A stretch of DNA of 64,000 nt from Bacillota bacterium (lineage in GTDB: Bacteria; Bacillota; Clostridia; Caldicoprobacterales; Xylanivirgaceae), in the NCBI GenBank assembly GCA_023621995.1, contig JAMOAB010000029.1:100105-164104 (forward strand). Reading direction: 5' to 3'. The position numbers and the translations under genes are program-made. Below, one piece after another: positions 1-64,000 of the stretch (position 1 is the stretch's first letter; each line of letters starts with the position of its first letter). Under the pieces are notes generated by a model that did not search any database, was not told the DNA's origin, and saw only the letters and a list, made by a program, of their open reading frames with translations.

Positions 1-29
1 GTTGGATACAGATGGAAGGGGTCTAATAG

Positions 30-1436
30 TTGAAAAGGACTCAAAAAAGCATTAAGACAAGGCTCATATACAGTTTTGTATGTATAGTACTTATAAGCGT
101 AACCATACTTGAGGTAATTCTCATATCCCTTGTTCGTCGGTATTATTATGATAATTTGGAGGAAATACTTACCAATCAGATAAAGGTATCGGCAGATTTT
201 TATGTTCGTTATTTTTCGAGCTCATCATTGGACGACAATATAATCGATAATATAGATGTGTTTTGGCGACAGACTGGAGCGCAGGTTCAGATTATAAACT
301 CCTCAGGTGAACTTATAATGGATTCCATAGGTTATATGCCTGAGGATAATAGAATAGATGTGAATGATGTAAAGAAGGCATTGGATGGTGAAAAGGGTAG
401 ATGGATAGGGAGTGTGCCCTATGATGATACTAAGGTTATGGCAGTTGCGTATCCTCTTATGAGCGATGATGATGTAATAGGTGTCATAAGGTTTATATCT
501 TCTCTTCGGGAGGTAAATAAGGAGATCAAGAATATATCTCTGATATTTATATCTATAGGTATAATTGTGGTAATGCTTGCAGTTATGGTTAGCATATTTG
601 TGGCTGATAGTATAATAGTACCGCTTCGCAATATAACCCATGTGGCGAGTAAAATGGCAGCAGGAAATTTCAATATAAGGAGTAGGAAACACTATGACGA
701 TGAGATAGGTAAACTGTCTGATACATTGAACTATATGGCAGAGGAGATAGTAAAAAAGGACAGCTTAAAAAACGAATTTATATCATCGGTATCCCATGAG
801 CTTAGGACCCCTCTTACCTCTATAAAGGGTTGGGCAGCAACGTTAAACGGAGGCGATCTTGATGACAAAGAACTATTGAAAGATGGGCTTGCTATTATAG
901 AGAAGGAGAGTGATAGGTTGACAGCTATGGTGGAAGAACTTCTAGACTTCTCTAGGTTTACTTCGGGCAAGATGACTCTAAAAATTCAAGATAGGAATAT
1001 AAATGACGTTATTGAATATGTAAAAAATCATATGAGTCCTCTGGCATATAGGAATAACCTCAACTTTTATGTAGAATATGGAGAGGATCTGCCTACGATA
1101 AGCATAGATGAGGATAGAATAAAACAGGTGTTTATAAATATACTTGATAACGCATTTAAGTTCACTCCCCAAGGGAATGATGTGATGATTAAGACTTGGT
1201 ATGAGGATGGATATGTGAATATAGCCATAGTGGATACAGGATGTGGTATAGATGAGGACGATCTTCCCAAGGTCAAAGAAAAATTCTTCAAAGGGAAGAA
1301 CAGTAAATCACAGCATGGCATAGGCCTTTCAATATGTGATGAGATAGTGACTCTACATGGTGGTATCTTGGATATAGATAGTAAATTAGGTTGTGGTACT
1401 ACAGTAACTGTTAGACTACCTGTGTCTGAGCAGTGA
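30..1436 (+). CDS. Sensor histidine kinase (TM, HAMP, HisKA, HATPase_c)
   Basis: ORF track; SHELRTPLTSIKGW H-box, N-box DNAFKFTP, G-box DTGCGI/GIGLSI; TM segments and HAMP-like region. Confidence 0.93.
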   Translation: MKRTQKSIKTRLIYSFVCIVLISVTILEVILISLVRRYYYDNLEEILTNQIKVSADFYVRYFSSSSLDDNIIDNIDVFWRQTGAQVQIINSSGELIMDSIGYMPEDNRIDVNDVKKALDGEKGRWIGSVPYDDTKVMAVAYPLMSDDDVIGVIRFISSLREVNKEIKNISLIFISIGIIVVMLAVMVSIFVADSIIVPLRNITHVASKMAAGNFNIRSRKHYDDEIGKLSDTLNYMAEEIVKKDSLKNEFISSVSHELRTPLTSIKGWAATLNGGDLDDKELLKDGLAIIEKESDRLTAMVEELLDFSRFTSGKMTLKIQDRNINDVIEYVKNHMSPLAYRNNLNFYVEYGEDLPTISIDEDRIKQVFINILDNAFKFTPQGNDVMIKTWYEDGYVNIAIVDTGCGIDEDDLPKVKEKFFKGKNSKSQHGIGLSICDEIVTLHGGILDIDSKLGCGTTVTVRLPVSEQ

Positions 1437-1460
1437 AGCTTATGGGAGGTAAAGGGATCA

Positions 1461-3005
1461 ATGTCTAACAAAAGATGGATTTTAGCTATATTGATAACCA
1501 TGGTAGTACTCATACAAGGTTGTACAAATATACCTGTTGAGACAGGTGAGAAAATTGTACCGCCCAATAATAGGCATATCCCTCTTGAGGGGACATGGCG
1601 TGTCATAAAAAGATTAGATATAGAGATAATGCCGGAAGATAATAGCACAGGAGATGATGCTATAATAGATAGTCTTGTTTCTTTTACAGCAAGTGAAGCA
1701 GTATTTGGGAGTGACAGGGCTTCCGACATTCAATATAAGATAAGACGTGTCAGGGCAAATGACTTTTTTCTTTATCAATATAAAGTAACAGCAGAGGATT
1801 TGGGCATACACAATGAAAAGATAGATGTAGTATCGGTCAGTTCCAAAAACAAACCCTTTTATGAGTTTATAAAATTAGATGATAATAATATTATCACATT
1901 TATAGATAATAGTTTTTATATGCTGACAAAGCAGTCAGATGAATGCGATGTCCTAACCTATGATGAAAATCCTGATATGAGTAGACTACATGTCGAAAAT
2001 AATAGTTACGATGATGATTTTCTGCACTCAGGCGTTCTCCTAGGCTTAAAGAGGGTATCTGGTTCTTCCGATGGGAATTATGATATAATTTATAGGACTC
2101 TGTGGATCAGATCAGAAAATAGGAGTGTCTATCCTATTCTTGGAGTGTCAAATTTGTTTGCACCAAGGAAGACAGGGTTCTGGGAGATAGGGTCTGTAAG
2201 CAATAAAGCAGATGGATTTATATATGACATTTTATATGCCCACCCTAGTTTTTTATACGATAACCCAAGTTTAGAAGTTGATTTGTCGCTAGAGTCTGCC
2301 AATGAGTTTGCTCAAATGCCTAGGGATAGTCATCTAAGAAGGCATATAAGATATGTAGGAAATGACTACATAGCAGTCGAGGTCATAAGTATGACAGACA
2401 ATTCTTCCCATATCAATCGTGTCTATCAAGTATTACCGATAGATAATATACAAAATAGTAGAGGTATAAAGATATCAGACATAAGCGGAGAGGAAGGACG
2501 TAATGCATTCTTCAATTCGATCCAATCTAGCTTAGAGGTAAAGAATATGAGGCAGATTGATGTGCTGGACAATGAGCCCAGTGAAGAGAATTTCACCGTT
2601 GCAAGGCGAAATGGCCATTGGATAATGAGGGGAAGGATTAGATATAAAGATACTAATAATATCAACGAATATTTAGATTTTAATATAAATATAATTCCAC
2701 CTACTAAACTAGTCAACTATGATGAGCTATGTATATCATGGAATAGTATAAAAGCAAAGTTACCAAGTGCCATTGACGCATATACATCGCCTAATAAGGA
2801 CATACTTATAGCTTTAGATATAGACAATATATATGTATATAGCATACATGAGAATGAACTGTCCGACAAACCCATATGCAAGATACCATTACATGAAGGA
2901 GAAGAAGTTGTAATGGCCGAGTGGGCAACAGGGGCATATGTTGAGAGATGGGATAAATGTTTCAAAGCAAAAAAGCCTATAGAAATTGATACACAAGAAA
3001 AGTAA
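1461..3005 (+). CDS. Putative lipoprotein of unknown function
   Basis: ORF with signal peptide/lipobox-like ILITMVVLIQGC; starts 24 bp after the kinase. Confidence 0.75.
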   Translation: MSNKRWILAILITMVVLIQGCTNIPVETGEKIVPPNNRHIPLEGTWRVIKRLDIEIMPEDNSTGDDAIIDSLVSFTASEAVFGSDRASDIQYKIRRVRANDFFLYQYKVTAEDLGIHNEKIDVVSVSSKNKPFYEFIKLDDNNIITFIDNSFYMLTKQSDECDVLTYDENPDMSRLHVENNSYDDDFLHSGVLLGLKRVSGSSDGNYDIIYRTLWIRSENRSVYPILGVSNLFAPRKTGFWEIGSVSNKADGFIYDILYAHPSFLYDNPSLEVDLSLESANEFAQMPRDSHLRRHIRYVGNDYIAVEVISMTDNSSHINRVYQVLPIDNIQNSRGIKISDISGEEGRNAFFNSIQSSLEVKNMRQIDVLDNEPSEENFTVARRNGHWIMRGRIRYKDTNNINEYLDFNINIIPPTKLVNYDELCISWNSIKAKLPSAIDAYTSPNKDILIALDIDNIYVYSIHENELSDKPICKIPLHEGEEVVMAEWATGAYVERWDKCFKAKKPIEIDTQEK

Positions 3006-3027
3006 AAGAGTAAGGAGGAATCTGTCT

Positions 3028-4020
3028 ATGGATGAAATTTTAGTAGAAGAATATAGAGGTAATGTATTGGAGAATTATCATAGTGGTCATATATGTGGAG
3101 TAGGATATGATGGTACAGTAAAATATAGCGTGGGAGATCCCTATCATGTGACATATATGCGTTCATGTGCAAAGCCCATTCAAGTGCTTCCCGTAATAGA
3201 GAGAAGGTTGGATGAAGAGTTTGGCTATAGCGATAGAGAGACTACCATACTTGCTGCCTCCCATATGGGTGAGGCGTTTCATGTTGAAGCTGTTGAATCC
3301 ATTATGGGCAAGTTAGGGGTAAAAGAAGACGATCTAGTCATGTTACCTACTTATCCCGGGAATGAAAAAGCCAAAGATTCACTCTTACGTGCCAATATGC
3401 CTCCTAGACGTGTATACCATAACTGTTCAGGAAAACATATGGGTATACTTACTCTTTGCAAGGGAATGGGCCTATCTATAGAGAACTATTGGGAGTTAGA
3501 ACATCCTGCTCAGCAGGAAATACTGAAGCATATATCTATTATGGGTGACTACCCAATAGAGGACATAGAAATAGGCATAGATGGTTGTGGCGTACCTGTA
3601 TTTGCTATGCCACTTACATGTCTTGCAAAGGCATATTTAAAGCTTGCTTGTCCTGAACTCATAGAAGATGGGGAAATAAAGAGGGCAGCCGAAAAGATAT
3701 CTAAGCTCATGAATGAGTACGGCGAGATGATAGGCGGTACTCGTACCCTGTGTACTACTCTTTTAGAAGATGACAATATTGTAGCCAAAGGTGGAGCCCA
3801 AGGTGTATATTGTTTTGCCCTTAGAAATGAAAAAATGGGATTTGCCATCAAGATAATGGATGGAACTCAGGACTGTTGGCCCATTATAATTGCGTCCCTA
3901 CTTGAAAAGATAGACTATAATAATACTGAGACGATAGATAGATTATATAGACTTTTCCCAACTGATATAGTAAATGATAATGATACTGTGGTAGGCAAAA
4001 AGCTTGCTGTATTTAAATAA
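3028..4020 (+). CDS. L-asparaginase II family protein
   Basis: ATG at 3028 behind AAGGAGGA; MRSCAKPIQVLPVIE, CSGKHMGIL, IDGCGVPVFAMPL motifs typical of the asparaginase II family. Confidence 0.85.
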   Translation: MDEILVEEYRGNVLENYHSGHICGVGYDGTVKYSVGDPYHVTYMRSCAKPIQVLPVIERRLDEEFGYSDRETTILAASHMGEAFHVEAVESIMGKLGVKEDDLVMLPTYPGNEKAKDSLLRANMPPRRVYHNCSGKHMGILTLCKGMGLSIENYWELEHPAQQEILKHISIMGDYPIEDIEIGIDGCGVPVFAMPLTCLAKAYLKLACPELIEDGEIKRAAEKISKLMNEYGEMIGGTRTLCTTLLEDDNIVAKGGAQGVYCFALRNEKMGFAIKIMDGTQDCWPIIIASLLEKIDYNNTETIDRLYRLFPTDIVNDNDTVVGKKLAVFK

Positions 4021-4131
4021 AAATCTTCCTTTTTAGTCTATATAATATTCACCTATTTTTTTAGATAAACATATAATGTACTAGACACGAGATAGATTAT
4101 AGACATAAAAGATTAAAAAGGAGGTATAAGT

Positions 4132-4311
4132 ATGGGTTTTTGTGGAAGAGGCGATGACAGTTTATTGTTTTTCTTTCTACTCCTAGTAATATTCTTCTGT
4201 AATTGTGGTCTATTTAAATCTGGGTCTGAGCTTCTATTCTTCTTCCTCATATTGGTAACATTATTTGGTGGAGGAAGTCTGTTCAGAGGATTTGGAGTAG
4301 TAGAAGGCTAA
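4132..4311 (+). CDS. Small (59 aa) hydrophobic Cys/Gly-containing protein, missed by the ORF track
   Basis: ATG behind AAGGAGGTATAAGT; MGFCGRGDDSLLFFFLLLVIFFCNCGLFKSGSELLFFFLILVTLFGGGSLFRGFGVVEG*; followed directly by a terminator. Confidence 0.7.
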   Translation: MGFCGRGDDSLLFFFLLLVIFFCNCGLFKSGSELLFFFLILVTLFGGGSLFRGFGVVEG

Positions 4312-4328
4312 TAGAGAACTGATAGAAG

Positions 4329-4356
4329 GAGCTGCCTATCTGTGGGCAGCTCTTTT
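4329..4356 (+). terminator. Rho-independent terminator
   Basis: GAGCTGCC-tatctgtg-GGCAGCTC TTTT. Confidence 0.85.
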
Positions 4357-4515
4357 ACATATGTTGTGAACATACATAGATGATTATTATTAATGCTATA
4401 AATAAATTGATGAAATTATACATAGATATTAAACTTAATAGGTGGATATTTTCGTGTTAAACTTAAATAATTATAGGATAAGAATACATTATAAAAATAA
4501 GTGGAGGATGAAAAT

Positions 4516-5625
4516 ATGAGAGTATTATTTCTTTCGGTGACGGCAGGGTATGGCCATCATCAAGCTGCAAATGTTCTAATAGAATACTTAAGAGATAAAG
4601 GTGTAAATTGCAAAATGATCGATACATTCGAATATATAAACCCCATATTAAGCGAATCCATTGCAAAGGGATATCTTATATCTACAAAGTTTACGCCAGC
4701 AGTATATGGAAAGTTTTATCGCCTTGCCGATAAAGAAGAGGGCGGCGAATCTGGCAAATTCTCGATGATACGCCTGACGAATTCCATATTATCTAAGAAA
4801 CTTATTAATCTATTGACAGATTATAATCCAGATGTCATAGTGTGTACCCATGTATTTCCTGCTCAAATAGTAACTCAAATTAGGCAAAAGAGGATATATC
4901 ATAAGACTATAGGAATAATTACCGATTTTACTGTTCATCCATTTTGGGAAGAGACTGATATTGATTACTACATTACGGCAAGTGACCAATTAGATTATCA
5001 AGTTATGAAAAAAGGGATTGATGGATCTAAGATAGTGGCTATGGGAATACCTATCAATAGGAAGTTTGCCACAAAGATGAGCAGTAAAGACGCCAGAACC
5101 CTGTTAGGCATAGAAAACAAAACAACTGTATTAGTTATGAGTGGAAGTATGGGCTACGGTGATGTTGTGGAAAATATAATGAGGTTAGATAGAATGGATA
5201 TGGACTTTCAGATAATTTCGGTATGCGGAAATAATAAGTCATTAAAGACACAGATAGATGATTTAGAGATTAGAAAGAAGATATATAACTTTGGTTTTGT
5301 AGATAACATAGATGTGCTCATGGATGCTGCCGACTGTATAATAACAAAACCAGGAGGACTTACTTCATCGGAAGCTTTGGCAAAGGGTATTCCCATGATA
5401 TTATCTCATCCTATACCAGGGCAGGAAGACAGAAATGTAGAGTTCCTTGTAAACAATGGAGTAGCCATGTATACAAGTGATACTTATCCTATAGATGAAG
5501 CTGTATATCAGTTACTCAGTTCAAAATGGAGAAGTCAGCTTATAAAAAAAGCCATGACTAAAATAGGCAAGCCCAATTCTACAAGGGATGTGGGAAATTT
5601 TATTATAAAACTTGCTAAGGAGTAA
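4516..5625 (+). CDS. MGDG synthase/UgtP-like glycosyltransferase (processive diacylglycerol glucosyltransferase family)
   Basis: VLFLSVTAGYGHHQAA N-terminus, DVIVCTHVFPA, ITKPGGLTSSEALAKGIPMIL motif; RBS GGAGG. Confidence 0.85.
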   Translation: MRVLFLSVTAGYGHHQAANVLIEYLRDKGVNCKMIDTFEYINPILSESIAKGYLISTKFTPAVYGKFYRLADKEEGGESGKFSMIRLTNSILSKKLINLLTDYNPDVIVCTHVFPAQIVTQIRQKRIYHKTIGIITDFTVHPFWEETDIDYYITASDQLDYQVMKKGIDGSKIVAMGIPINRKFATKMSSKDARTLLGIENKTTVLVMSGSMGYGDVVENIMRLDRMDMDFQIISVCGNNKSLKTQIDDLEIRKKIYNFGFVDNIDVLMDAADCIITKPGGLTSSEALAKGIPMILSHPIPGQEDRNVEFLVNNGVAMYTSDTYPIDEAVYQLLSSKWRSQLIKKAMTKIGKPNSTRDVGNFIIKLAKE

Positions 5626-5677
5626 CCACACTTTCATATTATCCATAATATACAATGGATAGTATTTATATGGAAAG

Positions 5678-5926
5678 TTGGTGAATGATATGGGGAATGG
5701 TTGGTATAGAGAAAGGCCCCTCCTTGCAGTGGGATCGGTTGGTCCTGAGGTAGAGATGTTGCAGCGGATATTGCTCAGCATAGGATATGATCCAGGGCCA
5801 ATAGACGGTATATTTGGTCCATTGACTCAAAGGGCAGTAATGGAATTTCAAAGGGATAATGGTCTTATACCTGATGGTATTGTGGGACCCAAAACCTATG
5901 CAGTGTTAGATTTGGTATATCCATAG
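5678..5926 (+). CDS. Peptidoglycan-binding domain (PG_binding_1) protein
   Basis: VGPEVEMLQRILLSIGYDPGPIDGIFGPLTQRAVMEFQRDNGLIPDGIVGPKT. Confidence 0.88.
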   Translation: MVNDMGNGWYRERPLLAVGSVGPEVEMLQRILLSIGYDPGPIDGIFGPLTQRAVMEFQRDNGLIPDGIVGPKTYAVLDLVYP

Positions 5927-5969
5927 ATATATAAGGTGCTGGATCTTTTGATCCAGCACCTTATATATC
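5927..5969. terminator. Bidirectional terminator hairpin
   Basis: atatataaggtgctggatc-tttt-gatccagcaccttatatat between convergent genes. Confidence 0.85.
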
Positions 5970-5971
5970 TT

Positions 5972-7072
5972 CTATAATAGAGCTTTTTTTATGAGATCAA
6001 TATTAGATAATACATGCTGGAAGAGAAGATCTACTAGCGTAATGGCTGTCATTGCCTCTACCACAGGCACGACTCTAGGTACTATGCAGGGATCATGTCG
6101 TCCCTTGACCTGTATGCAAGTGTTTTTCATATCTTTGGTAATGGTCTTTTGAGGAAGAGATATTGAAGGGGTAGGCTTGAAGGCAATCCTAAATGTTATA
6201 GGGCTTCCATCGCTTATCCCTCCACCTATACCTCCAGAGTGATTTGTACATTTTTTCACCATACCCTCTCTTGTTACCATATAGTTATCATTTGCTTCAC
6301 TACCTCTCATGGTAGAGAGGGTATATCCGGTTCCAAATTCTATACTTCTAGCAGCTCCAATGGACATAATCGCCTTAGATAGTACAGCTTCTAGCTTATT
6401 AAATACTGGCTCACCTACCCCGGCAGGTAAATTGTGGATAGTACACTCTACTACTCCTCCTATCGAGTCGCCATCAGTCCTCATGGACTCTATAAGCTCT
6501 TCCGCCTGTATAGCGGCTTTATTATCAGGCATACGGACGGCATTTTTATATATGATGTCTTTATCAAAGTTTCCCATATCTATACAGATCTTCCCTATGG
6601 AATATGTATAGGCTGTGATTTGAACACCAAATTCGGAGAGGATTTTTTTAGCAATGGCACCGGCGGCCACCCGGGCTACTGTTTCCCTTCCTGACGAGCG
6701 TCCTCCGCCCCTAAAATCTCTGAAACCATATTTTTGGTCGTAGGAAAAATCGGCATGCCCTGGTCTATATATGTGTTTTATATCATCATAATCGTGTGAA
6801 CGTTCATCAGTGTTGTATATTATTAGTGAAATGGGTGTACCTGTAGTCCTTCCCTCAAAAACTCCAGATAATATGTCGACACTGTCATCCTCTTGCCTCG
6901 ATGTATATATACTATGGGCTCCTGGTTTTCGTTTATCCAGCTCCCTTTGGATATCTTGAATAGATAGCGGGATACCGGCAGGACATCCATCTATGACAAC
7001 TCCAAGTGCTCTCCCATGGGATTCTCCCCAAGTAGATATTGTAAAATGTTTTCCAAATATAGAACCAGACAT
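5972..7072 (-). CDS. aroC: Chorismate synthase
   Basis: [75 protein letters not shown]. Confidence 0.97.
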
Positions 7073-7376
7073 AACTACCTCCTAAAAATTCTATTATGAA
7101 CATTTGAGTTCAATATTAAAAATTAGCTTAAGTTTTGAATAATTCTATTAGCTTGTTTTTATTATTGATAGTGGCTCTTTTTATATAGACATTTTATCAT
7201 CAGTTTATATATGTGTCTATCTAGTTTTAAGTGTCTTTGCCTTCATTGTGTAATATAGCAAGGTTTTATATTATTATAAATTTGAGATTTTTATTAGATA
7301 CTTGCCATATGGATGTTAAAATAGTAAAATAGTCTTATTCGTATTAAACTTTAAACTAATATGGAGGTTATGGCAG

Positions 7377-7841
7377 ATGAAGGCGGAATATATAAATCCA
7401 TTTCTTGAAGCAACAATGACAGTTATGAATTCGCTATGTGGTGTAGATACCAAATTTGACAATGTGTATATAAGGGAGGCGTCTTATACAGTCTCTGACC
7501 TTATAATAATCATTGGTGTGACAGGTAAGGTAAGGGGTCAGGCCATACTTTCAATGGGTGAAGATACAGCTAAATCCATTGCATCCTATATGATGGGAGG
7601 AATACCAGTTGAAAGTATAGATGCTATGGCAAAGAGTGCAATAGGTGAGCTTGGCAATATGATAATGGGCAACACATGTTCTATTTTTTATGGCAGAGGT
7701 ATAGCCATTGACATAACCCCTCCTACAATTCTAACAGGAGAGAAGGTAGAGATAAGCAATAAATTCAAGACACTTTGTATCCCTGCAACTCTTGGAGAGT
7801 TTGGGACTATGGAGATTGGCGTATCCGCTGAAGAGGTGTAG
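7377..7841 (+). CDS. cheX: CheX-type chemotaxis phosphatase
   Basis: NPFLEA N-terminus and ExxN motif (GELGNMIMGN). Confidence 0.82.
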   Translation: MKAEYINPFLEATMTVMNSLCGVDTKFDNVYIREASYTVSDLIIIIGVTGKVRGQAILSMGEDTAKSIASYMMGGIPVESIDAMAKSAIGELGNMIMGNTCSIFYGRGIAIDITPPTILTGEKVEISNKFKTLCIPATLGEFGTMEIGVSAEEV

Positions 7842-7845
7842 ATAG

Positions 7846-8217
7846 GTGATTGTTGGCATTGGTATTGATATAATAGAGATTGAAAGAATAGAGAGGGCAG
7901 CTACTAATCCTCTCTTTTTGGAGCGAATATTTACAGAGAGAGAAAGAGCGTATTTTGCATCCAGAAAGAACAACTTGTCTACTATTGCAGGAAGTTTTGC
8001 AGCAAAGGAAGCCACTTCTAAAGCATTAGGAACAGGTATAGGTAAAATTGGGTGGCATGATATAGAAGTTTTGCGATATAATAAGGGTAAGCCATATGTA
8101 GAATTATGTGGTAGGGCAAAAGAGTTGTTTGCTTTACTGGGGGGTAAATATATACATATAACCATATCCCACAGTAGAATCTATGCTATATCACAGGTTA
8201 TAATAGAGGGTGAGTAA
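7846..8217 (+). CDS. acpS: Holo-[acyl-carrier-protein] synthase
   Basis: VGIGIDIIEIERIE..., FAAKEATSKALGTGIG. Confidence 0.95.
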   Translation: MIVGIGIDIIEIERIERAATNPLFLERIFTERERAYFASRKNNLSTIAGSFAAKEATSKALGTGIGKIGWHDIEVLRYNKGKPYVELCGRAKELFALLGGKYIHITISHSRIYAISQVIIEGE

Positions 8218-9775
8218 TATGTATGTTGTAACGGCCAATGAGATGGGGTCCATTGATAGAAGGGCTATTGAAAAATATAAGATACCTGGGATCGTGCTTA
8301 TGGAAAATGCCGCCATTAGGGCAGTGGATATCATAATGAAAGAGTATTATATATATAAAAAGAAGGTTATAGTACTTGTAGGAGGAGGCAACAATGGTGG
8401 AGATGGCTTAGCAATCGCGCGTCATCTCCATCTTGCTGGAGCTTACGTAGAAGTTTTTTTGACCTTTTCTCCCGATAATGCTAAGGGCGATGCCAACATA
8501 AATCTAGAGGTTGTCAGGGCATTATCCATACCCATAGTCTGTGTACTGGCGGAGGAGGATATTGCCCATCTAGAGAAGAGTTTGACCGATGGAGATCTAA
8601 TAATAGATGCTCTGTTTGGAACAGGCCTTTCTAGAGAAGTAGAAGGTATATCTAGATATGTTATCGATACTGTGGCGAAATATTCCATACCCGTTGTTTC
8701 AATCGATATACCATCTGGTATAGATGGCTCAACAGGGGAGTGTATGGGGTGTGCCGTGAGGGCAACTCATACTGTGACCTTTGGCTATCCCAAGAGGGGA
8801 CATTATCTATATCCAGGAAGGGAGTATTCAGGCAGATTACATATAGTACCCATAAGCTTGCCAAACGATAGTGGGAAAGATACAGGCGTTTGTACCTTTA
8901 CATTGGATGAGGCGGAAGCATCTGCTATGCTAAAGAGACGTCCACCTAATTCCCATAAGGGTACATTTGGCAGAGTGGGGATATTAGCTGGTTCTACAGG
9001 TCTTACAGGTGCTGCCTATCTCACAAGTGTTGCTGCCCAAAGATCAGGGGCAGGTCTTGTGACCTTAGGTGTGCCCCAGAGTATTCAACCTATAATGGCG
9101 GCTAAATTAACTGAAGTTATGACTTATGCTCTACCTGATGATGGGACAGGATACTTTGGTCAAATGGCAGGATTTGAGGCAGTTGAGTTTTTAAAGGATA
9201 AAGATGTATTGGCTTTAGGACCAGGGATGGGAACTAATAAAAATGTTTTTGAGTTTATTAGGTATATTTTAGATAGAATTGATATATCCATAGTAATAGA
9301 TGCCGATGGCCTAAATAACATAGCTGGTGAGGGTGATATATTAAGAGATTATGGGCATCCTATTGTGCTTACACCCCATCCAGGTGAGATGGCAAGACTT
9401 GCTGGCAAGTCAATTGAATATGTGGTAAGACATCCAATTGAATGTGCAAAAGATCTCAGTCAAAATACTGGAGCAATTGTACTTCTTAAAGGAGCAACTA
9501 GTATTGTGGCAAATTGTGATGGCGAGGTATATATAAATCAGACTGGTAATTCAGGTATGGCAACAGGTGGTAGTGGTGATGTGCTTACAGGTATAATAGC
9601 ATCTTTTATAGCTCAAGGCTATGATGCGTTTACTGCAACGGTTTTAGGCTGCTTTATACATGGGAAAGCAGGAGATATGGCGGCAGAGGATAGGGGCGAG
9701 GTGGGTTTAACTGCCCATGACATACTAGATGCAGCACCATATGCACTCAAGGAGTTATATGACATAAAGGACTAA
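8210..9775 (+). CDS. nnr: Bifunctional NAD(P)H-hydrate epimerase / ADP-dependent NAD(P)H-hydrate dehydratase
   Basis: GGGNNGGDGLAIARHL epimerase motif; HKGTFGRVGILAGS, TPHPGEMARL, GSGDVLTGIIA dehydratase motifs. Confidence 0.95.
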   Translation: MSNMYVVTANEMGSIDRRAIEKYKIPGIVLMENAAIRAVDIIMKEYYIYKKKVIVLVGGGNNGGDGLAIARHLHLAGAYVEVFLTFSPDNAKGDANINLEVVRALSIPIVCVLAEEDIAHLEKSLTDGDLIIDALFGTGLSREVEGISRYVIDTVAKYSIPVVSIDIPSGIDGSTGECMGCAVRATHTVTFGYPKRGHYLYPGREYSGRLHIVPISLPNDSGKDTGVCTFTLDEAEASAMLKRRPPNSHKGTFGRVGILAGSTGLTGAAYLTSVAAQRSGAGLVTLGVPQSIQPIMAAKLTEVMTYALPDDGTGYFGQMAGFEAVEFLKDKDVLALGPGMGTNKNVFEFIRYILDRIDISIVIDADGLNNIAGEGDILRDYGHPIVLTPHPGEMARLAGKSIEYVVRHPIECAKDLSQNTGAIVLLKGATSIVANCDGEVYINQTGNSGMATGGSGDVLTGIIASFIAQGYDAFTATVLGCFIHGKAGDMAAEDRGEVGLTAHDILDAAPYALKELYDIKD

Positions 9776-9925
9776 AATACCTTATTTTACAAGGAGGATT
9801 TTTAGGACTTTTGTTGAATAGATAATTAGACATCTGTTTAGTTGTAAAAATATATGAACTGGACATAATTTATTATAACGGAAAAGGCTGGATACATAAT
9901 CTATTTTTTAGGAGGTGCCACCGCC

Positions 9926-10201
9926 ATGGCTGAACTAAAAAAAATATTGGTAAGCCTGCCGGACAGTTTGTTACGTGAGGTAGATGAAATTGTTGCAATG
10001 GAGCAGACAAACAGGAGTGAATTTATACGCGAAGCAATGAAGCTCTATATAAGAGAGCGACATAAGATAGAGATAAGGGAAAAGATGCGTAAGGGATATG
10101 AAGAGATGGCAATGATAAACATTGAGTGGACAGAAGTAGGAATAAAGTCAGATAACTACACGTTGGAGGTCTACGAATCGATATTATCGGAGTGTGAGTA
10201 A
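9926..10201 (+). CDS. EndoAI/MazE-type (CopG/RHH) antitoxin
   Basis: [19 protein letters not shown]...[14 protein letters not shown]; directly upstream of a MazF/EndoA gene. Confidence 0.9.
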
Positions 10202-10206
10202 AATAT

Positions 10207-10554
10207 ATGGTTAGACGAGGGGAGATATATTATGCAGACCTAAGCCCTGTGGTTGGTTCTGAACAGGGTGGTGTAAGACCTGTGCTCATTGTGCAAAATG
10301 ATATAGGTAACAAATATAGTCCCACTGTCATAATAGCTGCTATTACATCCCAGATAAATAAGGCAAAACTTCCCACACATATAGAACTAAGTGGTAAAGA
10401 GTACGGTCTGCCAAGAGATTCAGTAATACTCCTTGAACAGATACGTACTATAGATAAGAGACGCCTTAGGGAAAAGACAGGTTTTTTATCACCTGAGACT
10501 ATGAAAAAAGTTGATGAAGGACTTATGATAAGTTTTGGACTTATTGAACTGTAA
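10207..10554 (+). CDS. EndoA/MazF endoribonuclease toxin
   Basis: [46 protein letters not shown]. Confidence 0.95.
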
Positions 10555-10563
10555 CTTCCAGCT

Positions 10564-10590
10564 AAGACTGTGCATTACAGTCTTTTTTTT
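10564..10590 (+). terminator. Rho-independent terminator after mazEF
   Basis: AAGACTG-tgcatta-CAGTCTT followed by a T tract. Confidence 0.85.
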
Positions 10591-10627
10591 GCTTAAAATA
10601 AAAGATGAACTATTTAGGAGGTATGAT

Positions 10628-11455
10628 GTGAATCGCAAACATGTAATTATAGACTATATTAAGATTGTGATAGGTACTTTGCTAGCTGCCATATCACTAG
10701 TGTGTTTTTTAGTTCCCCATAAGATAGCTCCGGGAGGAGTAAGCGGTATAGGGACAGTAATATATCATCTGTTTAATGTGCCTGTTGGTGTTACAATGCT
10801 TGTAATCAATGTTCCCCTACTTATAATAGGGACGAAAAAACTAGGGGGAAAGTTTGGACTTAGGACCATTGTTGCAACCATTCTCCTTTCTGTCTTTACA
10901 GACGCTTTAAAGCTTCCATCCTTAACCGATTCTCCCGTGCTTGCCACGGTATATGGTGGATTGTTTATGGGTGTAGGACTTGGGATTGTATTGTCTGCTA
11001 GTGCCACAACTGGTGGGACAGACCTATTTGCAAAGCTCATACATAGCTCATTTCCCATAGTAAGCATGGGGTTTATACTCTTCTTAATAGATTTCCTTGT
11101 GGTCCTCACAGCAGCTATCGTATTTGGTCCAGATGAGGCACTGTATGCATTTATATGTATATTTATAATAGCCAAGATGATCGACTTGATACAAGAAGGT
11201 ATAGAATCGGCTAAGGCATTTTTTATAATCACCGATCATGCGGAAGAGATCTGTGATAAGATCCTTACAGATCTAGATAGGGGTGCCACAATACTCATGG
11301 GCAAAGGCGCTTATACAATGGAGAATAAAGATGTCATATTGTGTGTTGTAAATAGAATTCAGGTTGTAAGGCTGAAACAAATAATAAATGATATAGATAA
11401 AAATGCATTTGTCATAGTAAGTGATGTGAAAGAAGTTTTAGGTGAAGGTTTTTAG
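10628..11455 (+). CDS. YitT family membrane protein (DUF161/DUF2179)
   Basis: GTG start at 10628 behind TTAGGAGGT (the track start at 10535 would run through the terminator); KIAPGGVSGIGTVIYHLF, C-terminal DUF2179-like domain. Confidence 0.88.
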   Translation: MNRKHVIIDYIKIVIGTLLAAISLVCFLVPHKIAPGGVSGIGTVIYHLFNVPVGVTMLVINVPLLIIGTKKLGGKFGLRTIVATILLSVFTDALKLPSLTDSPVLATVYGGLFMGVGLGIVLSASATTGGTDLFAKLIHSSFPIVSMGFILFLIDFLVVLTAAIVFGPDEALYAFICIFIIAKMIDLIQEGIESAKAFFIITDHAEEICDKILTDLDRGATILMGKGAYTMENKDVILCVVNRIQVVRLKQIINDIDKNAFVIVSDVKEVLGEGF

Positions 11456-11557
11456 AATTACTTTGCTTTTTTTTTATGATCAAATGGTTTATAATATATA
11501 TGTATTGGCAACTAGATGGGTAAATAGGATAATAGATGTAGGTAGGGAGGTTTTATA

Positions 11558-12361
11558 TTGGATGTTGGACTGTCGACGGCAAGCTTTTATCCAGACTATC
11601 TCACTGAAGAAGCCATCAGACTAATAGGCAATATGGGCATAAGAAAAACAGAAGTGTTTTTAGGTTCATATAGTGAATATAGTAGGGAATTTTGCCAAAG
11701 TCTTATAGATGATCTAATTAAATATGAAATAGATGTTCATTCTGTCCATACACTAAGTACCCAATTTGAACCCCAGTTGTTTGCCAGTACGTATAGGCAG
11801 AGAAAAGATGCATTGGATGTCTGGGTCAGAGTGTTAGAAGGGGCACAAGCACTAGGTGCTAAGGTATATGTGTTCCATGGACCTCCTGTTAGGATCAATA
11901 CAAAGCCCACATTGGACTTTAATCGTATTGGTCGTATAACCGACGAATTAGCAGGGATTGCTGATGATTTTGGCATCAAATTTTCATGGGAGAATGTATA
12001 TTGGTGTTGGTATTCAAGTCCTCAGTTTGCTGTGAGGCTTCTTGAAAATACCAAGAGCAATAATATCTATTTCACATTGGATATAAAACAGGCAATAAAA
12101 AGTGGTTATGATCCAGAAGAGTTTCTATATAGTATGCAAGATAAGATAGCAAATGTTCATATATGCGACTTTGATAGGAATGGAAAACTATACTTACCAG
12201 GAGAAGGAGACTATGACTTTCAAGGACTCTATAAAGCGCTACTTACACAGCACTATTGTGGGCCTGTAATGATGGAGGTATATAGAAACAATTACCACAA
12301 TTATCTAGAGATGCAGAAGGCTATGAACTATTTAAAGAGTATATTCTCAGATGGTTCATAG
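11558..12361 (+). CDS. Sugar phosphate isomerase/epimerase (xylose isomerase-like TIM barrel)
   Basis: AP-endonuclease-2-like fold motifs: KVYVFHGPP, SWENVYW, FTLDIKQA, NVHICDFDRNGK. Confidence 0.82.
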   Translation: MDVGLSTASFYPDYLTEEAIRLIGNMGIRKTEVFLGSYSEYSREFCQSLIDDLIKYEIDVHSVHTLSTQFEPQLFASTYRQRKDALDVWVRVLEGAQALGAKVYVFHGPPVRINTKPTLDFNRIGRITDELAGIADDFGIKFSWENVYWCWYSSPQFAVRLLENTKSNNIYFTLDIKQAIKSGYDPEEFLYSMQDKIANVHICDFDRNGKLYLPGEGDYDFQGLYKALLTQHYCGPVMMEVYRNNYHNYLEMQKAMNYLKSIFSDGS

Positions 12362-12399
12362 CTATATATAATCAATTTATAGTAAAGAGGGGTTTTGCC

Positions 12400-12783
12400 G
12401 TGAAAAAAGGAAGTAAGGTTATGGTCTGCGTAACGAGACAAAAGACATGTGAACGCTTAATTAAAGTAGGGCAAAAACTATCTACAAAATTAGAGGGTGA
12501 GCTTAAAGTTGTACATGTTGCTAAAATAGGAGATAATTTTCTAGGTAATCCAGATGAAGGTGAAGCATTAGACTATTTATTTGGGATATCAAAGACTGCC
12601 GGAGCGGATATGACAGTGCTCAGAGCAGAGGATGTGGTAGAAAAATTAGTGGATTTTGCAGATAAAAATAACATAGATATAATAGTAGTTGGAGAGAGCC
12701 CCAGATCTAAAGGAGATGAGAATATAATAAGGCAGCTTGAGCAGAGACTTCCAGACGTAGAGATAAGGGTGATACCTGCATAA
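12400..12783 (+). CDS. Universal stress protein (KdpD USP-like domain)
   Basis: KVMVCVTRQKTCERLIKVGQKLS...LKVVHVA; NNIDIIVVGESPRSK. Confidence 0.78.
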   Translation: MKKGSKVMVCVTRQKTCERLIKVGQKLSTKLEGELKVVHVAKIGDNFLGNPDEGEALDYLFGISKTAGADMTVLRAEDVVEKLVDFADKNNIDIIVVGESPRSKGDENIIRQLEQRLPDVEIRVIPA

Positions 12784-12833
12784 TTGTGTTAATATAAAAT
12801 ATTTGACTAAACTAAGGGTAGATGTTAAAATAT

Positions 12834-12849
12834 TTGTAAGCGCTTACAA
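12834..12849. promoter_or_regulatory. LacI/CcpA-type operator upstream of gnd
   Basis: Perfect 16-bp palindrome TTGTAAGCGCTTACAA, 33 bp before the gnd start. Confidence 0.8.
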
Positions 12850-12881
12850 GAGCATAGTAAAGTATTGAGGAGTGTGGAATT

Positions 12882-14303
12882 ATGGGAAAGTCTGATATAG
12901 GTCTTATAGGTCTTGCCGTAATGGGCCAAAACTTGGTCTTAAATATGGAAAGCAAGGGCTATTCTGTATCGGTATACAACCGTACTGGAGAAAAGACAAC
13001 TGAGTTTATAGAAGGTCCTGCAAAGGGTAAGGATAGAATAACGGCTACATATAGCATGGAAGAGTTTGTAGCATCTCTTAAGAAACCACGTAAAATGATG
13101 ATCATGGTAAAAGCTGGGCGCCCTGTAGATATTGTAATACAACAGCTTCTACCTCTCCTCGATGAGGGTGATATCATAATAGATGGTGGAAATTCATATT
13201 TTAAAGATACTGTAAGGCGATGTGAAGAACTGGAGGAAAAAGGTATATTGTTCCTTGGTGTAGGTGTATCAGGCGGTGAAGAGGGGGCACTTAAAGGTCC
13301 TAGCATCATGCCTGGTGGCTCAATTGAGGCTTGGGAGCAAGTAAACAATATACTTATAGATATATCTGCAAAGGTAGATGGAGATAGTTGCTGTAACTAT
13401 ATAGGCCCTGACGGCGCTGGACACTATGTAAAGACGGTACATAATGGTATAGAATACGGGGACATGCAACTCATAAGCGAGGCATATTTTCTCATGCAAG
13501 AGTTGCTTGGAATGAGTGCCTCCGAGATGCAAGAGGTGTTCAGCAGTTGGAATGAAGGAGAGTTAGATTCCTATTTGATAGAGATTACCGCTGATATTTT
13601 AGGCAAGATAGATGACGAGACAGGTAGGCCAATGGTAGATGTCATCTTAGATAAGGCGGGCCAGAAGGGGACAGGTAAGTGGACTTCACAGGAAGCACTA
13701 GAACTTGGCGTTGCTGCTCCCACAATTGCAGAGGCAGTCTTTGCAAGGTGTATGTCTGCAATGAAGGATGAGAGGGTGGCTGCGTCTAAAGTATTATCTG
13801 GACCTTGTACTGCAAATTGTACGTTTAAAGGAGATAAGGAACAGTTTATAGAAGATATAGGTAAAGCTCTCTATGCCTCAAAGATATGTTCATATGCCCA
13901 GGGGTTTGATCTTATGAAGACGGCATCTGACACCTATGATTGGAACTTAGATCTTGGTAACATTGCTCTTCTTTGGAGGGGTGGATGTATTATAAGGGCT
14001 CAATTTTTAAATGATATAAAAGAAGCCTACGATAGAAATAGTGATCTTGCTAATCTATTGCTAGATGATTACTTTAAAGGAGCTATTGAAGAGGCACAGG
14101 CAGGATGGCGTCGAGTGGTTATGACAGCTGCTGAGTATGGCGTACCTGTACCATCCTTTAGTTCAGCTCTATCCTACTACGATTCTTATAGACGGGATAG
14201 ATTGCCTGCCAATCTCATTCAGGCACAGAGGGATTATTTTGGTGCCCACACATATGAACGTATAGATAAAGAGGGTATATTTCACACAGATTGGTTGGCA
14301 TAG
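12882..14303 (+). CDS. gnd: 6-phosphogluconate dehydrogenase (decarboxylating)
   Basis: [73 protein letters not shown]. Confidence 0.96.
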
Positions 14304-14348
14304 ATAATAAATTTAATTTAGAATGATAATATAAGGAGGAATTATAAC

Positions 14349-15167
14349 ATGAGTATAAATTTTGATTTAAAAGATAAGGTTGCAGTGATAACAGGTGGGG
14401 CAGGTATACTTTGCAGTGAGATGTCAAGGCAACTTGGTGCAAGAGGCGTTAAAATTGCGGTACTAGATATAGACGGCGATAAGGCTAATGAGGTTGCAAA
14501 GGAAATAGTAGATGCTGGTGGCGATGCCATAGGCGTGAAGGTAGACGTTTTAAGTAAGGATAGTCTTATAGAGGCTAAAAAGGTGGTCATGGATAAGTAC
14601 GGCAGAGTAGATATACTTATAAACGGTGCCGGTGGTAATAGACCAGATGCTACTACTAGAGATGATATGACTTTCTTTGATCTTCCCATAGATGCACTTC
14701 AATGGGTATTTAATCTAAACTTTATGGGTACTGTACTTACTACACAAGTATTCGGCGAAGTGATGGTTGAACAAGATGAAGGTAATATAATCAATATCTC
14801 TTCCATGGCAGCTATTAGGCCATTAACTAGAGTTATTGGATATAGTGCAGCTAAGGCTTCAATAGACAATTTTACAAAGTGGATGGCTATATATCTAAAT
14901 CAGAATCATTCTAAGAACATAAAGGTCAATGCAATAGCACCAGGATTTTTACTTACTCAACAGAACTACTATCTATTAGTTGATGAGGAGACTGGTGGAG
15001 ATACAGCAAGGGGTAAAGCCATAAAAGATCACACACCCATGGGCAGATATGGAAAACCTGAAGAGCTTGTAGGGGCTATAATATGGCTAGTATCTGATGC
15101 TGCTTCCTTTGTAAATGGAGCGGTTATACCCATTGATGGTGGTTTCTCAGCTTTCTCTGGAGTATAA
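14349..15167 (+). CDS. SDR family oxidoreductase, probable fructuronate reductase/D-mannonate oxidoreductase (UxuB/YjmF type)
   Basis: Rossmann ITGGAGILCSEMSRQL, NGAGGNRPDATT, YSAAKASI catalytic motif; uronate-locus context. Confidence 0.75.
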   Translation: MSINFDLKDKVAVITGGAGILCSEMSRQLGARGVKIAVLDIDGDKANEVAKEIVDAGGDAIGVKVDVLSKDSLIEAKKVVMDKYGRVDILINGAGGNRPDATTRDDMTFFDLPIDALQWVFNLNFMGTVLTTQVFGEVMVEQDEGNIINISSMAAIRPLTRVIGYSAAKASIDNFTKWMAIYLNQNHSKNIKVNAIAPGFLLTQQNYYLLVDEETGGDTARGKAIKDHTPMGRYGKPEELVGAIIWLVSDAASFVNGAVIPIDGGFSAFSGV

Positions 15168-15181
15168 ATATAAAAAGCAGG

Positions 15182-15210
15182 CTCAGATGGACTTTTCCCA
15201 TCTGAGTTTT
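15182..15210 (+). terminator. Hairpin plus U-tract between the SDR and the larA-like gene
   Basis: CTCAGATGG-acttttc-CCATCTGAG TTTT. Confidence 0.75.
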
Positions 15211-15257
15211 GCATCTAAAAATACTAATTTAGATAAATAGAGAAGGAGGTTAATGAC

Positions 15258-16544
15258 ATGGTTGATATAAGGCTTGAGAGTAAGATGGACTCGGGTTTGA
15301 CAGATGAAGAGATAACAAAGGCGATACGGGACTCTATAGAAGGTCTAGGTAAGGATTTAAAAAAAGTACTCCTTATTCCTCCTGACTTTACCCGTTTTCA
15401 TTCAGGGGCAGGCAAACTTACAGCCATATACTATGACTTACTAAAAGATGACTGTACTGTAGATATATTGCCAGCATTAGGAACTCATATGCCCATGTCT
15501 GATGAGGAGATCTCTGAGATGTTTGGGGATGACATACCTCGTGAACGCTTTATAGACCATAATTGGCGAGAAGATGTGGTAAAGATAGGTGAAGTACCAT
15601 CCGACTTTATAAAAGAAATATCAGAAGGTCTAATGGATGAATCTATAGATGTTGAGGTTAATAAGCTCCTTGTAAGCGGAGAATATGACATAATAATATC
15701 TCTAGGTCAAGTGGTTCCCCATGAAGTAGTAGGTATGGCAAACTACGGCAAGAATATATTCGTAGGATGTGGTGGGAAAAACATGATAAATAGTACCCAT
15801 ATGCTGGGTGCAGTATATGGGCTGGAGCGGCTCATGGGTAAAGACCATTCACCGGTAAGAAAGGTATTCGACTATGCAGAGGAGCATTTTGCACAAGATA
15901 TACCACTTATGTATGTACTTACTGTAACTACTGAATATGAAGGCGCTACTGCAATAAATGGATTGTTTATAGGTAGAGATAGGGGAGTATTCGAAGCTGC
16001 TGTTGCATTGAGTCAAGAGAAGAATCTGACTTTTGTAGATGAACCCTTTAAAAAAGTTGTTGTGTACCTAGATGAACGGGAGTTTAAGAGCACATGGCTG
16101 GGGAATAAATCTGTGTATAGAACAAGAATGGCAATAGCCGACGATGGTGAGCTCATAGTTCTAGGGCCTGGTGTAAGACAGTTTGGTGAAGATGCAGGTA
16201 TAGATAAACTTATTAGGAAATACGGCTATGTAGGTAGGGACAGAGTTTTAGAGCTTTACAATACTGAAGAAGATCTGAAGACAAACCAATCGGTTGCCGC
16301 CCACCTAATCCATGGCTCATCGGATGGCAGGTTTAAGATAACATATGCTGTAAAACATTTGACTAAGGAAGAGATAGAAGGCGTAAATTTTGAGTATATG
16401 CCAATTGAAGAAGCTTATAAACTATATGATCCTAATAAACTTAAGGATGGATACAATACACTAGAAAATGGGGAAGAGATATTCTATATAAGCAATCCGG
16501 CAATAGGGCTTTGGGTAGATAGAGCAAAATTCGAGGGAGAGTAA
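15258..16544 (+). CDS. LarA superfamily nickel-pincer-nucleotide-dependent 2-hydroxyacid racemase/epimerase homologue
   Basis: DFTR, ALGTHMPMSDEE, PHEVVGMANYGKNIFVGCGGKNMINSTH; the H...K(+10)...H(+26) spacing equals LarA H174/K184/H200. Confidence 0.85.
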   Translation: MVDIRLESKMDSGLTDEEITKAIRDSIEGLGKDLKKVLLIPPDFTRFHSGAGKLTAIYYDLLKDDCTVDILPALGTHMPMSDEEISEMFGDDIPRERFIDHNWREDVVKIGEVPSDFIKEISEGLMDESIDVEVNKLLVSGEYDIIISLGQVVPHEVVGMANYGKNIFVGCGGKNMINSTHMLGAVYGLERLMGKDHSPVRKVFDYAEEHFAQDIPLMYVLTVTTEYEGATAINGLFIGRDRGVFEAAVALSQEKNLTFVDEPFKKVVVYLDEREFKSTWLGNKSVYRTRMAIADDGELIVLGPGVRQFGEDAGIDKLIRKYGYVGRDRVLELYNTEEDLKTNQSVAAHLIHGSSDGRFKITYAVKHLTKEEIEGVNFEYMPIEEAYKLYDPNKLKDGYNTLENGEEIFYISNPAIGLWVDRAKFEGE

Positions 16545-16545
16545 T

Positions 16546-17472
16546 ATGGATATGATAGCGTTAGAAAGTAATAAGCTTAGAGTATTGATATCACCTAAAG
16601 TAGGTGGCAGTATATCCTCTATGAAATATAACTATAGAGGGGAGTGGGTAGACGTAATGCGTCCAACTCCCTCTACTGCAATCGAGAGGAGAGAGGCAGG
16701 AGCCTTTGCATCTTTCAATCTAATCCCATTTTCCAACAGAATAGAAAATGGGATATTACAGTATAGAGGCAAAGAGTATATACTGGAAATAAATAACCCT
16801 GATGGTCATACCATCCACGGGGAAGTCTGGCAAAGACCACTTAAAGTCATCCATAGGGACAGTACTAAGGTAGTCCTATCTTTTGAAAGTGAAGAGTTCG
16901 CTGATGTCTCTTGGCCCTTTCCTTTTTATTCGGAGATAACTTATGAACTTGTAGAGGAGAACTGTCTAGCTATAACAATACTACTTAGAAACGTTGGTAA
17001 CTCTACAATGCCAGGTGGGATAGGTATGCACCCATATTTCATGCGCCGGCTGACAGAGGCAGACAACAGGGTAGATTTGCGTATGCCCATAAAAGGTATA
17101 TATCCAGGTGATACTACTATACCTACAGGACATTATATAGAAGTAGAAGATAAGCTAAACTTTACCCAAGGTAGAGAGCTTACAGACGATTTTTTGGATA
17201 ACTGCTTTGCCATTGATAATGGTGATATTGTAATTAGCTGGCCAGGTAGTGGTATATGTGTTATTATGGAGAAAGATGATATATTCTCCCACGGTATTAT
17301 CTATTGCCCAAAAGATGAAAAGGACTTTTTTGCAATAGAGCCAGTTACAAATTGTAACAATGCTTTCAATATGGCTGAACAGGGTATAGATGAGACAGGC
17401 ACTATATATATAGAACCTGGGGCGAGTATAGAAGGTACTGTAAAGGTAAAAATAGAAGACACCGACTGCTAA
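16546..17472 (+). CDS. Aldose 1-epimerase (galactose mutarotase) family protein
   Basis: NRIENGILQYRGKEY, HTIHGEVW, GGIGMHPYF motifs. Confidence 0.88.
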   Translation: MDMIALESNKLRVLISPKVGGSISSMKYNYRGEWVDVMRPTPSTAIERREAGAFASFNLIPFSNRIENGILQYRGKEYILEINNPDGHTIHGEVWQRPLKVIHRDSTKVVLSFESEEFADVSWPFPFYSEITYELVEENCLAITILLRNVGNSTMPGGIGMHPYFMRRLTEADNRVDLRMPIKGIYPGDTTIPTGHYIEVEDKLNFTQGRELTDDFLDNCFAIDNGDIVISWPGSGICVIMEKDDIFSHGIIYCPKDEKDFFAIEPVTNCNNAFNMAEQGIDETGTIYIEPGASIEGTVKVKIEDTDC

Positions 17473-17494
17473 ACAGGCAAGTCGGTGTCTTTTT
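17457..17494. terminator. Terminator between convergent genes
   Basis: AGACACCGACT...AGTCGGTGTCTTTTT. Confidence 0.85.
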
Positions 17495-17503
17495 AAATTA
17501 AGT

Positions 17504-19024
17504 TTACTTTTTGTCCATTCCCAATAAATCTAGATGCTTACCTATGTGTCCTATTAAGAGCTCAACATAGTCTTCTTCATACATATTCCATACATCATAT
17601 AGTCTATCCCTAAATCGATATTGACCATCTTCATTCTTTGCTTGTAGTATGAGTCCATAGGTTATGTGTATGACTTGTCGACTATCAGGATTGTCAAATA
17701 AACTGGGCAGTTCTTCGTCAGTTAGCGTATCTATATCAGGAATATTAGAAGGTTCTGCACTTATATGGTAGTATGCCTTAGCTTCATCCAAGTGTTGTAG
17801 AGAAAACTCATGTATCTCCCTGTATAGCGACGGTGCCTTCTTAGCTACAAGTTTCATGGCTTCTAGCCAGTTTGTACCTGCTGTCTTTAGATGATAGCGA
17901 CCTTTGGTAACTTTACCTACTATAGGGAATATACTGAACTTATCGCTACCTGAATGGACACTTATTTTATAGTCGAAGTGTTTTGATATGGCAAAGTGGG
18001 CAATAAATTCTTCTTCAAATTTTTTAGTGTCTCCTATATAGTCAATGCCTTTTTGGAATTCGCCACAAAAACGAGGAGCTAGGCTTGTAATTTCTACTCC
18101 GCCATCTATTAACTCCCTTGCAACAAAATAATGGGCTTCAGGAGATGTGGGAGTTAATGTTTCATCTATGGACATTTCAAAGTCGATTGGTCTATCTAAG
18201 GGCTTTATATGGGTATTATATATATCTATTGTAAAATGAATGGCATCTATATATGTGAGTACTATTCGTTTAAAATTATCATGGTTAAATTCAAGTCTAT
18301 ATTCAGGGGTTATATCAAATTTTTTATCTAAGTATTTAGATTCTAAATGTGATCGGATATCTTTAGATAGTGCATCATATTTTATTTGGATTGTGTCTTT
18401 ATCGGCATTCGAGATATCATTGTCTATGTGTTCTGAGCAATCAAGGGTGATCATCGTATATCCATGATTGAGCGCCATATGCACCTCTTCATGTGTCTTT
18501 AGATGATCACCATCTGCTCCAAATCCTTCCTTGTACCCCTCTTGAAATACAGCCCAAGAGGCGGCATCTAACACTTCTGTATATGTTCTACCAGTTAAAT
18601 TAAGCTCTCTTATTGATTGCTGTGCTAGGACAGGAAACGCAGGATAATCTCTTATAAGCCGTATATGCCCGGGAGATGCAATCCCCAGCCTATCACCTAG
18701 ACCTATGGTTATATTATGTCTCTTGTGAGAAGTGGGTGCAGTATATGGGAAAAGTTTTCTTAATGTATTAGCATTTGCTTCATTGAGGGGACAAATCTTA
18801 ACACCATCATTTACTACTTCCTCACCTTCAAACACATCATAGACTGGACTTTTACGTAAGACTACAAGATGTTTTCCGCTCTTGTCGCGGGATAAAAAAA
18901 GTGTAGAACCATCTTTTTCATGAATTGAATTAGGATATATACCTAATTCATCTGCACGTTTCTTTAAGTAATCTGCACTTAGGTATACGTCAAATAATTC
19001 ACCATATATTTTTTTAATATCCAT
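17504..19024 (-). CDS. uxaE: Tagaturonate epimerase family protein (UxaE)
   Basis: 506 aa; EGYKEGFGADGDHLKTHEEVHMALNHGYTMITLDCSEHID; SLAPRFCGEFQKGIDYIGD; SVHSGSDKFSIFP; recognised as UxaE-like. Confidence 0.8.
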   Translation of the reverse strand: MDIKKIYGELFDVYLSADYLKKRADELGIYPNSIHEKDGSTLFLSRDKSGKHLVVLRKSPVYDVFEGEEVVNDGVKICPLNEANANTLRKLFPYTAPTSHKRHNITIGLGDRLGIASPGHIRLIRDYPAFPVLAQQSIRELNLTGRTYTEVLDAASWAVFQEGYKEGFGADGDHLKTHEEVHMALNHGYTMITLDCSEHIDNDISNADKDTIQIKYDALSKDIRSHLESKYLDKKFDITPEYRLEFNHDNFKRIVLTYIDAIHFTIDIYNTHIKPLDRPIDFEMSIDETLTPTSPEAHYFVARELIDGGVEITSLAPRFCGEFQKGIDYIGDTKKFEEEFIAHFAISKHFDYKISVHSGSDKFSIFPIVGKVTKGRYHLKTAGTNWLEAMKLVAKKAPSLYREIHEFSLQHLDEAKAYYHISAEPSNIPDIDTLTDEELPSLFDNPDSRQVIHITYGLILQAKNEDGQYRFRDRLYDVWNMYEEDYVELLIGHIGKHLDLLGMDKK

Positions 19025-19046
19025 TGAGAGAACCCCCCTTTAAGAA

Positions 19047-19062
19047 ATGTAAGCGCTTACAT
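19047..19062. promoter_or_regulatory. LacI/CcpA-type operator upstream of uxaE
   Basis: Perfect 16-bp palindrome ATGTAAGCGCTTACAT, 23 bp before the uxaE start. Confidence 0.82.
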
Positions 19063-19257
19063 ATAAGTATAGTACTTTCATTTAATAAAATCAAGGTATA
19101 TGCCTAAATGTCAAATAATAAGTGGGGAAAGATGGTTATATGGCTAATTTTAAGCTTTTGGCAAGTATTTTATTATAGGTGGGGATAAATTACTTATTAA
19201 TTATATTTGTAATCTATATATTATTATCAATCATAGAGAACAGTATAAACTCAATAT

Positions 19258-19300
19258 AGAGATATTCAAAGTTGTTTAGGTTTCAACTTTGAATATCTCT
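19258..19300. terminator. Long hairpin downstream of the 85-aa ORF
   Basis: AGAGATATTCAAAGTTG-9 nt-CAACTTTGAATATCTCT, 17-bp perfect stem; U-tract weak. Confidence 0.6.
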
Positions 19301-19556
19301 AATTATCAAGCTCACGCTTTAAATTATAGAGTTCATCTTCCAGCTCCATAATTTTTTGTCGGACAACTTTCTTTCTTTTTTCTTCTTCATTTTGCATATT
19401 TTGTTCTTGCAGATCAAGTACGGCCAATATAAAGGCAAGAAAATCTCCTGTAAGACTGAGAAAAGCAGCAATTACAGCTAACTTAGCTAGATCTATACCA
19501 TTACATAAATTATTATTATTTCCTTTAGGTGTACCTATTGCCACCACTCCTTTCAT
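19299..19556 (-). CDS. Small hypothetical protein (85 aa) with a hydrophobic segment and a charged coiled-coil-like tail
   Basis: ORF MKGVVAIGTPKGNNNNLCNGIDLAKLAVIAAFLSLTGDFLAFILAVLDLQEQ...; stands alone in an intergenic region with AGGAGTGG-like RBS. Confidence 0.7.
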   Translation of the reverse strand: MKGVVAIGTPKGNNNNLCNGIDLAKLAVIAAFLSLTGDFLAFILAVLDLQEQNMQNEEEKRKKVVRQKIMELEDELYNLKRELDN

Positions 19557-19864
19557 AGATTAGAATGATGGACGTTACTATAATATACTATTCATATAAG
19601 TTACCATTGGTTCTATGTTATTCTATTATATTTGCACCATATAGAGAGGGTATATGACAAAATATAATATGAATTAGCCATATAAAAAGTTAGGTATGTT
19701 TTGTATTGCTACTTAGACCTATTTAGATAAAATATGATGAATGGCAATTAGTACATTACGTATATTGACTAATTGCTTAGGATTTCTTTGTATCATTTGT
19801 AATAAAACGTGAAATATATATAATATATAATCATGTTGAAATTGTACAAAATAAAGGATATAAT

Positions 19865-19888
19865 AATAATGTAAGCGCTTACATTATT
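19865..19888. promoter_or_regulatory. LacI/CcpA-type operator upstream of the lacI-family gene
   Basis: Perfect 24-bp palindrome AATAATGTAAGCGCTTACATTATT, 15 bp before the start codon. Confidence 0.85.
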
Positions 19889-19902
19889 GGAGAGGTGAGC
19901 CA

Positions 19903-20892
19903 ATGAACATATATGAAATTGCAAAAAGAGCAGGAGTATCTATAGCAACTGTCTCCCGAGTAATAAACAACAGTCCTAACGTCCGTAAGGAGACTAGGGA
20001 AAAGGTAGAGGCGGCTATAGAGGAGGCTAACTATACAGTTAACGACATTGCAAGGAGTTTAGCAGCTAAGACTACTCATACCATAGGTGTTATGACAATA
20101 GATGTAAGAGATAGCTATTATGCCAACGCCATATATACAATTGAACAAGAGTTTAGAACATATGGTTATAACGTAATATTATGTAATACTGGTCAAGAAC
20201 TGAGAAAGAAAAAGAAATACTTAAAGATCTTACTCGAAAAACAGGTCGATGGAATAATACTCGTAGGTTCTGTATTCAAAGAGCCTATCCATAACAATCA
20301 TATAATAGAAGCCTCTAAGAAGGTCCCCATTATAATGCTAAATAGTCACATAGGGGAAGAAAATATATATTCTATAGTCTGTGACGATTCATATGCAACT
20401 TATAATATAGTAAAATATCTCTTTGAAAAAGGACATGAACATATAAGATATGTATATGATGTAGATAGCTTTAGTGGGTTAGCTAAATTGTCAGGTTTTG
20501 AAAGAGGCATGAGAGAGTTCCATCTTCCTGTAGATGAAAATACAATAGTTCAGGTATCACCAGGAATCGAAGGTGGTATGGAGGTAATAGACAGATTAGA
20601 AAAAGAAAGTTGTAAATATACAGCCTTAGTTACAAGTGAAGATTTAATTGCAGCAGGGGTTATAAAGCGCTTACGAGATATAAAAAAAAGAGTACCACAA
20701 GATGTAGCAGTGTTTGGATTTAACAATTCTATAATATCCCTATGTACCTATCCTGAACTCTCTAGTGTAGACAATAAAGTAGAAAATATGGCACAGGAAG
20801 CAGTTAAGATTTTATATGATGTACTTAATGAAAAAGAGGTAGATAAGAAAAAGGTGGTGATTCCAGAGCTTATATTCAGAAATAGCTGTTAG
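19903..20892 (+). CDS. LacI family transcriptional regulator
   Basis: MNIYEIAKRAGVSIATVSRVINNSPNVRKETREKV HTH and hinge; periplasmic-binding-like domain. Confidence 0.96.
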   Translation: MNIYEIAKRAGVSIATVSRVINNSPNVRKETREKVEAAIEEANYTVNDIARSLAAKTTHTIGVMTIDVRDSYYANAIYTIEQEFRTYGYNVILCNTGQELRKKKKYLKILLEKQVDGIILVGSVFKEPIHNNHIIEASKKVPIIMLNSHIGEENIYSIVCDDSYATYNIVKYLFEKGHEHIRYVYDVDSFSGLAKLSGFERGMREFHLPVDENTIVQVSPGIEGGMEVIDRLEKESCKYTALVTSEDLIAAGVIKRLRDIKKRVPQDVAVFGFNNSIISLCTYPELSSVDNKVENMAQEAVKILYDVLNEKEVDKKKVVIPELIFRNSC

Positions 20893-20925
20893 CCATAGGA
20901 TTAAGTGAGGGGAGGCAAATGATAT

Positions 20926-22173
20926 ATGATTAAGTCTGACGTGATGTTAAGAAAAACGGTGGAGAAAGTAGTAGACGAAGTCAAGGTTACAGATGTGCAT
21001 ACCCATCTCTATGCTCCGTGTTTCGGAGATCTTCTTCTTTGGGGTGTGGATGAGCTAGTAACCTATCATTATCTGATTGCGGAGGCATTTAGATGGTTAG
21101 ATATCCCCTATGAAGAGTTTTGGGAATTGGATAAAGAGGCTCAATCTGATCTTATATGGCAAAAATTATTTACAGAGAATAGTCCATATAGTGAAGCATG
21201 CCGAGGTGTGCTGACTGTTCTTAACAGATTGGGGCTAGATATCAAGAAGGATGGCCTTCCAGAGTACAGGGATTTTTTCAAGAATAGGACAATCCATGAA
21301 TATATAGATATTGTATTTGATATGGCTGGAGTCAAAGAAGTTGTGATGACAAATGACCCATTTGACGATGTAGAAAGGGAAGTATGGCTCAAAAGTTATG
21401 AAAAAGATGAAAGATTTAAAGCGGCTCTTCGTATAGATCCTCTGTTAAATGGAGGAATAGATATCCTACATCAATTAAGGAGCTGGGGCTATGATGTGGA
21501 GGATCAATTGAATGAAAAGACATACTCAGGGGTACGAAGATTTTTAAGCGAATGGGTAGAGAGAATGGATGCTGTATATATGGCAGTGTCACTTCCGCCT
21601 ACATTTGATTTTCCAGAGGATTCTATGAGGGCAAAACTCATAGAAAATTGTGTGCTCCCAGTATGCAGGGAGTATAACATTCCATTTGCAATGATGATAG
21701 GTGTAAAAAAGCTAACAAATCCTGATCTTAAGCTGGCAGGCGATTCTGTAGGTAAATCTAATATAGATGCAGTAGAATATCTATGTGCTAATTTTCCTCA
21801 CAATAAATTTATGGTAACTATGCTTGCAAAGGAAAATCAACATGAACTATGTGTTGCTGCCCGTAAGTTTAGAAATCTTCTAGTATTTGGATGCTGGTGG
21901 TTTTTAAATAATCCTAGTCTTATAGACGAAATTACGCGGATGAGGTTTGAGTTACTAGGTGTAAGTGTAGTACCTCAGCATTCAGACGCTCGAGTGTTAG
22001 ATCAGCTAATATATAAATGGGATCATTCAAGGAAGATAATAGCCCATGTCCTATATGATAAATACAAGGATCTTATGGATACAGGTTGGCCCATTACTGA
22101 AGAGGATATAGTAAGGGATGTGGAAAAATTAATGGGTGCCAACTTCTGGGAGTTTATAGAAAAAGAGCTTTAA
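20926..22173 (+). CDS. Glucuronate/uronate isomerase family amidohydrolase (UxaC-like, divergent)
   Basis: VTDVHTHLYAPCFGDLLLWGVDELVTYHYL; 415 aa; C-terminal VVPQHSDARVLDQLIYKW; locus context. Confidence 0.75.
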   Translation: MIKSDVMLRKTVEKVVDEVKVTDVHTHLYAPCFGDLLLWGVDELVTYHYLIAEAFRWLDIPYEEFWELDKEAQSDLIWQKLFTENSPYSEACRGVLTVLNRLGLDIKKDGLPEYRDFFKNRTIHEYIDIVFDMAGVKEVVMTNDPFDDVEREVWLKSYEKDERFKAALRIDPLLNGGIDILHQLRSWGYDVEDQLNEKTYSGVRRFLSEWVERMDAVYMAVSLPPTFDFPEDSMRAKLIENCVLPVCREYNIPFAMMIGVKKLTNPDLKLAGDSVGKSNIDAVEYLCANFPHNKFMVTMLAKENQHELCVAARKFRNLLVFGCWWFLNNPSLIDEITRMRFELLGVSVVPQHSDARVLDQLIYKWDHSRKIIAHVLYDKYKDLMDTGWPITEEDIVRDVEKLMGANFWEFIEKEL

Positions 22174-22220
22174 ACAAATAAGGTACTGGATAATTTATGT
22201 ATCCAGTACCTTATTTGTTT
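22172..22220 (+). terminator. Strong terminator hairpin
   Basis: AAACAAATAAGGTACTGGAT-9 nt-ATCCAGTACCTTATTTGTTT, 20-bp perfect stem. Confidence 0.85.
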
Positions 22221-22436
22221 GTAATAACTTAAGTCTTTTTTTACTTTTTGGAGATAATTCTACATAATATGGGTACCTATATTATAAGTATCAATAACGT
22301 GGTTAAAACACCTCTATGGGCTTTTGACTAAAAAATCTCATATTGATACAATATATTGTATGCGATCACATTTCAAACACAAGATATGCCAAAAAACATA
22401 AAAGTTTTTAGAGAGCACACATGAGGAGGAAATCAT

Positions 22437-24821
22437 ATGGAGATGCTAACTGATAATGCCATTAAGGTACTAGAGAGGAGATACCTAGCCAAAAATAAAT
22501 CTGGTGAACTGATTGAGACTCCTGAGGATATGTTTAGAAGGGTAGCAAAGGCAGTAGCTGAAGCAGATAAAATATACGATAGTGATGCAGATATTCAAAA
22601 AGTAGAACAGGAATTTTTTGAACTCATGTCTAATTTAGAGTTCATGCCTAATTCACCTACTCTTATGAATGCTGGACGTCCACTTGGGCAACTATCTGCC
22701 TGTTTTGTATTGCCAGTAGAGGACTCTATGGAAGGAATATTTGATGCTGTTAAAAATGCTGCCCTCATACATAAAAGTGGTGGTGGAACAGGATTTAGTT
22801 TTTCACGGCTCCGGGCAAAGGGATCTACTGTAAGATCTACAGGAGGAGTAGCAAGTGGTCCGGTAAGCTTTATGAAGGTGTTTAATGCAGCGACCGAAGC
22901 AGTTAAGCAAGGTGGCACACGGCGAGGTGCCAATATGGGCATACTTAGGGTAGATCATCCCGACATATTGGAATTTATAAGCTGTAAGAAACACAATGAT
23001 GAGATAACCAATTTCAATATAAGCGTGGGAATTACTGAAGATTTTATGAAGGCCGTAGAGACGAGTTCCGACTATGACCTAATAGATCCACGTACTGGAG
23101 AACGTTGTGGACATCTTAATGCAAAAGAGGTATTTGATCTAATTGTAGAAAATGCTTGGAACAATGGTGAGCCTGGCATAATATTTTTGGATAGGATAAA
23201 TGCTGACAATGTACTGTCAAAGATAGGTGAAATAGAGAGTACCAACCCGTGTGGTGAGCAACCACTCCTTCCCTTTGAGAGCTGTAACTTAGGATCTATA
23301 AACCTGTCGAGAATGGTCAAGCTAGGCGGAAATGGTAAATATATCATAGACTATGATAAGCTTACACGGGTTGTAGACTCGTCAGTCCACTTTCTCGACA
23401 ATGTAATAGATATAAACAATTATCCATTACCTGAAATCGAGGAGATGACAAAAGGTAGTAGGAAGATAGGTCTAGGTGTCATGGGTTTTGCAGATATGCT
23501 GTTTAAACTTGGTATACCTTATAATAGCGATGAGGCCATACAAATAGCAGAGGATGTTATGAAATTTATTCAAGAGCGTTCTAAACAGGCCTCTATGGCA
23601 CTGGCAGAGAAGCGGGGAGTATTTCCCTACTATGACAAGAGCATATGGAAAGAGCGAGGCATGAAACTTAGAAATGCTACTACGACTACCATTGCACCTA
23701 CAGGTACTATAAGTATAATATGTGGTACCAGCAGTGGGGTAGAGCCTTTGTTTGCAATTTCTTTCATAAGGACTGTAATGGATGATGATGAACTGGTAGA
23801 GGTTCATCCATATTTTAAGCAGATAGCTATTGAGCGAGGATTTTATTCAGAAAAACTTATGCGAGATATAGCTCTTCACGGTTCAATCCAAGGGATGGCC
23901 TCTATTCCATCAGATATACGAAGGTGCTTTGTATGTGCCCACGATGTATCACCTGAATACCACATAAAGATGCAGGCTGCATTTCAAAGATATACAGATA
24001 ATGCCGTTTCAAAGACTGTAAATTTTCCAAGCAGTGCCACAAGGGATGATGTGAGGGAGGTATATTGGCTGGCATATGAGCTGGGATGTAAGGGTGTTAC
24101 AATATATAGGGATGGAAGTAGAGAAGGCCAGGTGCTATCGGTAAAAGCTAAGGATAAGAAGACATTAGGAAATGAGATAGAACAGCGCATGACAGAGGGA
24201 ATAGAAGGAGATAGAAGAGGTAAGATTGTTCCACGGGAGCGGCCGGATGTTACAATGGGTATAACAGAGAAGGTAAAAATAGGTTGTGGTAACCTATATA
24301 TAACCGTCAACTATGATGATCAGGGAATATGCGAGGTATTTACAAATTTAGGTAGGGCTGGTGGCTGTCCATCCCAGTCAGAGGCAACAAGCCGGCTTAT
24401 ATCTTTGGCCCTTCGCTCAGGCATTGAGGTAGAGACCATAATAGAGCAATTAAAAGGTATAAGGTGTCATTCAACACTTAGACAAAAGGGACTTAAAGTG
24501 TTATCCTGTCCCGATGCAATAGGTAGGGTTTTGGAGAAGGTTGCTATGTTGAAGCTTGATGAGGGACTAGACAATGCCAATGATATAGATATAGGGAATC
24601 ATAGTATGGTAGACAGGCATTCGTGCCTTGGTAATTGTTCTCTATGCTCCCTAAAGGATGTATGTCAAAATCCCCAGAAGGAGAATGGAGGCATATATCT
24701 AGGAGTGAGTGCAGATAGGGAATCTAAATTAAATGGTATATGTCCAGAGTGTGGATCTATAATGGAGCACGAGGGCGGATGTGTTGTGTGTAGGGCATGT
24801 GGCTATTCAAAGTGTAATTAA
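22437..24821 (+). CDS. nrdJ: Adenosylcobalamin-dependent (class II) ribonucleotide reductase
   Basis: NSPTLMNAGRPLGQLSACFVLPVEDSMEGIF; GGGTGFSFSRLR; NPCGEQPLLPFESCNLGSINL; ATTTIAPTGTISIICGTSSGVEPLFA; C-terminal Cys motifs. Confidence 0.95.
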   Translation: MEMLTDNAIKVLERRYLAKNKSGELIETPEDMFRRVAKAVAEADKIYDSDADIQKVEQEFFELMSNLEFMPNSPTLMNAGRPLGQLSACFVLPVEDSMEGIFDAVKNAALIHKSGGGTGFSFSRLRAKGSTVRSTGGVASGPVSFMKVFNAATEAVKQGGTRRGANMGILRVDHPDILEFISCKKHNDEITNFNISVGITEDFMKAVETSSDYDLIDPRTGERCGHLNAKEVFDLIVENAWNNGEPGIIFLDRINADNVLSKIGEIESTNPCGEQPLLPFESCNLGSINLSRMVKLGGNGKYIIDYDKLTRVVDSSVHFLDNVIDINNYPLPEIEEMTKGSRKIGLGVMGFADMLFKLGIPYNSDEAIQIAEDVMKFIQERSKQASMALAEKRGVFPYYDKSIWKERGMKLRNATTTTIAPTGTISIICGTSSGVEPLFAISFIRTVMDDDELVEVHPYFKQIAIERGFYSEKLMRDIALHGSIQGMASIPSDIRRCFVCAHDVSPEYHIKMQAAFQRYTDNAVSKTVNFPSSATRDDVREVYWLAYELGCKGVTIYRDGSREGQVLSVKAKDKKTLGNEIEQRMTEGIEGDRRGKIVPRERPDVTMGITEKVKIGCGNLYITVNYDDQGICEVFTNLGRAGGCPSQSEATSRLISLALRSGIEVETIIEQLKGIRCHSTLRQKGLKVLSCPDAIGRVLEKVAMLKLDEGLDNANDIDIGNHSMVDRHSCLGNCSLCSLKDVCQNPQKENGGIYLGVSADRESKLNGICPECGSIMEHEGGCVVCRACGYSKCN

Positions 24822-24861
24822 AAATATAGGTATTGCCCAAGTTGGGCAATACCTATATTTT
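24820..24861. terminator. Bidirectional terminator
   Basis: aaaaatataggtattgcccaa-g-ttgggcaatacctatattttt between convergent genes. Confidence 0.88.
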
Positions 24862-26309
24862 TAAAGTATTGGTGATAGCAGCCTAGATATAGATTCTTTA
24901 AATTTTATCCAACCAGATCTTTGGGCATATAGTTCGGAGGTTATGAGTGTACTGCAATCGAGGTCACGTATAAAGCTTTGTTCAAACTCCTTTGCAACGT
25001 TTTCGTCATATATGAATGCATTTAGCTCAAAACTCAATTTAAAACTCCTTATATCCATATTTGCACTACCAACTGATACTATCTCTCCATCTACCATCAG
25101 CAGTTTGCTATGTAAAAAACCATTGTCATATGTATATATCTTAACCCCTGCTTCTATAAGCTCCCCAGCGTAGGATGTAGAGGCCCAATATACAAAGGGA
25201 TGATCAGGTTTACAGGGTATTATTATTTTCACATCTACTCCCCCTAGGGCAGCTATCTTTAAAGCTTCTAATATACTGTCGTCAGGAATGAGGTAGGGGG
25301 TTTGCAGATATACATTTTTCTTGGCTTTAGTTATCATCTTAAAGTAGCCTTGATGTACTGCAGCCCATGTAGAATCAGGCCCGCTAGATACTACTTGTAC
25401 TCCTGTATCTCCTACTATGGGTTTGGGAGGAAAGTAACGTTCATCAAAAGGCAATCTCTCTCCGTAGGCAAAGTGCCAGTCTACCATAAAACGCATTTGA
25501 AAATAGTCCACCGCTTCCCCTTCTAGCATTGAATGAGTATCCCTCCAAAACCCATGTTTTTCAACCAATCCCATATATTCATCACCTATGTTCAAGCCGC
25601 CGGTGAAGGCCTTCATACCATCTATAATTGCGATCTTTCTGTGATTGCGGTAATTTATGCGAAAGTTTATGTATGGGAGTATTGGAGGGTAGAATTCAGC
25701 TACCTGTACTCCTGCTTTCTTTAGTTCAGCAAAATATTTTCGTGAAACTCTTATACATCCCATACCATCGTATAGGAGTCGTACTTCAACACCTTCTTTA
25801 GCTTTTTTTATTAGTAACTTTTGTAGTGATCTACCAAGATGGTCGTCTCGTATTATGTAATATTCGAGATGGACATGATCCTTTGCTTCTCTAATAGCCT
25901 TAAAGAGGGCAGGAAATTTTTCATCCCCGTTGTTTAGCATTGTAACCCTGTTATTTTGTGTATAAACAGACTGGCTATTTCTTAATTGAAGCTGTATTAT
26001 ATCGCTGTGCCTCTGTGCCACAGGCTTTATCTCATCTAGCTTTCTACTCTTTATTAGAGCAGTCTGTTGTTCTGCTATGCTCTTTAGATCTACTTCTTCC
26101 TTTTTAGCAAATAATTTCTTTTTCCGCATATCCTGTCCTATAAAAAGGTATAGAAAAAAACCTACTATGGGCATAAACATCAATACAAAGAGCCATGTCC
26201 ATGTAGCTGTGGGATTACGCCTCTCTAAAAAAACTATTATGAATGCGAAACCTATATTTATTAGCATTATAAGGAGGGTAACGTTTACATTTAATTCTAG
26301 TACAGGCAT
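24861..26309 (-). CDS. cls: Cardiolipin synthase
   Basis: Two PLD HxKxxxxD motifs (NHRKIAIIDG, LHSKLLMVDG); N-terminal TM segments. Confidence 0.95.
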   Translation of the reverse strand: MPVLELNVNVTLLIMLINIGFAFIIVFLERRNPTATWTWLFVLMFMPIVGFFLYLFIGQDMRKKKLFAKKEEVDLKSIAEQQTALIKSRKLDEIKPVAQRHSDIIQLQLRNSQSVYTQNNRVTMLNNGDEKFPALFKAIREAKDHVHLEYYIIRDDHLGRSLQKLLIKKAKEGVEVRLLYDGMGCIRVSRKYFAELKKAGVQVAEFYPPILPYINFRINYRNHRKIAIIDGMKAFTGGLNIGDEYMGLVEKHGFWRDTHSMLEGEAVDYFQMRFMVDWHFAYGERLPFDERYFPPKPIVGDTGVQVVSSGPDSTWAAVHQGYFKMITKAKKNVYLQTPYLIPDDSILEALKIAALGGVDVKIIIPCKPDHPFVYWASTSYAGELIEAGVKIYTYDNGFLHSKLLMVDGEIVSVGSANMDIRSFKLSFELNAFIYDENVAKEFEQSFIRDLDCSTLITSELYAQRSGWIKFKESISRLLSPIL

Positions 26310-26401
26310 GTATTCTCCCCCTTCTCAATATATTTTTATGATACCTATATTTATTAACCTCAAATGGAGGGGCTGAAACATCAGTTTATAGCCCTATAAA
26401 A

Positions 26402-26992
26402 TTATATCTTAGTACTTTGTAATATGAAATAGCCCTTTTTCTTTGTCAACACATTACAGTTTCCGAATATTTCCTCCAATTTCTTTATAGCAGAAGGAGC
26501 TCCCTGCTTTTTTTGTATGACTATATATAGGGAACCACCTAGTTGGAGATAGTCCCTGCTCTGTTCAAATAGCCTATATATAATTTTTTTCCCAGCCCTT
26601 ATGGGTGGATTAGTAATTATAGAATTAAATTTACTATCTATATTGGAGAACCCATCGCTTATGAAAGCCTTTGCATTCTCTATATTATTTTTTACTATAT
26701 TGGTTTGGGCAAGGTCTATAGCTCGCTTATTTATATCTACCATATAGACACAAGCATCATGGTTTAAAAAAGCCACACTTATTCCAATAGGTCCATAGCC
26801 ACACCCAAGATCTAGTATTTTTCCTTGTAGCTTAGGTAGAGAATTGATCATGAGGGATGTGCCAAAGTCTACCCTGCTTTTTGAGAAAACCCCGGCATCA
26901 GTTGTAAATTCTAGGGTATGTTCTCCTATACTATATTGTATGGTATTTATATCATGGGAGGCTTTTGGTTCTGATGAATAATAATGTTCCAT
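26402..26992 (-). CDS. Class I SAM methyltransferase (RsmC-like)
   Basis: ILDLGCGYGPIGISVAF; SIITNPPIRAGKKI. Confidence 0.9.
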   Translation of the reverse strand: MEHYYSSEPKASHDINTIQYSIGEHTLEFTTDAGVFSKSRVDFGTSLMINSLPKLQGKILDLGCGYGPIGISVAFLNHDACVYMVDINKRAIDLAQTNIVKNNIENAKAFISDGFSNIDSKFNSIITNPPIRAGKKIIYRLFEQSRDYLQLGGSLYIVIQKKQGAPSAIKKLEEIFGNCNVLTKKKGYFILQSTKI

Positions 26993-27006
26993 ATATGTCT
27001 CCTTTT

Positions 27007-27723
27007 CTATTGTATTGATGATCTTAAAAGTTCAATTTCATATTGAGTGAGCTCCCTTGCATCTCCTGGTGATAGATCATCATCGAGTTTTAAATTGCCC
27101 ATCTGTACACGCTTTAGATATAGTACTTGTTTATTTATATATTCAAACATACGCTTTATTTGATGGAACTTTCCTTCATATATTGTTATGTATACTTCAT
27201 TAGGTTTTACTATATCAAGTTGGGCAGGAAGGGTGGTAAAATCTTCGGATAAAGGGACCCCCTTTTTAAAGAGCTCTACATCGTCCTTAGTTACCGACCC
27301 ATCTATTATAGCAAAATATTTCTTGGATACAAACTTTTTTGGAGATAGGAGCTTATGAGTAAGATTGCCATCGTTTGTAAGTATTAGTAGACCTTCTGTA
27401 TCTTTATCTAGTCTTCCAACAGGAAATAGATCTAAAGCTTTAAAGTTATCATCTAATATATCCATAACTGTCTTATGAAATCTATCGTGGGTAGATGTTA
27501 TTACACCGGCAGGCTTATTTAACATGATATAATAGAACTCTTTATAATCGATTCTTTGCCCCCTTACTTCAACGATATCAGAAGAGGGAGATACTGGATA
27601 ATTAAATTTTTTTATAGTCGTTCCATTTACCTGTACTTCTCCTCTTTTTATTAATATTTTTACCTCCTTACGGCTACCTATTCCACTATTGGAAAGGAGC
27701 CTGTCGAGCCTCATACGTTTCAA
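27007..27723 (-). CDS. RsuA/RluB-family pseudouridine synthase
   Basis: S4 domain MRLDRLLSNSGIGSRKEVK; LFPVGRLDKDTEGLLILTNDG. Confidence 0.95.
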   Translation of the reverse strand: MKRMRLDRLLSNSGIGSRKEVKILIKRGEVQVNGTTIKKFNYPVSPSSDIVEVRGQRIDYKEFYYIMLNKPAGVITSTHDRFHKTVMDILDDNFKALDLFPVGRLDKDTEGLLILTNDGNLTHKLLSPKKFVSKKYFAIIDGSVTKDDVELFKKGVPLSEDFTTLPAQLDIVKPNEVYITIYEGKFHQIKRMFEYINKQVLYLKRVQMGNLKLDDDLSPGDARELTQYEIELLRSSIQ

Positions 27724-27907
27724 ATAAATTCACTCCAAAATATTATGATTTTGCTTTATATTATAGCACAAGTATGCTATTCTAATAAGGGGAGAGCAGG
27801 ATATATAACTATATTGTGTATGCTATACAGATATATACATTAAGTTTAGAGCATATATAGGTCAAAATATTATAAATAAAAATACGAAAGAGAGGATGGG
27901 GTAAAAA

Positions 27908-28354
27908 TTGATAGCCTTGGGAAGTGACCATGCAGGCTTTCATCTAAAGGAAGAGATAAAACGCCACCTTGAGAAAAGAGGTATAGAATATAAGGATTTC
28001 GGATCGTATTCTGATGCACGTGCTAACTATGCCGAATATGCAGAAAAGGTGGCAAATGCTGTGGTGAGCGGTGAGTGTGAAAGAGGTATTCTAGTGTGTG
28101 GAACGGGGATAGGCATATCCATAGCAGCTAACAAGGTCAATGGTATACGGGCAGTTGCCTGTAGTGACTGTTATTCGGCCATAATGTCTCGAAGACATAA
28201 CGACACAAATGTACTTGCATTAGGTGGTAGGGTAGTAGGGATGGGTCTTGCCACGACAATTGTAGATGCATGGCTTAATGAAGAATTCGAAGGTGGCCGG
28301 CACAAAGAGCGGATCGACTATATCAAAGATATTGAAAAGCGAAATACAAATTAA
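27908..28354 (+). CDS. rpiB: Ribose 5-phosphate isomerase B
   Basis: IALGSDHAGFHLKEEI; GILVCGTGIGISIAANKVNGIRA; SRRHNDTNVLALGGR. Confidence 0.95.
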   Translation: MIALGSDHAGFHLKEEIKRHLEKRGIEYKDFGSYSDARANYAEYAEKVANAVVSGECERGILVCGTGIGISIAANKVNGIRAVACSDCYSAIMSRRHNDTNVLALGGRVVGMGLATTIVDAWLNEEFEGGRHKERIDYIKDIEKRNTN

Positions 28355-28398
28355 TATCTTTATGTCATTTTTGCCTATTCCACTAAATTTGTAGTTAT

Positions 28399-28440
28399 CT
28401 GATATAAGAAAGCTACCCTAGGGTAGCTTTCTTATATCAG
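28399..28440. terminator. Bidirectional terminator
   Basis: CTGATATAAGAAAGCTACCC-TA-GGGTAGCTTTCTTATATCAG. Confidence 0.85.
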
Positions 28441-29571
28441 AGCCCCATGGGCTTCTTTCAATTTTTCTATTATAGGCAAGTGTTGAGGGCATGCACTTTC
28501 ACAATTGCCACATTCTACACAATGGGAAGCATCGTTATCTTTTGATATAAGATCTTTGTATCTATTTTTATAAGATTTAAAATCGTCGTATATGGAAGCA
28601 TCATTGTACATTGAAAATATAGTAGGTATTGCTACATTAGAAGGACAGGGCATACAATAATCACAGCCAGTACAACCAACCTTCATCTTGCTCTTGTAGT
28701 ATTCTTGTACCCTTTTTACAAGGGATAATTCTTCATCTGTCATTACATTTGGCTCTGCATTCTTAAAAATTTCTATATTTTCTTTGAGCTGATCCATTGT
28801 ACTTACGCCACTTAATATAGTTGTCACTTCAGGGAAATTATAGATCCATCTGAAAGCCCATTCTACAGCACTACGCTTTATTGGATAGCTATTCCAGATA
28901 TCTATGACTTCCTCAGACAAGTTTTGAGCCAGCCTTCCTCCCCTAAGAGGTTCCATTATTACCACAGGAATTCCCCGAGATCCAGCATATTTTAGTCCCT
29001 CTACTCCTGCTTGATAGTGTTCATCAAGTATATTTAACTGGATTTGACACATACACCAGTCATATGAGTCTATTATATCTTTGAATACAGGGAGTTCATC
29101 GTGGAAAGAAAACCCAGGATATCGTATCTTTCCTTTTTTTATAGCCTCATCTAAGAAATCTAATACTCCTAGTTTTCGTACGCGATGCCATTGTTTTTCG
29201 TTTAAGGCATGTAGAAGATAGAAATCGACATAATCTACTTTAAGTCTACTTAGCTGCTCATCGAGTAGCCTTTCAAAGTCTTCATATGTCTTAGCATGCC
29301 ATACAGGTAGTTTTGTAGCTATCTTGGTCTTATCTCGATAACCCTTTTTTAGCGCCTTGCCGACTATGACTTCGCTTCTTCCACCATGATAGCCATAGGC
29401 TGTATCTATGTAGGTTACACCGTTGTCGATGGCATATCTTATCATCTTTATAGCTTCATCTTCGTCTACTTGAGAATCATCACTATATCCTTCCTCCATG
29501 GGTAATCTCATGCAGCCCATTCCAAACCTGGATACTTTGAACCCTAATTTGCCAAATTCAACATAATGCAT
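28432..29571 (-). CDS. Aldo/keto reductase with C-terminal 4Fe-4S domain
   Basis: GFKVSRFGMGCMRLP; DTAYGYHGGRSEVIVGKAL; CTGCDYCMPCP and CVECGNCESACP. Confidence 0.94.
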   Translation of the reverse strand: MHYVEFGKLGFKVSRFGMGCMRLPMEEGYSDDSQVDEDEAIKMIRYAIDNGVTYIDTAYGYHGGRSEVIVGKALKKGYRDKTKIATKLPVWHAKTYEDFERLLDEQLSRLKVDYVDFYLLHALNEKQWHRVRKLGVLDFLDEAIKKGKIRYPGFSFHDELPVFKDIIDSYDWCMCQIQLNILDEHYQAGVEGLKYAGSRGIPVVIMEPLRGGRLAQNLSEEVIDIWNSYPIKRSAVEWAFRWIYNFPEVTTILSGVSTMDQLKENIEIFKNAEPNVMTDEELSLVKRVQEYYKSKMKVGCTGCDYCMPCPSNVAIPTIFSMYNDASIYDDFKSYKNRYKDLISKDNDASHCVECGNCESACPQHLPIIEKLKEAHGALI

Positions 29572-29887
29572 ATGCTATCCCTCCATCTTCATTTACTATA
29601 TTGTTATTATACCATAGACAAGGATGTGGGAGAGTGGTTATGTTGACAAAAAATTACTAATCGTATATTATGGGAAAGAATATAGTTCATCTTTGGGGAG
29701 AGTACTCTTCCTTTTAGATGTTCTCTATATACCAATCCCTAACAAAAAAGAGTTATGCTCTGATTTGGAAGGTGACGGATATATATGATTTAGCCTTTTT
29801 GTATACCAAAGGGCCTATGTTGTCATTCGTACTTTCCAAATGGAGGTGCGAATTTTTATGTTTTGGGGTTTAAAGGAGGCATATTAT

Positions 29888-30139
29888 ATGAAAAAGATTG
29901 GAGTAATCAGTGCTATTTTAGAAGAACCTAGTGAAAGTCAGCAGGACTTTAACAACATAGTGTCATCATTTAAGGGCATTATAAGGGGCCGTATGGGTAT
30001 TCCCTTTGAGGAGGAACAAATTGCAGTCATATCTCTTACAGTAGTTGGCAAGTTAGATGAGATAAATAGCTTAACAGGTAAATTAGGTAATCTTCCAAAT
30101 GTATTGGTGAAGACAGCCATTTCAAAGAAAGAAATATGA
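29888..30139 (+). CDS. TM1266-like iron-only hydrogenase system regulator
   Basis: ATG at 29888 behind AAAGGAGG; MKKIGVISAILEEPSESQQDFNNIVSSFKGIIRGRMGIP; adjacent to hydG. Confidence 0.88.
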   Translation: MKKIGVISAILEEPSESQQDFNNIVSSFKGIIRGRMGIPFEEEQIAVISLTVVGKLDEINSLTGKLGNLPNVLVKTAISKKEI

Positions 30140-30155
30140 AGGGTGGGGTAGTAAT

Positions 30156-31526
30156 ATGTTTATTGATAAGGACTACATAGAGTGCCTATTGGAAGAGGCG
30201 AAAGGTGCAACCGATGGGGAAATAAATGGAATATTAGACAAGGCAGAGGCATTTGAAGGACTTACTCATAGGGAGGTGGCCTCACTCCTTGTCACTGATA
30301 AGAAAGAGCATGTAGATAGAATCTATGATATAGCAGGCAAGATAAAGGAACATATATACGGGAACCGCATTGTGATGTTTGCACCTTTGTATGTAAGTGA
30401 CTATTGTATAAACCGTTGTAAATATTGTGGTTATAACTGTGACCATGATTTTGATCGCCGGCGTCTTACCATGGATGAAGTACGGAATGAGGTTGCAATT
30501 CTTGAGAAGATGGGACATAAACGACTTGCCCTTGAGGCAGGTGAGGATCCTAAAAACTGTAGCATTGACTATATACTTGATTGTATAAGGACCATATACG
30601 ATATGAAGCTTGACAATGGTGAAATCCGTAGGGTAAATGTAAATATTGCAGCCACTACTGTGGAGGACTATAGAAAGCTAAAAGAAGTTGGTATAGGCAC
30701 ATACGTATTATTCCAGGAGACATATCACCAGCCAACTTATGAAGAGGTCCATCTATCAGGTCCTAAAAAGGATTACGAGTACCATCTGACGGCCTTTGAC
30801 AGGGCAATGGAGGCTGGTATAGACGATGTAGGGGGAGGCGTACTTTTTGGACTCTATGACCCATACTTCGAAGTATTGGGGCTCATGCTACATAATGAGC
30901 ACTTAGAGAAGGAGTTTGGCGTTGGGTTTCACACCATATCTATTCCCCGTATATGTAGGGCAGAAGGGGCAGCCACATGGGAATTTAAATATCTGGTAGA
31001 CGACGAGACATTTAAGAAGATAGTTGCCATAATTCGCCTAGCGGTGCCCTTTACTGGGATGATTGTGTCCACAAGGGAGAGCATGGAGATGAGAAGGGCA
31101 CTCATAAAGATAGGTATCTCTCAGATAAGTGCTGGTTCTACGGTGGAGGTAGGTGGTTATACTGCAAGAGAGCACAGTAGCACCCAATTCAACGTAAACG
31201 ATGATAGGAGTGCAATTGACATAATAAGCTGGCTCATAGATGAAGGCTTAGTTCCAAGTTTTTGCACTGCATGTTATAGAAAAGGTAGGACAGGGGATAG
31301 GTTTATGTCCTTGGCCAAATCAGGCAATATAAAAAATACATGCCATCCAAATGCGCTTATGACACTCTGGGAATATGCACTGGACTATGGCGATGATAAA
31401 TTTAGAGCAAAGGTAGAGTCACTCTTAAGGAGGGAGATACCTAGAATAGGAGATAAAAATATAAGGGGATTAGTTTCAGACAATATAGAACGGTTAAGAT
31501 GTGGAGAGCGGGATCTATTCCTATAA
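30156..31526 (+). CDS. hydG: [FeFe] hydrogenase H-cluster radical SAM maturase HydG
   Basis: CINRCKYCGYNC radical SAM motif; C-terminal CTACYRKGRTGDRFM...NTCHPNALMT. Confidence 0.96.
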   Translation: MFIDKDYIECLLEEAKGATDGEINGILDKAEAFEGLTHREVASLLVTDKKEHVDRIYDIAGKIKEHIYGNRIVMFAPLYVSDYCINRCKYCGYNCDHDFDRRRLTMDEVRNEVAILEKMGHKRLALEAGEDPKNCSIDYILDCIRTIYDMKLDNGEIRRVNVNIAATTVEDYRKLKEVGIGTYVLFQETYHQPTYEEVHLSGPKKDYEYHLTAFDRAMEAGIDDVGGGVLFGLYDPYFEVLGLMLHNEHLEKEFGVGFHTISIPRICRAEGAATWEFKYLVDDETFKKIVAIIRLAVPFTGMIVSTRESMEMRRALIKIGISQISAGSTVEVGGYTAREHSSTQFNVNDDRSAIDIISWLIDEGLVPSFCTACYRKGRTGDRFMSLAKSGNIKNTCHPNALMTLWEYALDYGDDKFRAKVESLLRREIPRIGDKNIRGLVSDNIERLRCGERDLFL

Positions 31527-31538
31527 GGGGGGAGATAT

Positions 31539-32732
31539 ATGGATAAAACACCAATTAGTATGAGAAAGCATGTTACCATATTAGGGGATACCAACGTAGG
31601 AAAGTCTACACTCTTCAACAGCATATTGGGGCAGGAGAGGTCTATAGTATCTGAACATAGGGGTACTACAACTGATCCTGTTATCAAGGCAATGGAGCTC
31701 ATACCTTTTGGGCCCATTGCCCTAATTGATACTGGAGGCTTAGATGATGTAAGCCAGGTGGGAAAGGCGCGAGTTAAAAGGACGATAGAGATATTGGACC
31801 GTACCGATTTTGCCATATATGCTGCAGATATAATCTCGTTTGATGATATGAAGTATAGGGAAGTAGTGCTTAGGTTAAACGAAAAAGGCATACCCCATAT
31901 GCTGGTATTTACAAAATGTGATAGGGTGTCTAGAAGTATACAGGAAAACTTACGATCTAGATATAAAAAGGCAGTCTTTACATCTCAAGAAGATACAGAG
32001 TCAATAGCCGAGCTGAAACAGAGACTAGCGGCTGAACTTAAAAAACTGGGAGATGGTGAAGAGCCCCTCATAGGAGATCTTCTGCCGGCAAATAGTACGG
32101 TTATAGCGGTAGTCTCTATAGACACAGGAGCACCAAAGGGACGATTAATACTTCCCCAGGTACAATTCATGCGAGATTGTCTAGACCATGGTATAAAATG
32201 CCTTGTCATAAGGGAAGAGGAGCTTAGAGAGGCACTCCTAGAGCTTAAAAAGATAGATCTTGTAGTTACCGACTCTCAAAAATTCAAAAGTGTAGATAAG
32301 ATAGTGCCAGATGAAATACCTTTGACCTCATTTTCCATGTTGTTTGCGAGGCAGAAAGGGGATATAGATCTGCTCATTGAAGGGGCAAAGAAGATAGAGA
32401 ACCTTCCAGATAATGCTAAGGTTCTCATTGTCGAAGGATGTACCCATAATGCTACCCACGAAGATATAGGTAGGGTGAAGATTCCCACATTACTCAAAAG
32501 ATATACAGGATTAGATATTCAATTTGACTTCTATGGAGGATATGATTTTCCTGAAGAATTAAGCGATTATCATATGGTGATACACTGTGGTGGATGTATG
32601 TTAAATAAGAAGGCTGTAGAAAGTAGACTTTTAAAGTGTGAAATTAAGGGTATACCTGTCACTAACTATGGTGTGCTCCTTGCCTATCTAAATGGCATAC
32701 TTGAAAGATGTAGTAGGATATTTAAGGTGTGA
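31539..32732 (+). CDS. hydF: [FeFe] hydrogenase maturation GTPase HydF
   Basis: GDTNVGKSTLFNSILGQ P-loop; CTHNATHEDIG...HCGGCMLNKKA. Confidence 0.96.
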   Translation: MDKTPISMRKHVTILGDTNVGKSTLFNSILGQERSIVSEHRGTTTDPVIKAMELIPFGPIALIDTGGLDDVSQVGKARVKRTIEILDRTDFAIYAADIISFDDMKYREVVLRLNEKGIPHMLVFTKCDRVSRSIQENLRSRYKKAVFTSQEDTESIAELKQRLAAELKKLGDGEEPLIGDLLPANSTVIAVVSIDTGAPKGRLILPQVQFMRDCLDHGIKCLVIREEELREALLELKKIDLVVTDSQKFKSVDKIVPDEIPLTSFSMLFARQKGDIDLLIEGAKKIENLPDNAKVLIVEGCTHNATHEDIGRVKIPTLLKRYTGLDIQFDFYGGYDFPEELSDYHMVIHCGGCMLNKKAVESRLLKCEIKGIPVTNYGVLLAYLNGILERCSRIFKV

Positions 32733-33790
32733 GGAGGGTAGATGTGCTACTCATAGATAAGTTTTATAGGACCAATTATCTAGATCGATATGAATTAAAG
32801 GCCCTTATAGAGGCAAATATGTATGCTCCGGACGAAAGGCTCTTTTATGCAGCCCGGCTTACAAGGGAGAGGCATTATGGGAAGAGTGTATATTTTAGAG
32901 GGCTCATTGAGTTTAGTAACTACTGTAAGAATAACTGCTATTACTGTGGTATAAGGAGGGGTAATAGAAAGCTACACCGCTATCGCCTTACAAAAGAGGA
33001 GATTATAGGCTGTTGCACTAAGGGGTATGAGCTGGGACTTAGAACCTTCGTGCTTCAGGGAGGCGAGGACCCCTACTACACAGATTACATAATGGTAGAT
33101 ATAATAGAGTCCATAAGGGCTGCCTTCCCTGATTGTGCCATTACCCTATCCATAGGGGAGAGATCTTATGATAGCTATAGCAAGTATTTTGATGCCGGTG
33201 CTAATAGATATCTACTTAGGCATGAGACGGCAGATGAAGCACACTATAAAAAACTGCACCCAGATAGTATGAGTCTTGAGGGACGGAAAGAATGCCTATA
33301 TAATCTTAAAGAGATAGGTTTTCAGGTAGGAGCAGGTTTTATGGTAGGTTCTCCTTATCAGACCGTTGATAACTTAGTAGATGACCTAATGTTTTTAAAG
33401 GAGCTAAAGCCCCATATGGTAGGCATAGGTCCGTTTATTCCACATAGGGATACACCTTTTGCAGATAGGAAGGGGGGAGGAGTAGATATGACTCTCCTTA
33501 TGTTAGCCATTATAAGGTTATTACTTCCCAAAGTACTTCTGCCTGCCACCACAGCTTTAGCTACCATAGATCCTTTAGGAAGGGAGAAGGGCTTTATGGC
33601 AGGGGCAAATGTAGTTATGCCCAATCTATCGCCAAAAGGTGTCAGGGAGGATTATTCTCTGTATAATGATAAGATATGTACTGGGGAAGAGGCTGGAGAA
33701 GGTTTAGCAGATCTAAAGAAGAGGATTAAAGATGTAGGGCTTATACCCGATCTATCTAGGGGTGACCATTACGATATGCACATTTCTTGA
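32729..33790 (+). CDS. hydE: [FeFe] hydrogenase H-cluster radical SAM maturase HydE
   Basis: NYCKNNCYYCGIRRGN; LQGGEDPYYTD; GIGPFIPHRDTPF; overlaps hydF end. Confidence 0.95.
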   Translation: MRRVDVLLIDKFYRTNYLDRYELKALIEANMYAPDERLFYAARLTRERHYGKSVYFRGLIEFSNYCKNNCYYCGIRRGNRKLHRYRLTKEEIIGCCTKGYELGLRTFVLQGGEDPYYTDYIMVDIIESIRAAFPDCAITLSIGERSYDSYSKYFDAGANRYLLRHETADEAHYKKLHPDSMSLEGRKECLYNLKEIGFQVGAGFMVGSPYQTVDNLVDDLMFLKELKPHMVGIGPFIPHRDTPFADRKGGGVDMTLLMLAIIRLLLPKVLLPATTALATIDPLGREKGFMAGANVVMPNLSPKGVREDYSLYNDKICTGEEAGEGLADLKKRIKDVGLIPDLSRGDHYDMHIS

Positions 33791-33978
33791 AACGACAACG
33801 ATAAGTATACTATTAGGGGTAGCTAATTACACTATATACTAATTCATACTAATGTATATATATGGTATGAATTATATATATATTAGTATAATGAAGTAGA
33901 GGTAAATTTGTGGTAAAATAATATTAAAGAATACTCTTTTCTGTGGCAGTGATCACTGATTTTAAATAGGGGGTAGCC

Positions 33979-34782
33979 ATGAGGCCAATAAAGAGATCTA
34001 AGCTACGAATTGCAATAGGAAAACTCTATTATACCTTCATGAGATATTTAGAGTGGTATTTTGGCAAAAAAAAGTTTGCCAATGTGTATGAAAGAGAACT
34101 TCTCCCCCATATAGTATTTACACATAAAACGCCCCTCATTAGGAATCTAAAAGATGTAGACATGTGGCTCCAATACAATAAGATAGTCAATTTACAAATT
34201 GCGACCAAAAAAATAGATGGCTTAGTTATAAACCCTGGTGAAACATTTTCTTATTGGAAGACAATCGGAAAACCGACTAAGAGAAAGGGCTATATGGCTG
34301 GAATAGTCCTCCACTATGGCGCTTTCAAGCCGGGCATTGGTGGTGGACTGTGCCAGTTATCAAATCTAATCTATTGGATGACCTTGCATACACCGCTAAC
34401 TATAACAGAACGTTATAGACATAGCTATGATGTATTCCCAGATTCAAATCGCACCCAACCCTTTGGCAGTGGGGCAACATGTGTGTATAACTATAGAGAC
34501 TTGAGAGTGTATAATGGAACTCAAGATCCCTATCAATTACATATCTATCTTGCAGATGGTTATCTGATGGGAGAGTGGAGAAGCACTAAAGAACCATACT
34601 ATAGATACAAAGTCTATGAAAAGGATCATTGGATAACCCATGAATATTGGGGTGGGTATGTAAGGCATAACTATATATATAGAAAGAAATATGGAAGAGA
34701 AGATGTCCTAATAGAAGATGAGTATATTACAGAAAATCATGCCATTATGATGTATCAACCATTTTTAGAAGATGGGAAATAA
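33979..34782 (+). CDS. VanW family protein
   Basis: NPGETFSYWKTIGKPTKRKGYMAGIVLHYGAFKPGIGGGLCQLSNLIYW. Confidence 0.93.
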   Translation: MRPIKRSKLRIAIGKLYYTFMRYLEWYFGKKKFANVYERELLPHIVFTHKTPLIRNLKDVDMWLQYNKIVNLQIATKKIDGLVINPGETFSYWKTIGKPTKRKGYMAGIVLHYGAFKPGIGGGLCQLSNLIYWMTLHTPLTITERYRHSYDVFPDSNRTQPFGSGATCVYNYRDLRVYNGTQDPYQLHIYLADGYLMGEWRSTKEPYYRYKVYEKDHWITHEYWGGYVRHNYIYRKKYGREDVLIEDEYITENHAIMMYQPFLEDGK

Positions 34783-34790
34783 AATGAATT

Positions 34791-35540
34791 ATGAAGGGAG
34801 GAGAGAGGATGGGTAATATAGCGGCATTTTTTGATATAGATGGTACACTTTTTAGAAACTCCCTTATGATTGAGCATTTCAAAAAGCTTATCAAATATGA
34901 AGTGATAGATCCTTCACTGTGGTATGGAAATCTTAAGGATTCCTATTCAGAATGGGAGCGACGTTATGGCGAATTTGAGGATTACTTAGAAGAATTGGCA
35001 GAAGTCTATTTAAAAGAGCTCAAGGGTATAAACAAGGACTATATAGAGTTTATAGCCAGTCAGGTAATAAAGATAAATGGGGAAAAGGTCTATAAATATA
35101 CTAGATCTAGAATCAAATGGCATAAGGAGAGTGGGCACAAAGTGTTTTTTATATCTGGTGCTCCTGACTTTCTGGTGGAGAAGATGGCCGAAAAATATGG
35201 GGTCACAGAATACAAAGCCACAGAGTATCTAGTAGATGGTAATAATAATTTTACCGGAGAGATTGTCAAGATGTGGGATTCAGAAAATAAGCAGAATGCA
35301 CTCAATGAGTTTGTAGAGAGGTTCTGTGTAGATCTAGACTCTAGTTATTCATATGGTGATACTACGGGTGACTTGTCAATGCTAAGAATGGTGGGCTACC
35401 CTGTGGCTATAAATCCGAATAGAGGCTTGTTGATGGCTATAAAGGAGGACAAAGAGTTATACAACAAGGCTTCCATTATAGTAGAGAGGAAGGATTTGAT
35501 ATATAGCTTAAGTCCTGATGTAGAGATTTTAGATATATAG
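34791..35540 (+). CDS. HAD-IB family hydrolase/phosphatase
   Basis: AFFDIDGTLFRNS; FISGAPDFLVEKMAEKYG; YSYGDTTGDLSMLRMVGYPVAINPN. Confidence 0.92.
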   Translation: MKGGERMGNIAAFFDIDGTLFRNSLMIEHFKKLIKYEVIDPSLWYGNLKDSYSEWERRYGEFEDYLEELAEVYLKELKGINKDYIEFIASQVIKINGEKVYKYTRSRIKWHKESGHKVFFISGAPDFLVEKMAEKYGVTEYKATEYLVDGNNNFTGEIVKMWDSENKQNALNEFVERFCVDLDSSYSYGDTTGDLSMLRMVGYPVAINPNRGLLMAIKEDKELYNKASIIVERKDLIYSLSPDVEILDI

Positions 35541-35582
35541 GAGAAAACTTCTAGATATAAAATATATAGGGAGGTTTTTGAG

Positions 35583-35912
35583 GTGTCTTGGTGTTCTAAG
35601 TGCAAAGCTGAATATATTGATGGAGTTACCCGTTGTGGCGATTGTGATGTTGAGCTTATAGATGAAAAGTCAGAGACTGAAGAAGATATTGTGAATAAAC
35701 CTGTAGATTGGGCTCTACTAAAAAATTTTAGTGAATCTGAAACATATGTGATTGAAACCCTTTTAAAAGAAGAAGGCATACCCGTTTTAAAGAGACGGAG
35801 GGGAGTGGGTGGCTACTTAAAAGTGAGTGCAGGGATGTCAATTTTTGGTGTAGATCTATATGTGCCATCGGAAGAGTTAAATAGGGCCAAGGAATTATTA
35901 GAGAAAAAATAG
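35583..35912 (+). CDS. Zinc-ribbon plus DUF2007-type protein
   Basis: WCSKCKAEYIDGVTRCGDCDVELID; SESETYVIETLLKEEGIPVLKRRRG...VDLYVPSEELNRAKELL. Confidence 0.75.
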   Translation: MSWCSKCKAEYIDGVTRCGDCDVELIDEKSETEEDIVNKPVDWALLKNFSESETYVIETLLKEEGIPVLKRRRGVGGYLKVSAGMSIFGVDLYVPSEELNRAKELLEKK

Positions 35913-35926
35913 ATAGGGGACATTTT

Positions 35927-36565
35927 ATGATAGCAATAATCATTTGTTTTTTAATTATTTTAATACTCAATATAATTGGCATCCAAAGAGAGAATAATCA
36001 TATGAGAGCTATCACCAAATTACTTCTAGTTCCTACATTGGTAGTCCTCTATATAACTCAGACATCAGAGGTTGAGCCCTTGGTGATTATAGCTCTAGTG
36101 GCAGGACTTATAGGAGATATCTTTTTAATGCTTAAAGGTAAGGAGACATACTTTATATTGGGAGCTATTTCATTTTTAGTAGGGCATATATTTTATATAC
36201 TTGCATTTTTAAAGAGAGTTGACATGTTTGGACGTGGGGCTTATTGGCTCTTAGGATTAGTTGTAGTTTATCTATTGGCAGGCATGTTATTTAAGAAACT
36301 ATTATCAGATCATACTGGCGAACTTAAGCCTTATGTTGCTATCTATACTTTGTGCATATTTACTATGAGTTTTGTAGGTATTGTAGTTGGAGTGTTGTGG
36401 AATATTAATAGTGTTATATTTATTGCGATAGGTTCTATATTATTTATTTTATCAGATGCCATACTAGGTCTCAATAAATTTAGAGATGCTGACCTGCCAC
36501 AAGCGTGGGTTATGCTTACCTATGGGCTAGCTCAGCTCTTTATAACCATATGGTTCATTTGCTAA
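35927..36565 (+). CDS. Lysoplasmalogenase (YhhN family) membrane protein
   Basis: KLLLVPTLVVLYI; LVAGLIGDIFLMLKGKETYFILGAISFLVGHIFYI; FILSDAILGLNKF. Confidence 0.88.
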   Translation: MIAIIICFLIILILNIIGIQRENNHMRAITKLLLVPTLVVLYITQTSEVEPLVIIALVAGLIGDIFLMLKGKETYFILGAISFLVGHIFYILAFLKRVDMFGRGAYWLLGLVVVYLLAGMLFKKLLSDHTGELKPYVAIYTLCIFTMSFVGIVVGVLWNINSVIFIAIGSILFILSDAILGLNKFRDADLPQAWVMLTYGLAQLFITIWFIC

Positions 36566-36601
36566 ATAGAGTATTAAGGTTAAAGAGAACTGTAAAACGG
36601 A

Positions 36602-37525
36602 GTGATAAAACATATGGCAGAACCTGTATACTTGGACTTACTAGAGAGTAGAAAATTTGAACAGAGGGTAGAGAAATTGAAGAAAATGCTGGAGAACTGT
36701 GTTCTTTGCCCCCATCAATGTAGAGTGAATAGATTAAATGGTGAGAGAGGTTATTGCAAGACTTTGGATAGAGCCGTGGTATCCTCTTATCAACGTCATT
36801 TTGGTGAAGAAGCAGAGCTAGTAGGACGCAGTGGATCAGGTACTATATTTTTTTCAAATTGCAATTTGAGCTGTGTCTTCTGTCAAAACTATGAAATTAG
36901 TCAGTGTGGTGAGGGCAGAGAGGTGGATGCAAAAAGCTTATCAGAGATGATGCTCTATCTGCAGAGACAAGGATGTCACAACATAAATTTAGTATCTCCA
37001 AGCCACATAGTGCCCCAAATTGTAGAGGGTATATATATGGCATCACAGAAGGGGCTTAATATACCAATAGTATACAATACCAATAGTTATGATTCAGCAG
37101 ATATCTTAAGGCTTTTAGATGGAATAGTGGATATATATATGCCTGATATAAAGTTTTCTGATGATTCTATTGCCTTTAAATATCTAGGTGTAAAAAATTA
37201 TTATAGTATTGCAACAGCTGCAGTAAAGGAAATGTATAGGCAGGTAGGTAATTTAAAGATAGATGACAGGGGGATTGCCTATAGGGGACTTCTCATAAGA
37301 CATTTAGTTATGCCTCAAAACATAGCTGGGACAGATAAGATAATGCAATTTATAGGAGATGAAGTATCAAAGGATGCATATGTAAACATTATGGCCCAAT
37401 ATTACCCAGCATATAAGGCCTATAAATTTGAAGAACTCAATAGAGTACTAGATATGAGTGAGTATGAGAAGGCGATTGGGGAGGCACAGTTGGCAGGTCT
37501 TAGGAATTATAGGATCAATGTGTAA
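36602..37525 (+). CDS. Radical SAM protein (COG1313, PflA-related)
   Basis: CVLCPHQCRVNRLNGERGYC; GSGTIFFSNCNLSCVFCQNYEISQ. Confidence 0.92.
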   Translation: MIKHMAEPVYLDLLESRKFEQRVEKLKKMLENCVLCPHQCRVNRLNGERGYCKTLDRAVVSSYQRHFGEEAELVGRSGSGTIFFSNCNLSCVFCQNYEISQCGEGREVDAKSLSEMMLYLQRQGCHNINLVSPSHIVPQIVEGIYMASQKGLNIPIVYNTNSYDSADILRLLDGIVDIYMPDIKFSDDSIAFKYLGVKNYYSIATAAVKEMYRQVGNLKIDDRGIAYRGLLIRHLVMPQNIAGTDKIMQFIGDEVSKDAYVNIMAQYYPAYKAYKFEELNRVLDMSEYEKAIGEAQLAGLRNYRINV

Positions 37526-37542
37526 AACCTATAAAGAGTAAC

Positions 37543-39348
37543 TCAATGTAAATTTTCATTTCTATAATTATAAGGCATGGTGATTGTAACCTTTGTTCCT
37601 ACATTTGGTGTTGATTCAAAAATGATCTGTGCTTGATTGTCATAATATAATTTTAATCGATCGATGACGTTTTTAAGTCCATAACCTCCCATATGTTCCC
37701 TATCAGTATGGAATTCGCTATAGCCCATCAATTTAGCTACTGTGCTGCGATCCATGCCAATACCATTATCTTTAATTGTAATTTTGATCATTTCTCCTTG
37801 CAGAATTGCAGAAATATAAATTTCTCCCTGTTCTACATCAGAATTGGCAATTCCATGTATAATACTATTTTCAACAATGGGCTGTAGGAGTAATTTCATG
37901 ATCTTATAATTTTCAAGGCGTTGGTCAATGTTGGTATATAGATTTATTCTTTTTGAGAACCGAAGATTTTGTAGATCAACATATAGACGTACATGTTCAA
38001 TTTCATCTGCTAAATCGATATAATCACTACCATGGCTCAGACTGATTCGGTAAAATCGAGACAATTTAATTACAATATCACAGACCAGATCCATATCATT
38101 GCGTTTAGCAGTCCACAATATGAGGTCGAGAGTATTATATAGGAAATGGGGGTTGATCTGTGCTTGTAGCACTTTCATCTCCATGGCATTGAGATTTCTA
38201 CCTAAAAGATATTGTTCCTTCATCAAAGCATCAATCTTTTGAACCATGTAGTTGAAGCTAGTTTGGAGATCGCCAATTTCATCAGCACTGTCTACAATAC
38301 ATTTGACGTTAAAGTTACCACTTTCAACAACTCGAATTTGTTTTGCCAAGGTATTTATTCTTTTAGAATTATGCATTCCAAAGAAGTAGGCAAGGAAATA
38401 TACTAAAATACTGGTTAAAGCAATGGACAATATAAATCGCGATTTAAAATTAGATTGGGTAACTAGCAGATCCTCCATAGAGGTGATGGAAATTAATTTC
38501 CATGTATTCCATAGTGATACCATTCCAACAACATTATTGTCTACAATAGATATACTTGTAAGGTCACGTTCCCCAGTGTCTTTTTCAATGGCGGTTTTTA
38601 CATATTTTAATTGGCTCTCATTAGCCGTTGTATAAATAAATAGGGGACTAAAATTTCTATCGGTAATCAACACCTCGCCTTTAGAGGTGTAATCGGCAGC
38701 CTTCATAAGCTCTAACACATCTTCTTCTAGCATATCTACACATATTATACCAATGATCTTATCAAAATCCTTAGAGCTTCGAATGGGTACAATGGCTGAT
38801 ATAATTCGTCTAACATCATTTAAAATATATTTATATTCATAGGGTTTTGAAAAGTATACAACAGAATAGAAGTCATCAAGCATTTTAGCCCACTCTGCAT
38901 TGCCAATACTATCTAGATTATAGGTAACAACGTTTCGGTTGCTATAGATAAACCCATTGCTTACATATAGGCGTATATCATATATATGGGGAGACGATGA
39001 TAGGAAGGTGGACACGACAATATCTAACTTCCTCAGATCTTCCATTTGTTCACTTGTAGGGGTAGAGGCAGGGTCTTTTTCAAGGATATTGGTAATGGTA
39101 GTCTGTTTGGAGAGCACTTTAGCTGTGTTAGAAAGTTCTGTTAACTTGGCATTTATAGAACTTTCTACTTGATGCAGATATAATTCTGATAGGGCAACAG
39201 ATTGGGTTTTAAGCATCTGTACGTTTTGATAGTAGGAAAAAACTGACAGCAAAATAACAGGGATTAGGACGGCAATAAAAAACGATAAAATAAGCTTGTT
39301 TTGATAGGATGTGTTTTTATAGAAATTTTTGATAGAGTTGACAATCAA
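37543..39348 (-). CDS. YesM/LytS-type sensor histidine kinase
   Basis: LQAQINPHFLYNTLDLILW; PIVENSIIHGI; IKDNGIGMD; HAMP. Confidence 0.94.
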   Translation of the reverse strand: MIVNSIKNFYKNTSYQNKLILSFFIAVLIPVILLSVFSYYQNVQMLKTQSVALSELYLHQVESSINAKLTELSNTAKVLSKQTTITNILEKDPASTPTSEQMEDLRKLDIVVSTFLSSSPHIYDIRLYVSNGFIYSNRNVVTYNLDSIGNAEWAKMLDDFYSVVYFSKPYEYKYILNDVRRIISAIVPIRSSKDFDKIIGIICVDMLEEDVLELMKAADYTSKGEVLITDRNFSPLFIYTTANESQLKYVKTAIEKDTGERDLTSISIVDNNVVGMVSLWNTWKLISITSMEDLLVTQSNFKSRFILSIALTSILVYFLAYFFGMHNSKRINTLAKQIRVVESGNFNVKCIVDSADEIGDLQTSFNYMVQKIDALMKEQYLLGRNLNAMEMKVLQAQINPHFLYNTLDLILWTAKRNDMDLVCDIVIKLSRFYRISLSHGSDYIDLADEIEHVRLYVDLQNLRFSKRINLYTNIDQRLENYKIMKLLLQPIVENSIIHGIANSDVEQGEIYISAILQGEMIKITIKDNGIGMDRSTVAKLMGYSEFHTDREHMGGYGLKNVIDRLKLYYDNQAQIIFESTPNVGTKVTITMPYNYRNENLH

Positions 39349-39406
39349 TTGAATCCTTTATCCTCCTTTATAATTTTTAATAACATATATCTATTCTCAG
39401 TATATG

Positions 39407-40948
39407 TCACCATAGATGTTTATTGCGGAACGTACTTGGATTTACACCAAAATGTTTAGTAAAGACTTTGGTAAAATAATTCTGATTGGCATAGCCCACT
39501 TGCTCTGCAATCTCTCCTATAGTGAGCGTAGTATCTGTGAGTAGACGCCTTGATTTATTCATCTTTACTTCCTGTATAAATTGATTTATGGTTTTGCCAG
39601 TAGTCTTTTTATATAGATGACATAGATACGTAGGTGTCAGGTATACATGCTCTGCTATCTTATCGATGGATAGGTCTTTATCATAGTTTTGCAGAATAAA
39701 TCTTTCTACATCAAATATAACGCGTCCCTTGTCGTCTAGGTCACTTATATTGTCTTGAATTTGTTCCAACAATTGCATTAGATATTCTTTTATATCTATA
39801 ATATCTGATGCATAAATAATGATATCTGTGATATATTTTTGTTGCGTTAGATCACACGATTGGAGCTTTTGGTTTAGCCTAAAGGCTATACCAGCAAGTT
39901 CATCCTTGATGGCGGGAATATCTTCTGGTCGACAACTACGCATGTGGTCTACGTATTCTTCCAAAAAATTAATAGCCATTGCCATATTATTGCTGTCAAC
40001 TTGCTTAAAAAACATAGTCTCTAAATCTTTAGATGGTATAAACTGAGTTGTGCTTACCCTACTGTAGGGGATCAGTTGCCCACATCCTATCAAAAAAGCT
40101 GATTTAACTGCTTTTCTAGCTTGTATATATGAAGTTTTTAGGTGTTTGTGTGAAGATACTGGGTTTCCTATGCCAATGGTTAGAATTTGGGAAGTATCTT
40201 CTACAATATCAAGAAGCTGATTAAACTCTTCCACTATTTCCATGTCTAAGACCGAGGCATCATCTACATTTGCGTGTATAATGTAGCCATTGTTTACAGT
40301 AGAAATTACATAGCTCTCCCCAAAGATTTGAGATAAAACTTGTCTAAAACGGGGTAGATAGTGATTAACTGTTATTAGCTCTGTAGCTGAGTTTAGCTCA
40401 TGTTTGCTATTGAATTGTACAATGGCTGTGACCAAAGGATTATTTATATCTATAGAAATATCATCTAAGGATGATGAATCGATCCAGTCCTTTTGAATGA
40501 GATTTAGAGCAATATCGTTATCATAGGCGGTATTTTTAACTGTATAATGTTCGAGGCAGGCAGTCTTGGCCTTTTCTATAGCTTGTACTAATTCTGCCAG
40601 TTCAAAGGGTTTGTATATATAGTCAACTGCATTTAGATGGATTGCACTTTTAAGAAATTCTTTGTCGGAGTATGCACTTAGAAAAATTACTTTTATGTTG
40701 GGATAGCGTGGTTGTATATAGTTAATAAGCGAAATGCCATCCATCTTTGGCATCCTTATATCGCATAGGATAATATCAGGTCTTTGCTCATCAATTAATT
40801 CGATAGCCTCTAGACCATTAGTTGCTTCTCCACATATGGAGATATCCATTGCTGACCAGTCAATGGAGGATTTTATTCCTTCTAAAGTTGCTGGTTCATC
40901 TTCCACAAGTAGCATTTTGAACATTGATAATGTTACCCCTTTCCCCAA
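39407..40948 (-). CDS. YesN-type response regulator with AraC HTH
   Basis: LLVEDEPATLEGIKSSIDW, DIILCDIRMPKMDG; C-terminal double HTH YLCHLYKKTTGKTINQFI...VGYANQNYFTKVFTKHFGVNPS. Confidence 0.95.
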   Translation of the reverse strand: MGKGVTLSMFKMLLVEDEPATLEGIKSSIDWSAMDISICGEATNGLEAIELIDEQRPDIILCDIRMPKMDGISLINYIQPRYPNIKVIFLSAYSDKEFLKSAIHLNAVDYIYKPFELAELVQAIEKAKTACLEHYTVKNTAYDNDIALNLIQKDWIDSSSLDDISIDINNPLVTAIVQFNSKHELNSATELITVNHYLPRFRQVLSQIFGESYVISTVNNGYIIHANVDDASVLDMEIVEEFNQLLDIVEDTSQILTIGIGNPVSSHKHLKTSYIQARKAVKSAFLIGCGQLIPYSRVSTTQFIPSKDLETMFFKQVDSNNMAMAINFLEEYVDHMRSCRPEDIPAIKDELAGIAFRLNQKLQSCDLTQQKYITDIIIYASDIIDIKEYLMQLLEQIQDNISDLDDKGRVIFDVERFILQNYDKDLSIDKIAEHVYLTPTYLCHLYKKTTGKTINQFIQEVKMNKSRRLLTDTTLTIGEIAEQVGYANQNYFTKVFTKHFGVNPSTFRNKHLW

Positions 40949-41308
40949 AGGTTACTATCATCGTATATTTGCTATTCTTAATCAATAATGTATAAATAAA
41001 ATTTGGATACAGTCAAATTTATAATACCAAAATGCAAATTTACTGTCAATCAGATCTCAAGCAATTTACTTTTTATGGTAATATAGAACAGTATCGCAAT
41101 AATTTATCATAAATCATAATATTTTATCAATTCTAGAAAAAACCCTAGTCTAAAGCCCTAAAATATTACTAATTTTCATCTAGATAACTCATTGATATTA
41201 TATCATATTCTCTATATCATAGAGATAAGCACATTGATAATCCTAAGAGAGGATAATATTACTTTAATGAATTAATATCAATTGGGAAATGGGGGGTATG
41301 TAGCACAT

Positions 41309-42292
41309 ATGGGAAAAACTATTTACGGTTCAGATATCAAACAAATTGAACAAGGTGTTGTTTCAAAGAAGAGTAGTCCATTTATGCGTTATTTCAAGAA
41401 AAACTACGACATGTATCTACTATTGATACCTACTTTAGTGTTTATAATTATATTCAATATAATTCCAATGTATGGGATAACACTTGCCTTTAAGGATTAC
41501 AATATGTTTGCGGCAGAAACACCATGGAAATCGATTAGTGCTAGTGAATGGGTTGGCTTTAAACATTTTAAAAATGTATTTGGACGAAGTGATTTTAAAA
41601 ATGCCCTAGCCAATACACTGATTATAAGCGCTTATAAGATTTTATTTCTCTTTCCCCTACCGATTATCTTTGCAATATTTTTAAACGAGGTAAATAGTAT
41701 TAAATTTCAAAAGGGATTGCAGCTTATTGTATATCTTCCGCATTTCTTATCATGGGCTGTAGTTGCTGGTATATTTGTTGCTCTCCTTAGTTCAACGGGA
41801 GTAGTCAATATGATGTTAGCTAAGCTAGGGTTTGAAAAAGTTAAGTTCATGATGGACAATTCAGTATTCCGTAAGGTATTAGTTTTCTCAGAAGGTTGGA
41901 AGGAAATTGGATGGAGTTCTATAATATATTTTGCAGCAATTGCAGGCCTAGATCAGGAGTGTTATGAAGCAGCTCATATCGATGGTGCAAATCGCTTTCA
42001 ACAAATATGGTATATAACTATTCCTGGCCTAATGCCCACCATCATTCTAATGCTCATCCTTCGCGTTGGGAGTATTATGGATGCTGGCTTTTCCCAAATT
42101 TTTGCCATGTACAATCCTACTGTATATGAATCGGCAGATATCATAGGCACCTATGTATATCGTATGGGCCTTGGTAAGATGGACTTTAGCATGGGAACAG
42201 CAGTAGGGCTTTTCAACTCGTTAATTGGATTGATATTAGTGTTAAGCTCCAATAAGCTTGCAAAGAAAGCCACAGGCAAGAGCATTTGGTAG
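41309..42292 (+). CDS. Carbohydrate ABC transporter permease (LplB/YteP type)
   Basis: LLIPTLVFIIIFNIIPMYGITLAFKDYN; EAAHIDGANRFQQIWYITIPGL EAA loop. Confidence 0.93.
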   Translation: MGKTIYGSDIKQIEQGVVSKKSSPFMRYFKKNYDMYLLLIPTLVFIIIFNIIPMYGITLAFKDYNMFAAETPWKSISASEWVGFKHFKNVFGRSDFKNALANTLIISAYKILFLFPLPIIFAIFLNEVNSIKFQKGLQLIVYLPHFLSWAVVAGIFVALLSSTGVVNMMLAKLGFEKVKFMMDNSVFRKVLVFSEGWKEIGWSSIIYFAAIAGLDQECYEAAHIDGANRFQQIWYITIPGLMPTIILMLILRVGSIMDAGFSQIFAMYNPTVYESADIIGTYVYRMGLGKMDFSMGTAVGLFNSLIGLILVLSSNKLAKKATGKSIW

Positions 42293-42323
42293 GACAATCT
42301 TAGTAAGGGAGGGAGATAAGCAT

Positions 42324-43211
42324 ATGGCAACTAAACAAAAACATAAGATTTCTGTTTTTACGATCATAAATGTATTTATACTATCACTATTTGGAGTCAT
42401 TACACTACTTCCTGTATTGCATGTTGTTGCAAAGGCCTTTAGTGGTGAAGGTCCAGTGGTAGCAGGCTTGGTGACATTTTGGCCTAAACAATTTCAAACA
42501 GATACTATTAAATATGTATTAAAGAAACCAGAATTTTTAAGTTCTTTTAAAGTTTCGCTATTTGTCACAATAGTTGGGACTGCCATTGCCATGTTTTTGA
42601 CAGTTACAGTGGCATATCCCCTATCTAAACCTGAATTGAAAGGTAGGAAGTTTTTCCTATATATATTTGTGTTTATAATGTTATTTAACGCAGGGATGGT
42701 TCCAAATTATCTATTGTATCGTTCGCTGAATTTGACTAACACTATTTGGGCTTTAATCTTTCCAGGTGCCTTTTCTGTATTTAACATGCTAGTTGTTAAA
42801 AATTATTTTGAGTCACTACCAGAGACTGTAGAAGAGGCAGCTAGAATTGATGGGGCATCCAATATGCAGACACTTTATAAAGTGGTGATTCCCATGTCTC
42901 TGCCAGTTTTAGCAACGGTGACATTGTTTTATGCAGTTGGCTTTTGGAATAACTATATGTCTGGTGTCCTATATATTACAGATCCGTCTTTGAAACCACT
43001 ACAGCAATATCTATATGATTTAATCAATGAAGCTCTTGAGACTATCGATGCTACAGGTAATATTGCGGATATAGATTCAGCAATGAACCTTACAGGTGAG
43101 AGTGTGCGTGCGGCAACTATTGTTGTGTCTACAGTACCTATATTGCTTGTCTATCCATCCCTACAAAAATATTTTGTAAAGGGTATAACCATAGGTTCTG
43201 TAAAGGGATAA
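42324..43211 (+). CDS. Carbohydrate ABC transporter permease (LplC/YtcP type)
   Basis: EEAARIDGASNMQTLYKVVIPMSLPVLATV; ATG at 42324 behind GGGAGGGAGATA. Confidence 0.93.
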   Translation: MATKQKHKISVFTIINVFILSLFGVITLLPVLHVVAKAFSGEGPVVAGLVTFWPKQFQTDTIKYVLKKPEFLSSFKVSLFVTIVGTAIAMFLTVTVAYPLSKPELKGRKFFLYIFVFIMLFNAGMVPNYLLYRSLNLTNTIWALIFPGAFSVFNMLVVKNYFESLPETVEEAARIDGASNMQTLYKVVIPMSLPVLATVTLFYAVGFWNNYMSGVLYITDPSLKPLQQYLYDLINEALETIDATGNIADIDSAMNLTGESVRAATIVVSTVPILLVYPSLQKYFVKGITIGSVKG

Positions 43212-43294
43212 GATTTGAAGAGGAGCTTTACAGATTCAATTGTAAGGCTTTAATATAAAAACAAAGACTAGATATAAAATAAAAACTAGGAGGT

Positions 43295-44899
43295 ATGATT
43301 ATGAAGAGGGTTTTGAGTATTTTACTTGCCATAATGATCATCTTTACAGTTGTTGGATGTTCTGGAGGCGAGAAGGCTGACAGTCCTCAAACAGACACTA
43401 CCGTAACAGAAAAAGAAGGTAAGGAGTCTGATGACAAATCTGATGAACCAGAAGGAGAGGAAGATCCAATACTTTCAGATGAAAAACCTGAGCTAAAGAT
43501 TCTCACATACTATACAGGTTTTAACATGGAAGAACAGCCTAGCTATGAAGTAGTAGAAGAGATGACAGGTTATAAGGTGAAATGGTTTAATCTCCCACAA
43601 GAAAATGCAGATGAAAAGTTATTACTTGAAATAGCAGGTGGTACTTCGTATGATCTTTTAATGAGGATGAGCACTAATCAGACGAATCAGTTATATGTTC
43701 AAAATGCGTTAGTAGATTTAAAACCATACTTAGATAAATACGGCGAAAATATATATGAAGGTATATCTGATATGTCATTAGAAGCTCTTACCGATGAAGA
43801 TGGCATGATTTATGCTATACCCCACGAACCGTTTGATGAACCACAACCTGGTGATAATCCTTACGGTGTTCTAAAAGGAGGAATTGGCTTCAATTCTACC
43901 TATTTAGAGGAGTTAGGTAAAGATATACCCAAAAATTTAGATGAGTTCTACGACGTATTAAAGGCATATACCGATAAAACTGGCAAACCAGCATTTACAC
44001 AGTCTGCTGTAGGTTGGAACAACCATATTCTAGCTGCTTTTGGAATGGGAGATCCAAGCTGGTATGAGATAGATGGAGAATATGTCCATCGCATTAAGCA
44101 TCCTAAAGCTGTAGAATATCTAGCCTTTATGCAGAAGCTATATAAAGAGGGCTTACTGGACAATGATTTTCCTGTGAATACAGCTGAAACAGCAAAAGAG
44201 AAATTTGCAAATGGAACAGTTATCGCTTATCCTGTTATGTTTTGGAGTATAGATAGTATATATAATGCATTTGAAGCAGCAGGACTTGATGCAAAGGTAA
44301 AGGTAGCCACATATCTTGCTCCAGATGCTGAAACTGATCCTGTTGTCTATATAAGGCAGGGAATCCTCAATACAACATGTATTCCTAAGACTGCAGAAAA
44401 CCCAGAGCATGCAATAAATTGGTTTAATACAATTTCCGATAAGGATAACTTTGAGAAAATATATCTTGGTGAAGAAGGCGACTCCTATGAGATCAAGGAT
44501 GGAAGCTATTACCCGATATTCCCAGCCTTTGATGACTTTACTAATTCTGATAAATTTACAGGGGTTGCACCTGCAAGCAATGTATTCCAAATGTGGCAGG
44601 CAAGGGCGCGTAAGACAGATGCTATGGCTGAGATATATGATCAGATGAACTCTAGAATAGATGAATATAAGACCGAATATTATTATGAAAATTACGCGGC
44701 GTCCCTTGAAGCAGTGCAGAAAAATAAAATGGCACTAGATACTATGGTCAACGACTCCTTAATTCAAGCCATTGTAGATGGAGTGGATCCTCAAAAGGCT
44801 ATAGATGATATAATCGAAGAATGGGATAAGACCGGTGGACTTGAATATGAGGAAGCTATGAAAAATTGGTACAAAGAAAATAAGGATAAATTTAATTAA
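43295..44899 (+). CDS. Extracellular sugar-binding lipoprotein (ABC, LipO type)
   Basis: MKRVLSILLAIMIIFTVVGCSGG lipobox; DUF3502-like large SBP; follows permeases. Confidence 0.92.
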   Translation: MIMKRVLSILLAIMIIFTVVGCSGGEKADSPQTDTTVTEKEGKESDDKSDEPEGEEDPILSDEKPELKILTYYTGFNMEEQPSYEVVEEMTGYKVKWFNLPQENADEKLLLEIAGGTSYDLLMRMSTNQTNQLYVQNALVDLKPYLDKYGENIYEGISDMSLEALTDEDGMIYAIPHEPFDEPQPGDNPYGVLKGGIGFNSTYLEELGKDIPKNLDEFYDVLKAYTDKTGKPAFTQSAVGWNNHILAAFGMGDPSWYEIDGEYVHRIKHPKAVEYLAFMQKLYKEGLLDNDFPVNTAETAKEKFANGTVIAYPVMFWSIDSIYNAFEAAGLDAKVKVATYLAPDAETDPVVYIRQGILNTTCIPKTAENPEHAINWFNTISDKDNFEKIYLGEEGDSYEIKDGSYYPIFPAFDDFTNSDKFTGVAPASNVFQMWQARARKTDAMAEIYDQMNSRIDEYKTEYYYENYAASLEAVQKNKMALDTMVNDSLIQAIVDGVDPQKAIDDIIEEWDKTGGLEYEEAMKNWYKENKDKFN

Positions 44900-44946
44900 G
44901 AATATATGTTTAGCAAGTTTGAAAGCTAATATATATTAATGTAGAT

Positions 44947-44996
44947 GAGACCTGGCAAACAGTATAGCTTTAAAAAACTATAGTTTGTCAGGTCTC
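44947..44996 (+). terminator. Hairpin after the SBP gene
   Basis: GAGACCTGgCAAAC...GTTTGtCAGGTCTC (one G-T pair); weak T tract. Confidence 0.6.
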
Positions 44997-45154
44997 TGTT
45001 GTTGAAAAGGGGTATTATATAACTAAAACAAATACTAAAAATAAACCAGCCGTATTAATTGTAAAAGTATTTAAGGTAATTATTTAAATATGTAGACAAC
45101 TATTTTTAATATTGAACTTTAGAGAAGTTATGTAAAATGTAGGAGGTATGTGTT

Positions 45155-46498
45155 ATGAATTTGGAATTTCAATTCACACATGAAGCGGATGTAGTAGTGT
45201 GTGGAGCAGGAACTGCAGGTTCCATAGCGGCTATTGCAGCTGCCAATGAGGGAAAGACTGTGGCACTTATCGAACAATTTGGGACTGTAGGAGGAAGCAG
45301 TACACTAGGACTTGTAACTCCTTTAATGCGGACAGGGGTAGAGAACAATCCTATGTGTTCGTATGTTGCTCAAGATGTCAATGCTAGGCTGGTAGAATAC
45401 GGTGGAGCTAGCGGAGATGGATCAGCATTTGATCCCCACATGTTATCCTTAGTTTTAGAAGAGTTATTGATGCGGGATGAGATAAAAGTGTTTTATCACA
45501 CGTTTATATGTGATGTATCAAGGAAAGGAGATTCTATAAAAGGTATTGTCGTACAGAATAAATCTGGACGAGGTATAATAAGTGGCAAGGTCTATATTGA
45601 TGCTACTGGTGATGGAGATGTTTCATATCTAGCCGGAGCAGAATTTGAATCTGGTGATGAGGAGACTGGAAAGAACCAACCGGTATCTCTTCGCTATATG
45701 CTAGGCGGTATTGATATGAAAAAATTTCGAGAGTTTTTAGCTAAATACGGACATGTGTCGGAAAATATCTCTACAGCGGTGACAATACCTAATCGAAATT
45801 GGCCTTTGTATTCTGTCTTTATGGAGGCAGTTGAAAATGGCGATCTAGAAGAAGACGACGCAGTCTATTGGCAAATATTTGGAGTACCTGGGAGAAAGGA
45901 TACTCTGGCATTTAATTGCCCAGAATTTTTTGATACAACTGATGCAGTAGACTATAAAGATCTTACCTATGTTCAATTACATGGGAAAAAGGCTATTTTA
46001 AGGCAGCTAAGATTCTATAAGAAGTATCTACAGGGTTTTGAGGATGCATATATATCGGATATTGCCACAATGGTAGGTGTTCGTGAATCTCGTAGAATCG
46101 TCACAGAGTACTTTTTAAAGGCAGAAGATATATTGGCACATAGAAAGTTTGCAGATGGAATTGCCCAATCAAATTATCCTATAGACATCCATGGCAGGAA
46201 CTTACGACTTGAGTCTAACAAGGGAAATAGAGCTCTCGATGACAGTAGACCCTTTTATGAAATACCCTATCGCAGTTTAGTTGTTAAAGGGATCGACAAT
46301 TTATTAGTAGCTGGTAGGTGTATAGGTGCTGATTTTGTTGCCCAGAGTTCTCTGCGTATAATACCAACATGTAGGGCAATGGGAGAGGCTTGTGGAATCG
46401 CAGCAGCAATGGCTATTGATAATAATATAAAATCAGCTCAAGTTGATGGTAGCAAAGTTAGAGAACACATGATAAAAAAGGGTGCAGAGTTTGCCTAA
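45155..46498 (+). CDS. FAD-dependent oxidoreductase (FAD_oxidored family)
   Basis: ADVVVCGAGTAGSIAAIAAANEGKTVALIEQFGTVGGSSTLG; YIDATGDGDVSYLAGAEFE. Confidence 0.92.
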   Translation: MNLEFQFTHEADVVVCGAGTAGSIAAIAAANEGKTVALIEQFGTVGGSSTLGLVTPLMRTGVENNPMCSYVAQDVNARLVEYGGASGDGSAFDPHMLSLVLEELLMRDEIKVFYHTFICDVSRKGDSIKGIVVQNKSGRGIISGKVYIDATGDGDVSYLAGAEFESGDEETGKNQPVSLRYMLGGIDMKKFREFLAKYGHVSENISTAVTIPNRNWPLYSVFMEAVENGDLEEDDAVYWQIFGVPGRKDTLAFNCPEFFDTTDAVDYKDLTYVQLHGKKAILRQLRFYKKYLQGFEDAYISDIATMVGVRESRRIVTEYFLKAEDILAHRKFADGIAQSNYPIDIHGRNLRLESNKGNRALDDSRPFYEIPYRSLVVKGIDNLLVAGRCIGADFVAQSSLRIIPTCRAMGEACGIAAAMAIDNNIKSAQVDGSKVREHMIKKGAEFA

Positions 46499-46527
46499 GT
46501 TAGACTTGGAAGGGGAACATAATAATA

Positions 46528-47475
46528 ATGAAGTCAATTAGAGGAAGCTGGTTTGAATTTCAGCACCACAACAGGGCTGAAGGAGTCTATTGGAATGAGA
46601 GCTGTCAAAAGTTCACATGTGAAGATTGGAATGCTAAGATAAAAGAAATATCAGAAATAGGGATAGAATATTTAGTGTTATTGGCCAGCGCCCTATATGA
46701 GGAGGCATATTATAATTCTTCAATTTATCCAAGAGCCAAGCTTAATTGTGCTGATCCTATGGAGGCAATCTTTGCAGCTGCAGATAAATACAATATGAAA
46801 TTTTTTGTAAGCGGAGGATTCTTTGGAGATTGGACTGCCGATAGAGTCGCTTTTAATGACCCTGAGATAGAAAAAATGCGTCTACAGGCTTTAAACGAGA
46901 TTGCCGAAACATATGGGCATCATCCAAGTTTTTATGGTTGGTACTGGCCTAGAGAAGCATATATTGACTCTTATTTTAAAGAGGATTTTATTAGATATGT
47001 AAATAGCTGTAGTAGAGAAGCACGTAGGCTTATTCCAGATGGCAAAATTCTCATTGCTCCATATGGTACTAGAGTGGCAATACCTGATGACAAGTTTGTA
47101 GGGCAACTAGATGAGTTAGATGTAGATATTGTGGCTTATCAAGATGAAATAGGTGTTCAAAAGACAGAAGTTCATGAAATACCTAGAATTTATGAAGGCT
47201 TAAGGAGAGCACATGACAGGGCATCTAGAGCGGCAATTTGGGCAGATGTAGAAGCCTTTAAATTTGAAGGCACTGTCTATAAGAGTGCCCTCCTTCCTGC
47301 TCCTTTTTCGCGAGTGCAGAAACAGCTGGAGGCAGTGTCTCCATATGTAGATGTCATAACTATATATCAATATCAGGGGATGATGAACAAACCAGGCTCT
47401 AAGGTATTTGCTGGTCATCCAAGTTCTACAGAGTTATATTTAGATTATGTGAACTGGTTAGAGCAAAATAAATAA
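46528..47475 (+). CDS. DUF4434-type glycoside-hydrolase-like TIM barrel protein
   Basis: GSWFEFQHHNRAEGVYWNESCQKFTCEDWNAKIKEISEIGIEYLVL; HPSFYGWYWPREAYID. Confidence 0.75.
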   Translation: MKSIRGSWFEFQHHNRAEGVYWNESCQKFTCEDWNAKIKEISEIGIEYLVLLASALYEEAYYNSSIYPRAKLNCADPMEAIFAAADKYNMKFFVSGGFFGDWTADRVAFNDPEIEKMRLQALNEIAETYGHHPSFYGWYWPREAYIDSYFKEDFIRYVNSCSREARRLIPDGKILIAPYGTRVAIPDDKFVGQLDELDVDIVAYQDEIGVQKTEVHEIPRIYEGLRRAHDRASRAAIWADVEAFKFEGTVYKSALLPAPFSRVQKQLEAVSPYVDVITIYQYQGMMNKPGSKVFAGHPSSTELYLDYVNWLEQNK

Positions 47476-47510
47476 TATATTTTAAAGTAGAATTATAAAT
47501 AATAGAATTA

Positions 47511-47552
47511 AACCCGATGTGGCCATATTAGCTAATATGGCCACATCGGGTT
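47511..47552. terminator. Perfect long inverted repeat/terminator
   Basis: AACCCGATGTGGCCATATTAGCTAATATGGCCACATCGGGTT, 42-bp perfect palindrome, followed by CTTT. Confidence 0.8.
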
Positions 47553-47650
47553 CTTTATTTTCGACATATACTATACCACAGAATAACATAAATTTTAAGT
47601 ATTATAATTTTTATTAATATCATGTATTAAATATATTAGGTGATAATTTT

Positions 47651-48565
47651 ATGGAACAAAAGAGTATGACAGGACTAGTAAGTGCTTTTGCAAGAGCCTA
47701 TCATGCAGAAAACAATACAGAAAAATATTCAATGATAGCCTAGCAAATACTATTTTAGGAGAAGAGGAATATAATCAAATTTCAAAGAATTTTTTCACAG
47801 GGAATAAAATTTTTCAATCCATCTTTTTTAGGTACAGAGGACGAGGCGCTGAGATGGATTGTGGACAGCTTGTTATCACCATCCCCACTTGGTAGGGCGA
47901 TATTCAGTGAGACAGCATTTGAAAATGCTGTCAGAATCGGAGCGAAACAATATTTAATTTTTGCTGCAGGATATGATACTTTCGCCTATTGTCAACTGGA
48001 ATGGGCAAAAAAACTTCAGATTTTTGAACTTGATCATTCTGTAATTACACAGGATAAGCAGAACCGATTAAAAAGGTCAGACATTGAAATACCCGATAAT
48101 GTCCATTATATAGATGTAGATTTAACAAAACATAGATGAAAAGATAGCTTGCTAACAAAACCTGCTTTTCGCAAGGACAAAACTAGTTTTTGTAGTTTGC
48201 CAGGAATAATTTATTATTTGTCAAAGCCAATTTTTGTAGAAACTATTAAAACACTTGGCTCAGTTATTCCTGCAGGTAGTACTATTGTTTTTGACTATTC
48301 GGATGAAAACACCCATACTGCCCATGCAGGCGAGAGAACAAAAAAGCAATTAGCGTTGGCAGGTGGAGCGGGTGAGAAAATGCTTGCAAGCTATTCCTAT
48401 AATGCACTTGAGAGGTTACTTGCAGACAATGGCTTTCTAATCTATGAACACCTAACTCCTGATGACGTTATAGAGCGATATTTTACAAGATATAATATTG
48501 CTAATCCCAATCAGGTTATTACAGCTTTTGATAATGTGAACTATTGCCTCGCAGTTAAGAAATGA
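47651..48565 (+). pseudogene. Class I SAM methyltransferase (leucine carboxyl methyltransferase/COG3315-like), disrupted
   Basis: MEQKSMTGLVSAFARAYHAEN... needs two frame changes (about 47721-47725 and 47788-47802) and has an in-frame TGA at 48137-48139 where the reading continues (LTKHR*KDSLLTKPAFRKDK). Confidence 0.85.
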
Positions 48566-48762
48566 TATAGACAATTAATTGGGATTCATAGGATTGTTGT
48601 TTGTAGCCCATATGTCTCTTTATATAGGCGAGAAAGTATGGATATTCAATCCGTGTGAATAAAGAAACAAGTAAAGTAGACACAAAACCATAGCTGTTTT
48701 TACTGTATAGTATGATATACTTAGTATATAGAACTCGCCAATAACGATGTGGAGGTGAGGTT

Positions 48763-49461
48763 ATGAGAAGAGTACCATCTTTTATATTAGCTCTACTTTT
48801 TTGTGTATCTATCGCCGGTTGTCAAAAACCAAATGCATCGGCAGAAGTCCCCCCTGACTTAGTAGATATTACTAGTGGGGCAAAAGAGGAAGAGATAATT
48901 ATTACTTATTCGGATTTGACGCATGATGGCAATGAAGAAAAGGTAATGATAGATGTTTCGCAATTAAAGGAAAAGCAGACCGTCATTTTAAAGGTCTTAG
49001 ACGAGAAAGACAATATTATCTGGGAAGAGTCAGCAGGTACTGCCCATGCAGGTTGGAATTCTATATATCTGTACACTTTAAATGGAGAAGATTATCTATT
49101 GAGATATAATCCATATATAGTTCAAGGTATAGCAGATTACAAGTATGAGCTATTTTATTTAGATGAGAATGGTTCGGAGAAGCATAAGGATTTTAATAGT
49201 CTACATTTTGACATAACAGGTTGCGAACATCCATTAGATGTAGAAAAGATTGTATCCTTTGTGGATGAAGTAAATGAATATCTTAGCAAAAGCATTTTGC
49301 TGTTGAGCACGCAGGATTCAGAATTAGTACACAGCACTTCTAAAGATCGTATAGTTAAAACGGAAGAACTTTCATGGCTAAACGACTATGACATAGAATA
49401 TGATGACCATGATAGTCTAAAAGACAAGTTAGAGAAATATCAAGAACATTTTACAGATTGA
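48763..49461 (+). CDS. Putative lipoprotein of unknown function
   Basis: MRRVPSFILALLFCVSIAGCQKPN lipobox; GGAGGTGAGG RBS. Confidence 0.78.
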   Translation: MRRVPSFILALLFCVSIAGCQKPNASAEVPPDLVDITSGAKEEEIIITYSDLTHDGNEEKVMIDVSQLKEKQTVILKVLDEKDNIIWEESAGTAHAGWNSIYLYTLNGEDYLLRYNPYIVQGIADYKYELFYLDENGSEKHKDFNSLHFDITGCEHPLDVEKIVSFVDEVNEYLSKSILLLSTQDSELVHSTSKDRIVKTEELSWLNDYDIEYDDHDSLKDKLEKYQEHFTD

Positions 49462-49509
49462 TTGGAAATTACTAAAATAACATTTTAAAGTGATTATACG
49501 GAGGCCAAT

Positions 49510-50025
49510 ATGACAATTGGTAATAGAATAATGATAGTCGGCTCGCCTGGAAGTGGGAAGAGCACTTTTGCACGGGAACTTGCTGAAATTACAGGTATCC
49601 CGTTAATTCATCTCGATAGAAAGTTTTGGAATGCTGGATGGGTAGAGATGCCAAAGGAAGAGTTTTATGCATGGCAGAGGGAAATAGTTCAGGAGGACAC
49701 ATGGATAATTGATGGAAATTATGGTGGCTCAATGGATATCCGCCTTTTAAGGGCAGATACGGTTGTAAACTTCCAGCTTTCAAGGTGGACTTGTGTCATG
49801 GGATATTTTAAGCGGCTGATTACGAATATGGGGAAGAGTCGTCCAGATATGGGAGAGGGTTGTCCCGAGCGGCTGGACTTGGAATTTGTAAAATATATTT
49901 GGAATTTCCCTAAAAATGTTGCTGGAAGTAATAGGGAGAGGATAGAGCGGTATGAGGGTTTAAAGGTTATAACTTTTTCGAGTAGGAGAGAGGCTGATAG
50001 CTTCTTAGAAGGACTTAGGTCTTGA
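49510..50025 (+). CDS. P-loop NTPase, adenylate kinase/topology modulation (FlaR-like) protein
   Basis: IMIVGSPGSGKSTFARELAEITGIPLIHLDRKFWNAGW; WIIDGNYGGSMDIRLLRADTVV. Confidence 0.88.
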   Translation: MTIGNRIMIVGSPGSGKSTFARELAEITGIPLIHLDRKFWNAGWVEMPKEEFYAWQREIVQEDTWIIDGNYGGSMDIRLLRADTVVNFQLSRWTCVMGYFKRLITNMGKSRPDMGEGCPERLDLEFVKYIWNFPKNVAGSNRERIERYEGLKVITFSSRREADSFLEGLRS

Positions 50026-50045
50026 GTTTTAAAAAATATGGAGGA

Positions 50046-51635
50046 ATGAAAATGGAAGGTAGAAGGCCTGTGATATTAATTGTCATGGACGGAATAGGGA
50101 TTAATGAAGAAGAATATGGAAACTCTGTTAAATCGGCATATACACCTACACTCAATAAACTTTCAAGAATATGTCCAAGCATTCAACTACAGGCCCATGG
50201 GACAGCAGTTGGCTTACCCTCTGACTATGATATGGGCAATAGTGAGGTAGGGCATAATGCACTTGGAAGTGGACAGATATATGCCCAAGGTGCAAGGCTT
50301 GTAAATGAATCCATTAAAAATGGTAAAATGTATTCTTCCCTTACTTGGAATATTATAATTAATAACTGCATTAAAAATAATAGTACATTGCATTTTATTG
50401 GACTCTTATCCGATGGCAATGTTCACTCTAATGTGTCACATCTAAAGTCAATGCTAAAGAGATCTAAAAAAGAAGGGATATTACATGTGCGAATTCATAT
50501 TTTATTGGACGGCCGTGATGTCGATCCCATATCAGCATTAAAATATGTAGATGATTTAGAGACATTTTTATCAGAATTAAACGATGATCATTTTGACGCT
50601 AGAATTGCCTCAGGTGGCGGGCGCATGAAAATTACTATGGACAGATATGAAGCAAATTGGAATATGGTAAAGCTCGGATGGGATACACATGTTTTAGGTA
50701 TTGGTAGACAATTTGGGAGCGCTAATCAGGCGATAAAAACTTATAGGGATGAGCTCGGGGTTATAGATCAAGATTTGCCGCCTTTTGTGATTGCAAAAAA
50801 TGGGATACCTGTAGGCACCATTTATGATAATGATAGCGTCATTCTTTTCAATTTTAGGGGAGATAGAGCTATTGAGCTAAGCGGAGCCTTTGAGGAAGAG
50901 GACTTCGATAAGTTTGACCGAGTAAGATACTCGAAGGCTGTCTACGCTGGTATGCTACAATATGATGGCGATTTAGAATTGCCAAAGCGCTACCTTGTAT
51001 CTCCACCAGATATCCATAATACTTTATCTGAGTTTTTAGTAGAGCATAATATTAAGCAATATGCTGTCTCTGAAACTCAGAAATATGGACATGTTACATA
51101 TTTCTGGAATGGAAATCGAACTGAAAAACTTTCTGAAGAACTTGAGGTTTTCGAAGAGGTTCTATCAGATAAGGTGCCATTTGAACAGCGACCCTGGATG
51201 AAATCCGCAGAGATTACAGATAAACTGATTGATGCTATAAAATCGGGTGAATATAAATTCCTACGTGCAAATTATCCAAACGGGGATATGGTTGGACATA
51301 CAGGTGATTTTAGAGCTGCCCGGATTGCAGTCGAGGCCGTAGATCTGTGTATCGAAAGAATTATAAAGGCTGTGGATGAAGTAAATGGGATACTTATTAT
51401 AACTGCAGATCATGGTAATGCTGACGAGATGTATGAAAAGATTGGAAAAAATGAAATACCCAAAATTAAAACTGCCCATACTTTAAATCCTGTACCGTTT
51501 ATAATCTATGACAGATTTCAAGAACACAAGCTAAAGCAAGGTAGCTTTGGACTTGCTAATGTTGCTTCTACTGTGGTCAATCTTTTAGAGTTAGAAAATC
51601 CTGAAATATGGGAGGAAAGCTTATTAGAAAAATAG
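50046..51635 (+). CDS. 2,3-bisphosphoglycerate-independent phosphoglycerate mutase family protein
   Basis: PVILIVMDGIGIN; DYDMGNSEVGHNALGSGQIYAQG; ITADHGNADEM; ATG behind GGAGG. Confidence 0.9.
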   Translation: MKMEGRRPVILIVMDGIGINEEEYGNSVKSAYTPTLNKLSRICPSIQLQAHGTAVGLPSDYDMGNSEVGHNALGSGQIYAQGARLVNESIKNGKMYSSLTWNIIINNCIKNNSTLHFIGLLSDGNVHSNVSHLKSMLKRSKKEGILHVRIHILLDGRDVDPISALKYVDDLETFLSELNDDHFDARIASGGGRMKITMDRYEANWNMVKLGWDTHVLGIGRQFGSANQAIKTYRDELGVIDQDLPPFVIAKNGIPVGTIYDNDSVILFNFRGDRAIELSGAFEEEDFDKFDRVRYSKAVYAGMLQYDGDLELPKRYLVSPPDIHNTLSEFLVEHNIKQYAVSETQKYGHVTYFWNGNRTEKLSEELEVFEEVLSDKVPFEQRPWMKSAEITDKLIDAIKSGEYKFLRANYPNGDMVGHTGDFRAARIAVEAVDLCIERIIKAVDEVNGILIITADHGNADEMYEKIGKNEIPKIKTAHTLNPVPFIIYDRFQEHKLKQGSFGLANVASTVVNLLELENPEIWEESLLEK

Positions 51636-51670
51636 AAACAATAAAGCCTGTGGAATGTGATAAATAAGCC

Positions 51671-52450
51671 ATGAAAAGGGGTTGCCTATATATGAATTTT
51701 TATAAAATCACAAGAGAATATTATGCGAAATGGCTTGACGTGACTCCTGAGATTATGGACAAGCAAGGTGTAATATTGACATCATCTACGGAGCGTGATG
51801 TATGCCAAATTGGATATCAGCATCCATTTAGCATATATTCATACATAACTGATAACCTAATCATTATTTCCCATAGTAGACAGTTGACCAATAGAATGGA
51901 GAATTTAAAGGTTGAGATTCAAGCAGAGATGACAGCCCATGAGTTGGCTGCTTTACTGGGGGATAGTTTTAAAATAGATGTAGGACATAGCATTAAATTT
52001 TACTACGATAGATTACCCGATAATGCTAATGTTGGAAATGTAAAACAGCTTACTGCCATCGATTATCCTCTATATCTAGAATTTTTCAATGCGCAGCATC
52101 CAAATGCAGATCCAGGTGATTGGCTAGAAGAATACTTTATAGAGATCAGCGAAAAGGGATATGTGTTTGGAATAATTGAAGATAATAGGCTTGTCTCTGT
52201 GACAGACGCACCAGATATGCCATATATGCAAGATGATGTTCAAGAGATAGGAATTAACACATTGGTCGGATATCGTAGTAGAGGTTATGCTAGGGAGGCA
52301 ACTATAGCATGTATTAAAAATATTATATCGAAGGGAACATGTCCCATATGGTCATGCAACCCAAACAACGTTGCTTCCGAGAGATTAGCATATTCCGTAG
52401 GATATAAGAAGTTGGCAGACGTATTGACGATAAGTATGAAAGAGGGATAG
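51671..52450 (+). CDS. GNAT family N-acetyltransferase
   Basis: EIGINTLVGYRSRGYAREATIACIKNIISKGTCPIWSCNPNNVASERLAYSVGYKKL. Confidence 0.85.
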   Translation: MKRGCLYMNFYKITREYYAKWLDVTPEIMDKQGVILTSSTERDVCQIGYQHPFSIYSYITDNLIIISHSRQLTNRMENLKVEIQAEMTAHELAALLGDSFKIDVGHSIKFYYDRLPDNANVGNVKQLTAIDYPLYLEFFNAQHPNADPGDWLEEYFIEISEKGYVFGIIEDNRLVSVTDAPDMPYMQDDVQEIGINTLVGYRSRGYAREATIACIKNIISKGTCPIWSCNPNNVASERLAYSVGYKKLADVLTISMKEG

Positions 52451-52454
52451 CAAA

Positions 52455-53207
52455 GTGAAATATGCATTAGCAGTAAATAAAGTAGCTGACGATATCGGCA
52501 AGAACATAGAGACAATATTAGAGTATATCTATGAGGCAAAAGAGAATGAAGCAGATATGATCATATTCCCCGAGTGTTGTATTACAGGACTTATAAATAA
52601 TGATATTCCGGAGCATGACCTAGCATTGGGACTAAATGAAAAATCTAGTGTTATACAGTGTATTTGTGAATGCGCTACACGAAATGGCATATATGTCTCT
52701 ATTAGTTTTCTTGAAGTTGATGGTGGTGCATTATATGATAGTGCAATTTGCATTGACCATAGAGGGATGATAATCTCAAAATATAGGCGCATATCTGATG
52801 GCTGGCATGGACCACATGCTGATAAAAGTATATATAGATTAGGATCAAGTATACAGACCTTTAGTATAGACAAAAGCACATATAGTTATCTTATTTGTGG
52901 CGATCTATTCGATGATGATTTGGTGGCTGAAATAAAATCTAAAGACGTTGACATATTAATCTTTCCGTATGCACGTACTTTTGCTGATGGTATCGTATCT
53001 CAAGACAGATGGGACGCTGAAGAGATGCCGTACTATATCAAGCAGATCATTAAGAGTGGTGTGACTTGTCTGATGACCAACTACATCAATGATTCAGTTG
53101 ATGTAAGAAATTATTTCTTTGGTGGTGCCTTTGCCGTAGATAGGTCAGGCCATATTATTGCTCAAAAAGCGATAGGAGAAGCAGGAATATTATATGTCAC
53201 AATATAA
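52455..53207 (+). CDS. Carbon-nitrogen hydrolase (nitrilase superfamily)
   Basis: ADMIIFPECCITG; SKYRRISDGWHGPHADKSIYRLG; SYLICGDLFDDDL (Glu-Lys-Cys triad candidates). Confidence 0.85.
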   Translation: MKYALAVNKVADDIGKNIETILEYIYEAKENEADMIIFPECCITGLINNDIPEHDLALGLNEKSSVIQCICECATRNGIYVSISFLEVDGGALYDSAICIDHRGMIISKYRRISDGWHGPHADKSIYRLGSSIQTFSIDKSTYSYLICGDLFDDDLVAEIKSKDVDILIFPYARTFADGIVSQDRWDAEEMPYYIKQIIKSGVTCLMTNYINDSVDVRNYFFGGAFAVDRSGHIIAQKAIGEAGILYVTI

Positions 53208-53230
53208 GAATTGGTCCAAACTACAACTAA

Positions 53231-53263
53231 GAAGAGAGAATGCTTAAAACACATTCTCTCTTC
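53231..53263. terminator. Hairpin between the nitrilase gene and the MATE remnant
   Basis: GAAGAGAGAATG-9 nt-CATTCTCTCTTC. Confidence 0.65.
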
Positions 53264-53745
53264 TCAGTTTAATATATATTATAAGCCCGGTAATATCCGC
53301 AAGAGCCCAACCAATGGGGACAGACCACCATATTCCGCGCTGTGCTATATGTGGAATACTAGATAGGGTATATGCCATAAAGACTCTTGTACCTAAGGAG
53401 ATTATTGTGAGAATTAGAGAAACTCTCAGCTCTCCAATACCTCTAAAGAATCCATAAAACATAAATAAAAACCCTATTAGTACATAGAAGATAGATATTA
53501 TAGACAGATATTCTACCCCTAGATTGATAACGTTCACTTCTTTTGCATCTACAAATATTTGCATGAGTTTGCTGGATGAAAAGAAAATTATTGTAGATAG
53601 AACTAGGCAAGCTAATATTATAGTCCGTGAGGCAGATTTGACGCCCTGGCGTATTCTCTTAGAATTTCTGCGCAACATAGGTGGAGAAGGCATTGCCAAA
53701 CTCTTGGACTGGCAGATAAGCTATGGAATCTATTTTCCCTAAAAA
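53244..53745 (-). pseudogene. MATE family efflux transporter C-terminal remnant, frameshifted and 5'-truncated
   Basis: Minus-strand GKIDSIAYLPVQEFGNAFSTYVAQ in one frame, then (about 53665-53672) a shift to NSKRIRQGVKSASRTIILAC...YGFFRGIGELRVSLILTIISLGTRVFMAY...GIWWSVPIGWALA. Confidence 0.8.
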
Positions 53746-54159
53746 ATGGATATAACGCAAACTGAAGTCGAAGGCATAGCACCGAAAATCAATAAAAACA
53801 CAAATGATTATTACTATACACAAGAGGGTTTAAGAGATTTAATCTATCGTATTTATAAGGATGGTATTAGATTAGAAAAAGGTGCGAAAGTTTATATTTC
53901 TGAACCAGATATAGAATTTCAGGATGAAAGTAAAGTGAGTATCTGGGTAAGTAATTTAGAGACCAATGAAAATCAGGAAATTATGGACTATATTTATCCA
54001 TGGGATATTTCTTTCATTGCAGATAAATCGGGAACATATATGATTTATGCAATAATTGAAAATAAGGACTCAATATCATATTCGGATTTGACAAAACAAG
54101 AAACAATACAAATCAGTATAGATAGTGATAACACATATGGAATAACACCATTAAAATAA
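53746..54159 (+). CDS. Hypothetical protein, possibly a gene fragment (no evident RBS)
   Basis: 137-aa ORF abutting the MATE remnant; upstream sequence tattttccctaaaaa lacks a Shine-Dalgarno. Confidence 0.45.
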   Translation: MDITQTEVEGIAPKINKNTNDYYYTQEGLRDLIYRIYKDGIRLEKGAKVYISEPDIEFQDESKVSIWVSNLETNENQEIMDYIYPWDISFIADKSGTYMIYAIIENKDSISYSDLTKQETIQISIDSDNTYGITPLK

Positions 54160-54195
54160 CTATAATTAATGCATATATAATTTGGAGCGATCATT

Positions 54196-54367
54196 ATGAT
54201 ACATTTTTGCGAAGGTGCCGAGTACATTCGTGCCTTTAACCTTGAGATGAATCGGTATAAAATATCACTGGGATTGGTGGCACTCGCCATACTACGCATT
54301 AGTAGTATTATGTGAAGCAGGGACTATTTATATTTTTGGGGGTAGAGACGTTGATATATGGAATTAG
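54196..54367 (+). pseudogene. Small ORF with probable 1-nt indel
   Basis: MIHFCEGAEYIRAFNLEMNRYK [shift in the AAAA run] YHWDWWHSPYYALVVLCEAGTIYIFGGRDVDIWN*. Confidence 0.45.
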
Positions 54368-54761
54368 TCATATTACTTTTATTGTCAAAGACCTAGATAA
54401 AGCCACAAAATTTTTTAAAGAAATTTTTGAAGCCAAAGAAATTTATTCAAATGGAGACAAAAAGTTTTCTATATCCAAAGAAAAATTTTTTTTGATAAAT
54501 GACCTTTGGATTGCAGTTATGGAAGGAGAGGAAATGGAAAAAAGCTATAATCATATAGCATTTAAAATAGATGAATCGGATTATGAAATGTACCTTAAGA
54601 GAATAAAAAGCCTCGGTTTAGAGATAAAACCTGGGAGAAAAAGGGTTATAGGGGAGGGGAAGTCAATATATTTTTATGATTATGATAATCATCTTTTCGA
54701 ACTTCACACTGGTACACTGGAATCAAGACTTCTTCGATACCAAAAAGAACCAACGGATTAA
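54351..54761 (+). CDS. fosX: FosX-like fosfomycin resistance hydrolase (VOC/glyoxalase superfamily)
   Basis: TTG start at 54351; IYGISHITFIVKDLDKATKFFKEIFEAKEIYSNGDKKFSISKEKFFLINDLWIAVMEGE...YNHIAFKI...GEGKSIYFYDYDNHLFELHTGTLESRLLRY. Confidence 0.85.
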   Translation: MIYGISHITFIVKDLDKATKFFKEIFEAKEIYSNGDKKFSISKEKFFLINDLWIAVMEGEEMEKSYNHIAFKIDESDYEMYLKRIKSLGLEIKPGRKRVIGEGKSIYFYDYDNHLFELHTGTLESRLLRYQKEPTD

Positions 54762-54888
54762 ATTTAATAGCAGTTAAATAGAAGTACTGTTAATTATAAT
54801 AAGGACACATCATTTATATAATGTGTAATAATCATAGAACATTGCGAGGTAGTTAAACAATTTCATGAGTAATTCGAGAGGATATGAT

Positions 54889-55181
54889 ATGGAAGAAAAA
54901 AGGTGCTTGCGCTATTAATCAGATTTGTATTGATATTTGTTGTGGGATATTGTCTGCAGGGCAAAGTCAAAGTACTGAAGATAGGAAAATATATTTTGCA
55001 AGATACTGAAGTAGAAGGTTGGGTGTAGGTCCTACTTAAAAGTGAAAATGTGATATACAAGTTCAGAGCTGATGGGGAAAATTTGTTTTTTAAGAGCGAT
55101 GGCCTTTCTGAAGACTTGATTTTCGGGGAAGGTGTAATTTTTAAGTTGGTGGAGAATAAACAATATAGTGTAGGTAATTAA
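54889..55181 (+). pseudogene. Small lipoprotein-like gene remnant with indel and in-frame stop
   Basis: Reading KKVLALLIRFVLIFVVGYCLQGKVKVLKIGKYILQDTEVEGWV*VLLKSENVIYKFRADGENLFFKSDGLSEDLIFGEGVIFKLVENKQYSVGN*; TAG at 55026-55028; the ATG is out of frame. Confidence 0.55.
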
Positions 55182-55285
55182 ATATCTATACCGCATTTTT
55201 GTTGCACTAAATAGGGATACATGGATAGGGGGACAGCCCTTTAGGGTATAATACTAGAAATGTATTATGAAGGGACTGTAAATTA

Positions 55286-57337
55286 ATGAATAGTGTAGAT
55301 AAAACCCCAAATAGGTTAATCCACGAGAAATCTCCATACCTATTGCAGCATGCCTACAATCCTGTAGATTGGTATCCATGGGGGGAAGAGGCATTTGATA
55401 GAGCAAAGGTAGAGGATAAGCCCATATTTCTATCTATCGGATATTCAAGTTGTCATTGGTGTCATGTGCTTCGAGAGGAGAGCTTTGAAGATGATGAGGT
55501 GGCAGAGCTACTCAATGAAAACTATGTCTCTATAAAAGTAGATAGGGAAGAGCGGCCAGATATAGATCATATATATATGACCTACTGTCAGGCAATGACA
55601 GGTAGTGGTGGATGGCCCCTTACGATTATAATGGCACATGATCAAAGACCTTTCTTTGCAGGCACATATTTTCCCAAGAAGAGCCGAAGGGGTATGCCTG
55701 GGCTCATTGATATATTAAAAGAGATAGCCTTAATATGGAAAAATGATAGGAGCAAGCTATATGAGATAAAGGACGAAGCAGAGCAAATTATAGCTCCTAC
55801 TTTTTCAATAGAGAAAGGGCAGGAGTCTCTATCTGAAGATATTATACACGGGACATTTAAAACTTTAGAGAGATCATATGACCATATATATGGTGGGTTT
55901 GGAGGGGCACCTAAATTTCCAATGGCAAACTATATAATGTTTCTCCTTCGTTACCATGTATATACAGGGGAGGAGAGTGCACTTGATATGGTAGAGGGCA
56001 CCCTAAAGGGCATGTATAGGGGAGGTATGTTTGACCATGTAGGTGGAGGATTTTGTAGATATTCTACCGATAGGAAGTGGCTTGTACCCCATTTTGAGAA
56101 AATGCTCTACGACAATGCCCTCCTTTCCATATGTTATCTTGAATGTTATCTAGTTACTAAGAATCAGTTTTATGCATATGTGGCACGTAGGATATTTGAC
56201 TATGTGCTAAGGGATATGTCCCACATCCATGGTGGCTTCTATACAGCAGAAGATGCAGATTCTGAAGGCGAGGAAGGTAAGTTTTATCTATTTAATAGAA
56301 AAGATATAGAAGGAATATTAGATAGTAGAGAGGCACAGGACTTTTGTGTATTCTATAATATAACGGAAGAAGGTAACTTTAAAGGGAAGAGTATTCCAAA
56401 TAGACTAAATGCCGAAGATATATTAGAACCTGATAGTTATATAGAGGCCCTTCGAGAGAGAGTATTAGAAGAGCGAATGAAAAGAATAAGACCTTTTAGA
56501 GATGATAAGATGCTACTTGGCTGGAATGGCCTTATGATTGGCGCCCTTGCTATAGGAGCTCGAGCACTAAAAGATGATACCCTACTATATGAAGGCATTA
56601 GGGCTACTGAGTTTATACTAGCAAATTTTAGAGATGAAAATGGTAGGTTATATGGAAGCTATAGGGAAGGGAGTCTGTCCAATAAGGCATATGCCCATGA
56701 CTATGGTTATTTCATATGGGGACTTATAGAGCTGTATGAGACCTCCTATGATGCAAAATATTTAGAGATGGCGGTCAAGCTTACAGACCATATGATAAAA
56801 ACATTCTATGACAGTGAAGGTGGGGGTTTTTTCTTATATGGGATTGATGGGGAGAAGCTAATTCAAAGACCTAAAGATATATACGATGGAGCACTACCTT
56901 CATCAAACTCTATTGCCACTTTAAACCTATTAAGGCTTGCAAGCCTTACTGGGAATAGGAATTTTTATGAAAAGGGCATAGGGCAGTTTGAGATATTTGG
57001 AAGGGTAGTTTCAGAAAATCCCAATGGCTATACTGCATTTCTCACCTCATTGATGTTCGAGTTATTTTCCCCATCAGAGATTGTGCTAGTAGGGAGACGG
57101 GATGATGAACTACTTATGCATATGATACAAGAACTGCATGGGGTTTTTAAACCAAATGTCGTGAGTTTAGTATTCTATAAGGATGAAGGCCATGACAAGC
57201 TTATAAACTTGTCACCATTTCTTAAGGATTATGAGATGGTGCAGGGCAGGGGAACTGCATATATATGTAAGGCGCATACATGCCAGCCTCCAATAACTCA
57301 AATGGAGACATTCGTCGAGGCCATATATAAGATTTAG
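55286..57337 (+). CDS. Thioredoxin domain-containing protein (YyaL/DUF255, SSP411 type)
   Basis: [54 protein letters not shown]. Confidence 0.96.
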
Positions 57338-58194
57338 CGAAAATCAGATGGAATTTTGCCTGTAATGTTTTTGAATGTCTTATAGAAATTAGCAGTATTG
57401 TTGAAACCGCAGAGGCTTGCAATTTCAATTACTGTCTTATCGGTGTTTTTGAGGTACTCTTGTGCCAGTGCAATTCTCTTTCGTGATATATACTGGGTAG
57501 GACTTATGCCATTATATTTTTTAAATACAGTGGAAAAATAAGATGGGCTCATATAGGCAATGGCTGCTAAGTCTTTGAGTCGAATATCCTGATCTAAGTG
57601 GGTCTCTATATATTCGATGACCCTATTCATGGCTATGAGATCTTTTTTAGTCTTTGAAGATATTGGTGGCCGCTCCTCAGTATAGCCGTAATGTCTAAGG
57701 AGGGCAACCAGTATGTTTAGTAGCTTTACCTTTATCATGAGCTCATATTCTGGCTGCCTTTCATAAAACTCCCGTTCTATCTCGAGAAATAGTCGTCGGA
57801 TTTCCTTAGTTGCTGGATTTTTTCTATCTAGACGATTTTCAAAGTTTTCATTTCGATTATAGAAGATATTTAAATATCTGGCATCAAAGAGGTTACCGCC
57901 GATATTCCATATAAGTCGTGGATCAAAGTGTATGACCATATTTATCAATTCATCGGGAGGATATACTCCTATGGCATGAGTCTCAATATTGTTAAATATA
58001 AATATATCTCCTGGTTGTATACTATATACTTTGTCATCTACCACATATTCACCCTTACCGGATTTTATGCAAGACAACTCAAGCTGGGTATGCGCATGTA
58101 GATAGGGTGTTGCCGGTCGAGGTTGAAGGTGATGATTGTCTAAAGTTAGTAGATATTTTCCGTCAAATTCGATATGGGCATGGGAAACCTCCAT
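57334..58194 (-). CDS. AraC family transcriptional regulator (cupin sensor)
   Basis: C-terminal [34 protein letters not shown]...[30 protein letters not shown]-terminal cupin. Confidence 0.94.
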
Positions 58195-58360
58195 ATATGT
58201 GGCCTCCTTTTAGGTTTTGATTGTATTTATATAATATTATATAAAAAATATGGGGGCAAATCAAAAGAAAGTTGATACAAGACTTAAAAAAGTTGATGAG
58301 AAGAGATATGAATTAGGTAAAATAATATGTAGATAGGAAAAGACTACAAGAGAAAGGAGC

Positions 58361-59461
58361 ATGGCTATGTCAAACAGTGGAACTTTAGAAAAACTAAAGA
58401 TTGGTATAATTGGTTGTGGTGGTATTGCCAATGGGAAACATATGCCTAGCCTGGCAAAGCTAGATGATGTGGAGATGGTTGCCTTTTGTGATATTGTAGA
58501 AGAGAGGGCAGATAAGGCTGCAAGGGATTATGGAGTTGAAGGAGCTAAAGTATATACAGATTATAGAGAACTTTTAGAGGACAAATCTATAGATATTGTA
58601 CATGTATGTACTCCTAATCGATCGCACAGTAAGATAACCGTGGCTGCCTTAGAGGCAGGGAAACATGTGATGTGTGAAAAACCTATGGCAAAAACTTCGG
58701 CTGATGCCCAAAAGATGGTAGATGCTGCAAAGAGGACAGGAAAAAAACTTTCCATAGGGTATCAAAATAGGTTTAGGACAGATTCAAGATATCTATATAG
58801 ACTATGCAGGAGGGGCGATCTAGGAGAGATATACTTTGCCAAAGCCCATGCCATAAGGAGAAGGGCTGTTCCTACATGGGGCGTATTTTTAAATGAGGAA
58901 GAACAAGGCGGGGGACCACTAATCGACATCGGTACACATGCCCTTGATCTCACCCTGTGGATGATGGATAACTACAAGCCTAAATACGTTGTAGGTACTG
59001 CATATCATAAGCTTGCAGAGCGGAAAGATGCGGCAAATGCATGGGGGTCATGGGATCCTGATGAGTTCACTGTAGAAGATTCTGCCTTTGGTTTTATAGT
59101 TATGGAGGATGGGGCCACCATAATATTAGAGAGTAGCTGGGCGCTTAACACCTTACAGGTAGGGGAAGCAAAGACTACCCTATGTGGTACTGAAGGTGGT
59201 GCTGACATGTGGGATGGGCTTAGAATAAATGGCGAACAGTTTGGTAGGTTATATACATTAAAGCCAGAGCTCTCTGCAGGTGGTGTGGATTTTTATGAAG
59301 GAGAGTCAGAAGATCCCAGCCTATTAGAGGCAAGGGCATGGATAGATTGTATAAAAAATGACGAAGACCCAGTGGTGAAACCAGAGGAGGCATTTATTGT
59401 AACTGAGATCTTAGAGGCCATATATCAATCGGCTAAGACGGGCAAGCCTGTGTATTTCTAA
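58361..59461 (+). CDS. Gfo/Idh/MocA family oxidoreductase
   Basis: KIGIIGCGGIANGKHMPSL; VCTPNRSHSKITVAALEAGKHVMCEKPMAKT. Confidence 0.96.
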   Translation: MAMSNSGTLEKLKIGIIGCGGIANGKHMPSLAKLDDVEMVAFCDIVEERADKAARDYGVEGAKVYTDYRELLEDKSIDIVHVCTPNRSHSKITVAALEAGKHVMCEKPMAKTSADAQKMVDAAKRTGKKLSIGYQNRFRTDSRYLYRLCRRGDLGEIYFAKAHAIRRRAVPTWGVFLNEEEQGGGPLIDIGTHALDLTLWMMDNYKPKYVVGTAYHKLAERKDAANAWGSWDPDEFTVEDSAFGFIVMEDGATIILESSWALNTLQVGEAKTTLCGTEGGADMWDGLRINGEQFGRLYTLKPELSAGGVDFYEGESEDPSLLEARAWIDCIKNDEDPVVKPEEAFIVTEILEAIYQSAKTGKPVYF

Positions 59462-59495
59462 AAAATTAAAATTTTCTTTTTAGAGGGTGGATATT

Positions 59496-60221
59496 ATGAA
59501 AAATATAAATGTGACTGTTTGGAATGAAAATCGTCATGAGAAACAGAGCGAAGAAGTTAGGGAACTCTATCCTAAGGGTATACATGGCGCCATAGCTGAT
59601 TTTCTCATGAAAAATGTTGATATAGAAACTACAACAGCAACTCTAGATGAGCCAGAGCATGGCCTTACAGAAGATGTGCTCAATACCACTGATGTTCTTA
59701 TATGGTGGGGGCATGTTGCCCATGATGAAGTGGATGATCTAATTGTAGATAGGATATATGGGAGAGTATTAGAAGGTATGGGACTTATAGTACTCCACTC
59801 AGGACACTTTTCTAAGATATTCAAAAAACTCATGGGTACTACATGCAACTTAAAATGGCGAGTAGTAGATGAGAAGGAGAGGCTTTGGGTAGTAGAGCCA
59901 GGTCATCCAATAGCCCAAGGGTTAGGAGAGTATTTTGAGATACCCAAGGCAGAGATGTATGGTGAACGATTTGATATTCCTGCTCCAGATGAGCTTGTAT
60001 TTATAAGCTGGTTTGAGGGAGGAGAGGTCTTCCGAAGCGGATGCTGTTATTATAGGGGGAAGGGTAGGGTATTTTACTTTAGACCTGGTCATGAGACATA
60101 TCCAATATTCCATCAGGCAGAAGTTCAGAGGGTTATAACCAATGCTGTAAGATGGGCAGCACCCGTAAGTGGTCCTACTCCACAGTTCGGCAATGTGGCA
60201 CCCTTAGAAGATATTAAATAG
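59496..60221 (+). CDS. ThuA domain-containing protein
   Basis: [52 protein letters not shown]. Confidence 0.92.
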
Positions 60222-60230
60222 CTTAATTAA

Positions 60231-60258
60231 AAGAGAGGCCCCAGCCTCTCTTTTTGCT
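60231..60258 (+). terminator. Rho-independent terminator
   Basis: AAGAGAGGC-cccca-GCCTCTCTT TTTG. Confidence 0.85.
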
Positions 60259-60326
60259 TTTCATTTCGGCATATTTATGATACATTAAGATATAAATATG
60301 TGTTTTGGAGGAAAGCAAGAAAAGAT

Positions 60327-60770
60327 ATGAATGAGATATTAGAATATATAGAATCAAAGCATGGGAAAAAGTTTACAAAACAAAAGGTAAATATGCTAAA
60401 CCCGCTGGTACTTGCATATATAGGTGATACTATATATGATCTGTTTGTTCGCACGTATATTATAGCCATGGAAGATGGTACGGTCCATAAGCTGAACAAT
60501 ATGGCAATTAGATATGTAAATGCAAGCTCCCAGTGTTCTGCCCTGCACAGCATAGAGGAGGCTTTGACAGATGAAGAGAAGAACATAGTGCGCAGGGGAA
60601 GGAATGTAAAATCTAATACAGTACCTAAGAATGCTGATATTGGCGAATATAGGTGGGCCACAGGGTTAGAGGCGCTCCTTGGATATCTATACCTTACAGG
60701 TGAAAAGGAGAGGCTTTTTTATATAATGGAACTTATACTAGGGGAGGAGAGTGGAGATGGGACAAACTAA
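60327..60770 (+). CDS. mrnC: Mini-ribonuclease III
   Basis: NPLVLAYIGDTIYDLFVRTYI; EKNIVRRGRNVKS; YRWATGLEALLGYLYLTG. Confidence 0.93.
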   Translation: MNEILEYIESKHGKKFTKQKVNMLNPLVLAYIGDTIYDLFVRTYIIAMEDGTVHKLNNMAIRYVNASSQCSALHSIEEALTDEEKNIVRRGRNVKSNTVPKNADIGEYRWATGLEALLGYLYLTGEKERLFYIMELILGEESGDGTN

Positions 60771-61497
60771 TATGGCAGTTAAGCTTATAAGATATACAGA
60801 TAATCCAGAGGAGACAGTGGCAATGGCAGCTAAGCTTTGCTATTCCCCAGCAGACATAGATGAACTTATAGCAGGAATTGAAGAAAAAGATCAATCAAGG
60901 TTCATAGAGAGACTAGTTAGTATGGGACATCTATCTCCTATAGAGCACGTAAGTTTTACATTTGCAATCGAAGGGGTATCGAGGAGTCTGCTAGCCCAGA
61001 TAACTAGGCATAGAATAGCAAGCTACAGTGTCAAATCTCAAAGATATGTGAAAGCTGCTTCGAAAGATGATGGAGAAAGTATATTTAATTATATAATACC
61101 TCCTAGCATAGAGGCCTTGGGAGAAGAGTATGTTGAGAGATATAATGAGCAGATGAAAATCATACAGGGCTGGTATGACGAATGGGTGGATGTATTGGGA
61201 GGGGAAGGGGAGGTAGCTTATCAAGATGCTAGGTTTGTACTTCCCAATGCTGCAGAGACCAAGATGATAGTTACCATGAATGGCAGGGAGCTTATGCACT
61301 TTTTCAGTTTGAGATGTTGCAACAGGGCCCAGTGGGAGATAAGGGAATTGGCAACACAGATGTTAAAACAGGTAAAAGAGGTTGCCCCCAATATCTTCAA
61401 AAATGCCGGTCCACCTTGCCTGAGGGGAAAGTGCCCAGAAGGAAGCATGACTTGTGGGAAAAGCGACCAAGTTAGGAAAAAGTTTAGAGAGCTTTGA
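60751..61497 (+). CDS. thyX: FAD-dependent thymidylate synthase
   Basis: GHLSPIEHVSFTFAIEGVSRSLLAQITRHRIASYSVKSQRYV (RHRxxSxxxxSQR). Confidence 0.97.
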   Translation: MEMGQTNMAVKLIRYTDNPEETVAMAAKLCYSPADIDELIAGIEEKDQSRFIERLVSMGHLSPIEHVSFTFAIEGVSRSLLAQITRHRIASYSVKSQRYVKAASKDDGESIFNYIIPPSIEALGEEYVERYNEQMKIIQGWYDEWVDVLGGEGEVAYQDARFVLPNAAETKMIVTMNGRELMHFFSLRCCNRAQWEIRELATQMLKQVKEVAPNIFKNAGPPCLRGKCPEGSMTCGKSDQVRKKFREL

Positions 61498-61515
61498 ATT
61501 GAAAGGAGTGGACAC

Positions 61516-62274
61516 ATGGGTGATAGATATAAGGCACATGACGTATTGGAAAACCAAATAGAGGGTAAAAATCCCATATTAGAAGCTTTGCGTTCAGATA
61601 GAGACATACAAAGAATTGTGGTTACTAAGGGAGTTCAGGATAGAAAAATCCAAGAGATCTTAAATAGAGCGGCTAGTAAAAAGATTAAAGTACAAGAGGT
61701 AGATAAAAGGGATATAGAAAGAATGGCTAAGACACCTGCCCACCAAGGTATAATTGCTATTGTAGCTCCATATAGATATGTGGATATAGGTGATATTATG
61801 GAGAGGGCCCAAGCCTTAGGCGAATCTCCACTCATATTAATACTTGATCATCTAAATGATCCCCATAATTTTGGCGCCATAATACGGACTGCAGAGGCTT
61901 GTGGTGTACATGGAGTTATAATTCCCAAAAGGCGTGCGGTGGCTGTGACGCCTGCTGTAGTCAAGGCATCGGCCGGTGCAGTGGAGCATATGCTTATAGC
62001 TAAAGTTGCTAATATTGCAAATACAATAGATAGATTAAAAGAGATGGGTCTTTGGATAGCCGGCGCTAGTATGGAAGGTGAAGTATATACTAGTCATGAT
62101 TTTAAAGGACCTATAGGTATTGTCATTGGAAGTGAGGGAGAGGGCATAAGCCGTCTAGTCAAAGAAAAATGCGATTTCCTACTGAGCATACCTATGAAAG
62201 GACAGGTGAAGTCTTTAAATGCATCTGTTGCAGCCTCTGTATTAATGTATGAAGCAGTTAGGCAGAGGGGTTAA
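61516..62274 (+). CDS. rlmB: 23S rRNA (guanosine-2'-O-)-methyltransferase RlmB (SpoU family)
   Basis: LDHLNDPHNFGAIIRTAEACGVHGVIIPKRRA; IVIGSEGEGISRL; SLNASVAASVLMYE. Confidence 0.95.
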   Translation: MGDRYKAHDVLENQIEGKNPILEALRSDRDIQRIVVTKGVQDRKIQEILNRAASKKIKVQEVDKRDIERMAKTPAHQGIIAIVAPYRYVDIGDIMERAQALGESPLILILDHLNDPHNFGAIIRTAEACGVHGVIIPKRRAVAVTPAVVKASAGAVEHMLIAKVANIANTIDRLKEMGLWIAGASMEGEVYTSHDFKGPIGIVIGSEGEGISRLVKEKCDFLLSIPMKGQVKSLNASVAASVLMYEAVRQRG

Positions 62275-62277
62275 AAA

Positions 62278-62799
62278 GTGGGCAGGCCGGAGGAGTTTTT
62301 ATTAGTAGATGGATATAACATAATAAACTCATGGCCGAATCTTAAAGAGATCTCAAAGACAAGTCTGGAAGACGCTAGGGATGCATTGATAGAAATACTT
62401 AGAGATTATCAGGGATATAGGGGAATAAACGTGATAATCGTATTTGATGCACATCTCATAGAGGGTGGCGTAGAAACACATGAGTATTATGGAAAAGTGG
62501 AGGTTGTATATACAAAAGAAGGGGAGATAGCGGACCAATATATAGAGCGTTGGGTAAACGATATGGGAAAAGACCATAGGGTTAGGGTGGCCACATCCGA
62601 TTATACAGAGCAGACTATAGTTTTTTCCCGGGGTGGTACTCGTATATCTGCCCGGGAACTCTATATGGAAGTTGAGAGAGTGACTAAACAGAGGAATGAT
62701 ATATATATATATAATAAGAAAGTAGATACTAATTTTCTATCGGATAACATAGATCTTGATATACTTGAAAAACTAGAGAAAATGAGAAGGCAAAGATAG
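62278..62799 (+). CDS. NYN domain endoribonuclease (YacP/Rae1 family)
   Basis: EFLLVDGYNIINSWPNL; VIIVFDAHLIEGG; RVRVATSDYTEQ; GTG start. Confidence 0.93.
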   Translation: MGRPEEFLLVDGYNIINSWPNLKEISKTSLEDARDALIEILRDYQGYRGINVIIVFDAHLIEGGVETHEYYGKVEVVYTKEGEIADQYIERWVNDMGKDHRVRVATSDYTEQTIVFSRGGTRISARELYMEVERVTKQRNDIYIYNKKVDTNFLSDNIDLDILEKLEKMRRQR

Positions 62800-62889
62800 C
62801 TTGACTTATAGGGTTTATCTAATGTATAATCGAATATAAGATGTATATACAGCTTAAAAGATAAAGGCTTTTGTTGGGGGAGATATGAG

Positions 62890-63537
62890 TTGGAAGCCAA
62901 TGCAATAATGAAAGATATTAATCGTTTCCACATGATGACTGATGAAGAGATCGTAGAGGAAGCAAGAAACGGCAACAACGATGCTCTAGAGTTTTTAATG
63001 AACAAATACAAAAACTTTGTAAGGGCAAAAGCCAGGTCATATTTTCTTATAGGTGCCGATAGGGAAGACATTATACAAGAGGGGATGATAGGTCTTTATA
63101 AAGCAATTAGAGACTATAGACATGATAAATTGTCGTCATTTAGGGCTTTTGCAGAGCTGTGTATCACTAGGCAGATAATCACAGCCATAAAAACAGCCAC
63201 TCGACAAAAGCACATACCACTAAACTCTTATGTATCCTTAAACAAACCAATATATGACATGGAATCTGATAGAACTCTATTAGATGTATTATCTGCTACA
63301 AAGATATGTGATCCAGAGGAATTGGTAATAAGTCGAGAAGAATATAAGAGGATAGAAAGCGATATGGGTGAGATACTCAGTGACTTGGAATGGGAAGTTC
63401 TCATGGCATATCTCCAGGGAAAGTCATACCAAGAAATTGCCGTAGAGTTGGACAGGCATGTGAAGTCAGTGGATAATGCACTTCAACGGGTCAAGAGGAA
63501 ACTTGAACGATATCTAGATGAAAAAGAAAATCTATAA
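62890..63537 (+). CDS. sigH: RNA polymerase sporulation sigma factor SigH
   Basis: YFLIGADREDIIQEGMIGLYKAIRDYRHDKLSSFRAFAELCITRQIITAIKTATRQKHIPLNSYVSL; TTG start. Confidence 0.96.
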   Translation: MEANAIMKDINRFHMMTDEEIVEEARNGNNDALEFLMNKYKNFVRAKARSYFLIGADREDIIQEGMIGLYKAIRDYRHDKLSSFRAFAELCITRQIITAIKTATRQKHIPLNSYVSLNKPIYDMESDRTLLDVLSATKICDPEELVISREEYKRIESDMGEILSDLEWEVLMAYLQGKSYQEIAVELDRHVKSVDNALQRVKRKLERYLDEKENL

Positions 63538-63545
63538 AAATATGG

Positions 63546-63574
63546 TTGACAAAACAACGATATAGGATTAAAAT
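63546..63574 (+). promoter_or_regulatory. Sigma-A type promoter for the tRNA genes
   Basis: TTGACA-17 bp-TAAAAT, about 43 bp upstream of tRNA-Gly. Confidence 0.75.
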
Positions 63575-63616
63575 ATAGGTTGTTATTTAAATAATATAGT
63601 TATTAGCTGGAGATAT

Positions 63617-63690
63617 GCGGGTGTAACTCAGTGGTAGAGTGCCAGCTTCCCAAGCTGGTAGCGTGGGTTCGATCCCCATCACCCGCTCCA
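63617..63690 (+). tRNA. tRNA-Gly (anticodon CCC)
   Basis: Cloverleaf: acceptor GCGGGTG/CACCCGC, anticodon arm CCAGC-TTCCCAA-GCTGG, T arm with GGTTCGATCC, encoded CCA. Confidence 0.93.
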
Positions 63691-63697
63691 AGTATAA

Positions 63698-63773
63698 GCC
63701 CATGTAGCTCAGCAGGCAGAGCGCCGCCATGGTAAGGCGGAGGTCACCGGTTCGACCCCGGTCGTGGGCTCCA
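63698..63773 (+). tRNA. tRNA-Thr (anticodon GGT)
   Basis: Cloverleaf: acceptor GCCCATG/CGTGGGC, anticodon arm CCGCC-ATGGTAA-GGCGG, GGTTCGACCCC, encoded CCA. Confidence 0.95.
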
Positions 63774-63859
63774 TATTTAACTATCTATATTGTGAGACAC
63801 CAGGCTGTGTTGTTTAGGATATTGGTGAAAAATTCTCTCTATTAAAAGAGAGGGGTTAA

Positions 63860-64000
<141 letters not shown>

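What the first reader, a model, noticed from the sequence alone, without database searches (positions are those of the whole stretch)
12834..22173. Candidate dehydratase-independent hexuronate pathway: mannonate to gluconate epimerisation feeding 6-phosphogluconate dehydrogenase
Seen: gnd, a UxuB-type SDR, a LarA-family protein and a mutarotase are consecutive on +; uxaE is convergent; a lacI-family gene and a uronate isomerase-like gene follow. gnd, uxaE and lacI share one operator palindrome. No mannonate dehydratase (UxuA), KDG kinase or KDPG aldolase lies in the window. Established: UxaC isomerises galacturonate/glucuronate, UxaE epimerises tagaturonate to fructuronate, and UxuB-type enzymes reduce fructuronate to D-mannonate. 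To my recollection some LarA-superfamily members are D-gluconate 2-epimerases, and mannonate is the C2 epimer of gluconate. Inference: the LarA homologue converts D-mannonate to D-gluconate, which a gluconokinase encoded elsewhere phosphorylates for Gnd, giving ribulose-5-P and CO2. That would be a uronate route avoiding the KDG branch and linking uronates to the oxidative pentose phosphate pathway.
Basis: partly seen in the sequence, partly recalled or inferred. Interest (0 to 1): 0.85.

Follow-up and report, generated by a model that had tools for sequence, protein, structure and literature searches.

The report
Clostridial uronate-to-gluconate pathway operon
A gut- or digester-type Clostridia bacterium carries a co-regulated gene set that most likely turns pectin and glucuronate sugars into gluconate with a nickel-cofactor epimerase and on into the pentose phosphate pathway; this route was already proposed for Thermotoga, but the enzyme version here is untested, and many bacteria that carry it lack the known genes for making its cofactor.

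Summary
The genes, the coordinates and three exact TGTAAGCGCTTACA operators are real. The LarA protein belongs to NCBIfam NF052594 (LarA group 18, 'putative hexonate epimerase'), keeps the GntE signature E-V-A-H, and folds closest to T. maritima GntE2 (4NAR). Of 96 group-18 loci, 60 have gnd within five genes and 40 a sugar kinase. In Saccharobesus litoralis, group 18 is fused to a GntK-type gluconokinase, beside larE, larB, uxaE and gnd. The route itself is not new: Rodionova 2012 proposed it for Thermotoga and Desguin 2020 showed mannonate/gluconate epimerase activity in groups 19 and 20, but group 18 has not been assayed. The surprise is elsewhere: 25 of 40 group-18 genomes, including a single-contig genome, have no LarB, LarC or LarE, although every NPN-binding and catalytic residue is intact. 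An isolate (Peloplasma) also lacks LarC. Verdict: a new variant of a known kind, with an open cofactor question.

The parts
12835..12848 (.). operator TGTAAGCGCTTACA upstream of gnd
   Evidence: exact match, 0 expected; same position upstream of the operon's first gene in relatives
12882..14303 (+). gnd, decarboxylating 6-phosphogluconate dehydrogenase
   Evidence: TIGR00873 757 bits; no zwf in the genome or in family members G001-G003
14349..15167 (+). SDR-type fructuronate reductase (UxuB-like D-mannonate oxidoreductase)
   Evidence: NF006132 377 bits, above cut-off 281
15258..16544 (+). larAH18, group-18 LarA homologue; predicted NPN-dependent D-mannonate/D-gluconate 2-epimerase
   Evidence: NF052594 665 bits; residues D43 R46 H77 H155 K165 H181 K284 and E156/V157 plus the AAH motif; fold closest to 4NAR, TM 0.80; fused to gluconokinase in Saccharobesus
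16546..17472 (+). aldose 1-epimerase family mutarotase, probably for uronate anomers
   Evidence: PF01263; near larAH18 in 13 of 96 loci
17504..19024 (-). uxaE, tagaturonate/fructuronate 3-epimerase, convergent
   Evidence: PF16257 677 bits
19048..19061 (.). operator upstream of uxaE
19870..19883 (.). operator upstream of lacI
19903..20892 (+). LacI-family regulator of the cluster
   Evidence: PF00356 and PF13377; orthologue with the same operator in relatives
20926..22173 (+). uronate isomerase of the BH0493 type
   Evidence: 566 bits to PDB 2q08/3hk5 'Uronate isomerase'; the genome has no PF02614 UxaC

Best explanation
A LacI-controlled hexuronate regulon. Galacturonate and glucuronate are isomerised by the BH0493-type isomerase to tagaturonate and fructuronate; UxaE converts tagaturonate to fructuronate; the SDR reduces fructuronate to D-mannonate; [quoted passage not shown] a gluconokinase (in this genome most likely the FGGY kinase at G000:C56:11592-13028) makes 6-phosphogluconate; Gnd gives ribulose-5-phosphate, CO2 and NADPH. 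This replaces the dehydratase/KDG branch and, at the level of NAD(P)H count, is redox-neutral to ribulose-5-phosphate. Shown here: gene identity, shared operator, linkage, genome-wide presence and absence, fold and residues, the fusion. Inferred: substrate and direction of the LarA reaction, identity of the kinase, flux.
For: Group-18 LarA with all catalytic and NPN-binding residues and the E-V-A-H signature reported for GntE enzymes (signature from PMC11770544); nearest solved structure is GntE2 4NAR. Own genome: LarB, LarC1/LarC2 and LarE present; UxuA, UxaA, PF02614 UxaC and Zwf absent in a 98.5% complete genome, so Gnd has no G6PD to feed it and uronates have no visible dehydratase route. 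Gnd within five genes in 60, SDR in 39 and a sugar kinase in 40 of 96 non-redundant loci; three kinase types occupy the kinase slot: an FGGY clade mostly 55-61% identical to the genome's own C56 kinase, a second FGGY clade and a PfkB. In Saccharobesus litoralis WP_159084288.1 a GntK/IdnK gluconokinase (184.8 bits, cut-off 113.75) and group-18 LarA (618.9 bits, cut-off 500) are one protein, beside larE, larB, uxaE, gnd and uxaC; Catenovulum adriaticum has gntK-larAH18-larC-larE-larB with uxaC. Conserved operator.
Against: No group-18 protein has been assayed in the literature held (PMC7583248 only hypothesises a hexonate). LarB/C/E are absent from 25 of 40 group-18 genomes, which does not fit a simple NPN enzyme. 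The genome's kinase is unlinked to the cluster and scores below the gluconokinase model's cut-off (314 against 649 bits). A KDPG aldolase is present elsewhere in the genome. LarAH18/UxuA exclusion is significant over the class sample (6 of 40 against 46 of 108, p=0.0018) but not within the order (p=0.30), and neither test is corrected for phylogeny.
Confidence: 0.82

Rival explanations
1. Kinase first: mannonate is phosphorylated to 6-phosphomannonate and the LarA protein epimerises that to 6-phosphogluconate, as cell extracts of Lactobacillus suebicus do. The net route is the same, but the LarA substrate is different.
For: Mannonate kinase and 6-phosphomannonate 2-epimerase activities were shown in L. 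suebicus, which expresses UxaC, UxaE, UxuB, GntK and 6PGD, with no UxuA detected in the proteome (PMC6978723). The kinases found here are assigned by family only.
Against: The sister groups 19 and 20 act on unphosphorylated D-mannonate (PMC7583248) and group 18 shares their signature residues; the fused and linked kinases in Alteromonadaceae score as GntK/IdnK gluconokinases above cut-off.
Confidence: 0.12
2. The LarA protein epimerises a different hexonate or aldarate (for example altronate, or glucarate/mannarate), and Gnd serves a separate sugar.
For: Desguin 2020 suggests that GntE1 might act on aldaric acids because of its high KM (PMC7583248); five of 96 loci also carry UxaA and UxaB.
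Against: In the window genome no altronate dehydratase is present and the cluster has UxaE and an SDR instead; its neighbours are consistently Gnd and kinases, with a gluconokinase fusion.
Confidence: 0.05
3. The palindrome is only a catabolite-repression (cre) site for CcpA, and the genes are not a dedicated LacI regulon. This rival concerns regulation only and is compatible with the pathway.
For: The sequence fits TGWAANCGNTNWCA exactly.
Against: Only three places match in 64 kb, all at this cluster, and in 117 related loci nearly all copies sit upstream of gnd, SDR, larAH18, uxaE or lacI. A lacI gene with the same site upstream of itself is typical of a local regulator.
Confidence: 0.2

Closest known systems
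Thermotoga maritima UxaR regulon gnd-uxaRED-gntEK (Rodionova 2012, 2013; PMC3750489)
   Same: UxaE, a fructuronate reductase, a LarA-family gluconate 2-epimerase, gluconokinase and Gnd in one regulon; same proposed flux into the pentose phosphate pathway
   Different: There: group-20 GntE2, UxaD reductase, GntR-family UxaR, and a co-regulated kdgA-kdgK-uxuB-uxuA operon. Here: group-18 LarA, SDR reductase, BH0493-type isomerase, LacI regulator, unlinked FGGY kinase, and no UxuA, UxaA or Zwf in the genome.
LarAH20/GntE2 and LarAH19/GntE1 D-gluconate 2-epimerases (PMC7583248)
   Same: LarA fold, NPN-site and catalytic residues, E-V-A-H signature
   Different: 26% identity to GntE2 in the structural alignment; distinct subfamily (NF052594); the SGGxK stretch before the NPN lysine reads NY[G/S/T]K; activity untested
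Lactobacillus suebicus galacturonate pathway (PMC6978723)
   Same: Upper isomerase route joined to 6-phosphogluconate and redox-neutral to ribulose-5-phosphate
   Different: There kinase first, then 6-phosphomannonate epimerase, genes unidentified
Canonical UxaC-UxaB-UxaA / UxuB-UxuA-KdgK-KdgA isomerase pathway
   Same: Upper steps to mannonate
   Different: No dehydratase; UxuA and UxaA absent from the genome

Membership tests
LarA superfamily, group 18 (NF052594) | Score above the curated 500-bit cut-off over the full model | tested here: met
   665 bits, positions 3-410 of 411
LarA superfamily, group 18 (NF052594) | LarA fold | tested here: met
   AlphaFold model, pLDDT 86; 4NAR TM 0.80, LarA 5HUQ TM 0.69-0.73
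NPN-dependent LarA enzyme | Catalytic and NPN residues equivalent to D72, R75, H108, H174, K184, H200, K298 | tested here: met
   all present in the window protein and in the 37 members aligned
NPN-dependent LarA enzyme | NPN biosynthesis genes larB, larC, larE in the same genome | tested here: met
   met in the window genome; not met in 25 of 40 group-18 genomes of the relative set
D-gluconate 2-epimerase (GntE) | Signature residues E, V, A, H at LarA positions 175, 176, 358, 359 (PMC11770544) | tested here: met
   E156, V157 and the SVAAHLIHG motif, placed against 4NAR by the alignment
D-gluconate 2-epimerase (GntE) | D-mannonate/D-gluconate epimerase activity | not testable with these tools
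   needs an enzyme assay
T. maritima-type mannonate-to-gluconate uronate pathway | uronate isomerase, UxaE, fructuronate reductase, LarA epimerase, gluconokinase and Gnd all encoded | tested here: met
   the kinase is unlinked and below the model cut-off
T. maritima-type mannonate-to-gluconate uronate pathway | all genes in one regulon | tested here: inconclusive
   gnd operon, uxaE and lacI(-isomerase) share the operator; the kinase is unlinked and its promoter was not tested
Canonical UxuA/UxaA isomerase pathway | mannonate or altronate dehydratase | tested here: not met
   UxuA absent, UxaA absent
BH0493-type uronate isomerase | full-length similarity to BH0493 | tested here: met
   566 bits over residues 4-412

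The most novel reading that the evidence does not exclude
Most carriers of this epimerase do not make its nickel-pincer cofactor by LarB/C/E and yet keep a fully conserved enzyme: they obtain NPN (or a late precursor) from neighbouring microbes as a shared cofactor, or make it by an unrecognised route. In the window's own family, NPN synthesis genes are present in this genome but not found in its congener and two further genera, while the larAH18 operon is retained by all four.
Probability: 0.45. Interest if true: 0.8.

Novelty: new variant of a known kind. Interest (0 to 1): 0.5.

Why it matters
It gives strong comparative support to a uronate route that has been proposed since 2012 without in vivo proof, assigns a specific substrate to an untested LarA group that is widespread in rumen, gut and digester Clostridia, explains a Gnd without Zwf, and names candidate gluconokinases of several families. 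It also exposes a testable gap: a predicted nickel-cofactor enzyme kept in many genomes without the cofactor's known biosynthesis genes.

Tried and rejected
Contamination as the source of LarB/C in the window genome was considered and rejected: larC2-larC1-larB sit in a purine cluster between guaA and guaB; the neighbouring purine genes match the congener at 76-91% identity, and G007 has the same larC-larB-guaB order after purE. Loss of LarB/C/E through incomplete MAGs was rejected as the general cause: LarB and LarC agree in 57 of 58 genomes, all three are missing from a single-contig genome and from several genomes of 94-100% estimated completeness, and an isolate lacks LarC. Degenerate LarA in the genomes without LarBCE was rejected: residues intact. 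Growth phenotype of Peloplasma aerotolerans (LarC-negative isolate with uxaE-pfkB-gnd-SDR-larAH18): the paper has no data on uronates. Rodionova 2012 and Desguin 2014 full texts were not held, so their content is cited through later papers. No phage record carries the protein.
Full report
WHAT IS THERE. Gnd, a UxuB-type SDR, a LarA homologue and a mutarotase run consecutively on +; uxaE is convergent; lacI and a uronate isomerase follow. The isomerase has no Pfam or NCBIfam match but is a full-length relative of BH0493 (566 bits), whose PDB entries name it uronate isomerase; the genome has no PF02614 UxaC. The LarA protein is placed by NCBIfam in NF052594, 'nickel-dependent putative hexonate epimerase' (665 bits), which corresponds to LarA group 18 of Desguin 2020 (PMC7583248). 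Three exact operators TGTAAGCGCTTACA lie upstream of gnd, uxaE and lacI, with none expected by chance.

The window lies in G000:C28 of a 3.08 Mb, 98.5% complete draft. It has one LarA homologue, LarB and split LarC1/LarC2 in a purine cluster, and LarE on another contig. UxuA, altronate dehydratase and G6PD are absent; a KDPG aldolase is present. KDG kinase was not searched for. So Gnd has no visible glucose-6-phosphate supply and no visible dehydratase drains mannonate; both fit feeding of Gnd from gluconate. The FGGY kinase at C56:11592-13028 is 55-61% identical to kinases that in eight related loci sit inside the gnd/SDR/larAH18 cluster (48-49% in a ninth); its best NCBIfam model is gluconokinase, though below cut-off.

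COMPARATIVE EVIDENCE. Over 96 non-redundant group-18 loci from two samples, gnd lies within five genes in 60, the SDR in 39, a kinase in 40, UxaE in 11, canonical UxaC in 11. The kinase is of several types, the pattern of non-orthologous replacement at one step. On plasmids of two Alteromonadaceae the link is tighter: in Saccharobesus litoralis a GntK/IdnK gluconokinase and group-18 LarA form one 589-aa protein, followed by larE, larB, uxaE, gnd and uxaC; in Catenovulum adriaticum uxaC, a TRAP transporter, gntK, larAH18, larC, larE and larB are consecutive. In the passages read, the published study of S. litoralis (as Catenovulum sp. CCB-QB4) did not assign this gene to the pathway. The operator is conserved upstream of gnd, SDR, larAH18, uxaE or lacI in relatives. 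UxuA is rarer in group-18 genomes (6/40 against 46/108, p=0.0018), but not significantly so within the order, and phylogeny was not corrected for.

THE ENZYME. All residues that bind NPN or act in catalysis in LarA are present in the 37 aligned members, as is the E-V-A-H set reported for gluconate epimerases (PMC11770544; one member, G040, has S before the H). The AlphaFold model (pLDDT 86) matches T. maritima GntE2 (4NAR) best, TM 0.80, ahead of all lactate and malate racemases.

WHAT IS KNOWN. Rodionova 2012 proposed mannonate epimerisation to gluconate, then gluconokinase and 6PGDH, for Thermotoga (cited in PMC6978723 and PMC3750489). Desguin 2020 measured the epimerase reaction for groups 19 and 20 and hypothesised a hexonate for group 18. 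Valk 2020 showed a kinase-first version in L. suebicus extracts.

THE SURPRISE. LarB and LarC co-occur in 57 of 58 genomes of the relative set, but group-18 LarA is statistically independent of them (15 of 40 with any of LarB/C/E, against 45 of 108 genomes without group 18; p=0.7). LarB, LarC and LarE are all missing in 25 of 40, including a single-contig genome (G006), the 100%-complete G003, the congener G001 and family member G002. In the second sample LarC is missing in 30 of 48, including the isolate Peloplasma aerotolerans, whose cluster is uxaE-pfkB-gnd-SDR-larAH18; LarB and LarE were not tested there. On the LarAH18 tree the presence/absence label needs eight changes, at least six forced by well-supported branches. 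In the window genome larC2-larC1-larB lie between guaA and guaB, and the same larC-larB-guaB order follows purE in G007; in G001-G003 that block is not at the purine cluster and LarB/C are not detected anywhere, which suggests loss rather than gain. No explanation was tested; the literature held does not discuss it in the passages found. Many genomes with other LarA groups also lack LarC, so the puzzle may be broader than this pathway.

VERDICT. The pathway reading is likely correct (0.82 including the order of steps) but not new in kind. The value lies in the strong assignment of group 18, the fusion, Gnd without Zwf, and the cofactor gap.

Noticed in passing
L160:12248-13470 (G000:C14): In the window genome LarC is split into LarC1 (254 aa) and LarC2 (137 aa) ORFs; the LarC2 profile match starts at position 11 at the ORF's first residue, so a frameshift-joined protein, as I recall for L. 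plantarum, is possible. G007 has the same split.
   Followed up: partly
L093, L109, L113, L132 (between larAH18 and gnd): A PHP-domain phosphoesterase (closest model 3',5'-nucleoside bisphosphate phosphatase, below cut-off) lies between larAH18 and gnd in several Clostridia; role unknown.
   Followed up: partly
L049 (357-aa PfkB ORF) and about 27 further loci: A PfkB kinase next to gnd and larAH18 has no NCBIfam model above cut-off (best is the kinase part of a KHG/KDPG aldolase/kinase fusion); candidate PfkB-type gluconokinase.
   Followed up: partly
L178:11482-13251 (NZ_CP026605.1): Gluconokinase-LarAH18 fusion protein WP_159084288.1 on a plasmid, annotated only as gluconokinase.
   Followed up: yes
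window 12400-12783: A universal-stress-like protein (Usp) directly upstream of the gnd operator is conserved there in family members G001-G003.
   Followed up: no
window 41282-44899: An ABC transporter of two permeases and a large solute-binding protein, next to a sensor kinase/AraC regulator pair; its substrate is unknown and it has no exact operator copy (one with two mismatches at 41623).
   Followed up: no
window 22437-24821: A large ribonucleotide-reductase-like gene follows the isomerase; judged by eye from the translation, not checked.
   Followed up: no
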